From: Paenibacillus sp. FSL H7-0357
GTDB taxonomy: Bacteria > Bacillota > Bacilli > Paenibacillales > Paenibacillaceae
Direction: 5' to 3'
DNA length: 64,000 bases
NCBI RefSeq assembly: GCF_000758525.1
Contig: NZ_CP009241.1
Location: 5,270,001 to 5,334,000, forward strand
Under the pieces are notes generated by a model, which searched no databases, had not been told where the DNA came from, and saw only the letters and a program-made list of their open reading frames with translations. Position 1 is the stretch's first letter. Every line of letters starts with the position of its first letter. Positions 1 to 64,000 of this stretch are shown piece by piece. A program made the translations under genes and the position numbers.

Positions 1-776
1 TGATTGCCGGCATCGGTGCCGGATGTAACTTCTGCCTCTGTATCTTTACTGAATAATGTGCTAAAAAACTCCCTCACACCGCTTCCGGAGTTCTCCGCAT
101 CTTGTGGTTGTGCCTCACCAGTATTCGCATTGCTGCCGCCAGCCGCCTCACCATTATCCTTACTGTCTGCCGCCCCACCCCCAGCATTCGCATACGTACC
201 CCCTCCTGCTTCCGCACCGCCAGCTTCCGCACCGCCATCTGCCTCTACGCTGGCCTTTGTGTCATTTGCTTGCGTGCTGTGAGCTTGTGCGGCTGCCGCT
301 GCACTAACAATTGCTGCACTAATGGTACCTCTTCCGTCTGCGGCGATATTACCGTCTGTGCCTGACTGTGGTGCCTCTTGTTCCCCGGATGCGCTTGTAC
401 TTCCTCCCGGTGCCCCCTCCTGTTTCGACATACCCGCTCTGTCCGGAGCTTGCAGGCCATGATCTCCAGAGACGGTTGCTCCGCCTGCCGGAGCGCCCGC
501 CGATACAGAACCGGAAGCGGGTACCGTTTGTTCCCGGCCTAACAATCCGCCTAACTCGCCCGCAGCCTCGGCTTCTCCGGACCGGGCGGCAGTCCCCGTA
601 TGAGCTTCCCCGAGATTATCCGCTGACTGGATTGCATAACTCTCAGCTCCGTCTGCCGGAGCCGCTCCAGTTGTCCCGCCACCAACATTGCCGGCCTGCG
701 GCGCAGCCGGGCCAGCTGTCTGATTTTTTGCTTTTTTATCATTTACCTGATCACCGCTGTGAATATACCTTACCAC
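1..776 (-). CDS. Ala/Gly-rich low-complexity protein after spoVAB, partial
   Basis: A minus-strand frame opens at a GTG at 776 and stays open to the window edge, so at least 258 codons are visible and the C-terminus is missing. AAGGGGG lies 7 bases upstream, and the start is 14 bases after the spoVAB stop, so it sits where spoVAC is expected. The product is rich in Ala, Gly, Glu, Asp, Ser and Thr with short imperfect repeats (GGAEAGGAEAGGG), almost no aromatic residues and no membrane segment. Its last visible part is less repetitive (VREFFSTLFSKD). I do not recognise it. It could be a disordered N-terminal extension of a SpoVA membrane protein or a separate spore protein. Reality of the frame is well supported by the ribosome site, operon position and length; function is unknown. 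Confidence 0.75.
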   Translation of the reverse strand, partial: MVRYIHSGDQVNDKKAKNQTAGPAAPQAGNVGGGTTGAAPADGAESYAIQSADNLGEAHTGTAARSGEAEAAGELGGLLGREQTVPASGSVSAGAPAGGATVSGDHGLQAPDRAGMSKQEGAPGGSTSASGEQEAPQSGTDGNIAADGRGTISAAIVSAAAAAQAHSTQANDTKASVEADGGAEAGGAEAGGGTYANAGGGAADSKDNGEAAGGSNANTGEAQPQDAENSGSGVREFFSTLFSKDTEAEVTSGTDAGN

Positions 777-790
777 TCCATAACCCCCTT

Positions 791-1216
791 CTACTGTTGA
801 TATACAAAGAAGTCGAACAAAGAGCCTGCAACCTTGCCGCATACCATGGCCATCAGCAGCCCAAACAGATAATGCGTCATTTGCAGACGTTTTGCCAAGA
901 TCGGCAGCACATTCAAAACCTCTGTCAAAGCAGCGGCCAGCATACCGACAAATATCCCGTCAAACAGCCCAACTCCCAGTTCGACCACAGGACCTGAGCT
1001 AATCCGCCAGTTCCAGAAATCACTCATAGTGCCAAGCAGAGAACCCCCGATCATCGCCCCTTCATACCAATGAACCTTGTCGTAGGAGGAAGTCAGCTGG
1101 GCCAGCCGGGGCACCATATCAAGCACGATAAACAGAGCGATCACCCCTCCGCCTACCGCAATCCCCCCGGCGATTCCGAGCAGCAAATTCAGTCCAAGTG
1201 TAATCGGCGCGGTCAT
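791..1216 (-). CDS. spoVAB: Stage V sporulation protein AB
   Basis: This 141-residue integral membrane protein belongs to the SpoVAB family, part of the SpoVA apparatus in the inner spore membrane that moves Ca-dipicolinate during sporulation and germination. Four to five hydrophobic segments are visible, beginning with a Gly-rich helix (LLLGIAGGIAVGGGVIALF) and ending in a hydrophobic stretch before FDFFVYQQ. The length fits the family. Its ATG overlaps the spoVAA stop by four bases (ATGA), so the two are translationally coupled. In Bacillus subtilis the operon continues with spoVAC; here the next frame is a low-complexity one. Confidence 0.9.
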   Translation of the reverse strand: MTAPITLGLNLLLGIAGGIAVGGGVIALFIVLDMVPRLAQLTSSYDKVHWYEGAMIGGSLLGTMSDFWNWRISSGPVVELGVGLFDGIFVGMLAAALTEVLNVLPILAKRLQMTHYLFGLLMAMVCGKVAGSLFDFFVYQQ

Positions 1217-1875
1217 GTTCCATCCTCTTTAGGTCCTGATGGATCGTTTCCGCTGCGATTCATTTTGCTATACTCCTCGTGGACTACATAATGGTCGATA
1301 TTTTTCTGATAAAGAAACATTTCCACTTCGAGCGGAGTGGGCTCCTCATTCCATTTTTTCTTAAAGAGGTGGTTGAAAAAAATCACCATGCCAAACCCGA
1401 TGCCCAGCGAATAGGCAATCTGGAACACATAGGGGTGGTCATCCCGCCGTCCGGTCAGCATCTCCACGATGCGAACATGAACTTCCTGCATGCTGACATC
1501 GGCATGAAAATTCATAATCGTCAGCGCCGATCCGAAGAAAAGCAGCAGCCACACCAGCACAAACAGCGCAACCGAAGGTTTGCGTGCTTCGACCAGCCCT
1601 TCGATCTGCACAATCGTCCGCCCCTCGCCAATCGGTTGGATGTCAGCACCCGGTATCAATTCGTGAATATGCGGGATAACCGTCAACAGGTCGATCAGAA
1701 TGAGGTTCCCGTCACTCTGTGCCGGCTTCAGCAGCAGAATTGAATACAGCGGCTCCCTCCACTCCGGCTCGGTGATTAAATAAGCGATATCCCGCAGCGT
1801 GACCCCTTTCCCTTTGGGCACCGTTACCCGATTCTTAAGCTGTATGTAAATGGCGGGAGCCGAATAAGTGTTCAT
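1213..1875 (-). CDS. spoVAA: Stage V sporulation protein AA
   Basis: SpoVAA (220 residues) is the first protein of the SpoVA channel operon. The N-terminal soluble domain carries the family pattern IYIQLKNRVTVPKG followed by LRDIAY. Two membrane helices occupy the C-terminal half (ALFVLVWLLLFFGSALTI and a later IGFGMVIFF). The start at 1875 (MNTYSAP) was chosen over a longer frame because AGGAGGTG lies five bases upstream. A charged tail rich in Asn, Ser and Lys follows the last helix. The gene heads a minus-strand operon with spoVAB. Confidence 0.93.
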   Translation of the reverse strand: MNTYSAPAIYIQLKNRVTVPKGKGVTLRDIAYLITEPEWREPLYSILLLKPAQSDGNLILIDLLTVIPHIHELIPGADIQPIGEGRTIVQIEGLVEARKPSVALFVLVWLLLFFGSALTIMNFHADVSMQEVHVRIVEMLTGRRDDHPYVFQIAYSLGIGFGMVIFFNHLFKKKWNEEPTPLEVEMFLYQKNIDHYVVHEEYSKMNRSGNDPSGPKEDGT

Positions 1876-1929
1876 CCGTACACCTCCTATTGTTGTCGTG
1901 AAAAGCAGGATGAGACGCAAGAATAACGG

Positions 1930-1960
1930 TAGTATGGGAGAAAAGGCTTATTTTTACTCC
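1930..1960 (-). promoter_or_regulatory. Candidate sigma-G promoter of the spoVA operon
   Basis: On the minus strand GGAGTA (1955-1960) and CATACTA (1930-1936) are 18 bases apart, about 55 bases upstream of the spoVAA start. CATACTA fits the CATWHTA -10 consensus I recall for forespore sigma-G, which transcribes spoVA in B. subtilis. The -35 match is partial. This is inferred by eye. Confidence 0.45.
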
Positions 1961-2140
1961 AGACCAGCAGAATTCAAGTTGAGGCATCGCCTCTTTAGCA
2001 CACAGAAACACTTTCCATTGATCTGTTCCTGCGGATTAGTATCCAAAAAATGCATAAGTTCCGATTGTTTATCGCTATCGGAAAAGCACCATATCAACTA
2101 CCAGTTGACTGGCTAGCGTGCTGGACAGACGCACAAAAAA

Positions 2141-2167
2141 GCAGACCGGGCGATTCCCCTTGTCTGC
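2141..2167. repeat. Inverted repeat GCAGAC/GTCTGC
   Basis: GCAGAC (2141-2146) pairs with GTCTGC (2162-2167), with a run of six A on the left that becomes T on the minus strand. It resembles a weak minus-strand terminator downstream of the stronger hairpin at 2229. The rest of 1961-2221 shows no gene I can support. Confidence 0.4.
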
Positions 2168-2221
2168 CTTATCCTTTGTTTATTGGTGCTGCGTTCATTC
2201 TTGTAAATTCAGTGCAGTAGG

Positions 2222-2266
2222 AAAAAAAGGATGTCTCCCACAGCCGTATGGCTGAAGGGAACATCC
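2222..2266 (-). terminator. Rho-independent terminator of the EamA gene
   Basis: GGATGT (2229-2234) pairs with ACATCC (2261-2266), with inner CCC/GGG and AGCC/GGCT pairs closing a GTAT loop. On the minus strand it is followed by seven T (2228 down to 2222). It lies about 70 bases past the EamA stop. Confidence 0.85.
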
Positions 2267-2338
2267 TCCTCTTCTACTCAAAACCCGGAGGGTCACCCCC
2301 TCAGGCCTACTTTATATTACTCAGAAAGCCGCCACGCA

Positions 2339-3292
2339 CTAGTTGAGTGATTCCTGACGGCTCTGTTGATTAGAGATAAGGAACAGCGCGGTCCAAATCA
2401 GCGCAAAGCCGATAATTTGCGGCAAGGTTACCAGCAGATCGAAGAAAATCCAGTTGATCAGGATTCCCGTCATCGGGAAGCTGAGCTCTGCCAAGGTGGC
2501 AACGGAAGCTTTGGTGGTGTTAAGACCTTTGTAATACAGCAGCATACTAAGCAGTCCGGGCAGCAGTGCCTGCAGCAGCAGATTGATCGCAATCGCCGTT
2601 GAAGCGCCCAGTCCGCCGTGTACCTGCCAGGGAGCACCCTCCATAGCGGTGACGACGAACAAGAGAGGTAATGCCAGAATGAACCGCAGTGAAGTCACCG
2701 TTTCATACTTCATTGAACCCAGTAAATAGCGGCCCATTACTGTAGATCCGCCCCACAAGGCAGCGGCACCGAGCGCCAGCAGACTGCCGACACTGATAAA
2801 GCTGTTCACATGTCCGAAGGGTGCGGTCCAGCCAAAGGTCAGCAGATAAGTCCCTGCCAGTGCAATCACTATAAGCGGTCCGAAATTTCGGGGCAGGCGT
2901 TCTTTAAGGATGACAGCCGCCAGTCCGATGGCAAAGATCGGCTGCAGCTTCTGCAGTAGAAGCACCGCATTGAGATCTCCGCTGGACAAGGCTTTGGTGA
3001 AGAGAATCGTAGCCACGGCGGAGCCGCCCCAAGATACAACCATTAGGGCTCCGGCCTGACGCAGACGAATTCCTTTCAGTTCAGCGCGATGCCGCCAAAG
3101 TACCGGAGCGGCAGCCAGAAAGAGCACAACATGCTCCAGCAGAACGATCTGTGAAGAGGTCATTGATTTGAGCAGGATGATGCGGAACAGCGGATCGACG
3201 CCCCATAGCGCCGCTCCCAGCACAACCAGCCAGAACCCGCCGCGCAGCGGCGCCTGGCGCACCTCTGAAGTTGAAGCAGTTACATTACTCAT
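2339..3292 (-). CDS. EamA/DMT transporter under FMN riboswitch control
   Basis: A 317-residue drug/metabolite transporter with ten predicted helices in two EamA repeats (roughly 15-145 and 165-305). The start MSNVTAS at 3292 follows AAGGAGA; the longer frame would read into the riboswitch terminator. Its leader holds an FMN riboswitch and an intrinsic terminator, so expression should fall when FMN is plentiful. Established knowledge: RibN riboflavin transporters of proteobacteria are EamA proteins, while Firmicutes usually import riboflavin with RibU. Inference: this is a riboflavin or flavin-precursor transporter. Sequence alone does not show direction or substrate, and a general metabolite exporter remains possible. 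Confidence 0.85.
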   Translation of the reverse strand: MSNVTASTSEVRQAPLRGGFWLVVLGAALWGVDPLFRIILLKSMTSSQIVLLEHVVLFLAAAPVLWRHRAELKGIRLRQAGALMVVSWGGSAVATILFTKALSSGDLNAVLLLQKLQPIFAIGLAAVILKERLPRNFGPLIVIALAGTYLLTFGWTAPFGHVNSFISVGSLLALGAAALWGGSTVMGRYLLGSMKYETVTSLRFILALPLLFVVTAMEGAPWQVHGGLGASTAIAINLLLQALLPGLLSMLLYYKGLNTTKASVATLAELSFPMTGILINWIFFDLLVTLPQIIGFALIWTALFLISNQQSRQESLN

Positions 3293-3334
3293 AATTCCAT
3301 TCTCCTTGTCGATACAAACCCTCGATAAGAGACC

Positions 3335-3376
3335 AAAAACCCCCGCGCTGCCTTCTGAGGGGCAACCATCGGGGGT
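3335..3376 (-). terminator. Riboswitch expression-platform terminator
   Basis: On the minus strand ACCCCCG (complement of 3370-3376) pairs with CGGGGGT (complement of 3339-3345), followed by TTTTT (3339 to 3335). It lies between the FMN aptamer and the EamA start, the position of a ligand-stabilised transcription terminator. Confidence 0.8.
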
Positions 3377-3425
3377 CATTATCAATAAAGACCATCAGGA
3401 ATAAACCTGTCGTCTTTATCTTATG

Positions 3426-3570
3426 ATCCTCTCCCATCCGGACTTTACCGTCGGCTCTGGAATGTCACCAGATCAGTCCTTTCCGCTGCTGACAGCGAGA
3501 AGGAGTCGCGGGCTGAGTTCGCTTTGAACATCACCGCCGGTCAGGAATTTCACCTTACCCCGAGAATCTT
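3426..3570 (-). ncRNA. FMN riboswitch (RFN element)
   Basis: Read on the minus strand from 3570, conserved RFN blocks appear in order: TTCTCGGGG, GGTGAAATTCC, GACCGGCGGT (3533-3542), AGCCCGCGA, GATCTGGTG, GAGCCGACGGT and AGTCCGGATGGGAGA (3430-3444). These are the core of the six-stem FMN aptamer. A terminator follows, then the EamA gene, so it acts as a transcription-attenuation switch for that single gene rather than for rib biosynthesis genes. Confidence 0.95.
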
Positions 3571-3777
3571 GTATTCCGTTATTTTTTTCACAATCTCAGG
3601 ATACTCCCGTTTATGAATTTCGTCCAGTATTTTATGAAAATATACACATTTTTTCATTCATCACCGCATTTCATGCCCTCTAAATGATATTTTTTTGTAA
3701 TTCCTGCTGAATTCATTAAGTTATAATAGAATTATGTGAATTATCCATATTCTTCATCCATTGAAAGAGAGGCTCTT

Positions 3778-4950
3778 ATGAAAAGACCACTTGGAACAAA
3801 CTTGCCGTTATCATTTATCGCTGTAGCCGCTATTGCATTTGCCGAAACTATCGCCTATTTCGTTATCTCCTTGTTTGGAGGGATGCAATTTTATGCCCCG
3901 CTTTCCGCTGTTGTCGCTTTTGCCCTTGCAGTTTATGCAGTGCTGGCGATCTTTGACTTGTTCAATCTGCGTATCCGGCGGATCGTGTTCGCCTCTTTCG
4001 CCGGGGTATGTCTACTGGCGGCAGGCGTTTATGAAATCAATCAGGCTTATGTGAACAGCCTCGCTGAAGTGAATGACCGGGAGATTTCTCTGGAGAAATA
4101 TAAACCTTTCCAGCCGGAATCCAAGATAGCCATACTGGACCAAACCTCCACTTATAAGATCATAGACGAGCTTCCGCGGCTGGACGGTGCAACCGCACTC
4201 TACCCGCTATATTCGGCATTTGTTCAAGCCGTCTACCCGAAGGACGACTATAGCGTATATGATTTTGAGAGCAGTACGGTAGTCTGCACTTCGACCTCCA
4301 CTGCTTATGATCGTCTGATCGATGGAGATACGGATATTATTTTTGCAGCAGCCCCCTCTCTCTCCCAACAGAAATCAGCCAAAGCAGCAGGCAAAGAGCT
4401 AGTTCTTACGCCCATTGGCCGAGAGGCATTTGTCTTCTTCGTTCATACGCGGAACAAGGTGGACGGACTGACCACACAGCAAATCAAGGATATCTATTCC
4501 GGTAAGCTGACAAATTGGAAACAGGTAGGCGGCAAACGGGACTCGATCCGGGCATTCCAGCGGGAAGAAAACAGCGGCAGCCAGACTATGCTTGAGAAAA
4601 TCATGGAGGGCACACCGCTCATGGCAGCTCCGCAAAAAGATGTTATGGATGTGATGAGCGGCATTATCAGCCAGACCGCCAGCTACCGTAATTATAAAAA
4701 TGCTCTTGGCTTCAGCTTCCTGTTCTACGCCTCGGAGATGAACAGCAATAACGAGATCAAGCTGCTGGCCGTCGACGGTGTTGAACCCGGCAGGGAGAGC
4801 ATTCGCAGCGGAGCCTATCCTTTTGCCTCCGAATTTTATGCTGTGACCGCCGGGAGCTCCAATCCGCATATCCAGCCTTTTCTGGATTGGATAGTTTCCC
4901 CCGAGGGTCAGGAGCTGGTGGCAAAAACTGGCTATACCCCGGTAAAATAA
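3778..4950 (+). CDS. Membrane-anchored PstS-like phosphate-binding protein
   Basis: The 390-residue product starts at ATG 3778 after GAAAGAGAGG; a GTG frame from 3736 is longer but less well placed. The first 90 residues hold three hydrophobic helices instead of a lipoprotein signal. The rest is a PstS/PBP-like solute-binding domain: the phosphate-contact segment NSGSQTMLEKIM and the C-terminal FLDWIVSPEGQELV resemble that family. No pstC, pstA or pstB lies nearby, so it may be a sensor or auxiliary binder rather than part of a complete importer. The family assignment is good; the ligand and role are inferred. Confidence 0.8.
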   Translation: MKRPLGTNLPLSFIAVAAIAFAETIAYFVISLFGGMQFYAPLSAVVAFALAVYAVLAIFDLFNLRIRRIVFASFAGVCLLAAGVYEINQAYVNSLAEVNDREISLEKYKPFQPESKIAILDQTSTYKIIDELPRLDGATALYPLYSAFVQAVYPKDDYSVYDFESSTVVCTSTSTAYDRLIDGDTDIIFAAAPSLSQQKSAKAAGKELVLTPIGREAFVFFVHTRNKVDGLTTQQIKDIYSGKLTNWKQVGGKRDSIRAFQREENSGSQTMLEKIMEGTPLMAAPQKDVMDVMSGIISQTASYRNYKNALGFSFLFYASEMNSNNEIKLLAVDGVEPGRESIRSGAYPFASEFYAVTAGSSNPHIQPFLDWIVSPEGQELVAKTGYTPVK

Positions 4951-4988
4951 GCTTCTGGACTACTCCCCTACCCCAAACGCAGATACAC

Positions 4989-5028
4989 AAAAAAGCAGCA
5001 GGTTCACGGATACCCGGGTCCCTGCTGC
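4989..5028. terminator. Bidirectional terminator
   Basis: GCAGCAGG (4995-5002) pairs with CCTGCTGC (5021-5028). The minus strand continues into six T, so it mainly serves the carboxylesterase gene, and it lies between two convergent genes. Confidence 0.75.
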
Positions 5029-5082
5029 TTCTCTATGATGCCGGTCTTCTTTTTTTGTACAACAAGCAACTTCGCTCAGCTA

Positions 5083-6594
5083 CTATTCTGACAACGTCCC
5101 GGCAGATGAGTCTTGAGGCGGGTTCTCTTGTGCTGACAGCAGCCGTGTCCGCTTCTTCCGATCCGGATCAGCCACGATGCGGATGTCCTGCTCAAAGATC
5201 AGGGTAGCGCGGTTGTCCAATGTATACTGCGGCCAAGATAGGCCTGGCACCGACGGATCGCCACGGTGGGCAAAGGCTGTCCAGGCGTAGAGCATCGCAT
5301 CCGACAAACTCTCCATGGCAGGAGTAACCTCTACTCCATAATGCGCCATGTGCGATAAATTATTAAATACATAGCAGATTTCCGCACCATGTACAGCCTT
5401 CTCGAGCAGCGGATGGCCGGGGATGGTCCAGTCGAACCGGTACATCCATACCGGGGCATAGCGATGCTGCCGCTCAGCGATAGATATGGAGCTGTCCCAG
5501 AAAAAGAGATCTGTCAGAAAATCGGCTTGACCCTCCACGGTCTTGGGATAATGAAGCGCGAGTTCAGCCAAATTTTCTACTCCCATCATCATTTCCAGAG
5601 ATTGAAGCGACTGGTCAAAGTTCTCTGCCGAACCACTTCCCCGGAAGAACAGGTTGCCCTCATGAAGATTCGTCCCGATCACAAGCGGTATACCGCTTGC
5701 TACACCGTCTGCAATAGCCTGCGCCGGATCTGCCGGCAATGTATCCGGCTCAATAACGGGCTGGAACAGCATGCTCATCGCATTGCCGGACAGCTTGTAA
5801 ACCATCGCGCCTGCTGCCTTCAATATTTGCTCTGCCGGAAGCGTGTCCAGCAGTGTGGTATCGCCGCCTGGACGAATCCCGAGCTCGGCCAGAAAAGCTG
5901 CACCAATCTCTTCACCTTGCTGCGCCTTCAGGGTCTGTGCAGCCCCGCTCTGCATAATAGCTCCGGCAAACAAGCCTTCTGCCGCAGGCATCGCCAGCAG
6001 CGCGGCAATACTCATGCTGCCCGCAGACTCGCCGAAGAGAGTAACGCGTTTCGGGTCCCCGCCAAACGCGGCAATATTGCCCTGCACCCATTGTAGTGCG
6101 GCAATCTGGTCCAGCAGACCGGCATTGGAGGCCAAGCCGCCGCCAAACGGCGACAAATGCATGAAACCGAACGGTCCCAGCCGATAATTGACGGTAACCA
6201 CAATAACTTTGCCCTTACTGGCCAAATGGGTACCTTCGAACATCGGCTGGCTGCCGGCTCCGGTTACAAAAGTGCCCCCATGAATCCATACCATGACCGG
6301 CAGGGCTTCACCTTCAGCCTGTGGCGACCAGATGTTCAGGTACAGGCAATCTTCGGAATATTCCGGAGTTGTACCTCCGAATCGGGTGCTGCCGGTACTG
6401 ACAGGCTGATGGCTGACCGGGCCGAATTCCCTGGCCTCTCTAATGGAACTCCATGGCTCCGGCGGCTGTGGCGCGCGAAATCGCAGCTCACCCACAGGCG
6501 GGGCGGCAAAAGGAATTCCGCGCCAGATGTTCACATCGTCACTTTGTATTCCTTGCAGCTTCCCATATAATGTTTCTGCCACGGGACCTGTCAT
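5083..6594 (-). CDS. Type B carboxylesterase (PnbA-like)
   Basis: A 503-residue cytoplasmic alpha/beta-hydrolase of the carboxylesterase type B family. The nucleophile elbow GESAGS lies at about residues 185-190, the oxyanion segment WIHGGTFVTGAG near 100, and the likely catalytic His in VHGAEICYVF near 400. No signal peptide is present. The start MTGPVAE at 6594 follows AAGGATGA. It begins 21 bases after the AI-2E family gene stop, so the two are probably co-transcribed. Members hydrolyse p-nitrobenzyl and other esters; the natural substrate cannot be read from the sequence. Confidence 0.9.
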   Translation of the reverse strand: MTGPVAETLYGKLQGIQSDDVNIWRGIPFAAPPVGELRFRAPQPPEPWSSIREAREFGPVSHQPVSTGSTRFGGTTPEYSEDCLYLNIWSPQAEGEALPVMVWIHGGTFVTGAGSQPMFEGTHLASKGKVIVVTVNYRLGPFGFMHLSPFGGGLASNAGLLDQIAALQWVQGNIAAFGGDPKRVTLFGESAGSMSIAALLAMPAAEGLFAGAIMQSGAAQTLKAQQGEEIGAAFLAELGIRPGGDTTLLDTLPAEQILKAAGAMVYKLSGNAMSMLFQPVIEPDTLPADPAQAIADGVASGIPLVIGTNLHEGNLFFRGSGSAENFDQSLQSLEMMMGVENLAELALHYPKTVEGQADFLTDLFFWDSSISIAERQHRYAPVWMYRFDWTIPGHPLLEKAVHGAEICYVFNNLSHMAHYGVEVTPAMESLSDAMLYAWTAFAHRGDPSVPGLSWPQYTLDNRATLIFEQDIRIVADPDRKKRTRLLSAQENPPQDSSAGTLSE

Positions 6595-6614
6595 AAAACA
6601 ATCATCCTTTCGCG

Positions 6615-7769
6615 TTATTCCTTTTTTTCTTCGATCACTTGATATAATCCGGAGCGGAAACGGAACCACTGGAAGACATGGGTAACGACCACCTTCAGCA
6701 CGGCATATCCCGGTACAGCCAGGATAATGCCAAGCACGCCGAACATTTTACCGGCAAAAATAATGACGAAAATTATAGTAATCGGATGAATCTTCAGCGA
6801 CTTGCCCATGATCTGCGGCGAAATAAATTTACCTTCAATCAGCTGGACCGCAGTCCAGACGAAGATCATTTTAAGCAGCATGAACGGAGAAGTCACCATC
6901 GCAACGATCAAGGCTGGAGTAATGGCAATGGCCGGACCCAAATAGGGAACTACCGCCGTACAGGCTGCAACGATCGCCAGCACCAGGGAATACTCCAGCC
7001 CGATAATCAAATACCCGATATAGAGCAGCGCACCGATGCAGCAGCTTACGATAATTTGTCCGCGGATATAGGAAGCCACCTGGCTGTTCATCTCGGACAT
7101 TACTTCCCGAGTCTGCGGCTGCAAGCCGGTAGGGATGAACCTCATCAGGTAATCAGGCAGCTTTTTGCCGTCACGGAGCAGGTAGAACAGGATAAATGGC
7201 GTGGTTACCACAGCCAGAACAATTTCGGTCAATGCCCCAACGAAGCTGCCAACGCCATTCACTGCGTTATTCAGAAAGGAGGTGGCCCATGTTGTCACCT
7301 TGCTGGTGATATTAGTGAAGTCCATGCCAATATTCTCCTGAATGCGCTCGAACTGCGCACTACCGGTCAGATTAACGAATTCCTGCTGAATCTGCTCACT
7401 GTATTTAGGGAAATTATCAATCAGTCCAAGCAGCTGGGTGCGGATTATCGGAATGACTGTCAGCAGAATTAGTGTAATAATCCCGGCGATCAACAGATAC
7501 AGAATCACAATCCCATAGGCACGCTTCACTTTGCTTCTTCTCTCCAGCCGGTCTACCAGCGGATTCAGCAAGTAGTAGGCGATTCCTGAGAGCAGCAGCG
7601 GAGCTGCCACTGTGTGCAGCAGAACCGATATCGGCTTGAAGATAAACGGAACCTTGGAGAACACCAGAATCGTAACTCCGATAAGTAAAATAATCAGTAA
7701 AGAAACCACAAATTTGTTATTTAGAAAAAACTTTTTAAACCTCTCAGGCCATACCTGCACCCTTTCCAT
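6615..7769 (-). CDS. AI-2E family transporter
   Basis: A 384-residue membrane protein of the AI-2E (UPF0118/PerM) family with about eight helices, an N-terminal helix pair, a long extracytoplasmic segment (about 90-150) and the C-terminal cluster PYLGPAIAITPALIVA typical of the family. The start at 7769 (MERVQVW) follows GGGGGAAAG. Members have been linked to autoinducer-2 export, Na+/H+ exchange or unknown transport, so the name does not establish the substrate. It is the first gene of a pair with the carboxylesterase. Confidence 0.88.
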   Translation of the reverse strand: MERVQVWPERFKKFFLNNKFVVSLLIILLIGVTILVFSKVPFIFKPISVLLHTVAAPLLLSGIAYYLLNPLVDRLERRSKVKRAYGIVILYLLIAGIITLILLTVIPIIRTQLLGLIDNFPKYSEQIQQEFVNLTGSAQFERIQENIGMDFTNITSKVTTWATSFLNNAVNGVGSFVGALTEIVLAVVTTPFILFYLLRDGKKLPDYLMRFIPTGLQPQTREVMSEMNSQVASYIRGQIIVSCCIGALLYIGYLIIGLEYSLVLAIVAACTAVVPYLGPAIAITPALIVAMVTSPFMLLKMIFVWTAVQLIEGKFISPQIMGKSLKIHPITIIFVIIFAGKMFGVLGIILAVPGYAVLKVVVTHVFQWFRFRSGLYQVIEEKKE

Positions 7770-7939
7770 TACCGCTTTCCCCCTAATACAAAGACTTATC
7801 TGTAAGTGTGATAAATTGCACTTGCTATTAGCATAGTCAACGCAGGGGTTGCAAGTCAAATTTTCAGCACTAGCGCCCCTCTATGAAATTCTGCACCTTT
7901 TACCTTCGTTTTTGAAAGTTCCAGATCCAGATATCATCC

Positions 7940-8638
7940 TCAAATCAAAGGTTTATGTAAACTTACCAGCAGCTTTTCCACTAGGCACAATGCATTCAGG
8001 GAGACCGATTCCACATGGGTTTCAAAGCTTTCAACACTTTCTTCGTCCGCATGGTCCGATATCGAACGGATAACAACAAAAGGAATATGATTGACATAGC
8101 AGGTCTGCGCAATGCTTGCGCTCTCCATGTCCACACACATCGCCCCAAAGGAGTCCAGCCGTTTGCGCTTTTCACTGCTGGCGATGAACTCTTCCCCGGA
8201 GATCATTTTTCCGGCGTAGATATTTCCATGATCTTGATCCTCTCCGGCAATACGGATACATTCATTAACCATCGCTGTATCGGCCTCTATGAAAATGCTC
8301 TTCATCCATGGATGGTACTCCGTCAGGATTTCCTGCGGAAGATCATGATGGGCTACCGCGGTAGAGATGACCACATCCCCGTGCTTCAGGCTGTCCCCCA
8401 ATGCTCCGGCGGCACCTGTCAAAATAATATGTGTGACTTCAAGTATGTCAATCAGCACCTGCGTCGCAATGCAGGCGTTGACTTTACCCACCCCGCAGAT
8501 TACCAGAACCACTTGAGCCTCTCCGTAGAATCCGGAATAGAATTTCAGGGATGCTTTTTCATAAACCGAATCTATATAACATTTCTTTATCAGATGTTCA
8601 ATTTCTTCATCCGATGGTCCTATTACACCTGTGATCAC
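7940..8638 (-). CDS. 5'-methylthioadenosine/S-adenosylhomocysteine nucleosidase-like
   Basis: A 232-residue nucleoside phosphorylase-fold protein resembling MTA/SAH nucleosidase (MtnN), which splits off adenine and feeds methionine salvage and S-ribosylhomocysteine formation. Visible signatures are the N-terminal IGPSDEEIEHL with the acidic position expected at about 12, GVGKVNACIATQ, VDMESASIAQ with the substrate-binding Glu, and RSISDHAD with the catalytic Asp. The start is a GTG at 8638 with GGGAGG upstream. It lies 15 bases behind the SDR gene. Divergence from typical MtnN (for example SGEEFIAS) leaves room for another nucleoside substrate. Confidence 0.85.
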   Translation of the reverse strand: MITGVIGPSDEEIEHLIKKCYIDSVYEKASLKFYSGFYGEAQVVLVICGVGKVNACIATQVLIDILEVTHIILTGAAGALGDSLKHGDVVISTAVAHHDLPQEILTEYHPWMKSIFIEADTAMVNECIRIAGEDQDHGNIYAGKMISGEEFIASSEKRKRLDSFGAMCVDMESASIAQTCYVNHIPFVVIRSISDHADEESVESFETHVESVSLNALCLVEKLLVSLHKPLI

Positions 8639-8653
8639 AAAAACAACCTCCCG

Positions 8654-9385
8654 TCAGCGCAAATAACAGCCATTGTTAATATCAAACGTTGCACCGGTAT
8701 AAGCCCTTGACTTCCTGCTCAACAAAAAAACAACACTTTCGGCAATCTCTTCTGCCAGCAGCGGCTCCTTAGTCAATTGATGCTCCAGATATTCCGTCTG
8801 TCTCCAAACGGGAATATGGCTCATCATCGGTGTATTCGTCATTGTCGGCGCAACCGCGTTTACGCGGATATAGGGGGCGAAGTTCATCGCGCAGCTTTTC
8901 GTCAAACCCAGAATAGCCGCTTTCGACAAGCCGTAAACGGCATCCGAGCTTCCCTCCTGTCCGGATACGGACGACATGTTGACGATTGCGCCTTGGCGAC
9001 GACTTCCTAGCAGCAGCCTGCCGAACATCTGAGAGAAATAGACATAACCTTTCACGTTGATATCCAGCACCCGATCTATTTCATCAGGGGCATACTCAAG
9101 GATACTTTTGCCCAAATAGATGCCTGCATTGTTGACCAAACCATTGATATCCGCATGCTGCTGCTCTATATAGGCAAAGAATTGTTTCACCTCGCGGTGA
9201 TGACTGGCATCCAGCCGATAGGCGGACAACTTGCCGGAAGCCATTTCCGATTCCAACTGCTCCAGCGCCGGGCCATTGATATCGCAGGCTATGACGCCCG
9301 CACCCTCCCGCAGACCAAGCCGGACAATTTCCTTGCCAATCCCGGAAGCAGCTCCGGTTACTATAATTTTCATGGCATTCAGCAT
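8654..9385 (-). CDS. SDR family oxidoreductase
   Basis: A 243-residue classical short-chain dehydrogenase. The cofactor motif TGAASGIG is near residue 10, NNAG near 83, the catalytic Ser near 136 and YxxxK as YGLSK near 150. The start MLNAMKI at 9385 follows AAGGAGA; a Met four residues later is possible. It is the middle gene of a GNAT-SDR-nucleosidase group. NAD(P)-dependent alcohol/ketone chemistry is expected; the substrate is unknown. Confidence 0.88.
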   Translation of the reverse strand: MLNAMKIIVTGAASGIGKEIVRLGLREGAGVIACDINGPALEQLESEMASGKLSAYRLDASHHREVKQFFAYIEQQHADINGLVNNAGIYLGKSILEYAPDEIDRVLDINVKGYVYFSQMFGRLLLGSRRQGAIVNMSSVSGQEGSSDAVYGLSKAAILGLTKSCAMNFAPYIRVNAVAPTMTNTPMMSHIPVWRQTEYLEHQLTKEPLLAEEIAESVVFLLSRKSRAYTGATFDINNGCYLR

Positions 9386-9425
9386 ATGATCTGTCTCCTT
9401 GTTCCACAGCGGCTTTACAGCTACT

Positions 9426-10235
9426 TCAGTCGAATTTAATATCTGCAATTTGCCCTGCTTCCACAAACCCTACAGTTTGGTAGACCTTATTGGAATCCGG
9501 GTTTTTGTCGTCTGCGTACAGCACCGGAGTTAGGCCTTCGGCGAGCAATATTTGGCATAATTCAGCCACGGCTGCGCTGGCATACCCTTGTTTACGGTGA
9601 GTGCGCGGCGTATAGACATCATTAATCCGGACATGTCTCGCTGAGCGGTGTGCGATGGCCGCCATAGATACAGGTACGCCTTCCACAACCCACAAATACA
9701 GGTTGCCTGCACGAACCGCTTCATCCGCATAGGAAAGGAAATTCTCCTGCTGCTCAGAAGTGCCGAAGGCATCTTCAACGAATCTGGCTGTAAACTCCGC
9801 GACCACCGGAATATGGGCCTCACCAGCCTGCAACAGCGACCCACTGACATGACCGGGTTTCCGCACCTCGGGGCAATGATAGGCTTTTAGCATCATATAG
9901 GTATGATGAAGTTTCCCTTTGGCCGCGCAAAAAGCTTCCGCGAATGCCTTGGCCGTCTCCGGCTCTGCGCTGATTCCAGGGATTCCGCTATCCTTCACCC
10001 GTTCCGCCAGCTGCCGCAGCAAATCGTCCCGCTGCTGCACTCCAAGCTCCTTCGAGACCCATAACCAGGCATTGTGACCTGTCGATTGGGTGAAGATCAG
10101 TTGATCATCAATGCTTTTGAGCTTGATCGCATCCGCGTACTCCGCAATGCGGTGAATCAGGTTATGTAGAACCTCCTCTTGCTTAAACCCACTGCTATGC
10201 AGCACTCTATCACCCGGCTCAAAACTCTCAAACAT
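9426..10235 (-). CDS. GNAT family N-acetyltransferase
   Basis: A 269-residue protein whose C-terminal 130 residues form a GNAT domain with the acetyl-CoA loop HRKQGYAS (about 220) and the final beta-strand segment KVYQTVGFVEAGQ. The N-terminal half is a predicted helical extension without a motif I recognise, as seen in two-domain GNATs of Bacillales. GGGGG precedes the ATG at 10235. It is first in a minus-strand group with the SDR and nucleosidase. The acceptor is unknown. Confidence 0.82.
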   Translation of the reverse strand: MFESFEPGDRVLHSSGFKQEEVLHNLIHRIAEYADAIKLKSIDDQLIFTQSTGHNAWLWVSKELGVQQRDDLLRQLAERVKDSGIPGISAEPETAKAFAEAFCAAKGKLHHTYMMLKAYHCPEVRKPGHVSGSLLQAGEAHIPVVAEFTARFVEDAFGTSEQQENFLSYADEAVRAGNLYLWVVEGVPVSMAAIAHRSARHVRINDVYTPRTHRKQGYASAAVAELCQILLAEGLTPVLYADDKNPDSNKVYQTVGFVEAGQIADIKFD

Positions 10236-10285
10236 CTCTTAACCCCCTAATTTTTCCTTTCTTTCAATCATAATGCGCCTGCCTG

Positions 10286-10325
10286 AAAAAATAAACAGCC
10301 CGAACCGGAATTTCCGGTTCGGGCT
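10286..10325 (-). terminator. Terminator of the polysaccharide-locus transcript
   Basis: A 14-base perfect inverted repeat, AGCCCGAACCGGAA (10297-10310) against 10312-10325, is followed on the minus strand by a T-rich run (10296 to 10286). It probably ends the transcript carrying the DUF2264 gene. Confidence 0.75.
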
Positions 10326-10346
10326 GCTGGTCAAACCGCCAGGTTT

Positions 10347-10443
10347 CGCCAATTGGCGTACTTGATTGGGCATTGCGAAAGTAACGGGGATATTACCCTT
10401 TACTTTCACCAGAATCCCGCTTACCGGGGGGATAGCGGGAATT
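10347..10443. repeat. Three consecutive inverted repeats in a 320-base gap
   Basis: CGCCAATTGGCG (10347-10358) is a perfect 12-base palindrome. GAAAGTAA (10377-10384) pairs with TTACTTTC (10400-10407). AATCCCGCT (10413-10421) pairs with AGCGGGA near 10434. With the terminator at 10297 they form a string of four hairpins after the DUF2264 gene. No ribosome site or gene is visible in 10326-10647. Confidence 0.5.
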
Positions 10444-10647
10444 CCTAATGGTAATTAAGTCGAATTACACTGTTACGTAATAAATTGAAATTTTAGCGGG
10501 CTGATTTCCCGGCAACAGCTCGATTTCACTAAATAAGCCTAATACAGCGGTAACTATTCCTGTTACTGTGGTACCTGCTGGTCAACCCCTCACCCTCTGG
10601 GTGCCCTCTCCGCCAGCCAGCCTGAATGTTGTATCCGACGGGAGATT

Positions 10648-12525
10648 CTACTTATCCAGCGGTATGGTGATGCTCTGGCCGGTATGAGTAGCAACCCGGA
10701 TTTCATCCCTGGTCAGCTCTACACCGAGAAGCTGCAACGGGTCACCTGCTGGTTCGGCAGCCATAGCCTTGCCTCCTTCACGACTGTCACCCGGCTCGCC
10801 ATACACGGCCGAGATAAGCCAGTGGGTCCCGGGAGCAAGCTTCGCCTGCAGCGTCGGTATGACTGTCCGCGGCCGCAGCACATTGGTATTGGTATGCGGA
10901 CGGATCAGCCCTGCTTCGCTGTAACCGGCCAAGCCGAGAATCCCGCTGGCGCCATGGCTGCTGATCGCTGTCATACCTGCTCCTTCAGCAGGCATTATCT
11001 CCTGCAGTCCAGGCTCCAGCGCCACGGCAAAACCGCCTTCTGCAGCATCCAGCGTTCTTGCTGTTTGTACCCGGTGAATCCGTATATGCCAGGGAAGACC
11101 AGCCACAACCCAGGTCTGCACTTCCACATTAGGCCAAGGCTTCCATCTGGAAAAGAGCAGATTGTCTTCAATCCGCGTCTCTTCATTTTGTCTTCTCACC
11201 CGGTACAGATTGTCGCCTGCCTCGCTGAGCGCCAGCATGGAATCGAATGCCCCCTGGGAGATTCCCCATTCCGAACGGGGAACGCTGAACCCAAAAGCCG
11301 TAGAATAAGCGAACTTCTCATATTTGGCCGAAGTATGGGTATGCTCATTGGTGCCTTTATGCCCGCTGTTGAAGGCGACGACATGGTCGCTTTCTGCCCG
11401 GCGGCAAATAACAAGATGAGCAGGCTGCTGCACAGCCAGCGCCTCAAGCTCCGGAAGCGGCAGCTCCTCCGCCTGCCAGAAGGGATGCTGATCCGGCAGG
11501 GCCAGCGGCAGGAAGAATTTCAACGACCAATACGGCGACCCCGGCGAGTTATAGTTCTCGGCCATCACCAGGTTGGGATAGGTATAACCGATGTTCAATA
11601 CGCCGTCTGCGTTCAGAATATCCTGCTGGAACCACCAGCGTAAGTTGCGCAGAACGATCCCTTTAATAACACCATAAGGCACAGCTTCAACTCCTGCATA
11701 AGCAAGGGCCCCCCAGAAGGCCGATTGGGCGAACCGGTAGGTCAAGCTGCGGCCATACGGAAGCGCGGAGCCGTCCGCAGCAAACCATTGGATGAATTCA
11801 GCAGCGAATTTTCCGGCCCGTTCCCTAAATACGCTTGCCCGCTCAGGATCTTCCTCACCCATCAGTTCAGCATACAGCAGCCCGTAGAAATGGATGGCGA
11901 ACGGAACATAATAATCACTATGACCGCCGATGCCGTCGCTGTACCAGCCATCGGTCAAGTAGAAATCATCCATGCGCCGCAGATTCTGCTCCAGTTGATC
12001 AGCATCATACGGTAGACCAGCCTTGCGGAAGCCCAGATTAACCAGCACATTAAAGAAGAGCCAATTGCAGTCATAACAAGGATGTGAGTTCATCTGGTTC
12101 AGCCAATTGAACAAATTCCTCTGCTCCCGTTCGCTCAGCGGCCCCCAGATCCGGTCCGGGATCAACGCCAACCCGTAGCCAAATGCTGCCATCTCCACAA
12201 GACGCTGGTCATAATCACCGACCTCACCCCAGTATTCCTTATGCTCCGGGTCAGTCCCGTTGCGGATGCCGTCCAGCAGTATCTCCCACATGTCATCTTC
12301 ACCGCCACCGGCCAGAAACGGCACAAATCCCCATAATACCCGGGAGAAGCCCTCCATTTCAGCAATATCGGGCCCGTAATGAACCCCGGTCACCCCCAGC
12401 TTCAGACGGGCACGTCCCTCACTATAGTAAGGCTTAAGCGGATAGGCCAGCTGACGGAAAGCATTTTGCATATCTTCTTTTGTGACCAGCGGATTAGCCC
12501 CAATTGTTCCCCATTGGCTACTCAT
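10648..12525 (-). CDS. DUF2264 domain protein
   Basis: This 625-residue cytoplasmic protein matches the DUF2264 pattern: an alpha/alpha-toroid-like N-terminal two-thirds (ADGSALPYGRSLTYRFAQ near residue 255) and a beta-rich C-terminal third. DUF2264 genes occur next to GH88 and heparinase-like genes and are thought to act on oligosaccharides, but I know of no assigned reaction. Of three possible starts, ATG 12525 (MSSQWGTIG) is preferred because AGGAG is eight bases upstream. It is the last gene of the polysaccharide locus, separated from GH88 by a 1.1 kb repeat-rich gap. Confidence 0.82.
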   Translation of the reverse strand: MSSQWGTIGANPLVTKEDMQNAFRQLAYPLKPYYSEGRARLKLGVTGVHYGPDIAEMEGFSRVLWGFVPFLAGGGEDDMWEILLDGIRNGTDPEHKEYWGEVGDYDQRLVEMAAFGYGLALIPDRIWGPLSEREQRNLFNWLNQMNSHPCYDCNWLFFNVLVNLGFRKAGLPYDADQLEQNLRRMDDFYLTDGWYSDGIGGHSDYYVPFAIHFYGLLYAELMGEEDPERASVFRERAGKFAAEFIQWFAADGSALPYGRSLTYRFAQSAFWGALAYAGVEAVPYGVIKGIVLRNLRWWFQQDILNADGVLNIGYTYPNLVMAENYNSPGSPYWSLKFFLPLALPDQHPFWQAEELPLPELEALAVQQPAHLVICRRAESDHVVAFNSGHKGTNEHTHTSAKYEKFAYSTAFGFSVPRSEWGISQGAFDSMLALSEAGDNLYRVRRQNEETRIEDNLLFSRWKPWPNVEVQTWVVAGLPWHIRIHRVQTARTLDAAEGGFAVALEPGLQEIMPAEGAGMTAISSHGASGILGLAGYSEAGLIRPHTNTNVLRPRTVIPTLQAKLAPGTHWLISAVYGEPGDSREGGKAMAAEPAGDPLQLLGVELTRDEIRVATHTGQSITIPLDK

Positions 12526-12974
12526 CGACATCACTCCTAATTGCTTCTCGAATTTTTATAGAGTCAGGCTCCAACTATACACGTTCAAAATCGATGCGCT
12601 CACTGATGCAACTTTTGCAGTGCTGTTGGTGTTTTCCGATCATCTTCAGCGGTCCCATCACACCGCCAATACAATTTATAGCAACCTCATCCGCGCTCAC
12701 GCTCGCTGATTTAACTTCAGCAAACCATCCGCAAACACTAGTGAAATTTCTAGCAACCTCATCGGGTCTGACCAACGCTTCTATTAGCACTCCATCCGCG
12801 CTCGCTGGTGCTACTTCCAGCAAACCCGCCACGCTCGCTAGTGTACCTTAGCAACCCATTTCCACTCACCAACCGCACTCGCCACCAGTAACCTTCCTTC
12901 CAGCAACATCCCCCTACTCACCAGCACATCTTCTGGCAGCATCATCGGCACTCACGAATGCATCTTCCAGCAAC

Positions 12975-13070
12975 CTAGTCAGCACTCTCACCAACGCATC
13001 CTCCAACAATCTCGTCAGCACTCTCAACAACGTATCCTCCAACAATCTCGTCAGCACTCTCACCAACGCT
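12975..13070. repeat. 36-base tandem repeat
   Basis: Two full copies (12975-13010 and 13011-13046) and a 24-base partial copy (13047-13070) of a unit beginning CTCGTCAGCACTCTCACC are adjacent with few mismatches. More degraded relatives (CAACCTCATCC, CCAGCAAC) extend left to about 12680. The copies are contiguous, so this is not a CRISPR array. No gene is supported in 12541-13640. Confidence 0.7.
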
Positions 13071-13110
13071 CTTCGCGGAAAGCTGCTCCTTCCACCAGTG
13101 TCTGCCTGCT

Positions 13111-13292
13111 CTGCGGACTCCAGTGACGTTACTTTGCAGAAATGGCCTCTTCGCACGAACGAGCGGACTCAGATGACGCTATTCCTAGGAAAATCGAATA
13201 TTTAGTTGATCTACGAGCGAATAAGTGCGCTGGAGTCCGGCAAGCAGGCCAAGCAAGCGAAATCCGGAAAATAAGAGCACTGGAGTCCGCAG
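13111..13292. repeat. Long inverted repeat built from four copies of a GCGGACTC element
   Basis: Two plus-strand copies (at 13113 and 13163) and two minus-strand copies (13233 and 13283 regions) of an element starting GCGGACTCCAGTGACG and continuing to a TTATT-like segment are arranged symmetrically, each pair about 50 bases apart. The outer copies share a perfect 15-base inverted repeat (13111-13125 and 13278-13292). Transcribed, the block could fold into one long hairpin. Confidence 0.65.
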
Positions 13293-13647
13293 CTTCTCTG
13301 CGTATCCACTGCCCGCTCTTAAAAGACGTGTTGCCCACGAATTTCCGAGTGATTTGATAACTAGTGAGCAGGCATATCTGCTAGAGAGCATACTGGCTGG
13401 AACAGGCAGCAAACTTGCTAGATTAATTCACAGTCTTAGGTACTGGCCAACTATCTGGTGATATTCGAACAGAGGCAGAACAGCAAGCAATATAATCCAT
13501 CAGACTGCTATCTCTTCTAGTCATACTATTTCTATTTCATCTGCTGTCTCTTCCTGCACCCTTATTCTAGTCCTAAGATTCAGCGCTTATTGCTCTATTC
13601 CCTGTGGACGCGCTGTTACCCTAATCCCACAGCACAATGGTGGGCGC

Positions 13648-14784
13648 TTACTCCCAATAGAACAGGCCATTCCCCTTCAACCGTGCCAGTCCTTCGACGT
13701 AGAAGAAGTCTCCGTAAATCAGGGGAACATCAATGTTTGTTCCGGCCGGATAATTGCTCGTACCATGGAGGATCAGTCCCTCCTCGGCGTCGTTGTCCCA
13801 GGTGCCGTAATTGCGGTATAGCGATTCCAGCATGCGGATCGCAGGCTCCCGGTACACCGGTGCCTCGATCTCGCCGACTTTGTCGGCAAGCAGCAGCAAA
13901 CCGCTTGCCGCACAAGCGCCGGCTGACGAATCGCGGAAGCCGCGCGCTTCTCCGGGTGCGCGGAAATCCCAGTGTGGGATATGGTCCTCCGGCAAGCGGG
14001 CCAGGAAGAAATGGGCCACCTTCTGGGCGGTATGGAGATATTCAGCCTTGCCGGTATGATGGTAGGCCAGCGTCAGTCCATAAATCGCCCAGGCTGTGCC
14101 GCGGGACCAGGCCGACTCGGCAGCGTAACCCTGGCCGCCGATGCCTTCGAGGAATTCGCCGGTTTCGGGATCGAAACGGACAATATGATACACGGAGCCG
14201 TCCGGGCGGATGAAGTGCTTCACGACCGTGTCCATATGTGCTTCGGCGATATGGCGGTAACGCGGATCTCCGCTGGTCTCTGCCGCCCAGAAAAGCAACG
14301 GCATGTTCATCGCACAGTCAATGATCGCGTATCCGCGGTTATCTTCGCCTTCATACCAGGGATTCCAGGCCCGGATGTAGCTGCCTTTCAGATTAAAGCG
14401 GGCCGCGAGGAAATTCGCTGCCTTCAGCGCTCTCACCTTGGAAACCTCGCTGGCCAGCAGCTTGTAGGAAGCTACGCTGGTCAAGGTCCACATAAAGCCC
14501 AGATCATGGTCAAGTCGGACATAATCATTCAGAACCTGGTCCAACTGCTCCTCACAGTCCTCTGCCAGCGCGCGCAAAGACTCATCCTTGCTCTCGTTAT
14601 ACAGAAGCCACAGCTGTCCCGGCCAGAATCCGGCTGTCCACCAGTACGGCTGGGCCAGTTCATATTGGCCGCCTTGACTGGCATGGGGAAACCCCGCACC
14701 GATTCTCCGGCTGTTCTTCCGTGTCTTCTCCAGTGCCTTGCTCCACGCTTCCTCTATCCATCCCAGCTTTGTTTCCGCTGTCAT
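13648..14784 (-). CDS. Glycoside hydrolase family 88, unsaturated glucuronyl hydrolase
   Basis: A 378-residue (alpha/alpha)6-barrel enzyme without signal peptide. GH88 enzymes hydrate the C4-C5 double bond of unsaturated uronic acids at the non-reducing end of oligosaccharides released by polysaccharide lyases. The two key aspartates appear as HDLGF (Asp94) and IDCAMN (Asp156), spaced like Asp88 and Asp149 of the Bacillus sp. GL1 enzyme. The cytoplasmic location fits import of lyase products through the ABC transporter of this locus. It lies 112 bases behind the heparinase-like gene. Substrate could come from glycosaminoglycans, gellan/xanthan-type gums or rhamnogalacturonan. Confidence 0.92.
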   Translation of the reverse strand: MTAETKLGWIEEAWSKALEKTRKNSRRIGAGFPHASQGGQYELAQPYWWTAGFWPGQLWLLYNESKDESLRALAEDCEEQLDQVLNDYVRLDHDLGFMWTLTSVASYKLLASEVSKVRALKAANFLAARFNLKGSYIRAWNPWYEGEDNRGYAIIDCAMNMPLLFWAAETSGDPRYRHIAEAHMDTVVKHFIRPDGSVYHIVRFDPETGEFLEGIGGQGYAAESAWSRGTAWAIYGLTLAYHHTGKAEYLHTAQKVAHFFLARLPEDHIPHWDFRAPGEARGFRDSSAGACAASGLLLLADKVGEIEAPVYREPAIRMLESLYRNYGTWDNDAEEGLILHGTSNYPAGTNIDVPLIYGDFFYVEGLARLKGNGLFYWE

Positions 14785-14896
14785 CTCTAGCCACCGCCAT
14801 TCATTGATTTGGATGATACAAGTTGAACTCTAGATTTACGTATTACATCCGGCTGCATTTCTTCTATTGAACCGCTCATCGCGGTTGAAAGCTTAT

Positions 14897-16861
14897 TTAG
14901 TCCAGGAATCTGAATTCAAAATGATACCTTTCATGCTTACACGGGTTCCGGGCATAAAAATCCAGACCATACCAAGTCTTCACCTTACCGAAATGGTCGT
15001 TATAGCTATGCACGGAAATTTCGGGCTTCAGCGCCGCAATGTCATAGCTGATACGCAGCCCACGCTGGCCCTGCCCATCTGCTCGTCCATCTGCCTTCTC
15101 ATCTACCTGCCCATCTGCTCGTCCATCCGCCTGTCCATCTACCTGCCCATCTGCTCGTCCATCTACCTGCCCATCTGCTCGTCCATCTACCTGCCCATCT
15201 GCTCCTCCATCTGCCTGCCCATCTCCCTCTCCCTGCCTCTCCAGCAGCACCGTATCTTCCTCCAGAACAGGCGGAATAAAGGTAATAAACCGTTCAACCA
15301 GTGCCGCTGGAGCTTCCGCAAACCGGAACTCATCAGTCATCGCAAGTACAGGAGGATTAACACCTGTCTCCCATTCGAAGCGGCGTGTTAAGCCCTCCAA
15401 ACTGTCAACACGGTATGCACGGGTCAAATCAAGCTCCAGCACATCACTGCCGTCCCCGGCCTTCGCTTCCTGAACTTTAGCACAAGCCTCCGCTCCCGCA
15501 ACCTGATACTGCCCGTCTATAATTGGCACGCTATGGCCTTGAGAACCGTTGCAATCATAGGAGTACCGCTCTGTTCCGAAGTAACCTGAAGTGTATTCCC
15601 CGCTGCCCAGCTCGGAAATATATACCGTTCCTTCTCCCTGCAGGATAAATCCCCCGAGGTCATTGTGATTATGAGGTTCGTCATTGTTGCCGCCCTTGGC
15701 AGCAAACCCGAAACTGCCATCCGTTCCCGAATGACGGGACAACAGCCACTGTGCATCGGGAAGATAATAGCTGGCGCTGCCCCAATCTCTTGGTCCTTCC
15801 TCCGGCTTGCACCAGATCAGATTACGCAGCGCAGGAGCCCAACGGCTGCAGTGATCCTCAGTGTAGGCGGCTCTAAGCGACAACGGAGGTACCTCCACTT
15901 CAGGATACGCGGAAGCCAGATAATAGCTGAGTCCGAGAAACACATGGCCTGACTCCAGCGAATCGGAGAAGTTCGCCACAAGCTGCCCGCCCAGAAAACA
16001 TTTCTGCTGGAAGGCCGCGATGCTGCCTACCTTCTCACGCCGGAACCAGTCCAGCTGCCCCCGGCTTTTTTGACGAAGCAGATCAGCATAGTAGACGAAA
16101 TAACCAAACCCGTAATTCCAGTACCCCAACCCTTCAAGACAAGCGCCGTCTTCACCAAAACCCTGCAAATAATATTCCATACTGCCCTGCACTTTGAACA
16201 GGATCTCGGTAAGCGTTTCCTTATCTTCCATCAGCAAAAGTGCCGCCGAGCCTATAGAGCCGGAACAAACCGCCGACCAATTATGGGTGGAAGTCTCCCA
16301 ATGATAGGGTCCGCAGGTTAAGTACGGCACGAACAGCCGCTTATCTACCTCTGCCTTGATCCGGACCTGCAGCAGGGCAGGCAGCCGTTCGCCAAGAAGA
16401 CAATTGATTTCGCTGAGTGCAAAGCCTGTCTCAGCCGAGAACAAATCAATCGTCTCTGTGATGCCGGTATCTCCCAGATGAGCGGGGAGACACCAGGTAT
16501 ATTCGTTGCAGATGCTCCACACAATCTCACACACCGCCGCTAAATGCTTCTCCTGCCCGGGTTCCAGCAGCGCCAGCAGAACAGCCGTATTCAGTATTCG
16601 CCTGCGCTCGAAATAGACCCGCTCATATTCCAGCCTTGAACCCGTGCGGGCATAGATGGAGAACAGCTCATACGTAAGCTCAGGAATAGGAACATCATTC
16701 AGCCGTTCGCCTTCCCGGCGGATCTCCGCAAGCTCATCACAGTATAGCGGTGATTCCAGCACATAGCTCCAGAATGTCTTCTGATCGCCGTCAGGATAAT
16801 ACAACCGGACATCCGATGGTTCCATCGCTGCAATAATGGGATGCAGTTCAACCCTTTGCAT
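14897..16861 (-). CDS. Heparinase II/III-like protein
   Basis: A 654-residue protein with an N-terminal helical toroid and a C-terminal heparinase II/III-like beta domain. The family signature HNHNDLGGF lies near residue 397, preceded by GGNNDEP. No signal peptide is visible, so it probably acts on imported oligosaccharides by beta-elimination. ATG 16861 (MQRVELHP) follows AAAGGCGG; a GTG eight codons earlier is less likely. Oddity: residues about 541-597 are a run of ADGQ/VDGR tetrapeptides encoded by a 12/24-base repeat, inserted in the beta domain just before RISYDIAALKP. It sits between the response regulator and GH88 genes. Confidence 0.88.
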   Translation of the reverse strand: MQRVELHPIIAAMEPSDVRLYYPDGDQKTFWSYVLESPLYCDELAEIRREGERLNDVPIPELTYELFSIYARTGSRLEYERVYFERRRILNTAVLLALLEPGQEKHLAAVCEIVWSICNEYTWCLPAHLGDTGITETIDLFSAETGFALSEINCLLGERLPALLQVRIKAEVDKRLFVPYLTCGPYHWETSTHNWSAVCSGSIGSAALLLMEDKETLTEILFKVQGSMEYYLQGFGEDGACLEGLGYWNYGFGYFVYYADLLRQKSRGQLDWFRREKVGSIAAFQQKCFLGGQLVANFSDSLESGHVFLGLSYYLASAYPEVEVPPLSLRAAYTEDHCSRWAPALRNLIWCKPEEGPRDWGSASYYLPDAQWLLSRHSGTDGSFGFAAKGGNNDEPHNHNDLGGFILQGEGTVYISELGSGEYTSGYFGTERYSYDCNGSQGHSVPIIDGQYQVAGAEACAKVQEAKAGDGSDVLELDLTRAYRVDSLEGLTRRFEWETGVNPPVLAMTDEFRFAEAPAALVERFITFIPPVLEEDTVLLERQGEGDGQADGGADGQVDGRADGQVDGRADGQVDGQADGRADGQVDEKADGRADGQGQRGLRISYDIAALKPEISVHSYNDHFGKVKTWYGLDFYARNPCKHERYHFEFRFLD

Positions 16862-16893
16862 ATTACGCCGCCTTTCCTGGCACACCTGAATGT

Positions 16894-18507
16894 TCAGCCC
16901 CGGTATTCCACGGGTGTAACTCCGGCATGCAACTTGAATGTCTTAATAAAATAGCTCTGGTTGTCATACCCAAGCTGCTCACAGATCTCACCGACCGTAG
17001 AGTTCGTTCCGTCCAGCAGCTCCTTGGCCCGCTCCATCTTCAGCTTGGTTACATATTCGATAAAAGTAGTGCCGGTTTCCTTCTTAAACAGCCTGCTGAA
17101 ATAGCTGGAATTCAGGTGCAAGTGATCCGCCACCTCATCCAGGCTGATTCTGGAGCCCAAACGCAGGGAGACATACTGGCAGGCTTCCATCACCTCGGCC
17201 CGCTTGCTCGCCCCGGCACCCGCACCTTTGGCGCGGGCGATGGATTTCAGGTGATTATCGAGCCATTCCCGCAGGGCAGGCAGTGAATCAATATCCACAA
17301 TCTCCTTATGCAGCGTATCCGCCGAATAAGCAGGCCGGACCGACTGCAGGGAATGCAGCTTCAGCTTCAGATCGAGCAGCAGCTTCAGCGTCCAATCCTT
17401 GACCACTTCCGGTGCATACTTCTCCTGCCGGATCTGCGCTATCCATTTATCCGTTATTAGGTGCGACAAATCACCGGACCTGCCCAGCAGCACCTCTCTC
17501 AGCTCCATACTGGCCTGGTCATAATGGGCGAACAGATTGTTGGTGTGGCCGCTGACCGGAGACTGCGGGGGTTTCCGCTTCGCAATCTCCCCCTGCTCCA
17601 GATAGAAACGTTGTTCTTCCCCCGCCAGCAGTTGGCCAAGCTGTTGCTTCAGGCCCTCCGGCGACCCGGTCCCTTCCCCTGTAATGAAGGACATTTGAAT
17701 CTTCAGCACCCTGAACAAGGTAGACTGGAGCATCTTCAGACCGGCGGCGGCTTCAGCATAAATATTGCCCTGAAGACCGGGCTTATAGGAGAATAACAGG
17801 AACGAAGACTTCACATTGTAACCGACATACAGCCCTCTCGGCTTCATTCCGTCCAGCACCTCATTCATCACATTGCACACGGCGAAATGCAGGGTCTGAT
17901 CCGAGGAGAAGCGGTATTTCACATGCCGGTAGTCCTCAAGATAGGCGATCACCGGCAGGCAGCTTTCTCCATTCTGGAACAATCCATATTCGGCAGCTTC
18001 ATCCATCCATTTCTCCGGCGAAAGCAGCGGCTGGTGGATAAAATTCTTGATGCTCCGCTCCTTGCGCAGCTCCCGGGTCTCCCCGAACAAATGCTTGATC
18101 CGGGAATTCTCCCAGCCTGTTTTGGTTTCCTCATCCAGCGATTCCTTGAATTTGCGCAGGAGCTGCACCAGATCCTCCGGGTCCAGCGCATCCTTCAGCA
18201 AATAATCCTGCACATTCAGCCTCATCGCCTGCTGGGCGTACTGGAATTCGTTGTGGCAGGAAAGAATGGCTATCCGCACCTCCGGCTTCAGCTCCTTCAT
18301 GAGTGAAGACAGCTCCAATCCGTTCATCCGCGGCATCCCGATATCCGTAATCAGAATATCCGGCATCTCCAGCCGGGCATGCTCCCAGGCGTTCCAGCCG
18401 TTCTCATGTGTCCCCATCAGACACAGGCCAAGCTCCTCCCAGCGGATACTTTCGGATAAAAGCTCGATTACAGGATAATCATCATCCACCAGCATGACTT
18501 TATACAT
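16894..18507 (-). CDS. AraC-type response regulator (YesN family)
   Basis: A 537-residue response regulator: receiver domain at about 1-120 with phospho-acceptor Asp in ILITDIGMPRMNG (about residue 55), DD pair near 8-10 and conserved Lys in YLLKDA; a middle region of about 250 residues; and an AraC-type double helix-turn-helix at the C-terminus (ISLDEVADHLHLNSSYFSRLFKKE cut at about 470-495, then QLGYDNQSYF). GGGAGGTGATC precedes the ATG. It overlaps the kinase gene by eight bases. It should activate the locus when the kinase detects extracellular sugar. Confidence 0.93.
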   Translation of the reverse strand: MYKVMLVDDDYPVIELLSESIRWEELGLCLMGTHENGWNAWEHARLEMPDILITDIGMPRMNGLELSSLMKELKPEVRIAILSCHNEFQYAQQAMRLNVQDYLLKDALDPEDLVQLLRKFKESLDEETKTGWENSRIKHLFGETRELRKERSIKNFIHQPLLSPEKWMDEAAEYGLFQNGESCLPVIAYLEDYRHVKYRFSSDQTLHFAVCNVMNEVLDGMKPRGLYVGYNVKSSFLLFSYKPGLQGNIYAEAAAGLKMLQSTLFRVLKIQMSFITGEGTGSPEGLKQQLGQLLAGEEQRFYLEQGEIAKRKPPQSPVSGHTNNLFAHYDQASMELREVLLGRSGDLSHLITDKWIAQIRQEKYAPEVVKDWTLKLLLDLKLKLHSLQSVRPAYSADTLHKEIVDIDSLPALREWLDNHLKSIARAKGAGAGASKRAEVMEACQYVSLRLGSRISLDEVADHLHLNSSYFSRLFKKETGTTFIEYVTKLKMERAKELLDGTNSTVGEICEQLGYDNQSYFIKTFKLHAGVTPVEYRG

Positions 18508-20311
18508 CCCGGATCACCTCCCTATGCGGAATAAACATCTTGATTGCTGTACCATCGCCTGCTATGCTGCTGACTTCAATAGCAAATTCCCCGCCAAAAA
18601 GAATTCTCATCCGCTCGACCACATTATGCAGTCCCATGCCGGAAAAAGAGCCCTTAGGCTCTGCCTTGCCGGAAAGGCTCTCCGCTTCCAAGCTTATCTT
18701 GCGGGTAAGGCTGGATAATTCGCTGCTGTCCATCCCCCGCCCGTTGTCCTCAACCGTGAGCACGATGAACTTCTCTTCCACGACTGCCCGGATGCTGATC
18801 GTTCCCGGCTTTTGGCTGAGACCGTGAATAAGCGCGTTCTCGACAAGCGGCTGAAGAAAGAAACGCGGCACTTTAAGGAGAAAAGCTTCCGGATCAATAT
18901 CCAGCTGAAGCGCGGCCTCTTCCTTCTGGCGCAGATTCATCAAGCTGACATAATGGGAGACCAGGTCGATCTCCTCATGCAGGAAAATCTCATCCTCCTC
19001 ACGGCTGATCGTCATCCGCAGCAGCATGGACAATGAACCGATCATTTTGGCGCTGTCCGGGTCTCCCCGCTTCATGACCTTCATCCGGATCGAGTTGAGC
19101 ACATTAAAGAGAAAATGCGGGTTGATCTGGGCCTGGAGCATTTTGAGCTCCGCTTTTCTTTTGCGCGCCTGGGTGTCGGATACTTCGGCTATCATTTCCT
19201 TGACCCGGTCCAGCATCTGATCGAACAGCAGGCCCAAGCGCCCGATCTCGTCATTGCCCCGGACCCCCGAACGCACCAGCAGATTGCCCCGCTGCACTGC
19301 CGTTGTCACTTTGCCGAGGCGCACCAGCGGCTTCGTAAAGGCACGGACCAGTGTGATCAGCAGCAGCAGAAACACAAAAAAGGAAATGAGCTGTATGGTA
19401 AATACCCGGTTGAAGATGGAGCTGATATCGACAATGCTCTGTGAATATGGCTGCATCAGCACAAGCCTCCAGCCGTTGAACGGAATCTGCTGCTGGGCGA
19501 CCAGATACCGCTCTCCTGCTATGGAAACCACAGAGGAATCCTTGAGATGATCCACAGCGGCGGTGTATGGAAACGGCTTGCCGATACTTTCGGGATCGCC
19601 ACCGGAAACGATCATGCCGGCACTGTCCAGCAGCGTCACCTTCTGGCCGGCGGAAAGATTGCCAAAAATTGAATGGAGCTGATCCTCCATAATCGTGACA
19701 ATGGCATAGCCGTAAATCTCTGTGCTGTCCAGCCGCAGCGTACGGGCAACGGTCAACTGATACGGATGATCAAATTTGTCATAGGAGAAGTCGGTAGACT
19801 CGACACCTATCCAATAGGATTCCAGCCCTTTCAGTTCCATCAGCTTCTGGAACCAGGGCTTTTTCTTAAGATCCAGCGGATTGTAATCGCTAACAGAATA
19901 GTTCATATAGTAAGCATTGTTGGTCAGCAGAATCGTAACATAGCAGTTCTGGCCTACAACCGTAAGGGTATCAAGCTGCTCCAGCACCTGGTTGCTGTCC
20001 ATAAAGCGTTCATATTCATTGCCGCTGGCATTGCCCGAGGCCACCAGCTTGAAATAGGCTCTCAGCCCGGGATTGGTCTGCACGTAATTGGCAATGGTCA
20101 CCATTCCCTTCAAGCTGTTCATTACTGAACCGCTCACCAGCTGCAGGGAATCCTCCGCATTTGAAACCGCTTGCCGTTTTACAGCCTCTTGGGTCAAGGA
20201 ATTATAAATGATTAGTGTCAGAGCGGCTGGAACGAGAATGCAAGCCACAGCTGCCAGGATCAGCTTATGGCGGATCGATTTAGGGGCAAGTTCCCTCAGT
20301 CTGCCAATCAT
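18500..20311 (-). CDS. Sensor histidine kinase (YesM/LytS-type)
   Basis: A 603-residue membrane kinase. Helix 1 (about 17-39), a roughly 250-residue extracellular dCache-like sensor, helix 2 (about 295-318), HAMP, then the His_kinase domain with QAQINPHFLFNVLNSI carrying the phospho-His, and a HATPase domain with VEDNGRGMDSSEL and GSFSGMGLHNVVERM. It pairs with the AraC-type regulator that follows with an eight-base overlap. Position behind the substrate-binding protein suggests control of sugar uptake and degradation. Confidence 0.93.
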   Translation of the reverse strand: MIGRLRELAPKSIRHKLILAAVACILVPAALTLIIYNSLTQEAVKRQAVSNAEDSLQLVSGSVMNSLKGMVTIANYVQTNPGLRAYFKLVASGNASGNEYERFMDSNQVLEQLDTLTVVGQNCYVTILLTNNAYYMNYSVSDYNPLDLKKKPWFQKLMELKGLESYWIGVESTDFSYDKFDHPYQLTVARTLRLDSTEIYGYAIVTIMEDQLHSIFGNLSAGQKVTLLDSAGMIVSGGDPESIGKPFPYTAAVDHLKDSSVVSIAGERYLVAQQQIPFNGWRLVLMQPYSQSIVDISSIFNRVFTIQLISFFVFLLLLITLVRAFTKPLVRLGKVTTAVQRGNLLVRSGVRGNDEIGRLGLLFDQMLDRVKEMIAEVSDTQARKRKAELKMLQAQINPHFLFNVLNSIRMKVMKRGDPDSAKMIGSLSMLLRMTISREEDEIFLHEEIDLVSHYVSLMNLRQKEEAALQLDIDPEAFLLKVPRFFLQPLVENALIHGLSQKPGTISIRAVVEEKFIVLTVEDNGRGMDSSELSSLTRKISLEAESLSGKAEPKGSFSGMGLHNVVERMRILFGGEFAIEVSSIAGDGTAIKMFIPHREVIRDV

Positions 20312-20335
20312 ATCGGATGTCCCCCTGAAACAAGT

Positions 20336-20380
20336 AGAAACGGTGCGCCTCCCCTTTTATGAAGGAAGGCATCCGTTTCT
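20336..20380. repeat. Intercistronic hairpin between binding protein and kinase
   Basis: AGAAACGG (20336-20343) pairs with CCGTTTCT (20373-20380), with further inner pairing and no T run on the minus strand. Such a hairpin after a binding-protein gene can protect its mRNA 3' end and give it more product than the kinase. Role inferred. Confidence 0.55.
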
Positions 20381-20412
20381 GCAAGAAGTATAAGGTTAAA
20401 ACATTATATCAA

Positions 20413-21807
20413 TTATTTTTTGTTGGCAGCAATAATTTTGTCGACCCGCTCCTTGGCGTTTTTCACCGTTGTATCCACATCCTGATCGCCGAGGATCATT
20501 TTCTCGTATTCTTCATTGATCGCTTTGTAGACCTCAGCCTGGTAAGTAGCGGGTGGAATAATCGCCGAAGCTTTTGAAGCTACGAGAGTATCTACCAGTG
20601 ACTTTTTGTCCACCTTCTCCGGATTTTTGGTGCCGGTGAGAATCGTATCAATGATGCCTTCCACCTGATCGCTGGTCACCTTGCTCCAGGCCGGGATGTT
20701 TTTACCTTGGACAAGCTGTCCCTCCGTTGTGTACCAGCGCACAAACTTGTAAGCCGCTTCTTTGTTCTTGGATTTGGCTGCCACAGCTACATAGTCTGTA
20801 GTAACCGGAGTCAGACCGTTCTCATCGCCTGCAGTGTTCTTAGGGAACGGGGCAACCGCCACATTAAAGTTCAAAGGCACCTTTTCCGTACCGCCAATTT
20901 CCGTGTTCATCCAGCTGCCGATCAGAATCATGCTGGCGGATTGGTTAAAGAATTGCGTCCGGTAGGCCAGCTTCTGGGAGATCATGTCGGAGTAGGGCAC
21001 CGAGGATTTATCCTCTTTCTCCATCCGCAGTCTCAGCTCAAGCGTCGCCTTGAAGTTCGGATCGTCCAGATTGGACGTGCCATCGGCTTTGAGAAACTCG
21101 GAGTTCTGCGGTTGATTCTCCAGCTTCAGCTTCAGGAATTCCATCCAGCCGCCGGCTTGAGGGCCATGGAAGTAGGTTCCGTAGCGTTTCTCTGCGCCTT
21201 CACCTTTAGTCAGCTTCTTGGCGTAGTCGGCAAATTCATCCCAGGTCCATTCGGCCGGCACCGCAAGACCCGCTTCGTCCAATTGGTCCTTGTTTAGCAG
21301 CACATACCATGGATTGAATTTGCCCGGGAGCGCATAGACCTTGCCGTCCAGATGGGTATCCACCTTGTAATCCTCTTCCACCTTATAGTTATCCTTGGCA
21401 ATGTACTCATCCAGCGGTTCCGCCATGCCAAGCGCGACACGCTGCGCATAACCCGCCGCATCGCTGAACATCAGAATGTCCATTTGGGCGGAGGACGCTG
21501 CCTCCAGATCCAGCTTTTTGAAGGCCTCCTGTGTATCTCCCTTCTCGCTGAGCTGTACCAGCTCAATCTTCACTCCCGGAGTTGCCGCTTCATAAGCCTC
21601 CAGCGTATGCTTCCAGTTATAGGCTTCCTCAGTACCGTAGGTGTAGAGCCGCAGATTGGTAGTCTCGGTGCTGCCGGAGGCCCCGCCGTTTGTGCCTGCA
21701 GTCGCTCCACCGTCCGCAGCATTGTTATTGTTATTACCGCCGCAGCCCGACAGCAGGCTTAACATCAGAACCCCCGTAATTGCTCCTGCCCATACTTTTG
21801 TTCTCAT
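20413..21807 (-). CDS. Carbohydrate ABC transporter substrate-binding lipoprotein
   Basis: A 464-residue family 1 extracellular solute-binding protein. The N-terminal signal ends in LSLLSGC, a lipobox, followed by an Asn/Gly-rich linker. The body has the SBP_bac_1 pattern (WTWDEFADYAKKL near 200). The start MRTKVWAG at 21807 follows GAGGAGGG. It lies downstream of its two permeases, with its own promoter and cre-like site in the 155-base gap. No ATPase gene is in the locus, as usual for transporters served by a shared MsmX-type ATPase. Confidence 0.92.
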   Translation of the reverse strand: MRTKVWAGAITGVLMLSLLSGCGGNNNNNAADGGATAGTNGGASGSTETTNLRLYTYGTEEAYNWKHTLEAYEAATPGVKIELVQLSEKGDTQEAFKKLDLEAASSAQMDILMFSDAAGYAQRVALGMAEPLDEYIAKDNYKVEEDYKVDTHLDGKVYALPGKFNPWYVLLNKDQLDEAGLAVPAEWTWDEFADYAKKLTKGEGAEKRYGTYFHGPQAGGWMEFLKLKLENQPQNSEFLKADGTSNLDDPNFKATLELRLRMEKEDKSSVPYSDMISQKLAYRTQFFNQSASMILIGSWMNTEIGGTEKVPLNFNVAVAPFPKNTAGDENGLTPVTTDYVAVAAKSKNKEAAYKFVRWYTTEGQLVQGKNIPAWSKVTSDQVEGIIDTILTGTKNPEKVDKKSLVDTLVASKASAIIPPATYQAEVYKAINEEYEKMILGDQDVDTTVKNAKERVDKIIAANKK

Positions 21808-21865
21808 TTCTATAACCCTCCTCAAAGTTTTCTTCGGCTTTCACTTACATGAAACTAACAACTGA

Positions 21866-21885
21866 ATTATAGAATACGCTTTCAT
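21866..21885 (-). promoter_or_regulatory. cre-like site overlapping a TATAAT box
   Basis: On the minus strand the 15 bases from 21885 to 21871 read ATGAAAGCGTATTCT and fit the CcpA cre consensus WTGNAANCGNWNNCW at every defined position. TATAAT (21871-21866) overlaps its end, about 60 bases upstream of the binding-protein start. A site over the -10 region predicts catabolite repression. No convincing -35 was found. Confidence 0.6.
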
Positions 21886-21962
21886 TTGACACATGAAACA
21901 ATATTTACTTTTATTGAATTATTTTTACTTCTATTAAATATAGGAGAGTTCCCGCTTGCAGC

Positions 21963-22802
21963 TTATCCTTTAACACCGCCAAGAGCAATTCCTTCGATAA
22001 CACTTTTTTGGCCAAGGATAAAGATAATAATGAGCGGAAGAATTGCCGACACTGCGGCCGCCATGATCAGGGAATAGAACTCTCCACTCATGGAAGTGAA
22101 TTTCTGAATGGCTATTGGAAGGGTCAGCAGCTTGTCGCTTCGGATAAAGATCAGCGGATTCTGATAATCATTCCAGGTCCAGATGAACCGGAGTATAGCA
22201 TAAGTAGCCACAGCAGGCTTCACCAGCGGAAGTGCAATCGACCAGAAGATTCTCGGGTGGCCTGCACCGTCTATTTTAGCTGATTCAATGAACTCCTGAT
22301 GCAGTCCCATAAAGAACTGCCGCAGCATAAAGGTTCCAAGAACACTGAAACTGCCGAGCAGAATCAGTCCAAAATGGCTGTCAAACAGCCCGATATTACG
22401 GTATAGGATAAACTGCGGTATCAGGATCGCCTGTCCCGGAATCATATACGTCACTAGTACGATCATAAACAAGAAATTGCTGGAGCGGAATTTGATCTTC
22501 GAAAAGCCGTAGGCGGCCATTGCCGAGACCAGACAGGATAACGCCGTCGTGATCAGCGCCACTTTGATCGAGTTCCAGTAATATAGAGTGAACGGGTAAT
22601 CCCCGAACCAGACTTCCTTGTAATTCTCAATGGCATTCCACTTCTTGGGGAGCCACTGGATCGGGTAAGCAAACACTTCCGACTCTACTTTGAACGACGT
22701 TACCAGCATCCATATAAAAGGCAGCAGGAACAAAACACTTCCCGCAAACATTACAACCGTAATAATTACTTTGCGCCAGTCCAAGCCTGTGCGTATTTCC
22801 AT
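21963..22802 (-). CDS. Carbohydrate ABC transporter permease, MalG type
   Basis: A 279-residue inner-membrane permease with six helices and the binding-protein-dependent permease motif region around ESAKIDGAGHPRIFWSIALP (EAA loop, about 180-200) that contacts the ATPase. It ends with IEGIALGGVKG, typical of MalG/LacG members. The gene begins 25 bases after the MalF-type permease and likely pairs with it to import oligosaccharides bound by the lipoprotein encoded downstream. Confidence 0.93.
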   Translation of the reverse strand: MEIRTGLDWRKVIITVVMFAGSVLFLLPFIWMLVTSFKVESEVFAYPIQWLPKKWNAIENYKEVWFGDYPFTLYYWNSIKVALITTALSCLVSAMAAYGFSKIKFRSSNFLFMIVLVTYMIPGQAILIPQFILYRNIGLFDSHFGLILLGSFSVLGTFMLRQFFMGLHQEFIESAKIDGAGHPRIFWSIALPLVKPAVATYAILRFIWTWNDYQNPLIFIRSDKLLTLPIAIQKFTSMSGEFYSLIMAAAVSAILPLIIIFILGQKSVIEGIALGGVKG

Positions 22803-22827
22803 AGTTTCTCTTCCCTCCCTTGCCGCC

Positions 22828-23766
22828 CTAGTAATTGACCCATTTTTTCTCTGCCAGCCACTGGCCGAAAGTAATCAGCATCACGAAGATGAACAAGACC
22901 ACAGCGATGGCCGACGCATAACCCACCTTCAGATTTACAAAAGCTGTATCGTATAAATACCAGACCATCATTGTCGTTGAGCCGATGGGGCCGCCCTGCG
23001 TCAGGACAGCGATAATATCAAACACTTTAAAAGTGGCAATAATACCGGTTACAAGAAGAAAAAAGGTGGTTGGTGACAGCAGCGGGAAGGTGATCCGTCT
23101 GAATTTTGTCCAGGCGCCTGCTCCGTCAATGTCGGCCGCCTCATACAAATCCTTCGGAATGGACTGCAGTCCGGCGATGTAAATAATCATATTGAAGCCG
23201 ATGGAGATCCAGACAGAGATCATCATGATCGAGATCAACGCGAAATGCGGATCAGCAATCCATTTCGGCGGGTCGGCAATCCCGATGGCCTTGAGCATTT
23301 CATTAATAGGTCCATAGGAGGGCTGGAACAGCACCTGCCATACGATGGCTACCGCTACGGTCATGGACACATAAGGAACGAAATAGGCAATTTTGAAATA
23401 TCCCTTCATATACACATAACGGTCAATCAGAATCGCCAGCACCATCGACACCAGCAAATACACCGGCACCGTCAGCAGAAACAGAAAATTGTTGCGCACC
23501 GAACGGATGAACATCTCGTCCTGCAGCAGATTGGTGAAATTCTGCAGGCCTACCCAGCGGATGCCGTCAAAGCCCTGAACAAAGTTCCAATCGGCAAATC
23601 CGAGGAATAACGTGGCGATGATCGGAATCAGCACCAGTATCGTCACCCCGATCAGCATCGGGCTTACGAACAGCAGTCCGGAAAGCGTCTCACCCTTTTG
23701 CAGCGACCAGGCTCTACGGCTGCGCACAGGCGGTTGTTGCGGTAAAGTTTCCAGGTTTTGTCCCAT
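22828..23766 (-). CDS. Carbohydrate ABC transporter permease, MalF/UgpA type
   Basis: A 312-residue permease with six helices and the EAA loop YEAADIDGAGAWTKFRRITFP. ATG 23766 (MGQNLE) is preferred over a GTG three codons earlier because GAGGTG is six bases upstream. It is the first gene of the polysaccharide locus and partners the MalG-type permease. Short N-terminal cytoplasmic tail (about 30 residues) precedes the first helix. Confidence 0.92.
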   Translation of the reverse strand: MGQNLETLPQQPPVRSRRAWSLQKGETLSGLLFVSPMLIGVTILVLIPIIATLFLGFADWNFVQGFDGIRWVGLQNFTNLLQDEMFIRSVRNNFLFLLTVPVYLLVSMVLAILIDRYVYMKGYFKIAYFVPYVSMTVAVAIVWQVLFQPSYGPINEMLKAIGIADPPKWIADPHFALISIMMISVWISIGFNMIIYIAGLQSIPKDLYEAADIDGAGAWTKFRRITFPLLSPTTFFLLVTGIIATFKVFDIIAVLTQGGPIGSTTMMVWYLYDTAFVNLKVGYASAIAVVLFIFVMLITFGQWLAEKKWVNY

Positions 23767-23821
23767 GTCTAACACCTCAATAGTTTCGTTATTGGTTGTG
23801 CGCTGTTTATAAATTTAGTAT

Positions 23822-23854
23822 AAAAAAAATACCGCCAGCGCTTTGACGGTATTT
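23822..23854 (-). terminator. Terminator of the 2Fe-2S protein gene
   Basis: AAATACCG (23827-23834) pairs with CGGTATTT (23847-23854), and the minus strand runs on into eight T. It lies directly after the stop at 23876. Confidence 0.8.
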
Positions 23855-23875
23855 TGATCATATTGGATGTAATTT

Positions 23876-24235
23876 TTACTTCTTCTTTTTGCCCTTCGCA
23901 TCTTTCTCGGTTGCTGCAATGAGCCCTCCATCGTAAGTATAGAGCACGTTGTCTTCCAGACGTTCGCCTTCCAGAACCTTGCGCACCAGCGCTTTGGCCG
24001 ATTTGGGGGTAATCTCCTTATACCATACGCCTTCCGGATAGGAAATCACTACGCAGGCATCCGAGCATCTTCCGTTGCAGCGGGTAACCGTCGTATGAAC
24101 CTGCCGCTCCGCGCCCTGCTTCTCGATCTCATCCTCTATTGCATCAGCCACCTCTTCACCCTTATGCTTTCTGCAGCTGCTCCCATTGCAGATCAGCAGA
24201 TGGCTTACTGTTCCTTGCAAATTCCAGGTCGTCAT
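23876..24235 (-). CDS. Thioredoxin-like [2Fe-2S] ferredoxin-domain protein
   Basis: A 119-residue soluble protein with the cysteine set CNGSSC (about 16-21) and RCNGRCSDAC (about 54-63), matching small (2Fe-2S) ferredoxin-domain proteins of the thioredoxin-like fold. The C-terminus is Lys-rich. ATG 24235 follows GAGGTGGGAG. It is transcribed away from the Btr-like regulator, with a Fur box between, so iron control of both is plausible. An electron-transfer or cluster-related role in iron metabolism is inferred. Confidence 0.82.
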   Translation of the reverse strand: MTTWNLQGTVSHLLICNGSSCRKHKGEEVADAIEDEIEKQGAERQVHTTVTRCNGRCSDACVVISYPEGVWYKEITPKSAKALVRKVLEGERLEDNVLYTYDGGLIAATEKDAKGKKKK

Positions 24236-24332
24236 GGAAACTCCCACCTCTTTCTGAACAATAATACCTTTACATGAATTCTTCTAAACTCTACCTATTG
24301 CCCGGACAATCGTCAATAGGGTGAAAGGCTGC

Positions 24333-24358
24333 TATAATACAAATGAGAATGATTATCA
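24333..24358 (+). promoter_or_regulatory. Promoter with Fur box, Btr-like regulator
   Basis: TATAAT (24333-24338) is followed by TGAGAATGATTATCA (24344-24358), one mismatch in the left arm of the 7-1-7 Fur box TGATAATnATTATCA. The box covers the expected transcription start, so iron-loaded Fur should repress. Confidence 0.85.
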
Positions 24359-24382
24359 AACATCAAAGGAGTGATTCTATCC

Positions 24383-25999
24383 ATGCCTCTCCGGCAACCT
24401 GGCGATTCCCGCCCTCATTCCCATCATTTCTACTTCCCGGTACGTGTTGAAAATCTAACCGGATTAGCCGCAAGCATTGCTCCCGGATCCTCCGGACACT
24501 TGTCTATTATTGTAACCGGAGGCAGCGGAACTATCGATATTCAAGACGAACGCCTTAGCCTCTCAGGCGGCAGCATGCTGTGCTGCAGCACACAGCCCGG
24601 TGTTTCTCTGAGCCCGCAGCATCAGTTGCAGGGTGTATGGATTGAATACTCTACATTTCCGCTGCTGAGCAATCAGACAAATCCCCTGAACGACAGGCAC
24701 CCGTTGGGGAATTGCTCGACTAAGGTTTGCACACTCGCAGCCCGCCTGCTGAGAGTCTGGGAGGGGAGCGAAATTCAGTCCCCTTTCACCGTACAGCAGT
24801 TATTCACCGAATTGCTGACTGAGCTTCATGGCGAAATCAGAGAGAACAGCCAGTCCCCGGCGCATTGGCTTGACCGCGTGCTGGAATATATAGAAGCACA
24901 TTATTCCGAGGATATCACAAGAAGTCAGATGGCCGAACGGGCAGGAGTTAGCCCGGAACACTTCTCGCGGGTCTTCCGCAAAGCTACCGGACAAACCTTC
25001 AACGAATATGTAACCCTGCAGCGCATCCGCAGAGCCCAGAAGCGGATGCTGACCGGTGCTCCGAATTTGTCTCAGCTTGCGCTGGAGGTCGGCTATGTTG
25101 AGGGGACCTACTTAAGCCGGAAATTTAAGCAGGTCGTTGGTATTTCTCCTGCAGCCTACCACCGTAAGAATAAAAGAATTGTGGCCCTCAATTTCAACCA
25201 TACCGCAAGCCTGCGGGCTCTGGAGATTACGCCACAGCTCGGAGTGTATTCCGGGTGGATGGAACGTCATGAGACGGTTCCTTCTGCGCTTAAGCTTCAG
25301 CTCGAAGGCAGCAGCGCGGCCATGCTCTATAATAGGGTTGCCGCTGTGCGCCCGGATGTCATCATCAGCTATGACCTCCCCGGAGAGAGCAAGCAGCTGC
25401 TGCCGGTAGCTCCAGTGATAGAGCTGCCTTACATGCAAATGGACTGGCGCGAGCAGTTTCGGATGATTGCCGGGATTGCAGACCGGCAGCCCCAGGCCGA
25501 AGCCTGGTTGAGACATTATGATCAGCTTTGCTACGAAGCTAACCTGCAATTGGACCGGCTGCTTGGCGCACGGGGCACAGCCGTCATTTGGGAGTTCGGC
25601 ACGAGCAGCGCGTACTGCTTCAGCAGCAGCTATGGCCATGGCTGCCAGATTTTATATGGCGATCTCGGCTTTCAGCCGCCCGGCGTCTTGATGGAGCACG
25701 GGCTGATGAACCGTGGTTATCTGGAAATACCGGCTGAGCAAATAGCCGATTATCCGGCAGATCATATCTTCTTCACCAGCAGCGCTTCAACCGCTGAGGG
25801 CCAGCGGCGCTTCGAGACCCTGCTGCGCTCCGCCCGCTGGCAGGAGCTTGACGCAGCCCGCAGCGGGCATGTCTATCTCCTCGATCAGCCGGACATGTTC
25901 TATGGGTTTGATCCCCTCTCTTCATTGGCTCAGCTAAAGACGCTAATGAGAACAATAAGATCACAAATTTCCATAGGACAAGATCACATTAAGCCATAG
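24383..25999 (+). CDS. AraC regulator with siderophore-binding domain (Btr-like)
   Basis: A 538-residue two-part activator. An N-terminal cupin-like region leads to an AraC helix-turn-helix pair (about 165-265, with MAERAGVSPEHFSRVFRK and LALEVGYVEGTYLSRKFK). The C-terminal 260 residues are a periplasmic-binding-protein-like domain (RVAAVRPDVIISYDLPG) related to FeuA-type proteins. In B. subtilis, Btr binds bacillibactin and activates feuABC. The start 24383 fits an extended AAAGGAGTGAT site. The adjacent binding protein and two Fur boxes support the same role here; which siderophore is sensed is unknown. Confidence 0.9.
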   Translation: MPLRQPGDSRPHSHHFYFPVRVENLTGLAASIAPGSSGHLSIIVTGGSGTIDIQDERLSLSGGSMLCCSTQPGVSLSPQHQLQGVWIEYSTFPLLSNQTNPLNDRHPLGNCSTKVCTLAARLLRVWEGSEIQSPFTVQQLFTELLTELHGEIRENSQSPAHWLDRVLEYIEAHYSEDITRSQMAERAGVSPEHFSRVFRKATGQTFNEYVTLQRIRRAQKRMLTGAPNLSQLALEVGYVEGTYLSRKFKQVVGISPAAYHRKNKRIVALNFNHTASLRALEITPQLGVYSGWMERHETVPSALKLQLEGSSAAMLYNRVAAVRPDVIISYDLPGESKQLLPVAPVIELPYMQMDWREQFRMIAGIADRQPQAEAWLRHYDQLCYEANLQLDRLLGARGTAVIWEFGTSSAYCFSSSYGHGCQILYGDLGFQPPGVLMEHGLMNRGYLEIPAEQIADYPADHIFFTSSASTAEGQRRFETLLRSARWQELDAARSGHVYLLDQPDMFYGFDPLSSLAQLKTLMRTIRSQISIGQDHIKP

Positions 26000-26030
26000 T
26001 GTTCACCGGTTGAAATCTGTAAAGTGTAAA

Positions 26031-26048
26031 TGAGAATGATAATCGTTC
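26031..26048 (+). promoter_or_regulatory. Fur box of the siderophore-binding protein gene
   Basis: TGAGAATGATAATCGTTC contains overlapping 7-1-7 half-sites: GAATGAT (26034-26040), one base, ATCGTTC (26042-26048). It sits 21 bases before the TTG start, so Fur would block transcription of this gene separately from the regulator. Confidence 0.8.
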
Positions 26049-26068
26049 TACATAAGGAGGCCTATAAG

Positions 26069-27076
26069 TTGATTAACCAGCAACATAACAGCAACACCCG
26101 GAAGCGCTGGCTCGTCTACCCGCTGCTCTTGACCCTGACTCTTCTGGTCTCAGCCTGTGGCAGCAACCAGAGCACAGGCTCCGCAACTAATTCAGGAAGT
26201 GCTGCCGAAGCTCCGGCACCTTCACAGCAGCCTGCAGAAACAACTGCACCGGCATCGTTCAAAACAGTGACAACTGTAAACGGCGATATTGAAATCCCCG
26301 TTCAGCCGAAGCGGATCGTTGCCGAGGAATATCTGGGCAGCCTGATTGCACTGGACACCATTCCCGTCGGCGCTCCTGGCCTGACGCTGCAAAATATGTA
26401 CTACAAGGAATCCCTTACAGGTGTGGCGGATACCGGAACCTACGGAAAGATGTCGCCCGAGAAAATCATCGCGCTGGATCCGGACCTGATTATCTCCGGC
26501 AATGCCGACAGCTATGAGGCTTTAAGCCAAATCGCGCCAACGGTCATTGTACCTTACGGGGATCTAAAAGATGCTCATCAGGAACTGACTTATTTCGGTG
26601 AGCTGCTGGGCAAAGAACAGCAAGCAAAGGATTGGCTGGCCGAATACGACAAACGTATCGCCGCTGCTAAGGCTAAGGTAGATGCAGCCATTCCTGCAGA
26701 TGCAACCTTCAGTATCCTGGAGCATTCAGAAAAAACCACCTGGGTCTACGGGGACAATTTCGGACGGGGCGGACAGCCGATCTATCAGGCGCTGGGCCGC
26801 AAGCCTCCAACCGAAGTCGCCGCCGAAATCATGGAGAAGCAGTGGGCGGAATTATCGACAGAGGTGCTTAACAAGTATGCAGGGGATTATCTCATCGTGA
26901 CCGATAACAACTACACCGTCCAGAACTTCAAAGATGATCCTATTTGGGGCAACCTCCCTGCAGTCAAAAACGATCATCTCTATGTCTGGAAAGAGGAACG
27001 TTCGTGGTATTATGACCCTATTGCTGTATTGTCCCAGACTGAGGAATTGGCGGACTGGCTGACTAAAGGACAATAA
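26069..27076 (+). CDS. Iron-siderophore ABC transporter substrate-binding lipoprotein
   Basis: A 335-residue FeuA/FecB-type (Fe3+-siderophore) binding lipoprotein. After Arg/Lys residues the signal ends in LLVSAC, a lipobox, then a Ser/Ala/Pro linker. PKRIVAEEYLGSLIAL and SPEKIIALDPDLII are typical of PF01497. The start is a TTG at 26069, eight bases after AAGGAGG; upstream codons lie inside the Fur box. It should deliver ferric siderophore to the FecCD permeases at 32.6-34.8 kb, which are now separated from it by the ger operon. Confidence 0.9.
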   Translation: MINQQHNSNTRKRWLVYPLLLTLTLLVSACGSNQSTGSATNSGSAAEAPAPSQQPAETTAPASFKTVTTVNGDIEIPVQPKRIVAEEYLGSLIALDTIPVGAPGLTLQNMYYKESLTGVADTGTYGKMSPEKIIALDPDLIISGNADSYEALSQIAPTVIVPYGDLKDAHQELTYFGELLGKEQQAKDWLAEYDKRIAAAKAKVDAAIPADATFSILEHSEKTTWVYGDNFGRGGQPIYQALGRKPPTEVAAEIMEKQWAELSTEVLNKYAGDYLIVTDNNYTVQNFKDDPIWGNLPAVKNDHLYVWKEERSWYYDPIAVLSQTEELADWLTKGQ

Positions 27077-27081
27077 GCACA

Positions 27082-27122
27082 AGCCGGAGATTAGCCTTGA
27101 TTGGCTGGTCTGCCGGTTTTTT
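27082..27122 (+). terminator. Terminator of the siderophore-binding protein gene
   Basis: GCCGG (27083-27087) and TTAGCC pair with GGCTGG and CCGG (to 27116) around a TTGATT loop, followed by seven T. Confidence 0.85.
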
Positions 27123-27259
27123 TATGGCCAGCTTCCGCAGCCCGGAGTATACAGGAGGCAATTTGATTAACCGCATCCAGAAATGGAGATAATACCTCTA
27201 GTCTACAGTTCCCGAAAGAGCAATACTTTCAAACACTTGCCGCCAAGGAGGACAACCGT

Positions 27260-27487
27260 ATGAAGGTTCTGGGGATCTATTTTTTGCTCGCTTTTTTAAC
27301 ATTTTGGCTGTTGGTCGTTGTCGATCTGCTGTCAGGCACCAGCTTCGCGATGTCGATGCATTCCTTTTATGTCACATTTGCAACCACTACCCTGCAGGAA
27401 GTGTTCATCATGGTTGTATTTGCCGCTCTGCCCATTGTTGCCGCAATTGCCAGCTATATCAAACGGAACAGAGCTCCGCAGAAATAA
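27260..27487 (+). CDS. Small two-helix membrane protein
   Basis: A 75-residue protein of unknown function. AAGGAGG lies eight bases before the ATG. Two hydrophobic helices are clear (about 3-24 and 46-65) with a short loop and a basic tail IKRNRAPQK that should be cytoplasmic. It ends five bases before the convergent GerAB-type gene. The good ribosome site and clean topology argue for a real gene. Confidence 0.7.
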   Translation: MKVLGIYFLLAFLTFWLLVVVDLLSGTSFAMSMHSFYVTFATTTLQEVFIMVVFAALPIVAAIASYIKRNRAPQK

Positions 27488-27491
27488 TAAT

Positions 27492-28589
27492 TTACCGGTA
27501 CAGTCCGAATCTGCGCCGCAGCCTGTTCACAAGAAACAACAGAATCGGGATGACAGCACACAGAATAGGCAGAATATTCTTGAGGAAAATACTGCCTTCT
27601 TTCATATGGACAGGGTAATTCTCCGCACTGACAAACGAAGTGAACAATACCACAACCCCTACCGGGATAACCAGCCTGCGCGTATCCTTAACCTTGAATA
27701 AATCAGCCGCAATCATGACAGCCGCATAGCAATAAATCGACATTTTGAAAAACACGCCAATAATCAGGGTCAGGATGACAAACGCATCCAGGCGTTGAAT
27801 AAAGTTGGCCACATTGACGAGCGTAATGGTCGTAAACATCGGAAAGGTTGTGCGGCTGTAAATGTCTGTTCCAAGCACCGACATCTCAACAGCATGCGTG
27901 AAGCTGAGCAGAAATCCGCTTAAAAGAATGGCGGCGATTCCTGTCTTCCTGACCTTCCGCGTTTTGTTGAGATGAGGAAGTATCGTCGTGAAGCAGACAA
28001 GTTCGCCAAAAGGGAAAATCCATATGCTCGGGTAAGCGGAGCGCAGTGCTTCCATCCATTCCCCGGCATGAATCGGAAACAGATTCTTGAACTTAGTCAG
28101 CCCCGCCGCAATGACTACAAAGTTGCAGAGCAAACCCATAAGGATGGTGATAAAAAAGTAGATCTCTGACGTTCTTGCAAACACCTCGATCCCCTTGTAT
28201 AGAATATACATTACGGCGATTACCATAATTGAATTAATGATAAACACAGGCGTCCTGTCGTATGAAGCCGAGATGAGGAGGTCTCCTGCTTCCCGCAAAT
28301 TCCGGGAGCCGTTATACAACAGGATGGGAAGAAACAGCAGACTCAGCGGCCAGCCGATCCATTTACCGAGAATTTGTTGTGTGTATCCGCTGATAATCAT
28401 ATTGGGAAATTGAAGATACAAATCGACGTAGATCCAATATAAGAGAATCCCTCCGGGCAGAGCTATCAGGATCGACAGCCAGACGGTATGTCCGCTTTCC
28501 AGCCCAATGGGTACCACAATCGCCGTCCCCAGTTCGAACAGTACTATCATGGAAAATAATTGAACCGGTCCGATAACTTCTTTTCTCAT
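27492..28589 (-). CDS. Spore germination protein, GerAB/KB family permease
   Basis: A 365-residue APC-superfamily membrane protein with about ten helices, matching the GerAB (spore permease) family; the start RKEVIGPVQLFSMIVLFELG and the loop IWIFPFGELVCF are characteristic. It is the B subunit of a germinant receptor in the inner spore membrane and probably carries the germinant-binding site. It follows the GerAC-type gene by 16 bases, giving the order A-C-B as in gerK of B. subtilis. Confidence 0.92.
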   Translation of the reverse strand: MRKEVIGPVQLFSMIVLFELGTAIVVPIGLESGHTVWLSILIALPGGILLYWIYVDLYLQFPNMIISGYTQQILGKWIGWPLSLLFLPILLYNGSRNLREAGDLLISASYDRTPVFIINSIMVIAVMYILYKGIEVFARTSEIYFFITILMGLLCNFVVIAAGLTKFKNLFPIHAGEWMEALRSAYPSIWIFPFGELVCFTTILPHLNKTRKVRKTGIAAILLSGFLLSFTHAVEMSVLGTDIYSRTTFPMFTTITLVNVANFIQRLDAFVILTLIIGVFFKMSIYCYAAVMIAADLFKVKDTRRLVIPVGVVVLFTSFVSAENYPVHMKEGSIFLKNILPILCAVIPILLFLVNRLRRRFGLYR

Positions 28590-28605
28590 AAATCAGCTCA
28601 CCCGT

Positions 28606-29814
28606 TCATTCTTTTTCTGGAGCCATGTAAGGCTTCAATCTCATCCCGGTACTGCGGATATAAGCTTCAACCTGAATATCCAATTCGCCTTGTGCAAATG
28701 CGGTGCTCCATTCCTTCCCTAGCTTGTTCCAGGTCGCCGGATCGGTACGCTTCAGTTCATTGCCAAAACCAAAGATGTCGGTTTGAGACGCTTGAGCGGT
28801 TCGTATAGCCAGCTCTACTTCCTCCCTGGTTTTCTCCTCCAGTTCAGCTTCCAGCTTCACAATTTCTTCCTTCCGGCTCAAATCCACATAACTTCCCGTT
28901 TCGTTTACAATGCCTTCCTCACGAATATGCAGATGAAAGACCGGTATACCGTTCCTGAGTTCAACCTTGGCAGTGGTCTTCGAGTAGAGCACATTGACGG
29001 CAATATCCTCATCTTTTTTATCAGAGGCGATGTCAATATTAGTTTCTCTGACTTTATTAAGCACCCATTGAGTGCCTCTCGCCGCAGGCCCGTCCATCCA
29101 ATAAATCAGCTTACCATCCTTAAAGACACCCAATCCGCTCATTATTGTTCCCGCCTTCGTTTCTGATTGTTCGAGGCTGGATTTCTTCATCCCATCGGCT
29201 GGATCCCCGATAATTCGCAGACCGTTAATCGTCAAATCCCCTTCCCCCGTGATCCCGTTAATGATCTCAAATACATTCATGTTCCGGTTCTCTCCGTATA
29301 CTCTGGAGGTATTTTGCATCTTTTTGACCACCCCCATGGAGGGCAGACTCTCCAGCGTCGTCAATATCTTGAGCACAGATGCGGCATCTGAATTTCTGGA
29401 AATCAGCACCGGCGAGTTCAGGCGAAGTTCATGTGATCGCTCAAAAATATCGAACAAGCCTTCAATTCCGCTTCTGGCCAGCGATTCACCCACAACAACG
29501 AGCTGAGAATGGGCAAAAAACAGCTGACGCGTCGCCCGCTTGGAGGCTTTACGCAATGCCCCGAATACCGTCCGGTCGCTTGCAGAAATGACAGTAACCG
29601 CAGGCATTCCGTTCCCGGAGCCCATACTTGTAGACGAAGCCGACGGAATGACCACCTGAAAGGTAACCCGGAATTCCCCGTTGTTTGCCGTTAGATCAAT
29701 TCCGATACCGCTCACAATGGCAAGGTCATTTAATTCTCTGCTGTTCCAGCATCCTGTGAGGATCAGAGATAGGATCAACCAAACCGTCAGCAGAACCGGC
29801 ATTTTAGTTCTCAT
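28606..29814 (-). CDS. Spore germination lipoprotein, GerAC family
   Basis: A 402-residue Ger(x)C lipoprotein. The signal ends in LILTGC (Cys about 22), followed by WNSRELNDLAIVSGIGID, the family hallmark. The body has the three-domain Ger(x)C pattern and ends with VEAYIRSTGMRLKPY. Its ATG lies 11 bases inside the end of the GerAA-type gene, so translation is coupled. The protein should anchor to the outer face of the inner spore membrane and assemble with A and B subunits. Confidence 0.93.
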   Translation of the reverse strand: MRTKMPVLLTVWLILSLILTGCWNSRELNDLAIVSGIGIDLTANNGEFRVTFQVVIPSASSTSMGSGNGMPAVTVISASDRTVFGALRKASKRATRQLFFAHSQLVVVGESLARSGIEGLFDIFERSHELRLNSPVLISRNSDAASVLKILTTLESLPSMGVVKKMQNTSRVYGENRNMNVFEIINGITGEGDLTINGLRIIGDPADGMKKSSLEQSETKAGTIMSGLGVFKDGKLIYWMDGPAARGTQWVLNKVRETNIDIASDKKDEDIAVNVLYSKTTAKVELRNGIPVFHLHIREEGIVNETGSYVDLSRKEEIVKLEAELEEKTREEVELAIRTAQASQTDIFGFGNELKRTDPATWNKLGKEWSTAFAQGELDIQVEAYIRSTGMRLKPYMAPEKE

Positions 29815-31375
29815 TGTTATTTCCCTGCCGGTTCTGACCGCTCTGGCCGGATTCAGCGCTATTGCGGTTGATCAAACGTTTGCGGGTCTTCATGAAATGC
29901 AAAGGTGTCCGTAATATGACGTCCTTCTGATCACCCGGCGCAAACGGAGCGATTGGGGAGAGATAGGGAACACCCAGGGAACGCAAGGAGCACATATGGG
30001 CAACCAGTATCAGGCTGACAATGGCTATGCCGTAAAGACCTATAAAAGCAGCAATAAACATGATAACAAAGCGGAGTACGCGTATGGACAACGCCATATT
30101 AAAGGAAGGCGTGGCAAAGCTGGAGATCCCCGTTAATGAAACCACAATAACCATGGCAGGGGACACAATCCCGGCCTGCACGGCCGCCTGTCCCAGAACC
30201 AGCCCCCCAATAATCGAGACGGTTTGACCGATGGGAGAAGGCATCCTAATGCCGGCCTCACGGATGATCTCAAAGGTAACCTCCATCATCAACGCCTCAA
30301 CGAACGTGGGAAAAGGCACGCCTTCCCGCTGTGAGGCCAGATTAATCAGCAGGGGTGTAGGGATCATCTCCTGATGAAAATTCAGTGCTGCAACAAAAAC
30401 CGCTGGACCAAATAAGGAAATCACCAGGCACAGTAATCTCAGTAAACGGATTAATGTCGATATATCATACCGCTGATAGTAATCCTCAACTGTATGAAAA
30501 AACATTAGAAAGGTTGTAGGCGCGATCAGCACGAAAGGAGTCCCGTCTACAAACAAAGCTATTCTGCCTTCCAGCAGATTTCCGGCCACGCTGTCCGGCC
30601 GTTCTGTATTGTACATCGTCGGAAAAGGAGAGAACCTGTTCTCTTCAATCATCTGCTCAATATATCCCGATTCCAGAATAGAATCCACGTGGATCGCCTT
30701 AAGCTTCTTCCTGAATTCCTGAAGTGTCTCTTCCGGGGCTAGTCCGTGAATATACATCATGGTGACATCGGTTTTAGTTACAGCCCCAAGGGTCATTGTC
30801 TCGATCCATAGGTCAGGGCTCTTGATTCTTCTGCGCACAAGGGCGATGTTCGTGCCAAGAGATTCCGTAAAGCTCTCCTTGGAGCCGCGGATGGCTACCT
30901 GGGTTGCGGCCTCCGTGACAGCTCTGCTTTCACCGCCGCTTGTACTTAGGCTGATGGCATCCTTCAGGCCATGAAACAGCAATACCGTATCTCCCGACAT
31001 GAGGGCTTCCAGAAGACTGTTCAGATCCTGAACGAGTTTTTCCTTGCCGATGTTGAGCGCCTTTTCTTGCACATAGGTGAACAAGTCCAAGATTGTCAGT
31101 TCAGCGGACTTCTCTTCGCTTAGAATTCCAAACGAAAAGGCATGGGTAATGAACTCTTCTACTCTTTCCTTGTCGATGATGCCGTTGATATATACTGCAG
31201 CCATCTGGTTGGCATTATCTGTTGTTTCGTACTCGCGTATAATCAGATCCGGGCTGTTTCCAAGTCTGGATCTAATCACTTTAACGTTGTCCTCAAGGCT
31301 TAAGGAGAGGGGGGGGCTTGAAGTGCTGCCTTCATGCGCCCCGGCGGGCTTAGGTTCTGGGTTGCGTTTAGCCAT
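29804..31375 (-). CDS. Spore germination protein, GerAA family
   Basis: A 523-residue GerA-type receptor subunit. A soluble N-terminal half (about 30-270; VYINGIIDKERVEEF, SKESFTESLGTNIALVRRR) leads to four to five helices in the C-terminal half; PTFVEALMMEVTFEIIREAG and IGQTVSIIGGLVLGQAAV are strong family segments. ATG 31375 (MAKRNPEP) follows AGGAGGTG. The tail after the last helix is rich in Asn, Gln, Ser and Arg. It is the first gene of the operon. Confidence 0.94.
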   Translation of the reverse strand: MAKRNPEPKPAGAHEGSTSSPPLSLSLEDNVKVIRSRLGNSPDLIIREYETTDNANQMAAVYINGIIDKERVEEFITHAFSFGILSEEKSAELTILDLFTYVQEKALNIGKEKLVQDLNSLLEALMSGDTVLLFHGLKDAISLSTSGGESRAVTEAATQVAIRGSKESFTESLGTNIALVRRRIKSPDLWIETMTLGAVTKTDVTMMYIHGLAPEETLQEFRKKLKAIHVDSILESGYIEQMIEENRFSPFPTMYNTERPDSVAGNLLEGRIALFVDGTPFVLIAPTTFLMFFHTVEDYYQRYDISTLIRLLRLLCLVISLFGPAVFVAALNFHQEMIPTPLLINLASQREGVPFPTFVEALMMEVTFEIIREAGIRMPSPIGQTVSIIGGLVLGQAAVQAGIVSPAMVIVVSLTGISSFATPSFNMALSIRVLRFVIMFIAAFIGLYGIAIVSLILVAHMCSLRSLGVPYLSPIAPFAPGDQKDVILRTPLHFMKTRKRLINRNSAESGQSGQNRQGNNNEN

Positions 31376-31395
31376 CTTCGGCACCTCCTGCCTTT

Positions 31396-31426
31396 TACTA
31401 TTCGCTTGCCACTCTCTTTTTATGCA
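31396..31426 (-). promoter_or_regulatory. Possible sigma-G promoter of the ger operon
   Basis: On the minus strand TGCATA (31426-31421) and AATAGTA (31402-31396) are 18 bases apart, close to the forespore sigma-G consensus. The predicted start would fall at the edge of the ribosome site, which is tight, so confidence is low. Confidence 0.3.
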
Positions 31427-31506
31427 GGTTATGGAATGTGTGAGATGCTGCATAAAGCTTTCCAGCCGATGATCCTTCATTTCTGAATTTATCCATGCGG
31501 AAACAG

Positions 31507-31548
31507 AAAAAGCTGCCCCGCCGTAGATTCTTCTACTTTGGGACAGCC
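31507..31548 (-). terminator. Terminator of the fecCD-reductase operon
   Basis: AGCTGCCCC (31511-31519) pairs with GGGACAGCC (31540-31548), with an inner GTAGA/TCTAC stem, followed by T on the minus strand. It separates this operon from the ger genes. Confidence 0.75.
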
Positions 31549-31574
31549 ATATTTATCAATCATTATGTTGTATG

Positions 31575-32615
31575 CTAGTGTTCATCACTTACGCCAAGCG
31601 CCTTGTTCTTTTCCTTGAAGCGGTCATTATGCGAGGAGACATAGGCTGCTTTGGGTGCATCGGGATCCATATACAGCTTGGCACTGTTCAAGGCCAGAAC
31701 GGCATCGGTAAAGGTGCCGGCAATCAGGCGGACCTTGCTGCTGTAATCTACAAAATCACCTGCGGCAAAGATACCGGGCAGATTCGTCTCCAGCCGCCCG
31801 CTGACATTGGCGCACCAGTCGCCCATATCGAGGCCCCATTCCTTCAGTGGCCCAAAATCGCTTTTTAAACCATGGTTCACAATTACCGCGTCCACCGCAA
31901 ACTGCTCTGTTTCCCCGGATTCTATATGGCTGATCGTCACCTGGTCGATCGTCTCTCCATTGCTGCTGTGCAGCTGGCTTACCGCAAACGGCACGCGTAC
32001 TTCTACGGAGGAAGCCTTCATCCGCGCGATATTCTTCTCATGACCGCCAAACTGCTCTCTGCGGTGCACAATGGTTACGCTGGCTGCGATACCTTCAAGT
32101 TCGTTGGCCCAATCTACCGCGGAGTCGCCACCGCCGGAGATCAGCACTGCTTTGCCGCGGAACGGCTCCAGCTCTTGCACCGTATAATGCAGATTCGTAA
32201 CCTCGTAGCGGTCCGCCCCTTCAATTTCCAGCTTCGCCATCTGCAGAATACCATAGCCGATCGCCAGAATGATCGTACGCGTCCAATGCTGTTCGCCTGT
32301 ATTCGAAGTCAGAATATAGGTTCCGTCCTCCTGCCGCTCCTGAGCAATAATCTGCTGCCCCAGAACAATAGTCGGATCGAAAGTCCGGGCCTGCTCCTCC
32401 AGCTGTTTAATCAATTGGCCGCAGAGGATCGGGGTGACTCCACCCACATCCCAGATCATTTTCTCAGGATAGATGAGCATTCTCCCGCCAAGCTCTTCCT
32501 TGGCTTCAATCAGCTTTGTCTTCAAATCTCTCATGCCGCTATAAAATGCTGTATACATACCTGCGGGTCCCCCGCCAATGATCGTTACATCGTATAATTC
32601 CAGTTGATTGCTCAT
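31575..32615 (-). CDS. Ferredoxin-NADP reductase, YumC type
   Basis: A 346-residue flavoprotein with the thioredoxin-reductase-like fold but no CxxC active site. FAD-binding [14 protein letters not shown] is near residue 12, NADP-binding [11 protein letters not shown] near 165, and [14 protein letters not shown] near 290. MSNQLEL at 32615 follows CGGAGGGA. It is the last gene of a Fur-controlled operon with two FecCD permeases, 47 bases behind the second. Ferredoxin or flavodoxin reduction for iron release from imported siderophore is a reasonable inference. Confidence 0.9.
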
Positions 32616-32662
32616 ATATTTCCCTCCGTATATGTTTTTGGCTTGAGTAATTTTGGTCTCTA

Positions 32663-33697
32663 TCAAGACTTCGTCCGGGCCAGCAAATAGAGAAAATAAG
32701 GTGCACCTATCACAGCAACCACGATCCCTGTAGGGATCTCCGAGGGCTGCAATATCCAGCGGCCGATCGTATCGGCGGTGATAACCAGCAGGGAACCTAG
32801 CAGCGCGGAAGCGGGAAGCATCAGCTGATGCTTCGGACCCACCAGACGTCTGGCTAAATGCGGACCGACCAGGCCGACAAAACCGATCCCGCCGCTGACA
32901 GCGACACTAGAAGCTGCGAGTCCGACTGCGGCTGCGAGCAGCTTGAACTGCTCTCTGGTAACAGCGGCTCCAAGTCCGGTGGCTGTCTGCTCGCCCAGAT
33001 TAAGCACATTCATTACCCGGGCTTTGTAGATCACATAGGGCAGCAGAATCACAATCCAGGGGAGCAGGGAAAGCACAAATTTCCAGCTGGTCCCCCAGAT
33101 GCTGCCCGCCAGCCAGGTAGCGACAAATTGATACTTATCAGGATCAAGACGCAGCGTCAGCACAATCATCGCTGCGCTGATTCCGGCTGCAACTGCTACG
33201 CCGGTCAGAAGCAGGCGGATCGGGGATATCCCCTGATACCGCTTATACGCAAGCACATAAATCAAGGCCGCAGTCAGTCCTGCTCCGACAAAAGCAACGA
33301 GCGGCAGCAGGTATACCGGTGCAGCAGTCGTCGATGGATAAAAAGAAACCATCAGCATAACCATCAGGCCGGCTCCGGCGTTGATGCCGAGAATGCCGGG
33401 ATCAGCCAGGTCATTGCGGAAGACGCCTTGCATGACTGCTCCGGAAACGGCAAGTCCCGCTCCGATCAGAACGGAGATAACGATGCGCGGCAGACGGAAG
33501 TCGAACAGGATCAGCTCCTGCTTGTCCGTACCTTTGCCGAGCAAAGTGTTCAGCAGTTCCATAGGAGTAAGTCGTATGTATCCTGTATTCACACTGATAA
33601 TAAACACGAGTACGATTAATGCAAATATCACAGCCAGAACGGTCAGTCCGCGTCTGCGTCTGGTAGATTCATAGGATAAAGCTGTTGTTCTCTGCAT
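32663..33697 (-). CDS. Iron-siderophore ABC transporter permease, FecCD family
   Basis: A 344-residue permease with about nine helices. Family segments are [28 protein letters not shown] and [19 protein letters not shown] 33697 overlaps the upstream permease stop and has AGAAGGGAG before it; a frame extended to 33868 would lie inside the neighbouring gene. It pairs with the next permease. A partner ATPase gene is not present in the window; a shared YusV-type ATPase would be needed. Confidence 0.92.
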
Positions 33698-33699
33698 GA

Positions 33700-34758
33700 C
33701 TACAGCTCCCTTCTTTCTTTGCGGGCCAAATACAGAAAGAAAGGCACACCGATTAGCGCAATGATAGCGCCCAGGGGCACTTCTTGCGGCGGATTGATCA
33801 TTCTGGCGGTCAGATCGGCAAATACAGCCAGCAGACTGCCCAGAATGGCGGAACAAGGGATAATCCACCTATAATCCACCCCTACAAGATAACGCGTCAG
33901 ATGGGGAATGATCAGCCCAATAAAGCCCACTGCTCCGACAACTGCTACTGAGGAGCCGGCAAGAATCAGCACGATTAATGCACCGGCCAATTTGACCAGA
34001 CCCGTCCGTTGCCCGAGGCCTCTGGCGATATCCTCACCCAGGCTGAGCATAGAGATGGAGCGGGATAAAATGAGAGCGCCTATAATCGCCCCGCCGATCC
34101 AGGGAAACATAATTTTGAGCTGAATCCACTTCGTACCGGCTACGCCTCCTGCATACCAGAAAGCCAGATCTTGTCCAATCTGAAAATATAAAGCTACGCC
34201 TTCGCTGAGCGCAGAGAGCAGCGCACTGAAGGCCGCTCCGGCAAGTACCAGACGGGCAGGTGTAAGGCCACCCTTGGCCATGGACCCGATACCATACACA
34301 ATTGCCGCCCCGGCCCCGGCTCCCACAAATGCATATAAAATCAGATACATGAACGGTAAATTCGGCAAGAATGCAAAGCAGAGTGCAAGCGCAAACCCCG
34401 CTCCAGAGTTTATGCCCATCAGCCCGGAATCCGCGAGCGGGTTGCGGGTCATCCCCTGCATAATCGCTCCTGCCACCGCAAAGCTGGCACCTACCATGGC
34501 CCCGCCGAGCACGCGCGGCAGCCGCAGCTCGCGGATAATTTGATGATCCGTAATATCCGGATTGAAGTGAAACACAGCGGTCCACACTACAGAAAAGTTA
34601 ATGTCTTTGGCTCCGAACGAGACCGAAAGTGCAATGCCTAGTGCTAATGCAATCAGACCGCCGACCAATATCAGCGTTGCTGCCCATGGGCGTGAACGGA
34701 ACTTCACCGGATCTCTCCCCTGGATTAGCCCTTTGCTGGCCGTTGCCTGTTGATTCAT
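33700..34758 (-). CDS. Iron-siderophore ABC transporter permease, FecCD family
   Basis: A 352-residue FecCD permease (about nine helices) with LRLPRVLGGAMVGASFAVAG, GINSGAGF and GFIGLIIPHLTRYLVG. ATG 34758 (MNQQATA) follows GGGTGAC and lies just below the Fur box. Together with the next gene it should form the heterodimeric channel for the ferric siderophore captured by the 26-27 kb lipoprotein. Confidence 0.92.
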   Translation of the reverse strand: MNQQATASKGLIQGRDPVKFRSRPWAATLILVGGLIALALGIALSVSFGAKDINFSVVWTAVFHFNPDITDHQIIRELRLPRVLGGAMVGASFAVAGAIMQGMTRNPLADSGLMGINSGAGFALALCFAFLPNLPFMYLILYAFVGAGAGAAIVYGIGSMAKGGLTPARLVLAGAAFSALLSALSEGVALYFQIGQDLAFWYAGGVAGTKWIQLKIMFPWIGGAIIGALILSRSISMLSLGEDIARGLGQRTGLVKLAGALIVLILAGSSVAVVGAVGFIGLIIPHLTRYLVGVDYRWIIPCSAILGSLLAVFADLTARMINPPQEVPLGAIIALIGVPFFLYLARKERREL

Positions 34759-34783
34759 TAAAGTCACCCGTTTTCTATGAAAT

Positions 34784-34798
34784 TGATTCTCATTATCA
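34784..34798 (-). promoter_or_regulatory. Fur box of the fecCD operon
   Basis: TGATTCTCATTATCA, read on the minus strand as TGATAATGAGAATCA, matches the 7-1-7 Fur consensus with one mismatch. It lies 26 bases before the permease start, next to a TACAAT -10-like box at 34805-34810. Confidence 0.87.
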
Positions 34799-34868
34799 TT
34801 GTAATATTGTAAATGAAAATGGCGTTGTTTGGCAATGGACAAATGAAAGCACACCGCTCAAAAACCTC

Positions 34869-34957
34869 TAATCTCCGTTAAAATGACAAGTTTTGGCCCT
34901 AAATAACACAAAATCCCCGTTATCTCTCCTTGATAATAGGACGGATAACGGAGATTT
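34869..34957. repeat. TCTCCGTTAT palindromic repeat cluster
   Basis: AAATCCCCGTTATC (34911-34924) pairs with GATAACGGAGATTT (34944-34957) with one mismatch, and a third arm TAATCTCCGTTA is at 34869-34880. Read on the minus strand the hairpin runs on into TTTTGTGTTATTT, so it may also terminate the small gene at 34971. Confidence 0.7.
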
Positions 34958-34970
34958 CCTGACCTTGGGA

Positions 34971-35282
34971 CTAGTCATTTTGCAGCGTGCCGCCAAATAT
35001 TTTGCGGATGTATCCCTGCATTTTGCCAATATGAGGCACAAAAGTGCTTTTGTCATACACATAATTAGCCTGGGTCACAAGCTGTGAATAGATCAGGAAT
35101 AAAATGGCCGCCAGCTCCCTGTCGATCTGCCTTTCGTGCTCAATCAACACATAAACCTCTTCCAGAACGGCATACAGCTGCATAAATCCGGCCTCATTTA
35201 TGATTTTTCTGCGCAAAGGTACAATGATATCGGTTGCAAGAGCGTCTATCTGCATAATGATTGCACTCATCTTCCCGTCCAT
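34971..35282 (-). CDS. Small helical protein of unknown function
   Basis: A 103-residue protein, predicted mostly alpha-helical, without Cys or signal peptide. AGGAGGGA lies seven bases before the ATG at 35282. The sequence (LYAVLEEVYVLIEHERQIDRE, then AAILFLIYSQL) could form a helical bundle, perhaps binding another protein. I do not recognise a family. It stands alone between a repeat cluster and a divergent aldo/keto reductase. Confidence 0.65.
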   Translation of the reverse strand: MDGKMSAIIMQIDALATDIIVPLRRKIINEAGFMQLYAVLEEVYVLIEHERQIDRELAAILFLIYSQLVTQANYVYDKSTFVPHIGKMQGYIRKIFGGTLQND

Positions 35283-35380
35283 ACACCAATCCCTCCTGCT
35301 GCAGTTGAATGGAGACAGCTCTTATACAATCCTATGTTTCACAGGCTCTTTGCATGCCTTAGGAAATATCTGTGTCCAGT

Positions 35381-35408
35381 ATTGCAATATTCTAGTAATA
35401 TAATATAA
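35381..35408 (+). promoter_or_regulatory. Candidate sigma-A promoter of the aldo/keto reductase
   Basis: TTGCAA at 35381 and a TATAAT box ending about 35408 are separated by about 16 bases, 60 bases before the start codon. The region is strongly AT-rich, so other alignments are possible. Confidence 0.5.
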
Positions 35409-35469
35409 TCTTCTGGAAATATGAGCAGCTAAGTATATGAACCATTGATCAATCCTATAGGGAGTGAAT

Positions 35470-36408
35470 ATGATGAACTCAAGAACTTATGGACGTACAG
35501 GTAAATCCGTATCCGAAATCGGCTTCGGCGGATGGCAGCTGGGCAACAGACAGGATTGGGAAGCCATGGAGGAGGATGCGGCGGTGCGCCTGGTGCATGA
35601 AGCTTTGGAGAGAGGGATAAACTTTTTTGACACCGCTCCCAATTATGGACTTGGCAAAAGCGAAGAGCTGCTTGGGAAGGCTCTAGCCGGAAAACGCAGG
35701 AATGCCGTCATCAATACGAAATTCGGACATCAGGCGGACGGCAGCTCGAACTATGGCGCGGATCAAATCAGGGCCTCGGTTGAAGTCAGCTTGCAGCGGC
35801 TGCAAACTGACTATGTCGATTCCGTGCTGATCCATAATCCGCCTTTTGACATGCTGGATGGGAAACACGGACATTATGAGGAACTGGAGAAGTTAAAAGC
35901 CGAGGGTAAAATCCTCACCTACGGCGTTTCTGTCGATTCCATCCCGGATATGCTGGAGGTTATCGAGCATACGAACATCGGTGTGCTGGAAGTGATGTTT
36001 AATATCTTTTATCAGGAGACTGCCGAAGCGTTCAAGCGTGCCCAGGATAACAATATCGCCATTATTGTCAAGGTCCCACTCGACTCCGGCTGGCTGTCCG
36101 GCAAATATAACAGCCAGAGCAGCTTCGAAGGTGTGCGCAGCCGCTGGTCGCCGGAAGTGATCCGTAAGCGTGCAGCACTTCTGGAGCAAATCAAATTCAT
36201 AACCAATGAAGAAACGACGATGACGATGGCCGCTCTGAGATTCATCCTGGCCTATCCTGAAGTCACAACCGTCATCCCCGGTGTACGGAACAGTGCCCAA
36301 CTGATTGAGAATATATCGGCCAGCGCAGCAGCGATGCCTGAAGCCCACGTCAAGAAGCTTCAGGATCTCTGGATAACGGAGATTAGAGACCAGAAGCTGG
36401 GTTGGTAA
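35470..36408 (+). CDS. Aldo/keto reductase
   Basis: A 312-residue (beta/alpha)8 oxidoreductase. The catalytic Asp and Tyr lie in NFFDTAPNYGLGKSEELLG (about 48-65), the Lys in NTKFGHQ and the His in LIHNPPFD. It ends with the NADPH-binding pattern VIPGVRNSAQLIENI. The start is one of two adjacent ATGs (35470 or 35473) behind TAGGGAG. It is monocistronic with its own terminator. Substrate unknown; similar proteins reduce sugars or aldehydes. Confidence 0.9.
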   Translation: MMNSRTYGRTGKSVSEIGFGGWQLGNRQDWEAMEEDAAVRLVHEALERGINFFDTAPNYGLGKSEELLGKALAGKRRNAVINTKFGHQADGSSNYGADQIRASVEVSLQRLQTDYVDSVLIHNPPFDMLDGKHGHYEELEKLKAEGKILTYGVSVDSIPDMLEVIEHTNIGVLEVMFNIFYQETAEAFKRAQDNNIAIIVKVPLDSGWLSGKYNSQSSFEGVRSRWSPEVIRKRAALLEQIKFITNEETTMTMAALRFILAYPEVTTVIPGVRNSAQLIENISASAAAMPEAHVKKLQDLWITEIRDQKLGW

Positions 36409-36412
36409 TCAC

Positions 36413-36448
36413 AAAGAAGACCTTGAGGGCATCCCTCAGGTCTTCTTT
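36413..36448. terminator. Bidirectional terminator
   Basis: AAAGAAGACC (36413-36422) pairs with GGTCTTCTTT (36439-36448), with an inner GAGG/CCTC stem. It lies between the convergent reductase and sigma/DUF1835 genes. Confidence 0.8.
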
Positions 36449-36514
36449 GTCAATCTGCAAGCGGCTACAACTTTATAGGACTGGCCCGCGCCCATTTCTG
36501 CATCCCTGAGGAGC

Positions 36515-38095
36515 TTACAATTCAGACCGGACCAAACTGCCGGAGGAGCTGTCCCAGCGCCATGGAACGGTGTGACCCTCCAGATGCAGCCCGCCGTACC
36601 ATTCGTCCAGGCCTTGAACCTCTACCCGGTCTGCTAACCCGTCAAGTATCCGCTCACCAAGCTCGGTGATGGCAACCCGGCGGCCCCAAAATTCCGCAAT
36701 CTGCCGGAAATCCGTATTTCCCTCTGCTCCCTCTATAGTCAGCAGAGGCTGCCGGTTATACACCAGAGTGTGCAGATAACGGCCAAAATCAAGATCACCC
36801 ATGCCGAGCCGGTGCAGCTTGTCGGAAACCAGAGGGAACAGCTCCATCGGTGTAAGCGCGCCATGGCGGACAGCCTGAAGCGTAGTCTCTTCTACGATGC
36901 CAAGGCCGTTATGAACCGAAGGAAGCCTTGAGAGATGGGCTTTGAATGCTTCATAGGCAAAGGGCAGCGCAGATGCCGAAAGCTCTCCCCTTCTCTCCTC
37001 CAGCAGATCAGCCATCGTTCCAGGATCGGTAGACGCATAGGCTCGCCAAAGATCGCTGCCCAGTTCCATTTCTTTGCGCCCAATGCCCTGCCAGGTTCCA
37101 GACAATGTTCCAAGCTGAGCCGGAGTCAGCTGGCCAAGACCGTGAAACAGCTCAATCCCCGGAAATTCACCAATACAGAGCAGGCTCAGCTTCGTACTGC
37201 CGAGCTTCTGTCCTTTGAACCAGTGCAGCAGATAAGCAAGCATGCTCTGATCGAACAGATCATGCTCAAACCACAGTACTACTTCATCATAACGTTTGAA
37301 ATCACGAATCTTCGCCTCCTGTGCCTCACACCCTGCTATATACTCTGTAGAAGGAATGCCTAATGTCTTCTCCAGAACCCCGGCCCGCTGTATCCGTTCA
37401 CTGGAGCCTGCCGGATTGACGAATATCGGACCCGCGGAATAGATTTCCCGCCAGACCAGCACCTCGCCCTGGACAATTCCCTGCTTCAGCATTTCACCCA
37501 CACTGTCTCCGTTCACAATATGCAGCATATTTCTGCCTCCTTCATATAGATAGTTGAACATGGAGGCGAGATCGGCAACGGGAAGAGCTCCCTTCAGCTT
37601 ACGCCGCCCATCATACAGCCGCTTCTTTAGCGCCGAAACCGGAATCCCCAGATAATCCGAGATCTCCTGAAGGGAATAACCATAATAATAAAACAGCTGC
37701 ATGGGCACCCGCAGCTTCGCAGACAACGCCGCAACCGTTCTCTGCAGCAGCTGTTCCCCTTCTCTGCGCTCGGCAATTTCCGCAACGCCCGGCGACTTTT
37801 CCGAGATGTGCAGGGCATCATCAAGAGGCAGCAATATATGTCGTTTACGTCTCAGACTCCGCTGGCACTGCCTTACGACAATCGTCTTGAACCATCCCGG
37901 AAACGCAGCCGGCTCCTGCAGCTTTCCTAGATTCAAATAAGCTTCAATATACGCTTCCTGCACAACATCTTCAGTAAGATGTACATCTTTCAGCATGTCG
38001 TAAGCTACAGCATAAGCCATACCGCGAAAATGCCGCATTAACTGCCCGAACGCTTCCCAATTCTCTTGTTGTGCCTCTTCAACCCATTGCCGCAT
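36515..38095 (-). CDS. ECF sigma factor fused to a DUF1835 protein
   Basis: One 526-residue frame joins two modules. Residues about 1-170 are an ECF sigma factor: region 2 with LTEDVVQEAYIEAYLNLG and a sigma-70 region 4 with LQEISDYLGIPVSALKKRLY. From about 190 the sequence MLHIVNGDSVGEMLKQG begins a DUF1835 domain, followed by a C-terminal part resembling DUF3658 (GELGERILDG region). The start 38095 (MRQWVEE) follows AGAGGATC. No anti-sigma gene is adjacent. An internal ribosome site at the junction could also yield the DUF1835 part alone. The function of DUF1835 is unknown to me; a role as built-in regulator of the sigma part is inference. Confidence 0.82.
   Translation of the reverse strand: MRQWVEEAQQENWEAFGQLMRHFRGMAYAVAYDMLKDVHLTEDVVQEAYIEAYLNLGKLQEPAAFPGWFKTIVVRQCQRSLRRKRHILLPLDDALHISEKSPGVAEIAERREGEQLLQRTVAALSAKLRVPMQLFYYYGYSLQEISDYLGIPVSALKKRLYDGRRKLKGALPVADLASMFNYLYEGGRNMLHIVNGDSVGEMLKQGIVQGEVLVWREIYSAGPIFVNPAGSSERIQRAGVLEKTLGIPSTEYIAGCEAQEAKIRDFKRYDEVVLWFEHDLFDQSMLAYLLHWFKGQKLGSTKLSLLCIGEFPGIELFHGLGQLTPAQLGTLSGTWQGIGRKEMELGSDLWRAYASTDPGTMADLLEERRGELSASALPFAYEAFKAHLSRLPSVHNGLGIVEETTLQAVRHGALTPMELFPLVSDKLHRLGMGDLDFGRYLHTLVYNRQPLLTIEGAEGNTDFRQIAEFWGRRVAITELGERILDGLADRVEVQGLDEWYGGLHLEGHTVPWRWDSSSGSLVRSEL
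37526..37542 (-). promoter_or_regulatory. Internal ribosome-binding site and start in the fusion gene
   Basis: AAGGAGG (complement of 37536-37542) is seven bases before an in-frame ATG (37528) that begins exactly at the first residue of the DUF1835 domain. Initiation here would give a separate 337-residue protein, the size of a stand-alone DUF1835 protein. Confidence 0.65.
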
Positions 38096-38299
38096 CACTT
38101 TCGATCCTCTTTTCACATGTTCTTAACTATAGGTGCCATCTACGAGAAGAAAGGTTACAACGATCTTGGTGCGGGGGTTAAAACTACTTTATCACTCACT
38201 TAATCTACTAAAAATGAGCATATTCATTAAGACAACCACACACTCCGAATTCAATGCCACACATAAGATGTTGTGTCAAGACGAAGGGGGTGATTTGAA

Positions 38300-38731
38300 A
38301 TGGTGAAAACTCTTTTAGATTATAATGCTACTGTAGTAACACCAATTACAGGAGGGATTTCTACATTGATTCCAATCTCTCCTGCGGGCGTGCAGATTGC
38401 AGGAGTAGCGGTGTTTATTGATCCCGCAAATCCTGCCCATTTTCCGAACAAGGTGGAATTGAAAGCTACCATTGGTATCGATGTTCCCAATCTAGGTGAT
38501 TTCCCGAATATTCTGATCCGCATTTGGCGTGCAGGTGTTGAAATTTTCTATGCGCTGGCAGAATATGAAGAAGACTTTAACGATGATGGGATCATCAGCC
38601 TGCATATGGTGGATATCAATGTTCCTGCCGGAACACAAAATTATCAGCTGATTGTTGAAAATCAGGATAATAACTCGACTGCATTTGTTGTCGGTCCTGT
38701 TGTTTTTAGCGCGATGGCGATCGGCGGCTAA
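38300..38731 (+). CDS. Predicted beta-sandwich protein of unknown function
   Basis: A 143-residue protein without signal peptide, Cys or Trp-rich motif apart from a single Trp. GAAGGGGGTGAT precedes the ATG. Alternating hydrophobic strands (VQIAGVAVFID, VELKATIGIDV, ILIRIWRAGVEIF, YQLIVENQD, AFVVGPVVFSAMAIGG) suggest a jelly-roll or beta-sandwich like those of exosporium or spore-surface proteins. That link is inference. It lies next to yvrJ and the split sigma factor and may belong to their regulon. Confidence 0.7.
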   Translation: MVKTLLDYNATVVTPITGGISTLIPISPAGVQIAGVAVFIDPANPAHFPNKVELKATIGIDVPNLGDFPNILIRIWRAGVEIFYALAEYEEDFNDDGIISLHMVDINVPAGTQNYQLIVENQDNNSTAFVVGPVVFSAMAIGG

Positions 38732-38805
38732 TGGAATCCTCAATTTTCTAAATCATATTATACGCTAACCTATCATCAATGATTAGCAAGTTTACAGTTC
38801 AGGGC

Positions 38806-38834
38806 AAAAAGCTTCCTCTTGTGGGAAGCTTTTT
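38806..38834. terminator. Bidirectional terminator
   Basis: AAAAAGCTTCC (38806-38816) and GGAAGCTTTTT (38824-38834) form an 11-base stem with T runs on both strands, between the convergent beta-sandwich gene and yvrJ. Confidence 0.88.
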
Positions 38835-38854
38835 GTGCTGAAGCGATACGCTTG

Positions 38855-39064
38855 TCAAACTTGCTTAGATTTAACACTTTTGAACTCTACCGCCTTTTCT
38901 GTGCCTTCCAGTGTTTGAATAGCCTGTGTGAGCTGATGAAGCGAAGCATCCAGTTTATCCAGCTTCTCCCCTACCGTTTCCAGTACATAACGAATCAGAA
39001 TAAAGCAGAGTGTGACCGGAAAGCCCACATTAGTAATCAAGCTGACAACATCTGCAATTTCCAT
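38855..39064 (-). CDS. yvrJ: YvrJ family small membrane protein
   Basis: A 69-residue protein with one N-terminal helix (VVSLITNVGFPVTLCFILI) followed by an amphipathic coiled region (GEKLDKLDASLHQLTQAI). This matches the YvrJ family. In B. subtilis yvrJ is in the regulon of the two-part sigma factor SigO-RsoA. Here it diverges from genes resembling that pair. ATG 39064 follows GGGAGGGGA. Its biochemical role is not established. Confidence 0.85.
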   Translation of the reverse strand: MEIADVVSLITNVGFPVTLCFILIRYVLETVGEKLDKLDASLHQLTQAIQTLEGTEKAVEFKSVKSKQV

Positions 39065-39149
39065 GAATCTCCCCTCCCTTCCCAAACCGACGTTTTAATT
39101 GAAGGGAAACTTTGGGCTTTGTTTTACAACCGATTCCATTAAATTGGAA

Positions 39150-39230
39150 AACGTGTATAATATATAGGAACACACGTTCCTTTTTTGGTTGTTATTTCCC
39201 TCTTAAAAGTTCCCTATATACATAAACGTT
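39150..39230. promoter_or_regulatory. Paired inverted 22-base elements between yvrJ and the split sigma genes
   Basis: 39150-39171 begins AACGTGTAT and ends GGAAC; the complement of 39209-39230 begins AACGTTTAT and ends GGGAAC. Both are 22 bases with a TA-rich middle, point in opposite directions and are 37 bases apart. A GGAAC/GTTCC hairpin (39167-39180) with six T follows the first. Candidate divergent promoter or operator elements. Confidence 0.45.
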
Positions 39231-39255
39231 AAATAGTAGAAAGGGGAGTGTTGGT

Positions 39256-39585
39256 GTGCAGCAGAGTGAATATAACCGCTATAAAACCGAAATATACCGT
39301 ATTGGCTGGAGGCTGCAATATCGGGCAAAGAAGATCAAGCGACAAGAGAACAGCTACGATGACAAGCTTGCCGTCCCTTCATTCACAGAATCTTCAGATA
39401 ACAAAATCGCTGCGGAACAGCTAATCAGTATGCTGTCCCCATACGAGCGATCCATTTTGCAAAAAATCTATTTGGAAGGTTTGACGGAAGCTGAAGTCGC
39501 TCGCCAGCTCAACATCAGTCAACAGGGGGTGCACAAATGGAAAAGGAAGCTGATTCAGCGCCTATCCCAGATCGCGAATTTTTAA
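39256..39585 (+). CDS. sigO: Sigma-O-like factor, region-4 subunit
   Basis: A 109-residue protein starting at GTG 39256, seven bases after AAGGGGAG. The C-terminal half is a sigma-70 region 4 helix-turn-helix (LSPYERSILQKIYLEGL, then EAEVARQLNISQQGVHKWKRK). The N-terminal part is basic and lacks a full region 2. In B. subtilis SigO supplies the region-4 half of a split sigma factor and works only with RsoA. The next gene, overlapping it, looks like region 2, and yvrJ is divergent, so the arrangement supports the assignment. The symbol is by analogy. Confidence 0.78.
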   Translation: MQQSEYNRYKTEIYRIGWRLQYRAKKIKRQENSYDDKLAVPSFTESSDNKIAAEQLISMLSPYERSILQKIYLEGLTEAEVARQLNISQQGVHKWKRKLIQRLSQIANF

Positions 39586-39758
39586 ATTTGCTGAACGAGG
39601 TCAGAAACAAAGACCCCGAAGCCACGCTTCAACTGATTGAGCTGTACAGGCCGGTCATTCTCCGGTTAAGTCAATTTATACATTTGCCGGCGGAAGATGT
39701 GACTTCCGAAATTATCGTTGAGTTTCTGGAATTAATCCATAGCGAAAAGCAAGTTTAA
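39537..39758 (+). CDS. rsoA: RsoA-like sigma region-2 subunit
   Basis: A 73-residue acidic protein whose ATG lies 49 bases inside the sigO-like gene in another frame, behind AGGGGGTG. The sequence (EATLQLIELYRPVILRLSQF, then DVTSEIIVEFLELI) follows the helix pattern of sigma region 2, which binds the beta-prime coiled coil and the -10 element. In B. subtilis RsoA provides this function to SigO. The overlap implies coupled synthesis in a fixed ratio. Confidence 0.75.
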   Translation: MEKEADSAPIPDREFLNLLNEVRNKDPEATLQLIELYRPVILRLSQFIHLPAEDVTSEIIVEFLELIHSEKQV

Positions 39759-39864
39759 TACGCTTGGAATACGTTTACTAGATTATTCAACTGCACCATG
39801 TTCCTCACGAGCAGATTGCTGCAAGGAAGGCCGTATTACGATTCATTTGGACCCATTCAGACAT

Positions 39865-39910
39865 AAAGTTGCTTTCTCCGTCATGTTACGAGGAACGCAG
39901 CTTTATTTTT
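39865..39910 (+). terminator. Terminator of the split sigma operon
   Basis: AAAGTTGC (39865-39872) pairs with GCAGCTTT (39897-39904), with an imperfect inner stem, followed by TTTATTTTT. Confidence 0.65.
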
Positions 39911-40006
39911 GTTCTGCGTTATCCTAACTCACCTGCCGAAACAATGGATAGTTATTAAAGACTCTAAACATAATATAGAGGATTCTAATAAGGAGGGAAT
40001 ATAAAA

Positions 40007-41668
40007 ATGTCTGAAAAAAGGTTATCGATTGCAGCCTTAGGTGGCGTTCATGAAATTGGTAAGAACATGTATTTCCTGCAATACGCCGATGACATTCTTG
40101 TTATCGATTGCGGCTCTAAATTCCCGGATGAAAGTCTGCTTGGCATTGACCTTATCATTCCAGATGTAACTTATTTATTGAATAATGTTGACAAGTTAAG
40201 AGCACTGATTGTGACTCATGGGCATGAGGACCACATCGGAGGGATCCCCTACCTGCTCAAACAATTAAATATCCCCATCTATGCCTCCCGTCTGACACTG
40301 GGGTTAATTGAGAACAAGCTTAAGGAACATCGTCTGCTCCGCCAGACCAGCCTGCATTGCATTGATGCCGAGTCGAGCCTCACCTTTGGTTCCATTACGA
40401 CAACCTTTTTTAGTACCAACCACAGCATTCCTGATTGTCTCGGGGTCGTCTTTGATACTCCTGAAGGAACGGTTGTCCATACGGGCGACTTCAAGTTCGA
40501 TATGACGCCTGTTAATAAACAATATCCGGACATACATAAAATGGCCGACATCGGCAAAAACGGTGTTAAAATTCTGCTCTCCGAGAGTACGAATGCCGAA
40601 CGCCCTGGATTCACGCCGTCTGAGCAGCTTGTAGGCGCCCATATGGAAGAAGCTTTTCAAAAAGCGGACCGCAGAATATTTGTCTCCACCTTCGCCTCCA
40701 ATGTGCACCGTCTGCAGCAAATTGTAGATGCTTCTATCCTTACCGGACGTAAGCTCACCTTACTTGGCCGGAGTATGGTAAATGTGGTCTCCGTATCCCA
40801 GGAACTGGGTTATTTGAACATCCCGGACGGGATGCTGTTAGAACCTGCGGAAGCTGCGAAGCTTCCTCCAGAACAGATAGCAGTCCTTTGCACAGGCAGT
40901 CAAGGGGAGCCCATGGCAGCATTGTCCCGTTTGGCCAACTCCAGCCATAGGCTGATGGAAATTGGAGCCGGGGATACCGTTCTTCTCGCTGCCAATCCGA
41001 TCCCGGGCAATGAGCGTAATGTATCCAGAATTGTTGATAATCTGTATATGCTCGGCGCAAGGGTCATCTACGGATCAAAGAGTGAGCTTCATGTATCCGG
41101 GCATGGCAGCCAGGAGGAATTAAAGCTGATGCTTACCCTAATGAAGCCTGAATACTTTATTCCGATTCATGGAGAATACCGCATGCTTCATCATCATAGC
41201 CTCTTGGCAGAAGCAGTCGGAGTTAAGGAGGACAACATATTTATCTTAAAAAACGGTGAAGTCGTTGAATCACTGGAAGGGGTTGTCCGTCAATCGGGAC
41301 GGGTTCCCGCCGGGCAAATATTTGTGGATGGCCTGGGAGTCGGCGACATCGGCAATGTGGTCTTGCGGGACCGCCGTCAATTGTCTGCGGATGGTGTGTT
41401 AATCACTGTCATTACCCTGAGCCAAACGGATGGCCGGATGCTGAGCGCCCCTGACACGATATCCCGTGGCTTCATTTATGTACGGAATTCAGACAATCTG
41501 ATGGAAGAGATCAATCAGTTTATCGCAGCAACCCTGGAGAAAATGAGCAAAGGGGATCTGGGCCAATGGAATATTATGAAGCAGACGCTCAAAGATGCCT
41601 TGAGCAAATATCTGTACGACAAAACAAAACGCCGTCCGATGATTCTTCCGATCATTATTGAAGTGTAG
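40007..41668 (+). CDS. Ribonuclease J
   Basis: A 553-residue metallo-beta-lactamase/beta-CASP RNase. The zinc-binding HGHEDHIGG is at 71-79, further metal ligands are in STNHSIPD and HTGDFKFD, and the beta-CASP part includes FVSTFASNVHRL and PIHGEYRMLHHH. RNase J is a 5'-3' exonuclease and endonuclease that matures rRNA and turns over mRNA. AAGGAGGG precedes the ATG. It stands alone between two terminators. Bacillales often have two paralogues; which one this is cannot be told without the genome. Confidence 0.93.
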   Translation: MSEKRLSIAALGGVHEIGKNMYFLQYADDILVIDCGSKFPDESLLGIDLIIPDVTYLLNNVDKLRALIVTHGHEDHIGGIPYLLKQLNIPIYASRLTLGLIENKLKEHRLLRQTSLHCIDAESSLTFGSITTTFFSTNHSIPDCLGVVFDTPEGTVVHTGDFKFDMTPVNKQYPDIHKMADIGKNGVKILLSESTNAERPGFTPSEQLVGAHMEEAFQKADRRIFVSTFASNVHRLQQIVDASILTGRKLTLLGRSMVNVVSVSQELGYLNIPDGMLLEPAEAAKLPPEQIAVLCTGSQGEPMAALSRLANSSHRLMEIGAGDTVLLAANPIPGNERNVSRIVDNLYMLGARVIYGSKSELHVSGHGSQEELKLMLTLMKPEYFIPIHGEYRMLHHHSLLAEAVGVKEDNIFILKNGEVVESLEGVVRQSGRVPAGQIFVDGLGVGDIGNVVLRDRRQLSADGVLITVITLSQTDGRMLSAPDTISRGFIYVRNSDNLMEEINQFIAATLEKMSKGDLGQWNIMKQTLKDALSKYLYDKTKRRPMILPIIIEV

Positions 41669-41714
41669 TTGTGATTACACAGTCATGTGAAAGCTTCAAT
41701 AGTTCAGGATATTA

Positions 41715-41749
41715 CGAAGGCCCGCGACTCATTTGCGGGCCTTCGTTTT
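41715..41749 (+). terminator. Terminator of the RNase J gene
   Basis: CGAAGGCCCGC (41715-41725) and GCGGGCCTTCG (41735-41745) form an 11-base perfect stem followed by TTTT. Confidence 0.88.
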
Positions 41750-41805
41750 GGTTGTCCTATAAACAGCTTTATAAGAATAAGCTAAACATAAAGGAGGAGG
41801 TCCTG

Positions 41806-42438
41806 ATTAATGTATTTATAGGTTATATTTTTCTTGGTTTGTCACTTTCGGCTCCTATCGGCCCGATTAATGCCGCGCAGCTGGACAAGGGGATTCGGGG
41901 AGGCTTCTGGCACGCCTGGGTTGTCGGTCTAGGGGCGATCAGCGCAGATATCATTTATATGCTGCTGGTTTATTTTGGCGTTATCCATTTGCTTGAGGCT
42001 CCTTTTGTGAAAGCCTTCTTATGGTTATTCGGTTTCTTTGTTCTGGTCTATACTGGTGTGGAGAGCATCAAAAACGCAGGCGTAATCTCCGCAGCCGAGA
42101 TGAGAGGAAGCGAAACTTCCCTGTCAAAGTCCTATCTGTCCGGGTTTCTGATGTCTTTATTTAATCCGCTCTCCATTCTGTTCTGGCTCGGGATTTACGG
42201 GTCCATCCTTGCTAAGGCAGCCAATGAATATCCAATGCAGCAGTTATTAATATACAGTGGAGCTATCGTAACGGGGATTCTTCTTTGGGATGTATCCATG
42301 GCCGCAGCCTCCAGCATCTTTCGCAGAGTGATGACCTCACGGGTCTTAAAGGGGGTTTCTGTCTTGTCCGGCCTGTCGCTGGTTGGTTTTGGTATTTATT
42401 TTGGCGTACAGGTTGTACAACTGCTGTTCTTCCACTAA
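41806..42438 (+). CDS. LysE family amino-acid exporter, non-canonical start
   Basis: A LysE/ArgO-type exporter with six helices; LGLSLSAPIGPINAAQLDKGIRGG is cut here at its core SAPIGPINAAQ near residue 17. AAGGAGG (41791-41797) has no in-frame ATG, GTG or TTG behind it. The best-placed codons are ATT at 41806 (eight bases away) and CTG at 41803 (five bases away). ATT aligns with the Met that opens related MN-F proteins, giving 210 residues. A nearby ATG at 41810 is out of frame and stops at once. Its stop overlaps that of the convergent permease gene by four bases. Substrate unknown. Confidence 0.8.
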   Translation: MNVFIGYIFLGLSLSAPIGPINAAQLDKGIRGGFWHAWVVGLGAISADIIYMLLVYFGVIHLLEAPFVKAFLWLFGFFVLVYTGVESIKNAGVISAAEMRGSETSLSKSYLSGFLMSLFNPLSILFWLGIYGSILAKAANEYPMQQLLIYSGAIVTGILLWDVSMAAASSIFRRVMTSRVLKGVSVLSGLSLVGFGIYFGVQVVQLLFFH

Positions 42439-43880
42439 AGCCTGCTTTTCCGCAGCCTGATGCCTGTAATGCGAAACTTTGGACTGCTGCCTCGCATGGC
42501 TTCGTGTTCATTCGATAATTTATCTTCATGAGCATTGGCACCAGCGGAACTGGCTGCTTGTTTCTTCTGAACCCGCTGGACAATCCAATCAATGAGCGCG
42601 ATCAGCGAAATAATCAGTAGACTGAGGTAGAAGCCTGGACGGCTGAGTGCATGAAACAGAGTGCCCGCTACCGCTGCCCCGATCAGCAGCAACCCGATCC
42701 AGCGTTTTACCCCGCTTAACTTACTTGGCTGTAGCAGCCTGCCTGACGACAACAGGATAAAAACCCAATTGTACAGGATCATTAGCCCCGCAGCTGTCGT
42801 GATATATTCATACACTTTCCCCGGCAACCACAGCGCCATCACAATGGCACCAACTAAACCGGCAGCAATCAGACACAAGGCAAAGAATGGATACTTATCC
42901 TTCCATTTCTTTGCAAATAGCCGGGGAGCATCCCCTTCCTGCGCAAGTGTAATCATCATCGAAGTTATCGCATAAAGCGAGGCAGTCATTGTGGAGAAAC
43001 CGGCAATAATCAATACTCCGTTAAACAGATGAGGCACAAAAGCAAGATGATCACTGCTGAGCGCCAGCACAAAGGGACTTTCCTTCGGATTAAAGGCGCT
43101 TAAAGGAACCATCGTTACGGCAAGCCCAATAGACAGGACGTATACTGTAGTCAATGCCAGCAGCATCACCTTACCTGCCTTCGGTGCCTCTTCGGGTTTT
43201 TGGAGCCGGTTGGACATAATGCCGAGTACCTCAATGCCGCCATAGGCATAGAAAGCAAAAATAAAGGCCGACCATAAGCCTATCCCCCCGGCAGGAAACA
43301 ATGCAGAATAACTTAGCGGGAGTTTAGGCGTATACTTCCCACCCCCTATCCAGCCTGCCAGAAGAGCAGCCGCAATCACCAGGAACATCAAAATCGCCGC
43401 TATTTTGATCACAGCCAGCACATTTTCCACCCGGTCAAATCCCTTATTGCCAAAGAAAACGATGCACAGGCTCACGACGCCAAACCCGGCTGCAAAAATC
43501 CACATCGGTACGGCCGGTAACCAGAAGCGTGAGAAAATGGACAAGGCCGTCAGCTGGCTCCCCATAATCAGCAGCTCCGAGAACCAGTATACCCAGCCGC
43601 TGCCAAACCCGGCCCAGTTTCCGAACGCTTTTTTGGCATAGGATCGAAAAGAGCCCTGCTCCGGGTGTTCTGCCGTCATTTGAGACAAGGCATCGAAGAC
43701 TACATAGGTTCCAACAGCTGCAAGGATGTAGGCAAGCAGCACCGCTGGCCCGCCGATGGAGATCGCCAGACCCGAGCCCAAAAAATACCCTGTACCAATG
43801 GTGCCTGCAACTCCCAGCAAACTCAGCTGCCACCATTTCAGTTTTTTGTCTTCTTTGGTATTACTGGAAGCTTGGTTCAT
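42435..43880 (-). CDS. Amino-acid permease, APC family
   Basis: A 481-residue transporter with about twelve helices. GVAGTIGTGYFLGSGLAI near residue 25 is the amino-acid-polyamine-organocation signature of helix 1, and FAFYAYGGIEVLGI lies in helix 6. Charged tail (NAHEDKLSNEHEAMR) at the C-terminus. ATG 43880 (MNQASSN) follows GAGGA. Similar to GABA/proline-type permeases of Bacillales, but the substrate is not shown. Convergent with the LysE exporter. Confidence 0.9.
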   Translation of the reverse strand: MNQASSNTKEDKKLKWWQLSLLGVAGTIGTGYFLGSGLAISIGGPAVLLAYILAAVGTYVVFDALSQMTAEHPEQGSFRSYAKKAFGNWAGFGSGWVYWFSELLIMGSQLTALSIFSRFWLPAVPMWIFAAGFGVVSLCIVFFGNKGFDRVENVLAVIKIAAILMFLVIAAALLAGWIGGGKYTPKLPLSYSALFPAGGIGLWSAFIFAFYAYGGIEVLGIMSNRLQKPEEAPKAGKVMLLALTTVYVLSIGLAVTMVPLSAFNPKESPFVLALSSDHLAFVPHLFNGVLIIAGFSTMTASLYAITSMMITLAQEGDAPRLFAKKWKDKYPFFALCLIAAGLVGAIVMALWLPGKVYEYITTAAGLMILYNWVFILLSSGRLLQPSKLSGVKRWIGLLLIGAAVAGTLFHALSRPGFYLSLLIISLIALIDWIVQRVQKKQAASSAGANAHEDKLSNEHEAMRGSSPKFRITGIRLRKSRL

Positions 43881-43902
43881 GAATTTCGTCCTCATCACTT
43901 TT

Positions 43903-43939
43903 GGGAATTAGAGAGTTCTCTCCATTCTCTAGATTCCCC
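43903..43939. repeat. Hairpin in the permease leader
   Basis: GGGAATTAGAGAG (43903-43915) pairs with CTCTAGATTCCC (43927-43938) just before the permease ribosome site. It lacks a T run on the minus strand. It could end the upstream ABC transcript or regulate the permease. Confidence 0.4.
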
Positions 43940-44021
43940 CTATGTGCTGAATTTCATGAACTCCATTTTTTATTCCGCTCAGCCCTTTGGCATAAAGCCA
44001 ATAACCTCATTGCCTCCTTTA

Positions 44022-46382
44022 TTATTGTGCACTGATGGTATCTACAATAGACATCTCGCGGATGCGTTTTACTGGGCCTCGTACAGCTAAGACAACGGAG
44101 AAAAGGACGATTGCTATTATGATGGAAATTTCTGCAAATGGAATACTCCATTGTTCACCCCAGTGAAAGGTTACCAGCCTTGCGTACAGAAACTTATTCA
44201 GCATTAACCCGACAACGCTGCCGCAGATACTTCCTGTGATTGCATAGGTTGAAGCCTCAGCAATAATCATTTTTATTAGCTGCCGATTACTTAGACCGAT
44301 GGCACGAAATGCGCCATATTGTTTCATGCGAGACGAAACGCTCATTGCAAGACTGTTTACGATATTGAATATGGTAATCAAAGCAATCAAAGCCATAAAC
44401 CCATAGATAAACAATCCAAAGGAGTAATAAGTGCCTATTACGCTGCGATTGCCTGAGCGTTCATCAGAGAAGATAACCTCTGTACCAACTAATTTATGAA
44501 TTTCATCGATGTCAGCTTCCGTCGCGTTCTTAGACAACTGCAAGTCTATAATCGTATAATCCGTTTGGCCGGTCAGCTGCCGAAAAGCGTTCTCAGAACA
44601 GATAATCGTTCCAACATCAGGGGCATTGTTAAAAGGACTGGAAGAAAGTGAGCCCACAATTTTTATATTCGCAGAATGATTTTCTGTGTGTAACGTCACC
44701 GTATCTCCAACTTTCACGGTATTCTGCTGTTCAAAAACAATCAGTCCGGTATTGTTCTCGTTTTGAACGGTATCCAAAGAACCCTCCAGCAAATAGTCCT
44801 TTGCCCACTCAAATTGGTTCTTTTCATAAGAAATCAGATCAACCTTTTTTTCTTCCCCGTTTACTGTAACTAGCACGTCATAGGCAAACATTCGTCCGTA
44901 TGCTCGTTTGATCGCCGGATTTTCCTGGAATTTTTCTAACAAGGTGTTGCTGATCGAACCAGTATTGTCAGTGCTGATAATAGATAAATCCGGTGTCCAC
45001 GGCTTCAACGGTGTAAGTGTATGGTGCATAAAGTCAATCGTGACTGAAAAGGCGAGAAAAAGAATGATACTCAGGGAAAAGGAACCTGCCATCAAAACAA
45101 AATTCTTTTTGCTTGCTTTTGCATGATGGAAACCAAGGGCGGTATCAATTTTAATAAATGTAGTATTAGCGGCTTTGCGCACAGGCTGTAAAAAATTTGC
45201 ATTCCCTGATACAGCTGCTAACGGGGAAACGCTGGATGCTCTTTTTGCTGGGGAACGAGCAGCCAGAAGAACCGTCAGGATGCCTACACAGATACCGGCC
45301 ACGATACTTGGTAAGCTTATGCCAAAGGCTGGCATCTCGGCAAAATATTCCGGACTGAGAAAACGAAGTAAGGCGCACAAGATCCAAATGACAACGGCTC
45401 CTGTTGAAATGCCAAGCGGAATTGCGAATTTACACCAGCCGAGGGCTTCCTTGCGGACGAATCGCATCACCTGCTTTGGTGTCGCACCGATACAGCGCAT
45501 CATTCCAAAAAATTCTGTACGCTGTGCGACATTGCTGTTGAGACTGCTTGCAATCATCATAATGCCTGCCAGTAAAACTAATAAAAACAAAACAGCAGCG
45601 GAGCTATAGATTTGCATCATAAAAGAATTCCCGCTTTGACCAAGTAAGCCCAGCAGTTTCGTGTTTTCCGAAACCTGTTCGTCTGAAAGTCCAAACTGAG
45701 ACTTCATATCGGCAATCGTATTGCGTATATTGCTATGAGTAGAAAACTGCACACAAAAGACACTGTTATAATCGGCTGGTTTACCATTCGTGACTCCGGG
45801 ATACAGGGAACGAAACGCCTTGGTAGTCAAGCTAACCGCATAGGAATCTTCTTTCATTGTTTTAGATGCATTTTTTATAAAGCCGGAGATCGTAAATCTA
45901 TAACTTGCTCCATCAGGCGCATTGACTGAAATGGCATCTCCGATTTGCAATCCAAGCATCGTCTTTGCATTTTCTGTTATCATGGCCTCATTGTCCTTTT
46001 GGGGAAATGTTCCATCCTGAATTTCATCCGTTTGCATTTCTGTTACAAAGCTTTCTTCGCTTCCAAAAACGACCACGTTTTTTCCCGATACAGTATAGCC
46101 CTGATCTCCCCTGAAGTTGAGGACACCATACCAAGAAGATGCAGTTACTTCCGGCCGTGCAGAAATTAGGTTTGCTTGTTCTTCGTTTATGTTTCGAACC
46201 ATTACATGCCAATTACCGTCCTCTATACGGGCCTGCATAATTTGGCTGCGTATAAACATATCAGCCATACCGAAAATAGCTGTAACTAAAAACACCGCTA
46301 AAACAATGCAGAATACAGACATTCTGTTCTGCCTTTTATGGACTTTGGCTGAGATGGGAACAAGGTCAAGATAACTTTTCAT
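44022..46382 (-). CDS. ABC transporter permease, FtsX type (module 2)
   Basis: A 786-residue permease with two FtsX domains. Helix 1 is about 24-44; a 200-residue extracellular domain follows; helices near 255-280, 310-340 and 355-375; then a second extracellular region (about 450-640) and three more helices, ending VKRIREMSIVDTISAQ. This topology fits exporters or mechanotransmission systems of the MacB/LolE type, often linked to antimicrobial peptide response. It overlaps its ATPase gene by 17 bases. Confidence 0.9.
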   Translation of the reverse strand: MKSYLDLVPISAKVHKRQNRMSVFCIVLAVFLVTAIFGMADMFIRSQIMQARIEDGNWHVMVRNINEEQANLISARPEVTASSWYGVLNFRGDQGYTVSGKNVVVFGSEESFVTEMQTDEIQDGTFPQKDNEAMITENAKTMLGLQIGDAISVNAPDGASYRFTISGFIKNASKTMKEDSYAVSLTTKAFRSLYPGVTNGKPADYNSVFCVQFSTHSNIRNTIADMKSQFGLSDEQVSENTKLLGLLGQSGNSFMMQIYSSAAVLFLLVLLAGIMMIASSLNSNVAQRTEFFGMMRCIGATPKQVMRFVRKEALGWCKFAIPLGISTGAVVIWILCALLRFLSPEYFAEMPAFGISLPSIVAGICVGILTVLLAARSPAKRASSVSPLAAVSGNANFLQPVRKAANTTFIKIDTALGFHHAKASKKNFVLMAGSFSLSIILFLAFSVTIDFMHHTLTPLKPWTPDLSIISTDNTGSISNTLLEKFQENPAIKRAYGRMFAYDVLVTVNGEEKKVDLISYEKNQFEWAKDYLLEGSLDTVQNENNTGLIVFEQQNTVKVGDTVTLHTENHSANIKIVGSLSSSPFNNAPDVGTIICSENAFRQLTGQTDYTIIDLQLSKNATEADIDEIHKLVGTEVIFSDERSGNRSVIGTYYSFGLFIYGFMALIALITIFNIVNSLAMSVSSRMKQYGAFRAIGLSNRQLIKMIIAEASTYAITGSICGSVVGLMLNKFLYARLVTFHWGEQWSIPFAEISIIIAIVLFSVVLAVRGPVKRIREMSIVDTISAQ

Positions 46383-47061
46383 TCTCTTTCCCTCCCAGAT
46401 CCGTCAGCACACCATCTGAAACACGCAGTACACGGTCTACTGAATTAGTCAGATTATTGTTATGTGTAATCATTAGAATTGTTTGTTGGTAGTGGCGTGA
46501 TGCCTTAACCAGTAAATCAATCACATCATGACTGTTTTTGCTGTCCAGATTTCCGGTGGGTTCATCAGCAAGAATCAATTTAGGTCTTGTAATCAGCGCC
46601 CGCCCAATTGCAACACGCTGCTGCTGTCCGCCGGATAATTGGCTTGGCAAGTGATGACGGCGCTCTTTCAGTCCTAAAACTTCTAAAATCTCATTCACTG
46701 CCGATTGCTCCGGCTTGCGGTAATCCAGAAGAATCGGAAACATAATATTTTGCTCCACAGTCAATTCTGCAACAAGCTGAAAAGACTGAAACACAAAGCC
46801 GATATTGCGCCGCCTGAAAATGGTGCGCTGTTCCTCTTTCATCAAAAACAAATCTTTGCCATCCATATAGATATTTCCTGAGGTAGGAGTATCCAAGGCT
46901 CCGATACAATTTAACAATGTACTTTTACCTGACCCGGATTCACCGACTACAGCCGCAAACTCTCCCTGCTCCAATGTAAAGGAAACATCCTTTAAGGCAT
47001 TCACCTGATTTTCACCTTTGCCGTAGGTTTTAGATATATGCTGTACTTTTAAAATTTCCAT
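46366..47061 (-). CDS. ABC transporter ATP-binding protein (module 2)
   Basis: A 231-residue MacB/LolD-type ATPase: Walker [10 protein letters not shown] (about 38-46), signature LSGGQQQR (about 142), Walker [14 protein letters not shown] (about 160), H-loop near ITHNNN. It follows the kinase gene by 64 bases and is coupled to the FtsX permease. The nearby two-component genes suggest induction by the transporter substrate. Confidence 0.94.
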
Positions 47062-47125
47062 ATTTCAAGTACCTCCTTTCCTGAAAAGAATAACAGGCTC
47101 ACCTTACAATCGGGTGAATAACAGC

Positions 47126-48355
47126 TTACGATTCCGTAAGGAAAGAAAGGATAAAAGTAGTTCCCTCATGCAAAGTGCTTTGAACAGAGATAATGCCGCC
47201 CTGTCCCTCAACAATGGATTTTGTCAGTGACAGCCCTAATCCAACTCCCTGCGTGTCCAAAGATTTTTTACTGCGGTAAAAGCGCTTGAAGATATGATGT
47301 AAATCCTCCGGAGGAATCCCCGAACCATTATCGGATATCAATATGCGGAGCATGGCAGGGGTTCGGTTCCAAGAAATATGGATTTCTCCTCCAGAATCCG
47401 TATGATCCAAAGCGTTTTTCACGATATTCCCAATCGCTTCGCTCGTCCATTGCTTATCACAAATGATCGTTTCTTCCGAGGATTCGTCTATAATAATTTC
47501 TTTTCCCTCACTGGATGCCCGTGTTGTTAATTCACCGATAGCCTGTAAAACCAATTCTGATATACGACAGCTTTCCTTTTCAAAGACAATACTGCCGGCG
47601 TCTAAGCGGGTAATTTTCAGCATGGCTTGAATAAGCTGTTGCATACGCTTTAGCGCCAACCCTGTCTTTTCAGAATACTCTATGACAGTTTTAATATGAT
47701 CGGGTTCATCGGAAATGATTTCGTGATACATGGTAAGAGCGGCAAGTGGTGTTTTCAGCTGATGCGATATATCTGAAATTGTATTTTTCAAAAATTTTTT
47801 TGCTTTCTGCCCAGCTTCATTTTTCGACTGTAATGTCGTAGCAAGTTGGTCTAAAGAAGCAAAGAGACGGTAGAGCGTCCCCTCACTCATTTGAGGCATG
47901 CGGCAAGAAAAATCCCCCTCAGTAAAGCGGGTAATCACCTTTGCCGCTCGCTGATAAAGCTGCTCCCTTTTCCATAAGAAAATAAATGTCCCACCAAAAA
48001 GCAATATAGATAGAAACGCTCCTACAGGCAGCATGAAATACCCTGATATCCGCTGAAACTCAGCAATAAAGGGTAAAAATCTTATAGAGGTATGTTCTGT
48101 TATACCAATACTAACAAGCAAAGCCGTTCCCTCTTGGCTACTGACGGTATTTGTAACTGCCTTGGCAATCACACCTTTCGAAATGCCCTGTTCTAAAAGA
48201 GAAGTTACAATAGCTTTATCATGTGATAAGAATAAATTCTGTATGGCCTTTTCCTGTACTGCGTTTAATCCCATGCTGGAAAGAAAAATCAGCAAAGAAA
48301 AAGAAAAAAGAAAGATAATATAATATTTTATTTGGTTGTCACGAAAAAGGTTCAT
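47126..48355 (-). CDS. Sensor histidine kinase (module 2)
   Basis: A 409-residue kinase. Helix 1 (about 13-33), an extracellular loop of about 85 residues, helix 2 (about 112-132), HAMP-like region, H-box ISDISHQLKTPLAAL, and HATPase with ISDNGSGIPPEDL and GVGLGLSLTKSIVEGQGG. ATG 48355 follows GAGGTATC and overlaps the regulator stop. Unlike BceS-type kinases it has a sizeable sensor loop. Confidence 0.93.
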   Translation of the reverse strand: MNLFRDNQIKYYIIFLFSFSLLIFLSSMGLNAVQEKAIQNLFLSHDKAIVTSLLEQGISKGVIAKAVTNTVSSQEGTALLVSIGITEHTSIRFLPFIAEFQRISGYFMLPVGAFLSILLFGGTFIFLWKREQLYQRAAKVITRFTEGDFSCRMPQMSEGTLYRLFASLDQLATTLQSKNEAGQKAKKFLKNTISDISHQLKTPLAALTMYHEIISDEPDHIKTVIEYSEKTGLALKRMQQLIQAMLKITRLDAGSIVFEKESCRISELVLQAIGELTTRASSEGKEIIIDESSEETIICDKQWTSEAIGNIVKNALDHTDSGGEIHISWNRTPAMLRILISDNGSGIPPEDLHHIFKRFYRSKKSLDTQGVGLGLSLTKSIVEGQGGIISVQSTLHEGTTFILSFLTES

Positions 48356-49053
48356 ACAGATACCTCGTTCCATTGATAGCCGAATCCACGAATCGTTATT
48401 AAATGCTCAGGGTGAGATGGATCAACCTCAATTTTTTCACGAAGCCGCCGTACATAAACGGAAAGCGTATTATCGTCCACAAAGTCCCCTGAACTGTCCC
48501 ATAGCTCATTCAAAATATTGTTGCGAGTTGTTACCCTGTTAGCATTTCTTATTAACAAGCATATCAGACGGTATTCTACACTTGTTAAATCCAGAGTTCT
48601 TCCTTTCAACTGAACACGGCTTCCCAAAAAATCGATTGAAACATCGCCACACTCGATAACAGCATGATTATTTTGGTTTAATACGCTGGTTCGACGCAAT
48701 AATGCCCGAATTCGGGAACATAATTCACCTAGCTTAAACGGCTTTGTTACATAATCATCCCCGCCACTGTCCAGACCCCGAATGACATTCACTTCTTCAT
48801 CAGAGGCGGTTAGAAATATAATAGGAATCTGATTTCCTTGTTTCCGCACTTTTTCACAAATTTCAAAGCCTGTTCCGTCAGGCAAAGTTACATCAAAAAT
48901 CAATAAATCATATGTATTGATCTTGGGCAGGAGGCTTATAGTTTCTTTTTTGGTACGGACGATATCAACTTCAAAGCCGTTACGTTTTAAAGAGTACTTC
49001 AATCCATCCACTAAGCTAATATCATCTTCTAAAAGTAAAATTTTGTTATTCAT
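48352..49053 (-). CDS. OmpR-family response regulator (module 2)
   Basis: A 233-residue regulator with receiver domain (phospho-Asp in LLIFDVTLPDGTG, about residue 52; YVTKPFKLGEL) and a winged-helix C-terminal DNA-binding domain (TSVEYRLICLLIRNANRV, RGFGYQW). ATG 49053 (MNNKILL) follows GAGGAGGAG; the longer frame is discarded. First gene of module 2, order regulator-kinase-ATPase-permease. Confidence 0.94.
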   Translation of the reverse strand: MNNKILLLEDDISLVDGLKYSLKRNGFEVDIVRTKKETISLLPKINTYDLLIFDVTLPDGTGFEICEKVRKQGNQIPIIFLTASDEEVNVIRGLDSGGDDYVTKPFKLGELCSRIRALLRRTSVLNQNNHAVIECGDVSIDFLGSRVQLKGRTLDLTSVEYRLICLLIRNANRVTTRNNILNELWDSSGDFVDDNTLSVYVRRLREKIEVDPSHPEHLITIRGFGYQWNEVSV

Positions 49054-49283
49054 TACTCCTCCTCTTACCGTCATAACTGAGATCGAACTTTTGCTACTCC
49101 TCCGGTGATTCTTCCCGATCAGTTTATTTAGTGTTGGAATTAAATAGGAGTTGAAAAACGCGCGAGAAACAGGCATGGCGACAGTTGTGGAAATGTTTGT
49201 CTTTCACAAACTCTACAACACTTTCTGCGGAGGCGCTAGTTTTATTGAGTGAATAAATCTTATTAGGAAAGGGGTAGCAGCTT

Positions 49284-49370
49284 ATGGAAAACATGAAGGC
49301 GGTTCATGCCGGACATGTCTGTCCTCTGAATTCGAATGTATGGCTATTTGCAGTTTTTAATCGCACCTAA
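49284..49370 (+). CDS. Possible 28-residue peptide between the two ABC modules
   Basis: A plus-strand frame starts at ATG 49284 with AGGAAAGGGG about 10 bases before it and ends at 49370. The peptide has one Cys (HAGHVCPLNSN) and a hydrophobic C-terminal part (VWLFAVF). It overlaps the end of the convergent ATPase gene by four bases. No family is recognised and chance cannot be excluded. Confidence 0.25.
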   Translation: MENMKAVHAGHVCPLNSNVWLFAVFNRT

Positions 49371-50125
49371 ATACCCACAGCCGCCATCCCAGCGAGTACC
49401 TTTTCCCCTCTCGCCTCCATATCCCTGCCGCTGAACTTTTGTAGCGGCAGTTCGGAAACGATATTCCCATCCTTCGTAAACAGAACCCTGTCAGCCCTGA
49501 CCGCGACTTTCGCGTCGTGGGTCACAAGCAATATGGCTGTGCCCTCTTTGTTGATGTCCACCAGCAGCCCCATGATTTCCTCCGCCGACTTTGAGTTGAT
49601 CGCGCCGGTCGGCTCGTCGGCAAAGAGAATCTCCGGTGCATTCATCAAGGCGCGGCAGATACCGGCCCGCTGGAGCTGGCCGCCCGAAACCTCCGTGGTA
49701 TCCCTGCTTTCAAGCCCGGCAATCCCTGTTTTCTTCATCAGGGCTTTCGCCTTTTGCGTGAGTTTCGCTATATCCTTTTTGCCCTCATGCGCGGCGGGGA
49801 GGATGATATTATCCAAAAGATTCAAGTTTTTCAGCATAGTGGGCTGCTGAAAGACAAAGCCCATTTTTGTCCGGCGAACATCCGCAAGCGCGTTTTCGCG
49901 GAGTTTAGATAGTTCGGTATCGCCAAATTTCACCGCCCCTCCTGTAATCTCGTCCATGCCACTGAGCGCGAACAGCAGTGTGGATTTCCCCGAACCCGAC
50001 GGCCCCATCACGGCAACAAACTCGCCTTTTGCTATTTCCACGTTTACTCCGTTCAGCACCTTTACCTGCTCCTTTCCCTTGCCAAAGGTTTTCACGATGT
50101 TTTTCCCTGTAATGATGTTATTCAT
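49367..50125 (-). CDS. ABC transporter ATP-binding protein (module 1)
   Basis: A 252-residue MacB/SalX-type ATPase: Walker A GPSGSGKST (about 41-49), signature VSGGQLQR, Walker B ILFADEPTGAINS (Ile-Asn in place of the usual Leu-Asp after the Gly-Ala), H-loop VTHDAKVA. It starts four bases after its permease gene. The C-terminus has an extra 25 residues (QKFSGRDMEARGEKVLA). Confidence 0.93.
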   Translation of the reverse strand: MNNIITGKNIVKTFGKGKEQVKVLNGVNVEIAKGEFVAVMGPSGSGKSTLLFALSGMDEITGGAVKFGDTELSKLRENALADVRRTKMGFVFQQPTMLKNLNLLDNIILPAAHEGKKDIAKLTQKAKALMKKTGIAGLESRDTTEVSGGQLQRAGICRALMNAPEILFADEPTGAINSKSAEEIMGLLVDINKEGTAILLVTHDAKVAVRADRVLFTKDGNIVSELPLQKFSGRDMEARGEKVLAGMAAVGI

Positions 50126-50129
50126 AGTG

Positions 50130-52460
50130 TTAAGCCTCCTTAATATGTTCGGAAATTTTTAATGCCTGGATGCCGGAAACGCCCAGCATGGTGGCGGCGA
50201 CAACGCAACCCGTAATCAGCAGAGGCGAAACGAGGTAGACAAACCACGGGTTTACCGCAAAATGGAAGGTTGTTGCACCAAAGGAAGAAACGATTGCTAC
50301 GCCGACAAGCTCTCCCAGCGTGTTCGCCAGAATCGTGCCGATGATTACGGCAAGTAGAAGCACAGTGATGGAGCGCGTAAGATACTGCCCGCGAATATCC
50401 GCACCGGTGAAGCCCATTGATTTCAGTATGGCGATAGGATAACGGTCTTTCGCCACCAGCATTTTCATAAACAGCACCGTGACCAGTAGTGTGAGCAGGA
50501 CGGTTGCCCCGATAGCGACAGCGGAAGCCATTTTGATGGCGTCCCGTATAGAGCCGAGCATCTGCCCAATGCTTTCGTCGATACCGGTAACCTTGGCGAA
50601 AGGGAACTGTTCCCTGTACTGTGAAATTGCCGCCTTTACACTCTGGCGGTCACGGAACGTGACCGCCAGACCGACGCTCAAAACATCTCCGTTATTTGCC
50701 TCAAAACTGGCTTGCGCCGTTCGGCCACCGTTGGTGACATCAGAGTAAATCCCACAGACTGTCAGGTGCTTTTCCGCGCCGTCAACGATTAAAATGATTT
50801 CATCCCCAACTGTTTTTTCAAGGTCTTTGGCATTGAGGACGGAGAGAGCGAGTTCCGATTCCGATTGCGGCGCACGGCCCTTGGAGTAGGTGATAGGAAA
50901 GGCGGAATAGTCACCAAATGCCACCCGCAGCTTCTCCATCGTTCCGTCGTCCGCTTTCCGGTCTAACATCATGCCGGTGAACAAAGCATACTTTTCAACA
51001 TTCTTATCCTCCGCCAGCACATCAGCAACTTCCGCCGCCTTTCCCAGAACGTCCTCCACCTGTGTCCGCATCACCCCGATATTAACGTCGGAAATTCCCA
51101 TGCCCATGTAGGTGATGAAGTTTTCCGCAGAAATGGTGCTGCTGATATTTTGCGGCACAATCATAATGAATGAGGAAATGACCAGCACCATCAGCATGGT
51201 GAGATACAGCTTTTTCCGGGAAAGAACATCCTTGATTCCAAGAAAGATATTCCGGGAAAAGAGCCTGTTATTACTCAGCCGGAAATTTCTGGCCGATCTC
51301 GATTTTTCCTGCGACGCGCCGAACCGCACCGCCTGCGCCGCAGATATTTTACGGAAGCGCCGCAACATGCCGTTCACATACAGCATGACAACCCCGCAGA
51401 TTACCGTCGCCCCCAAAAGTCCGCAGAGCAAGCCGGGTAACGGGCTGCCGCTTTCGCCCATGTACAGGCGGATGTTTTGCATGAAAGGCGTTTGGAGCGG
51501 CAGGGAGGCCAGAAAGCCCAGCGCGCAGGCCGCCCCCGCGATAGCGCCGTATTTCGCAAGGTAGAGCTTTTTAATCTGCGATACCCGCATCCCAACGGCC
51601 TTCAGTACGCCTATTTCCTTATAATCCTCTTCGATTTTAGCCAGTAGCGTAAAGCGGATGCACAAAAACGCCACGATGATGACAAGGACGCCTATCAACA
51701 CCAGCACGGCAATCATGATGCCGTCCGTAATGCCGTTTATCATCTTCACTTGAGTGTAAGTGATAGCGGGCGGACCGTTTGCCGGAAGCCCCGCATCGAG
51801 ATAGGTTGCCTCGAAAGCCGGGAAGGAAACGTCCTCTGCCAGCCGGAACTCAATAAGGTTTTCTAACTGTCCGAACTCACGGACTCTTTCAAAATCCGCT
51901 TGGCTCACAAGGAACCGCTTGGAGCTTACCATCGCCGCGTTCATGATAGAATCCCGTAAAAACCCCGCGACGGTAAAGGAAATGCCGTGGATTGTCACCG
52001 TATCGCCAAGTGCCGCGTTTCCTTCCTGCATGTAATAGATGGGGACATAGATTTCGCCGTCGGCGGGATGGATGACTTCGCCGTTTAAGTTAAGCAGGAA
52101 GTCGAATTTCTCGCCCTGCACTGAAAGGCCGTTGTCCTGTATGCTTCCGGCAAGGGAATCGTCCCCGATGATAATGTCCGCGCCCTCGATGTTGAGGAAC
52201 TCCAACACCTGATAATCCTCTACGTTGTCATTAGCATCCGCGAAGCTCCGTAACTGTTCCAAATCTACGTCGCCTGTGTGCATCTGCATGAAATGAGGCG
52301 ACTTTGCCGAAAGAAGCATATTGTCGATACCGCCGAACAGGTTTACTGTCAGCGATGCGGCCAAAGCGGTCAGCATGGCGGCAACGAGGATAAACGCCGT
52401 AATCGTCGCGGTAACCAGCTTACTTTTGCGTATATCGTTTTTGATAATTTTTTGATACAT
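50130..52460 (-). CDS. ABC transporter permease, FtsX type (module 1)
   Basis: A 776-residue permease of the same architecture as the module-2 protein: one N-terminal helix, an extracellular domain of about 200 residues, three helices near 235-360, a second helix near 415 and extracellular domain, then three C-terminal helices. VLKAVGMRVSQIKKLYL and ILKSMGFTGADIRGQYL are the two FtsX coupling segments. Sequence similarity to the other module is low by eye. It begins three bases after the kinase stop. Confidence 0.9.
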   Translation of the reverse strand: MYQKIIKNDIRKSKLVTATITAFILVAAMLTALAASLTVNLFGGIDNMLLSAKSPHFMQMHTGDVDLEQLRSFADANDNVEDYQVLEFLNIEGADIIIGDDSLAGSIQDNGLSVQGEKFDFLLNLNGEVIHPADGEIYVPIYYMQEGNAALGDTVTIHGISFTVAGFLRDSIMNAAMVSSKRFLVSQADFERVREFGQLENLIEFRLAEDVSFPAFEATYLDAGLPANGPPAITYTQVKMINGITDGIMIAVLVLIGVLVIIVAFLCIRFTLLAKIEEDYKEIGVLKAVGMRVSQIKKLYLAKYGAIAGAACALGFLASLPLQTPFMQNIRLYMGESGSPLPGLLCGLLGATVICGVVMLYVNGMLRRFRKISAAQAVRFGASQEKSRSARNFRLSNNRLFSRNIFLGIKDVLSRKKLYLTMLMVLVISSFIMIVPQNISSTISAENFITYMGMGISDVNIGVMRTQVEDVLGKAAEVADVLAEDKNVEKYALFTGMMLDRKADDGTMEKLRVAFGDYSAFPITYSKGRAPQSESELALSVLNAKDLEKTVGDEIILIVDGAEKHLTVCGIYSDVTNGGRTAQASFEANNGDVLSVGLAVTFRDRQSVKAAISQYREQFPFAKVTGIDESIGQMLGSIRDAIKMASAVAIGATVLLTLLVTVLFMKMLVAKDRYPIAILKSMGFTGADIRGQYLTRSITVLLLAVIIGTILANTLGELVGVAIVSSFGATTFHFAVNPWFVYLVSPLLITGCVVAATMLGVSGIQALKISEHIKEA

Positions 52461-52462
52461 AT

Positions 52463-53605
52463 TTATCCCTCCGTCTTTCTGTGTCCTGAAACTTTTGGAA
52501 ATCTCAGGACAAACATCTTTGTATAAGGAGAGGGTGCGTCCAATACGAAAACCTCGCCGGAATGCTGTTCTATCACCTTTTTCACAATGGCAAGCCCAAG
52601 TCCTGTTCCACTGCTGTTACTTCTTGAATCACTGCCGGAAACAAAAGGCTCGAACAGATTCCCGGCGATGGCCTCCGGGATAGCCGCTCCGTTATCGGCA
52701 ATTTGTAACTCAATACAGCCGGGTTCATCCGTCAGCCCCACGGACAATAGGCTGCCCACCGGGTTATGGCGGATTGCGTTTGTCAGCAGATTGCCAATAG
52801 CGCGGTTGGTTTCCAACGAATCCGCCATGTAAAATACTGGCTTGTCTGGCAACCGCAGCTCCAATTTCATTTGCCTGCTTTCGATTTCACCAAACAAAGT
52901 GGCGCAAGATACGCGAAGCAGCTCTACAAGGTCAACCTTCGCAAAATTCATCCGGTATTGCGGCGTACCCAGCTTGGAATAGGAAAGCAACTGGTCAATC
53001 AATTGGTTCATCTGCCCGGATTTCGCTTTAATCGCCAGATGGTATTCCCGCTGTTTGTCCGGCTCCTCCACCATACCGCTTGCCAAGGCTTGCGCGTATC
53101 CGGAAATCGTTGTCATGGGGGTTTTCAAGTCATGGGCAATGTGCGAGAAAAGCCGCATCCTCTCATTTTCCATTGTCATTCGCTTTTCTTCGGAGTCTTT
53201 CAGCTTTCGTGCCATAAAATTGAAAGCATCCCGCATTTCCCCAAATTCCGTTTCTGTTTCAAAGTCCAGCGTAGTGTCTAAATGACCGGCCGTAACCTCC
53301 TTGAAACCTTCTTCCATTTTCTGTACAGGCTCCATGATTTTCCTGTTGATTCCGCGCCCAAAAAGGACAATCCCAATAAAATATATCGCAACTGTGATAA
53401 GATTCCAGATAACTGAAAGCGTGATTTGAAGGGTTTCCGTCCCCTCGGCCAGAGGGGACGACGCCAGTTCCGAGAAGTTCATCCCGTTATTCAATGTAAA
53501 CAGACTGAATAAAAACTCCAATACCAGAAGCGTCAGTGCAATTCCGATGGTATAGCCTATGAATCTGCGCATGATGACACTTTTGAAACTACGCTTTTTC
53601 TTCAT
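52463..53605 (-). CDS. Sensor histidine kinase (module 1)
   Basis: A 380-residue kinase with two helices (about 14-34 and 62-83) enclosing a short loop of about 27 residues, HAMP (PVQKMEEGFKEV), H-box FSHIAHDLKTPMTTI and HATPase with IADNGAAIPEAI and GTGLGLAIVKKVIEQHSG. The short loop suggests sensing in or near the membrane, perhaps through its ABC partner. Overlaps the regulator gene by four bases. Confidence 0.92.
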   Translation of the reverse strand: MKKKRSFKSVIMRRFIGYTIGIALTLLVLEFLFSLFTLNNGMNFSELASSPLAEGTETLQITLSVIWNLITVAIYFIGIVLFGRGINRKIMEPVQKMEEGFKEVTAGHLDTTLDFETETEFGEMRDAFNFMARKLKDSEEKRMTMENERMRLFSHIAHDLKTPMTTISGYAQALASGMVEEPDKQREYHLAIKAKSGQMNQLIDQLLSYSKLGTPQYRMNFAKVDLVELLRVSCATLFGEIESRQMKLELRLPDKPVFYMADSLETNRAIGNLLTNAIRHNPVGSLLSVGLTDEPGCIELQIADNGAAIPEAIAGNLFEPFVSGSDSRSNSSGTGLGLAIVKKVIEQHSGEVFVLDAPSPYTKMFVLRFPKVSGHRKTEG

Positions 53606-54288
53606 GTACGCACCTCCAGACGATACCCTAATCCCCGGACGGTTCCGATGGATACCGCACCGTCACCAGGAAGTTTGCCGCGCAGCTTGCTGATGGCGAC
53701 CATCACCGTATTGTCGTCCACGATGGCTGCCTCCTGCCATGCAGCTTCATAAATCTGCTGTTTGGTGTATACGCGTCCGGGACTTTGCATAAATAGCTTC
53801 ATCATGTTAAATTCCGTGGCGGTAAGAGGGATTGTCCCGCTGCCAAAGCTAAGTGTGCAAGCGGAAACATCCATACACAGTTCGCCTGCCGTCAGTAAAG
53901 CCGCTTCGGAATCCGCCGCACCTCCGTCATAGCGTCGTAATTGAGCTTTGATTCGGGCTGTGACCTCCAAAGGGTCAAAAGGCTTTGTAACATAATCGTC
54001 CGCACCAAGGTCAAGCCCCAATATTTTCTCATGATTTTCCGTTTTAGCGCTCACGATAATAATGGGAAGATTGCTGCGTTCTCTCAAACCTTTGATAAGC
54101 TGATAACCGTCAAGCTCCGGCATCATAATGTCGATGACAGCCAAATCAATCCGTGCGGACGCAGCCTGTTTAAGCGCCTCCAATCCATTTTCAGCCTGTA
54201 TCACGGAATAGCCGTCCTTTTCTATATACAACCGCAGAAGCTCACGAATTTCCTTCTCGTCATCTACAATCAGAATAGTTTTGTTCAT
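53602..54288 (-). CDS. OmpR-family response regulator (module 1)
   Basis: A 228-residue regulator: receiver with phospho-Asp in LAVIDIMMPELDG (about 52) and YVTKPFDPLE, then a winged-helix domain (TATEFNMMKLFMQSPGRVYT, GLGYRLEV). ATG 54288 (MNKTILI) follows GAGAGGTGA. First gene of module 1, order regulator-kinase-permease-ATPase. Confidence 0.94.
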   Translation of the reverse strand: MNKTILIVDDEKEIRELLRLYIEKDGYSVIQAENGLEALKQAASARIDLAVIDIMMPELDGYQLIKGLRERSNLPIIIVSAKTENHEKILGLDLGADDYVTKPFDPLEVTARIKAQLRRYDGGAADSEAALLTAGELCMDVSACTLSFGSGTIPLTATEFNMMKLFMQSPGRVYTKQQIYEAAWQEAAIVDDNTVMVAISKLRGKLPGDGAVSIGTVRGLGYRLEVRT

Positions 54289-54579
54289 GGTTTCACCTCT
54301 CTTCTTGCTCATCATACCTTCGAGCCGTAAGTTCATTATAGTTGTCCTACCTTTCAGTTAAACATGGTTAACCTTAACATTACCTTAACATTGCTCCTGC
54401 AATCCGGCTGTCAATGCTGAGCATTGTGCCGGGAACGAAAATACAGCAACTTTGCGGGGCGAGGCATTGGAGCATAAGTTCCTGCGCATCTACTACGCCG
54501 TGTTATGGAACACCTGAATAAGCTGGACTCAGAAGCATAACCACATTTTATTTTGAATAATTCACACGGCGGCGCAAAA

Positions 54580-54886
54580 AAATCGCCCTTTTAGTAAAAT
54601 GGAGGTACCACCCAACCATCTCAAAAAGGAGCGATTTCTTTGTACATTCAATATACCATGGATCAACTTTGCTTACCAATGGACTTAGAAGAAGACGATC
54701 CCCCTTAAAGTATATAGGGAAACCTTAGAGAGTGGATATGAAGTTCGGCAGCCAATGACCAAAAACAAAGAGCAGCGACTCTCCAGTACCGGGAGAAGCG
54801 CGGCTCTGTTGTTTTTTTACGGTCATTTTTAACCACAGAACTGTCCCATTCGCCGGAAACTCCACTTATGGGACAGCCCCAAAACA
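54580..54886 (+). mobile_element. Relic of an IS1182-like element
   Basis: The left part has an AAATCG..CCTTTT stem pairing with AAAAGG..CGATTT (about 54580-54636) in front of a transposase start. The right part has a GC hairpin with T run (54769-54818) and an inverted repeat CTGTCCCAT/ATGGGACAG (54841-54849, 54868-54876). Nearly all of the transposase is deleted. Exact ends are uncertain. The remainder of 54337-54997 shows no gene. Confidence 0.6.
54640..54708 (+). pseudogene. Truncated IS1182-type transposase
   Basis: TTG 54640, nine bases after AAGGAG, opens 22 codons ending in a stop at 54706. The peptide YIQYTMDQLCLPMDLEED is the N-terminus I know from IS1182-family transposases, which continue for several hundred residues. 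Here the frame ends after DDPP, so this is a decayed remnant. Confidence 0.75.
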
Positions 54887-54904
54887 TATAAATTCTTATC
54901 TTTT

Positions 54905-54932
54905 TAAAAAAGCCGCCTCTCCCGAGGCGGCT
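54905..54932 (-). terminator. Terminator of the spoIIA operon
   Basis: AGCCGCCTC (54911-54919) and GAGGCGGCT (54924-54932) form a perfect nine-base stem with a four-base loop, followed on the minus strand by six T. Confidence 0.92.
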
Positions 54933-54997
54933 CCTGCTTCTTGCTCATACACCCTTGATTTCACCCGTCACATTCACTGCTCATACTTATCCTTGCT

Positions 54998-55753
54998 TCA
55001 CTGCGCAATCTGCTCGCGGATGTTCGCGAGGATTTTCTTCTCCAGCCTCGACACCTGGACCTGCGAGATGCCAAGGCGGCTGGCGACTTCGGATTGCGTC
55101 TGGTCGCGGTAGTAGCGCAGATAGACGATCAGGCGCTCGCGTTCGGTCAAGGCCCCAATGGCCTCGTTCAGCGCAAGCTTGTCGAACCATCGCTCCTGCG
55201 TTTCATCAGCGATCTGGTCGATCAGGGTGATCGGGTCGCCGTCGTTCTCGAAGACGGTCTCGTGGATCGAGGTCGGCGGCTTGTTGGCCTCCTGGGCGAA
55301 GACGATTTCTTCAGGCGTCACGCCCAGCGCCTCCGCGACCTCGCCGATGGTCGGCAGGCGGTCCAATGTCTTGGACATTTCATCCTTCATCTTGCGTACC
55401 TTATTGGCCATTTCCTTCAGCGAACGGCTGACCTTCAGGGTGCCGTCGTCGCGCAGGAAACGCTGAATCTCGCCGATGATCATCGGCACCGCGTAGGTGG
55501 AGAACTTGACCTCATAGCTGAGGTCGAATTTATCTACGGACTTCAGCAGTCCGATACAGCCAATCTGGAACAAATCATCAGGCTCATACCCGCGGTTCAT
55601 AAACCGCTGCACCACCGACCAGACGAGGCGGATGTTGCAGCTTACAAGCGTGTCGCGGGCCAGATTATCTCCAGCCTGACTGAGCGCGATAAGACGTTTG
55701 ACCTCCGCATCGTCCAAATAGGTCGGCGGAGCTTTTTTTGACTCTGCATCCAT
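54998..55753 (-). CDS. sigF: Sporulation sigma factor F
   Basis: A 251-residue sigma-70 factor. Region 2 (YEPDDLFQIGCIGLLKSVDKF near 55-75), region 3 (GEVAEALGVTPEEI near 140) and region 4 (ERERLIVYLRYYRDQTQSE, then RLGISQVQVSRLEK) are complete. Sigma-F is the first forespore-specific sigma factor, held by SpoIIAB until SpoIIAA is dephosphorylated. It follows spoIIAB by 11 bases. The gene is more GC-rich than the neighbouring ABC modules. Confidence 0.96.
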   Translation of the reverse strand: MDAESKKAPPTYLDDAEVKRLIALSQAGDNLARDTLVSCNIRLVWSVVQRFMNRGYEPDDLFQIGCIGLLKSVDKFDLSYEVKFSTYAVPMIIGEIQRFLRDDGTLKVSRSLKEMANKVRKMKDEMSKTLDRLPTIGEVAEALGVTPEEIVFAQEANKPPTSIHETVFENDGDPITLIDQIADETQERWFDKLALNEAIGALTERERLIVYLRYYRDQTQSEVASRLGISQVQVSRLEKKILANIREQIAQ

Positions 55754-55764
55754 GGCTCCAACCC

Positions 55765-56220
55765 CTAATTGTATAAAGCTTTTTTCGAGACGATGGTTTT
55801 CTTCATTGCGATGGAAGTACCGCGCCCCGGTTCACTTGTAACTTCGAACTCGTCCATGAAATTCTCCATAATCGTAAAACCCATACCCGACCGCTCCAGC
55901 TCCGGCTTGGAGGTGTACAGCGGCTGCTGCGCCAGCTCCAAATCCTCAATCCCGCGTCCCTGATCCTCTATGGTCAGACGCACGGTTTCGTTCTCAATCG
56001 ATGCGGAGATGCTGACAATCCCTTCTGGGTCACTGTCATATCCGTGAATAATGCAGTTTGTCACTGCCTCTGAAACGACCGTCTTCAGATCATTCAGCTC
56101 TTCCATTGTGGGATCAAGCCGGGAGACAAAGGCTGCCACCACTACACGCGCGAACGATTCGTTCTCCGACAGGGCAGCAAACTGCACACTCATGAAGTTA
56201 CCAGCTTCACTCTTTGTCAT
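55765..56220 (-). CDS. spoIIAB: Anti-sigma-F factor and SpoIIAA kinase SpoIIAB
   Basis: A 151-residue GHKL-type kinase/anti-sigma factor. N-box [13 protein letters not shown] (about 50-62), [11 protein letters not shown] and [16 protein letters not shown] form the ATP site. The ATG at 56220 overlaps the spoIIAA stop (ATGA) and uses GGAGGTTG within that gene; a second Met at residue 10 (MSVQFAALS) matches the usual protein start and may be used instead. Confidence 0.95.
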
Positions 56221-56570
56221 AACGCAACCTCCAAATCCGAGAGTGCAGCGCTCTCGTCGTCATATAGGGACATGATTTTGAACAGGCCCGACATTTCCAG
56301 CAGCCGCTTCACAGGTGCGGTGGCATCGCAGACTGCCATTTTGCCGCCTTTGCTGCGAATCAGCTTGTACCTCCCGAGAATGACTCCTAAGCCCGAGCTG
56401 TCCATAAACTGCAGGTCCTTCAGGCTGAGGATCATATGCTCGACCTGGCCGCGCATAATCGCTTCATCCATTTCCATACGTACATAATCGGCTGCGTGAT
56501 GGTCCAGCTCTCCAAATAAACGGACAATCAGCACACCCCGGTGATGCTCCATCTCCACATGAGAATTCAT
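56217..56570 (-). CDS. spoIIAA: Anti-anti-sigma factor SpoIIAA
   Basis: A 117-residue STAS protein. The phosphorylatable Ser is Ser58 in [14 protein letters not shown], the same position as in B. subtilis. Dephosphorylation by SpoIIE lets it free sigma-F from SpoIIAB. ATG 56570 (MNSHVEM) follows AGAGGAGA; the longer frame to 56639 is discarded. Confidence 0.95.
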
Positions 56571-56641
56571 GCCTGCCACTCTCCTCTTCGTTGCTTTCAA
56601 AACCGCCCTGAAACTAAATGTTTTCCCCTTCAAGGACAAGG

Positions 56642-56680
56642 TTTTCTACATGGCAATTGAGGATTCCTGCCCCACGACAA
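56642..56680 (-). promoter_or_regulatory. Candidate sigma-H promoter and 0A box of spoIIA
   Basis: On the minus strand AGGAAT (56668-56663) and GTAGAAAA (56649-56642) are 13 bases apart and resemble the sigma-H consensus AGGANNT/GAAT with one mismatch in the -10. TTGTCGTG (56680-56673), upstream, resembles a Spo0A box (TGTCGAA). In B. subtilis spoIIA is transcribed by sigma-H with Spo0A. Confidence 0.5.
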
Positions 56681-56743
56681 AACTAGAAGAAAACCCCTAT
56701 GAATCTACAGGAGACTCATGAGCAATCTACAAAATACCAGAAA

Positions 56744-57946
56744 TTAATCAATCGTGAACAGCGAACCCGTCGTCCGCTTGAACAGCTTCCACCAGCCCGC
56801 CTTCGCCACATCTTCGCCTGCCTTGAGCTCGTATTCCTTAATTACATTCGTCCCTTGATAAACTACCAGCTTACCTATGATCTGATCTGCAGCTACAGGA
56901 GCTTTGAGGTTTGCCGGTAGTACCAGCTCATGGCGGATGCCTTCCTGGGTGATGCCTTTCTTCAGCAGGACACTGTAGGTTTCCTCTGCGGTCAGCGGCA
57001 GCTCTGTTTTCACACCCTTCTCAATCTTTAGGGTACCGATAGCGTCGCCTTTTTTGTGAATGGTGTGCATTTTATATTGGGAAAAGAGATAATCGAACAT
57101 CCCCGACACTTCACTGTTGCGCGTTTTGGTGTTCGGTTCGCCCAGCACGACCGCAACAGCACGCAGTCCGTCTCTGGCCGCAGTCGCAGACAGGCAGAAC
57201 TTGGCTTCGGAGGTATAACCCGTTTTCAATCCGTCGGCTCCTGTATAGAAACGGACCAGCTTGTTCGTATTCACCAGCCAGAACGGCTTGGCCGAATCCT
57301 TGCGCAGATAATCCTGGTAGGAGCCGGTATATTTGATGATCCGCTCATGCTTCAGCAGCTCCCGGCTGATTACGGCAATGTCATGCGCCGAAGAATAATG
57401 ATTCTGCGCCGGCAGACCGTTGCAGTTGGCGAAATGGGTGTCCTTCAGGCCCAGCGCTTCAGCTTTGCTGTTCATCAGATCCACAAATGCACTCTCCGAA
57501 CCGGCGATTTTCTCCGCCATTGCCACCGAAGCGTCATTGCCTGAGGCCATAGCGATGCCTTTGAGCATCTCATCCACCGTCATTTCTTCACCGGGCTCCA
57601 GAAAAATCTGCGAACCGCCCATGGATGCCGCGTATTCACTGGTCCGTACCTTATCGGTCAATTGCAGTTTTCCTTCGTCAAGTGCCTCAACGGTGAGCAG
57701 CATAGTCATAATTTTCGTAATGCTTGCCGGAGGCAGCTTATCATGGCTGTTCTTCTCATAGATTACCGTGCCGGTGCCCGCATCCATCAGGATGGCGGAA
57801 CGTGCACCCGGCGCAAGGTCAACAGCGGCGGCATTACTGCCGGTACCGGTACCTTTGGCTTTCTCCTCCGCATACGCCCCCGAGGACGCTCCCAGAACCG
57901 ATACAGCAATACACAGCACTAACATAATATAACGCATTCTTCTCAC
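56744..57946 (-). CDS. dacF: D-alanyl-D-alanine carboxypeptidase DacF
   Basis: A 400-residue class A-type low-molecular-weight penicillin-binding protein. Signal peptide to GAYA (about residue 27); active-site SITK (SxxK, near 75), SGN in MASGNDAS, and KTG in GLKTGYTSEAKF; PBP5 C-terminal domain with an amphipathic end. The start is GTG 57946, seven bases after AGGAGGGG. dacF before spoIIAA is the B. subtilis order, where it helps tune spore cortex cross-linking. Confidence 0.94.
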   Translation of the reverse strand: MRRMRYIMLVLCIAVSVLGASSGAYAEEKAKGTGTGSNAAAVDLAPGARSAILMDAGTGTVIYEKNSHDKLPPASITKIMTMLLTVEALDEGKLQLTDKVRTSEYAASMGGSQIFLEPGEEMTVDEMLKGIAMASGNDASVAMAEKIAGSESAFVDLMNSKAEALGLKDTHFANCNGLPAQNHYSSAHDIAVISRELLKHERIIKYTGSYQDYLRKDSAKPFWLVNTNKLVRFYTGADGLKTGYTSEAKFCLSATAARDGLRAVAVVLGEPNTKTRNSEVSGMFDYLFSQYKMHTIHKKGDAIGTLKIEKGVKTELPLTAEETYSVLLKKGITQEGIRHELVLPANLKAPVAADQIIGKLVVYQGTNVIKEYELKAGEDVAKAGWWKLFKRTTGSLFTID

Positions 57947-58045
57947 AATGGTTCCCCTCCTGAACATTAACCTTCAATTCATAGGTACTGTGTTCCAGTT
58001 TGGTCAGAAAGGGTGAAAATTATTCCATTTATCCGCAAAAATGCT

Positions 58046-58079
58046 CTATAAAATAAAGGCCACCCGCTCCCGGATGGCC
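58046..58079 (-). terminator. Terminator of the peptide ABC operon
   Basis: AGGCCACCCG (58056-58065) pairs with CGGATGGCCT (58070-58079), followed on the minus strand by TTTATTTTAT. Confidence 0.85.
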
Positions 58080-58100
58080 TCGCTATCTTGCTCTATGCGG

Positions 58101-59063
58101 TTAATACAAGTGGCAGGAAACCTGGTGCCCTGATTCCAGCTCGCGCAGCACCGGTTCTTCGGTCCGGCATCTGTCCATTGCATGCGGACAGCGGGGATGG
58201 AAGGCACAGCCGCTTGGCGGAGTTTCCGGGTTCGGCACATCGCCGCTCAGGACAATCCGCTGCTTCTTCAGCGCCGGATTTGGCACCGGCACTGCGGACA
58301 TCAGCGCTTGTGTATACGGATGGAGCGGCTTCGCGAATAATGCCTTTGTAGGCGCAAGCTCAACGATCCGCCCCAGGTACATGACAGCCACACGGTCACT
58401 GATAAACTTCACTACCGACAGGTCATGGGAGATGAACATATAGGTCAGGCCAAACTGCTCCTGCAAATCCTGCATCAGATTCAGCACCTGGGCCTGGATC
58501 GATACATCCAATGCAGATACCGGCTCGTCGCAGACGATGAACTTGGGGTTCAGTGCCAGCGCACGGGCGATTCCGATCCGCTGCCGCTGGCCTCCGGAGA
58601 ATTCATGCGGAAAACGGTGCGCCTGATAAGGGGAGAGTCCGACAACCTCCATCAAGTGTTCGACCCGGCTCTTCAGTTCATTTCCTGCTGCCTGTTCATG
58701 CGTGCGCATAGGCTCCTCCAGGATGCGCTGCACGGTCCAGCGCGGATCCAGCGAAGCATACGGGTCCTGGAACACCATCTGCATATCGGTGCGGAAGCGG
58801 CGCAGCTGCTCGGTACCCAGGCTGCGCACATCTGTGCCGTTGAAGAGGATCTCGCCCTCACTTGGTTCGATCAGGCGCAGGATAGCCCGCCCTGTAGTAG
58901 ACTTGCCGCAGCCGGACTCTCCCACAACGGCTAAGGTCTCTCCTTGTTCTACCGATAACGTAATGCCGTCAACGGCTTTCACGGCACCTACTTGCCTGGA
59001 GAAGAACCCTTTGCGGATCGGATAATGTTTCTTAAGATTGCGGACTTCCAGAATTGTACTCAT
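58101..59063 (-). CDS. Oligopeptide/dipeptide ABC ATP-binding protein (DppF/OppF type)
   Basis: A 320-residue ATPase: Walker [10 protein letters not shown], signature FSGGQRQR, Walker [14 protein letters not shown]-loop FISHDLSV, and the C-terminal oligo_HPY region with [14 protein letters not shown] typical of this subfamily (cluster ligands). ATG 59063 follows AGGAGGGA and overlaps the DppD-type stop by four bases. Last gene of the operon. Confidence 0.94.
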
Positions 59064-60037
59064 GATATTCCCTCCTGCTGCAGCAGACATCGGCAAGTGT
59101 GTCCCGGCTGAATCTCAAGCAGCTCCGGGCGTTCTTCCCAACAGCGCTGAACCACCATCGGGCAACGGGGAGCGAACCGGCAGCCGGGCGGCAGGTTGGC
59201 CGGGTTCGGCACCTGCCCCGGAATCGAGCTCAGGCGGTCATTGTCTCCCGCGAGCTGAGGCAGCGATGCCAGCAGCCCTTGGGTATACGGATGCAGCGGA
59301 TTGTTATAGAGCGTCGCCACATCTGTTTCTTCCACAATCTGTCCTGCATACATAATGACCACTCTGTCGCACATCTCTGCAACCACCCCAAGATCATGGG
59401 TAATCATCAGAATGGACATGCCCTCGTTCTTCTGCAAATCGCGCATAAGATCGAGAATTTGGGCCTGGATCGTGACGTCCAGTGCCGTGGTCGGCTCATC
59501 TGCAATCAGCAGCTGAGGGTTACAGACCATCGCCATGGCGATCATCACGCGCTGGCGCATACCGCCGGAGAGCTGGTGGGCATACTGCTCGGCAATTTTC
59601 TCCGGACGGGGAATGCCGACCTTTCGCAGCATCTCAACCGCACGCTCATTCGCTTCCTTCTTGCCCAGCTTCAGGTGAAAGCGGGCAGACTCGGAAATCT
59701 GCCGCCCGATCTTGAATACCGGATTGAGCGAGGTCATCGGCTCCTGAAAAATCATCGCAATCCGGTTGCCCCGGATATTGCGCACTTCCTTCGCTGGCAT
59801 TTCCAACATATTCTTGCCTTCAAAACGGATTTGCCCGGCGGCGATCCGGCTGATCCGCTTGGGCAGGAGCTGCATAATCGACAGCGAGGTTATGCTTTTG
59901 CCGCAGCCGGATTCACCGACAATGCCCAGCGTCTCGCCTTTGCGCACTGACAGACTGATGCCGTCCACAGCGCGGACTGTGCCCGCAGCGCTTACGAATT
60001 CGGTGCATAAACCCGATACTTCCAGCAGTTCTGTCAT
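59060..60037 (-). CDS. Oligopeptide/dipeptide ABC ATP-binding protein (DppD/OppD type)
   Basis: A 325-residue ATPase: Walker [10 protein letters not shown], signature LSGGMRQR, Walker [13 protein letters not shown], and C-terminal [17 protein letters not shown] 60037 (MTELLEV) follows GGAGGGG. It forms the ATPase heterodimer with the DppF-type protein and starts 19 bases after the M20 gene. Confidence 0.94.
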
Positions 60038-60056
60038 CGTTACCCCTCCGTTACGT

Positions 60057-61343
60057 TTATCTTTGCGTGTCTTCTTCCACACCCAGGTATTTAAGCGCAG
60101 TCAAGGCATAAACCTTGGCGCATTGAATGATCTGCCAGACTGGTGCTTTTTCATTGAAATTATGAATGGTGGACAGCTCGGCCGGGCCGTATTGCAGCAC
60201 CGGAATGTTATGAGTGCGGAAATGGCGCGCATCGCTGGATGCCCATTGAAGCACACCGTAAGCCTCTTCTCCGCTCACTTCGCAAATGCTCTCTACAAGA
60301 TCGCTGACGACAGGCTCCTCCGGGGAGGTCCAATTCGCATTCCCCTGGAAGCCGAAGCCCTTGACCTCTGACTCGATTCCCGCCTCAAGCAGTAAGGAAC
60401 GGGCCCGGTCAAGCACATCGCGGTAATCAACGCCGAACGGCACCCGCGAATCCACCTGAATGGTGCAGCGGTCGGCAACCACATTGACCTTCGTACCACC
60501 CTGAATGGTTCCGATATTCACGGTAACATGGTCGAACACCTGGTAGGCGACCGTACCGTACTCTTCACGCTGCTTCACATAATCCTGGGAGATGCGGATA
60601 ATTTCTTTGACCTCCTCCGGAATATCCGGCTTGATATCCCATAGGCGCTGCAAGGCATCAATGCCTTTGGCCGCTTTGACGATTGCACTTTCACCAACCA
60701 CCGGAGACAGGCTGCCGTGTCCCGGCGTACCTTCTACTGTGAATTCAAACCAGCAGCTGCCCTTCTGGCCGATCGTCGGATTCAGCGGGCCGGAGGGCTC
60801 AGCGATAACTGCTGCTGTCCCGGAAATTAGCCCGCGCTCCAGCACCCAGGGCACGCCCAGGTGGCCGCCCGTTTCTTCATCCGGCACGATAAGCAGGGAC
60901 AGATCGCCTTTGAGCGGCACGCCCAGCTTCGACAGCAGGGCCACGGCATAGATCAGTCCGGCAAGCCCCGCCTTCATATCGGATGCGCCTCTGCCGAGCA
61001 TGTATCCGTCGACAATATCCCCGCAGAAGGGATCAAAATCCCAGCGGGACAGATCACCAGCCGGAACCACATCGGTATGTCCGCAGAAAATCAACTTTTT
61101 ATCGGAAGGCTGTTCAGCTGCTGTTGTCAATGTGGATACGAGATTCAGCATCTTTTCAGTGGCCGGATAAATGCTCGTGCTCACTCCCGCCTGCTTCAGA
61201 TAATCGATAATAAAGGCGCTGATCTCACGCGAATCACCCGGGGGATTCTCCGATGGATAGCGGATCAACTGCGAGCACAGCTCCAGCAGCTGATCCTGCC
61301 CTTCATCAATTGCATTCAGCACCTTGCTTGTCCAGTCTGTCAT
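60057..61343 (-). CDS. M20 family peptidase/deacylase (ArgE/DapE type)
   Basis: A 428-residue zinc enzyme. Metal ligands and catalytic residues lie in CGHTDVVPAG (about 85), GRGASDMKAG (about 115), PDEETGG with the catalytic Glu, AEPSG and the C-terminal TIHNFNE. ATG 61343 (MTDWTSK) follows AGGGAGG. Placed inside a peptide ABC operon, it probably deacylates or cleaves an imported peptide-like substrate; ArgE or DapE function in biosynthesis is less likely. The specific amide substrate is unknown. Confidence 0.9.
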   Translation of the reverse strand: MTDWTSKVLNAIDEGQDQLLELCSQLIRYPSENPPGDSREISAFIIDYLKQAGVSTSIYPATEKMLNLVSTLTTAAEQPSDKKLIFCGHTDVVPAGDLSRWDFDPFCGDIVDGYMLGRGASDMKAGLAGLIYAVALLSKLGVPLKGDLSLLIVPDEETGGHLGVPWVLERGLISGTAAVIAEPSGPLNPTIGQKGSCWFEFTVEGTPGHGSLSPVVGESAIVKAAKGIDALQRLWDIKPDIPEEVKEIIRISQDYVKQREEYGTVAYQVFDHVTVNIGTIQGGTKVNVVADRCTIQVDSRVPFGVDYRDVLDRARSLLLEAGIESEVKGFGFQGNANWTSPEEPVVSDLVESICEVSGEEAYGVLQWASSDARHFRTHNIPVLQYGPAELSTIHNFNEKAPVWQIIQCAKVYALTALKYLGVEEDTQR

Positions 61344-61431
61344 TGGTAATGGCCTCCCTATAGCTCCCATGAATTTGTGAAAAAAGAGGGACCGCAGCCT
61401 CATGGCCCGTCCGCTCTTTGTAAGTCGAATT

Positions 61432-63033
61432 TTATTCCTGCACCGACAATGGATAGAATCGGATGACCTCATCCGGGTAGAACGCATAGCCGCTGATCTT
61501 GTTGCTCATGCCAACGATGCGGTTGTATTCGTAGAGGTACGCCCATGGCGCTTCTGTTGTAATAATTTCCTGTGCCTGCTGGTACAGCTCACTGCGTTTG
61601 GCTTGATCGGTCTCCGTATTGGCTTGTTCCCACAGCTTGTCTACTTCGGCATTCTGATAGTTGTTGTAGTTGGAGGAACCTTTGCCATACATCAGGAAAC
61701 CAAGATGATAGCCGGGATCATTGACAAAAGAAGTCCATTTGGAAATATAAGCGGTCAGGTTCTTTGTTTTCTGCTGTTCCAGGAACTGGGCGCGTGCCAG
61801 CTTGTTGATGTTCATAGTGACGCCGATTTTGGCAAGCTCAGCCTGAATCAGTACGGCATCATCTTCCCAGTCGTCAAAGCCGGAGCCCAGGGTGAAGTCA
61901 AATTTAAACCCGTTCTCATAACCGGCTTCCTTCAGCAATTCCTTGGCTTTGTCCAGGTTATGCTCGTAGACGTAACCTGCATCGGTGAAGCCCGGAGTAT
62001 TGCTGGCCACGGCGCTCTTCATCTGATTCGCCTGGCCGTACATGACACCGCTCAGCAGTTCATCATAAGGAATGGCATAATTGATCGCCTGGCGGACCTT
62101 CTCGTTGTCAAAAGGCTTCACTTTACTGTTCATCGCAAAGTAGAGAATCCGGTTGCTCGCGTTGGAGGCTACGGTCAGGTCAGTGTTGCTCTTCAGGGAG
62201 GATACATCCTTAGGCGGAATCTCAATCGCCATGTCTACATCACCTTTATCCAGCAGCAGCACCCGGTTGGAGGCCTCCTTGGTGAACTTCAGGGTCACCT
62301 TACCAAGTTTCGCAGCTCCCTGCCAGTAGTCCTCGTTAGGTGTGAACACTGCTTCCGTAGCCGGGTCCCATTTCTCCAGCTTGAACGGGCCGGAGCCGGC
62401 AGCATGGGTCTTGAGGTAATCGGCACCTTGCGCTTCCACCGTCTTCTGATCGACGACGGAGAAGGTGTACATGGCCAGTATTTGCAGGAAATTATGATTG
62501 GCATTAGTCAGGGTAATTTCAACTGTAGAATCATCTACGGCGGTTACGGTTTTGATCGCAGCCATCCCATAGAGAAAACTGCCGGAACTGGACTTGGCAA
62601 CACGGTCAAAGGAATACACAACCGATGCTGCATCCACAGGATTGCCGCTCTGGAATTTCACTCCGGGCGTCAGTTTGAAGGTATAGACAGTATTGTCGCT
62701 CGAAGCCTCCCAGCTCTCGGCAAGCATGGGCTGAATATCTTCAGTGTTGGCGATATTCGCGCCATTTTCGGTCTTAATTCCGTAGGTAACCAGCTGATCG
62801 TATGCGGCAAGTACCAGTGTATCGGAGGTCAGGTCATTCGCTTCTGCCGGGTCCAGTGTTGTGCCGCCCTCGGAATAAGCTACGGTCAGGAATGGTTTGG
62901 CAGCCGCCGTCTCTCCTGTAGTTCCCGATGTCGCTGGTGAGGCAGCCGGTGTTTGCGGATTGGCGCTGGTTGCGCAACCAGCCAGCATAATTGAAAAAGC
63001 GATGAATGTGGACAGCAGCTTGACTCTTTTCAT
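61432..63033 (-). CDS. Peptide ABC transporter substrate-binding lipoprotein
   Basis: A 533-residue family 5 solute-binding protein (DppA/OppA/nickel group). The signal ends in IMLAGC, a lipobox, followed by a Pro/Ala/Thr linker. SBP_bac_5 hallmarks are YTFKLTPGVKFQSGNPVDA and AGSGPFKLEKWDP. AAGGGAGG precedes the ATG. It lies between the DppC-type permease and the M20 enzyme. Confidence 0.92.
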   Translation of the reverse strand: MKRVKLLSTFIAFSIMLAGCATSANPQTPAASPATSGTTGETAAAKPFLTVAYSEGGTTLDPAEANDLTSDTLVLAAYDQLVTYGIKTENGANIANTEDIQPMLAESWEASSDNTVYTFKLTPGVKFQSGNPVDAASVVYSFDRVAKSSSGSFLYGMAAIKTVTAVDDSTVEITLTNANHNFLQILAMYTFSVVDQKTVEAQGADYLKTHAAGSGPFKLEKWDPATEAVFTPNEDYWQGAAKLGKVTLKFTKEASNRVLLLDKGDVDMAIEIPPKDVSSLKSNTDLTVASNASNRILYFAMNSKVKPFDNEKVRQAINYAIPYDELLSGVMYGQANQMKSAVASNTPGFTDAGYVYEHNLDKAKELLKEAGYENGFKFDFTLGSGFDDWEDDAVLIQAELAKIGVTMNINKLARAQFLEQQKTKNLTAYISKWTSFVNDPGYHLGFLMYGKGSSNYNNYQNAEVDKLWEQANTETDQAKRSELYQQAQEIITTEAPWAYLYEYNRIVGMSNKISGYAFYPDEVIRFYPLSVQE

Positions 63034-63224
63034 CAGTAATTCCTCCCTTTTCTATATCCTGCCTGCTAAAAAAACATATTGCTGCTTGTGATCATGCTCC
63101 GTGAGGGGCTGGATCTGCTTCCGAGGGTCTCGCCTGTCTGCAGCAGCCCTTCCGGCAGACTCTAATCTATATTTATCGGGCAACCTGCGGATGTGCAGCG
63201 GGACTTCCCTGCCTGCGCTCAGCT

Positions 63225-64000
63225 CTATTTGCCCGACCGCAACCGTGGATCAAGAACATCTCGTAAACCGTCGCCGAGCAGATTAAAGCCCAGAATCGAA
63301 GTGGCGATGGACAATCCCGGAAAAGTGACCAACCACCATTGACCGGAAATGATGTATTCCCTGCCCTCTGAGATCATCGCCCCCCACTCGGCAATCGGGG
63401 GTTTGACTCCAAGGCCGAGAAAGCTGAGACTGGATGCCGTCAGGATGGCGAAGCCCATTCCGAGGGTAGCCTGTACCATCAGCGGGGCCAGTGCATTGGG
63501 CAGAATGTGACGGTATAGGATCACCGAATTTTTTACACCGATCGCCCGGCTGGCTTCAACATACTCCTTCTCGCGGAGAGAGACGGTCTGGCCGAACATC
63601 AGCCGCGCGAACTCCGGAATACCGACGATTCCTACAGCGATCATTGCACTGGTTAAGCCTGCCCCGATGGAAGCGGCAATTGCCATGGACAGCACCAGTG
63701 AAGGGAAGGATAACAGGACATCCATCAAGCGCATAATGACCGTTCCGGTCTTTCCGCCGTAGTAGGCAGCAATTCCGCCCAGTGGTACGCCGATAAGAAA
63801 AGAAATCGCCACGGCAATCAGACCGGTCCAGATACTGATCCTTGCTCCGTACAGCACCCGGCTGAGAATATCCCGGCCGAAGTTGTCCGTTCCGAACCAG
63901 TGGCTTCCTGAAGGAGCCTGCAGTTTATTCGCCATATCAGTAATGTAAGGATCATGCGGAGCAATCCAGGGTGCAATGATGGCAATCACCGTCCAGATCA
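63225..64000 (-). CDS. Peptide ABC transporter permease, DppC type, partial
   Basis: At least 258 codons are visible; the frame stays open past the right edge, so the N-terminus is missing. FAPWIAPHDPY-like opening, FGTDNFGRDILSRVLYGARIS, EYVEASRAIGV (EAA loop) and FNLLGDGLRDVLDPRLR are classic DppC/OppC segments. Six helices would be expected; five are visible. A DppB-type partner presumably lies beyond the window. The 190-base gap to the binding-protein gene shows no clear gene. Confidence 0.92.
   Translation of the reverse strand, partial: IWTVIAIIAPWIAPHDPYITDMANKLQAPSGSHWFGTDNFGRDILSRVLYGARISIWTGLIAVAISFLIGVPLGGIAAYYGGKTGTVIMRLMDVLLSFPSLVLSMAIAASIGAGLTSAMIAVGIVGIPEFARLMFGQTVSLREKEYVEASRAIGVKNSVILYRHILPNALAPLMVQATLGMGFAILTASSLSFLGLGVKPPIAEWGAMISEGREYIISGQWWLVTFPGLSIATSILGFNLLGDGLRDVLDPRLRSGK

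Follow-up and report, generated by a model that had tools for sequence, protein, structure and literature searches.

Does a gene that joins an ECF sigma factor to a DUF1835 domain in a single reading frame make one protein or two, and which half serves which? The question is raised by a locus in the window, the 64,000-nucleotide stretch of Paenibacillus sp. FSL H7-0357 DNA analysed here, whose features are collected in the table below. The initial annotation had described an in-frame ECF sigma–DUF1835 fusion with AAGGAGG and an ATG exactly at the domain border, and both the open frame (526 aa, from the ATG at 38095 to the stop codon at 36515 on the minus strand) and the Pfam domains bear this out. 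Regions 2 and 4 are the sole sigma domains, with no region 1.1 or region 3 model matched in Pfam, which places the sigma half with the ECF type, and the fusion passes the NCBIfam superfamily model TIGR02937 (80.9 bits, cut-off 42.9). DUF1835 (PF08874) occupies residues 191-296 at 37.7 bits (gathering score 21.1) and is all that the Pfam scan found in the C-terminal half, the SnoaL-like domain that marks ECF41 being absent there. The fusion is also the only DUF1835 match in its own genome (E ≤ 0.001). The nearest long frames are convergent downstream (35464-36408, plus strand) and divergent upstream (38300-38731, plus strand), and the canonical pairing with a co-directional anti-sigma gene next door is lacking. 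Approximately 1.2 kb from the fusion start lies a 109-aa frame (39256-39585, plus strand) whose C-terminal half resembles a sigma region-4 helix-turn-helix by eye.

Table. Features of the sigma–DUF1835 locus, in positions of the window.
Feature	Position	Strand	Basis
Fusion gene, ECF sigma + DUF1835, 526 aa	36515..38095	-	Frame, Pfam domains, homologues of the same architecture
Sigma70_r2 (PF04542), residues 19-85	37841..38041	-	Pfam, E 3.5e-12
Sigma70_r4_2 (PF08281), residues 115-167	37595..37753	-	Pfam, E 1.5e-10
Putative ECF-type promoter GTAACCTTTCTTCTCGTAGATGGCAC, its 5' end 63 nt upstream of the fusion start	38133..38158	-	Motif conservation, one strict genome-wide match
Internal Shine-Dalgarno GAAGGAGG, 7 nt 5' of the internal start	37536..37543	-	Sequence; conserved in relatives
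Internal start ATG, Met190, first residue of the DUF1835 part	37526..37528	-	Start codon in 120/120 fusions
Predicted free product, 337 aa, TOPRIM-like and winged-helix predicted	36515..37528	-	PF08874, model, fold matches, free orthologues
Terminator-like hairpin 3' of the stop codon	36424..36438	-	Weak: 3 such found, shuffle mean 2.2

Judging by the spread of its homologues, the fusion is old and common. Scoring of 7997 candidates gave 924 database proteins matching at E ≤ 0.001, and 117 of the best 120 among these 924 matches combine DUF1835 with one or more sigma domains, those with names being mostly from Paenibacillus. A close sigma homologue (E ≤ 1e-30) is present in 66 of 100 genomes of the genus, one apiece and always in a frame as long as the fusion (509-612 aa; in G083 the frame has an internal stop). 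In 64 of the 66 the frame could be seen to continue into the DUF1835 part, which is indicated by frame length only in G047 and G073. In the family, 137 of 245 genomes hold a relative of the DUF1835 part, whether fused or free, and in the order 196 of 296 do (E ≤ 1e-40). For comparison we pooled 214 loci: the window, 73 of 80 fetched genus regions (at least 80 such regions existing), 60 chosen family regions and the best 80 of 290 named matches. Omitted were seven genus regions, namely L046 and six with a different DUF1835 family. Removal of DUF1835 sequences at least 98% identical left 169 loci, comprising 120 intact fusions, 44 free genes (including L043, in which the DUF1835 gene itself is truncated) and five with a broken or partial sigma part. 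The six omitted members of the second DUF1835 family (L106-L111, from G052, G024, G062, G010, G034 and G070) are frames of 508-640 aa whose N-terminal half resembles an HD-type phosphohydrolase by eye (motif GHDWWHI...LHD), so DUF1835 seems to be fused to another kind of partner as well.

The initial annotation proposed that conservation of the fusion and of its internal site be surveyed, and this survey supports the site. The junction codon is a start codon in all 120 non-redundant intact fusions from Paenibacillus and its relatives (100 ATG, 19 GTG and one TTG), the valine and leucine found there being encoded solely as GTG and TTG respectively, and a tree of all 161 rows, free genes included, indicates nine changes between ATG and non-ATG. 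The Shine-Dalgarno sequence is likewise kept. An EGG peptide stands at a fixed place in 107 fusions, and its first glycine is GGA or GGG in every one of them, against a same-gene glycine background of 0.55; in the genus set of 61 it is the most purine-biased of 28 conserved glycine columns (60/60). The median pairing energy with the anti-Shine-Dalgarno is -12.1 kcal/mol at the junction start versus -2.3 for the 3896 other in-frame ATG, GTG and TTG codons of the 120 fusions; only eight of those 3896 are as strong as the junction of their own gene, and 112 of the 120 genes have none. An energy of -8 is reached by 119 of 120 junctions versus 224 of 3896 other start codons, and the exact match to the anti-Shine-Dalgarno complement extends over at least 5 nt in 101 junctions and over 4 nt only in 19. 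Eleven fusions are listed with another peptide at the junction, ten of which have a match of at least 5 nt; the junction YGRNTGM of L281, encoded by TACGGGAGGAATACGGGGATG, has changed its residues and retained its Shine-Dalgarno, and L270 has the weakest among these altered junctions. Synonymous recoding within single genes, holding the peptide constant, often yielded a site just as strong (fraction 0.26 for the window gene, median 0.29 over 61 genes, none below 0.05) and gave no significant result; the argument for the internal Shine-Dalgarno is therefore one of conservation across genes. Structure is only modestly lower at the junction, with a mean unpaired value of 0.461 versus 0.406 elsewhere in the genes (120 versus 720 sites). 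Free orthologues begin at the codon corresponding to Met190.

The fusion also appears to have a promoter of its own. In 113 of the 120 fusions the gene is preceded by the pattern GTAACCTTT-N12-GGCACTTA or a close variant of it, the spacing being the same throughout; the pattern is 56-77 nt away from the start in 109 cases and 109-243 nt away in four. Its -35 element is GTAACC or GTAACT in all 113 and its -10 element GGCAC, not CGT, in 110 of them. The remaining seven fusions consist of five in which the promoter scan gave no match (L085, L191, L242, L252 and L279) and two for which no start was placed (L186 and L278). An AAC in the -35 element is an ECF signature (PMC3426412, in the portion available), and an AAC-bearing -35 does precede this gene. 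Searching 900 nt before each of the 44 free genes revealed the pattern once, in L032, where 50 nt separate it from the DUF1835 start, much as an excision of the sigma part would leave it; two of the five broken loci (L045 and L146) retain it.

The strict form of the pattern occurs once in the 7.7-Mb genome, at the fusion gene, and the chance expectation of the motif within the window is 0.03 at up to one mismatch. Across 100 genomes of the genus it has 79 matches in 63 genomes: 56 are within the fetched sigma-DUF or DUF regions, three (G012, G073 and G091) directly before sigma homologues, one (G023) before a deletion remnant, and 19 off the locus versus 15 for a reversed-pattern control. In the remnant (L290, G023:C20:22659) the promoter is followed by a 94-aa frame joining the first sigma residues to the end of DUF1835. 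With two mismatches allowed, ten further sites appear in the host genome and 23 for the reversed control. A wider regulon is thus without support at strict stringency, although the single strict match may be compatible with weaker or variant promoter targets. Since the promoter stands almost solely before the fusion and off-locus matches are near the control, it is likely that the gene activates itself through its own sigma half.

Free DUF1835 genes are found at 13 fetched loci of the genus set, and the loss of the sigma half has left traces at several others. Nonsense codons interrupt the sigma part of L045 and L146 and the N-terminal half is lost from L168, in each case ahead of an intact DUF1835 frame with its Shine-Dalgarno. 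Sigma tails precede such frames in L127, L223, L240 and L264, some of them out of frame, and shorter tails do so in L038 and L231. A careful tree of 73 rows (61 fused, counting L045 with its nonsense codon, and 12 free) indicates at least six fused/free changes, five of them forced by supported branches, and a quick tree of 161 rows thinned at 93% identity (114 fused, 42 free and five broken) at least 24 switches of state (fused versus free or broken), 13 of them forced, in a topology with support for 50 of 158 inner branches and some long branches. Transfer, as opposed to local loss, may account for some of the free forms. Twelve sigma-less genomes contain no close homologue of the sigma half elsewhere (best E 1.7e-19), with identities of the best matches at or below 36% over most of the sigma length except for one 80-residue stretch at 40% in G011. 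This stretch (G011:C13:146898-147137) sits in a 619-aa frame that is perhaps another sigma factor with a long extension. At one locus (L035, G037) the free DUF1835 gene lies just 3' of a frame resembling a sporulation-type sigma factor by eye; this neighbour would be unrelated to the lost ECF part and its location perhaps due to chance. The opposite loss was not seen, as no close sigma homologue lacks the DUF1835 part in the 66 genomes, two of which were judged by frame length. In sigma-less loci the DUF1835 part remains under purifying selection (dN/dS 0.12-0.32, 7 pairs). The sigma half, with dN/dS of 0.06-0.14 in 11 pairs and below the DUF half in every pair, is strongly constrained and hence in use where it is present.

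The suggestion of the initial annotation that the gene may yield a free DUF1835 protein in addition to the fusion is thereby well supported by comparison, through the conserved start and Shine-Dalgarno, the repeated sigma loss and the purifying selection. Because the second start signal is so strongly conserved, we consider it very probable that the free protein is made alongside the fusion. It could be argued that only the fusion is made, the Shine-Dalgarno and ATG being a fossil of a once-separate gene or arising incidentally from a conserved EGG-M linker, and an EGG peptide alone does make a Shine-Dalgarno likely. This is hard to reconcile with a start codon in every fusion and a purine-ending first glycine codon in all 107, with the retention of the Shine-Dalgarno at most junctions whose peptide has changed, or with the repeated loss of the sigma part while the downstream frame stays intact; a fossil would be expected to drift at about 50% protein identity. 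We regard this explanation as very unlikely. One 400-aa homologue (P0110, Paenibacillus sp. NRS-1782) is missing an inner piece of DUF1835 and has kept the junction EGGQNM. The free form might instead be ancestral, with sigma factors fused to it on many separate occasions, as the change counts were obtained by parsimony on trees with a midpoint root and carry no direction. Against this, sigma family and junction are common to the fusions, as is the promoter in 113 of 120, and several free genes are preceded by sigma tails, nonsense codons or deletions, making so many independent fusions highly improbable.

The second product has a predicted fold. The model of the free half has a pLDDT of 92.2 and its fold matches are to the TOPRIM and winged-helix core of gyrase, so that on predicted structure it has the core fold of the type IIA topoisomerases, apparently with the catalytic residues absent. 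In those enzymes, built on the TOPRIM of GyrB/ParE and the winged helix of GyrA/ParC, the glutamate of the TOPRIM motif EGDSA and the tyrosine of the winged helix are catalytic, and an ATPase is present; none of the three is evident in the C-terminal half described here. An invariant Asn6 (60/60 aligned sequences) takes the place of the EGDSA glutamate of GyrB, no tyrosine after residue 164 is conserved in at least 90% of 60 sequences, and the Pfam scan found no ATPase domain in the fusion. The PF08874 model matches 60 of 60 members of the alignment used (A2; E ≤ 5). Homology to GyrB at the sequence level was not supported, hhalign aligning 19 columns at E 0.0035 with a probability of 9%, and a search of PDB sequences with a profile of the C-terminal half gave nothing credible (one match, E 0.46). 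As the profile match is weak, it is the predicted fold that carries the link to topoisomerases. How the two halves are placed relative to each other is not fixed by the full-length model (pLDDT 81.5, pTM 0.66).

Taken as a whole, we favour with reasonable confidence a private, self-activating sigma gene whose C-terminal half would be made both fused and free. Ribosomes starting at the sigma start would produce the 526-aa fusion, and those starting at the internal Shine-Dalgarno and ATG the free 337-aa protein. The promoter just upstream, given its conservation, would be read by the gene's own sigma half, so that the gene activates itself. The tethered C-terminal half may, as a guess, sense the signal that turns the sigma half on, and the free copies, made in step, may execute the response or, through competition or co-assembly, dampen the loop. 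From the asymmetric loss we infer that the DUF1835 protein matters on its own and that the sigma half would be a dispensable expression device. That loss pattern, together with a promoter almost exclusive to the gene, suggests that the sigma part serves DUF1835 expression at least as much as the reverse, and we lean towards the DUF1835 protein as the main functional product.

As the initial annotation supposed, DUF1835 may regulate the sigma half; in one such reading it acts mainly as a built-in regulator, like the SnoaL-like extension in ECF41, the real outputs lying at other promoters and the free copy tuning in trans by co-assembly with the fusion or by competition. There is precedent in at least 26 ECF groups with members that bear N- or C-terminal extensions predicted to be regulatory (PMC8999054, in the portion available), and both the conservation of the fusion in 120 non-redundant intact cases and the constraint on its sigma half would fit. 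Yet the C-terminal half is kept without a close sigma factor in many genomes, none of the 66 genus genomes with a close sigma homologue shows it without its partner, and off-locus matches to the strict promoter pattern hardly exceed the reversed control, so we hold such a primarily regulatory role to be unlikely. More speculative, and doubtful at present, is that the sigma half is kept only to express its passenger. The gene would then be a closed one-gene switch that activates itself and yields a gyrase-core-like protein with altered catalysis; sigma activity would be set by the tethered copy in answer to DNA topology or to some state linked to gyrase, and the free copy from the internal start would provide the response by acting on DNA or gyrase.

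ECF factors with extensions and internal starts are each already known. Closest to the self-activating fusion favoured here is ECF41 (Ecf41Bli), likewise an ECF sigma factor in which one protein carries its own C-terminal domain, with no anti-sigma partner in its available description (PMC3426412). No targets beyond its neighbouring genes were reported as detectable, whereas the present fusion apparently targets itself; the ECF41 promoter is TGTCACA-n16-CGTC, in contrast to GTAACC-N15-GGCAC, and the available text mentions no internal start of the kind found here (PMC3426412). The ECF41 extension is approximately 100 aa (PMC3426412) and SnoaL-like (PMC8999054, in the portion available), in contrast to a 337-aa TOPRIM-like one. 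Use of an internal in-frame start to make a separate C-terminal part next to the full-length protein, as proposed here, has been reported for the CTP1L endolysin (PMC4777826) and Cas8b/Cas11b (PMC11899642), neither of which is a sigma factor; in the available accounts their dual products were shown experimentally, whereas ours are inferred. In CTP1L the free part forms a complex with the full protein, according to the portion available (PMC4777826), which provides a ready model for tuning in the present fusion.

In the literature searched (open-licence full texts, without supplementary files), DUF1835 is named in a single paper, in passing, and never with an ECF sigma factor, and titles and abstract openings show nothing on a sigma–DUF1835 fusion, which may be catalogued elsewhere. 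Saccharibacillus is a genus of the same family as the present host. A group with type WP_037286607.1 from Saccharibacillus sacchari, ECF264, is listed among those with regulatory extensions (PMC8999054, Table 2, in the portion available), its sole appearance in the literature searched being in that review table. ECF264 may be the same sigma group as the present fusion, and if it is, the fusion as such has already been catalogued. No case of a sigma factor that drives itself and has a TOPRIM-like product nested in its gene and conserved separately was found among those open-licence full texts.

A large number of ECF sigma factors bear fused extensions, many of them without an explanation so far. 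Here the DUF1835 family gains a predicted fold, TOPRIM plus winged helix. Because the same C-terminal protein occurs fused, free and behind broken sigma genes, and has a conserved start and a putative self-promoter, the question of who serves whom would be testable in one soil bacterium.
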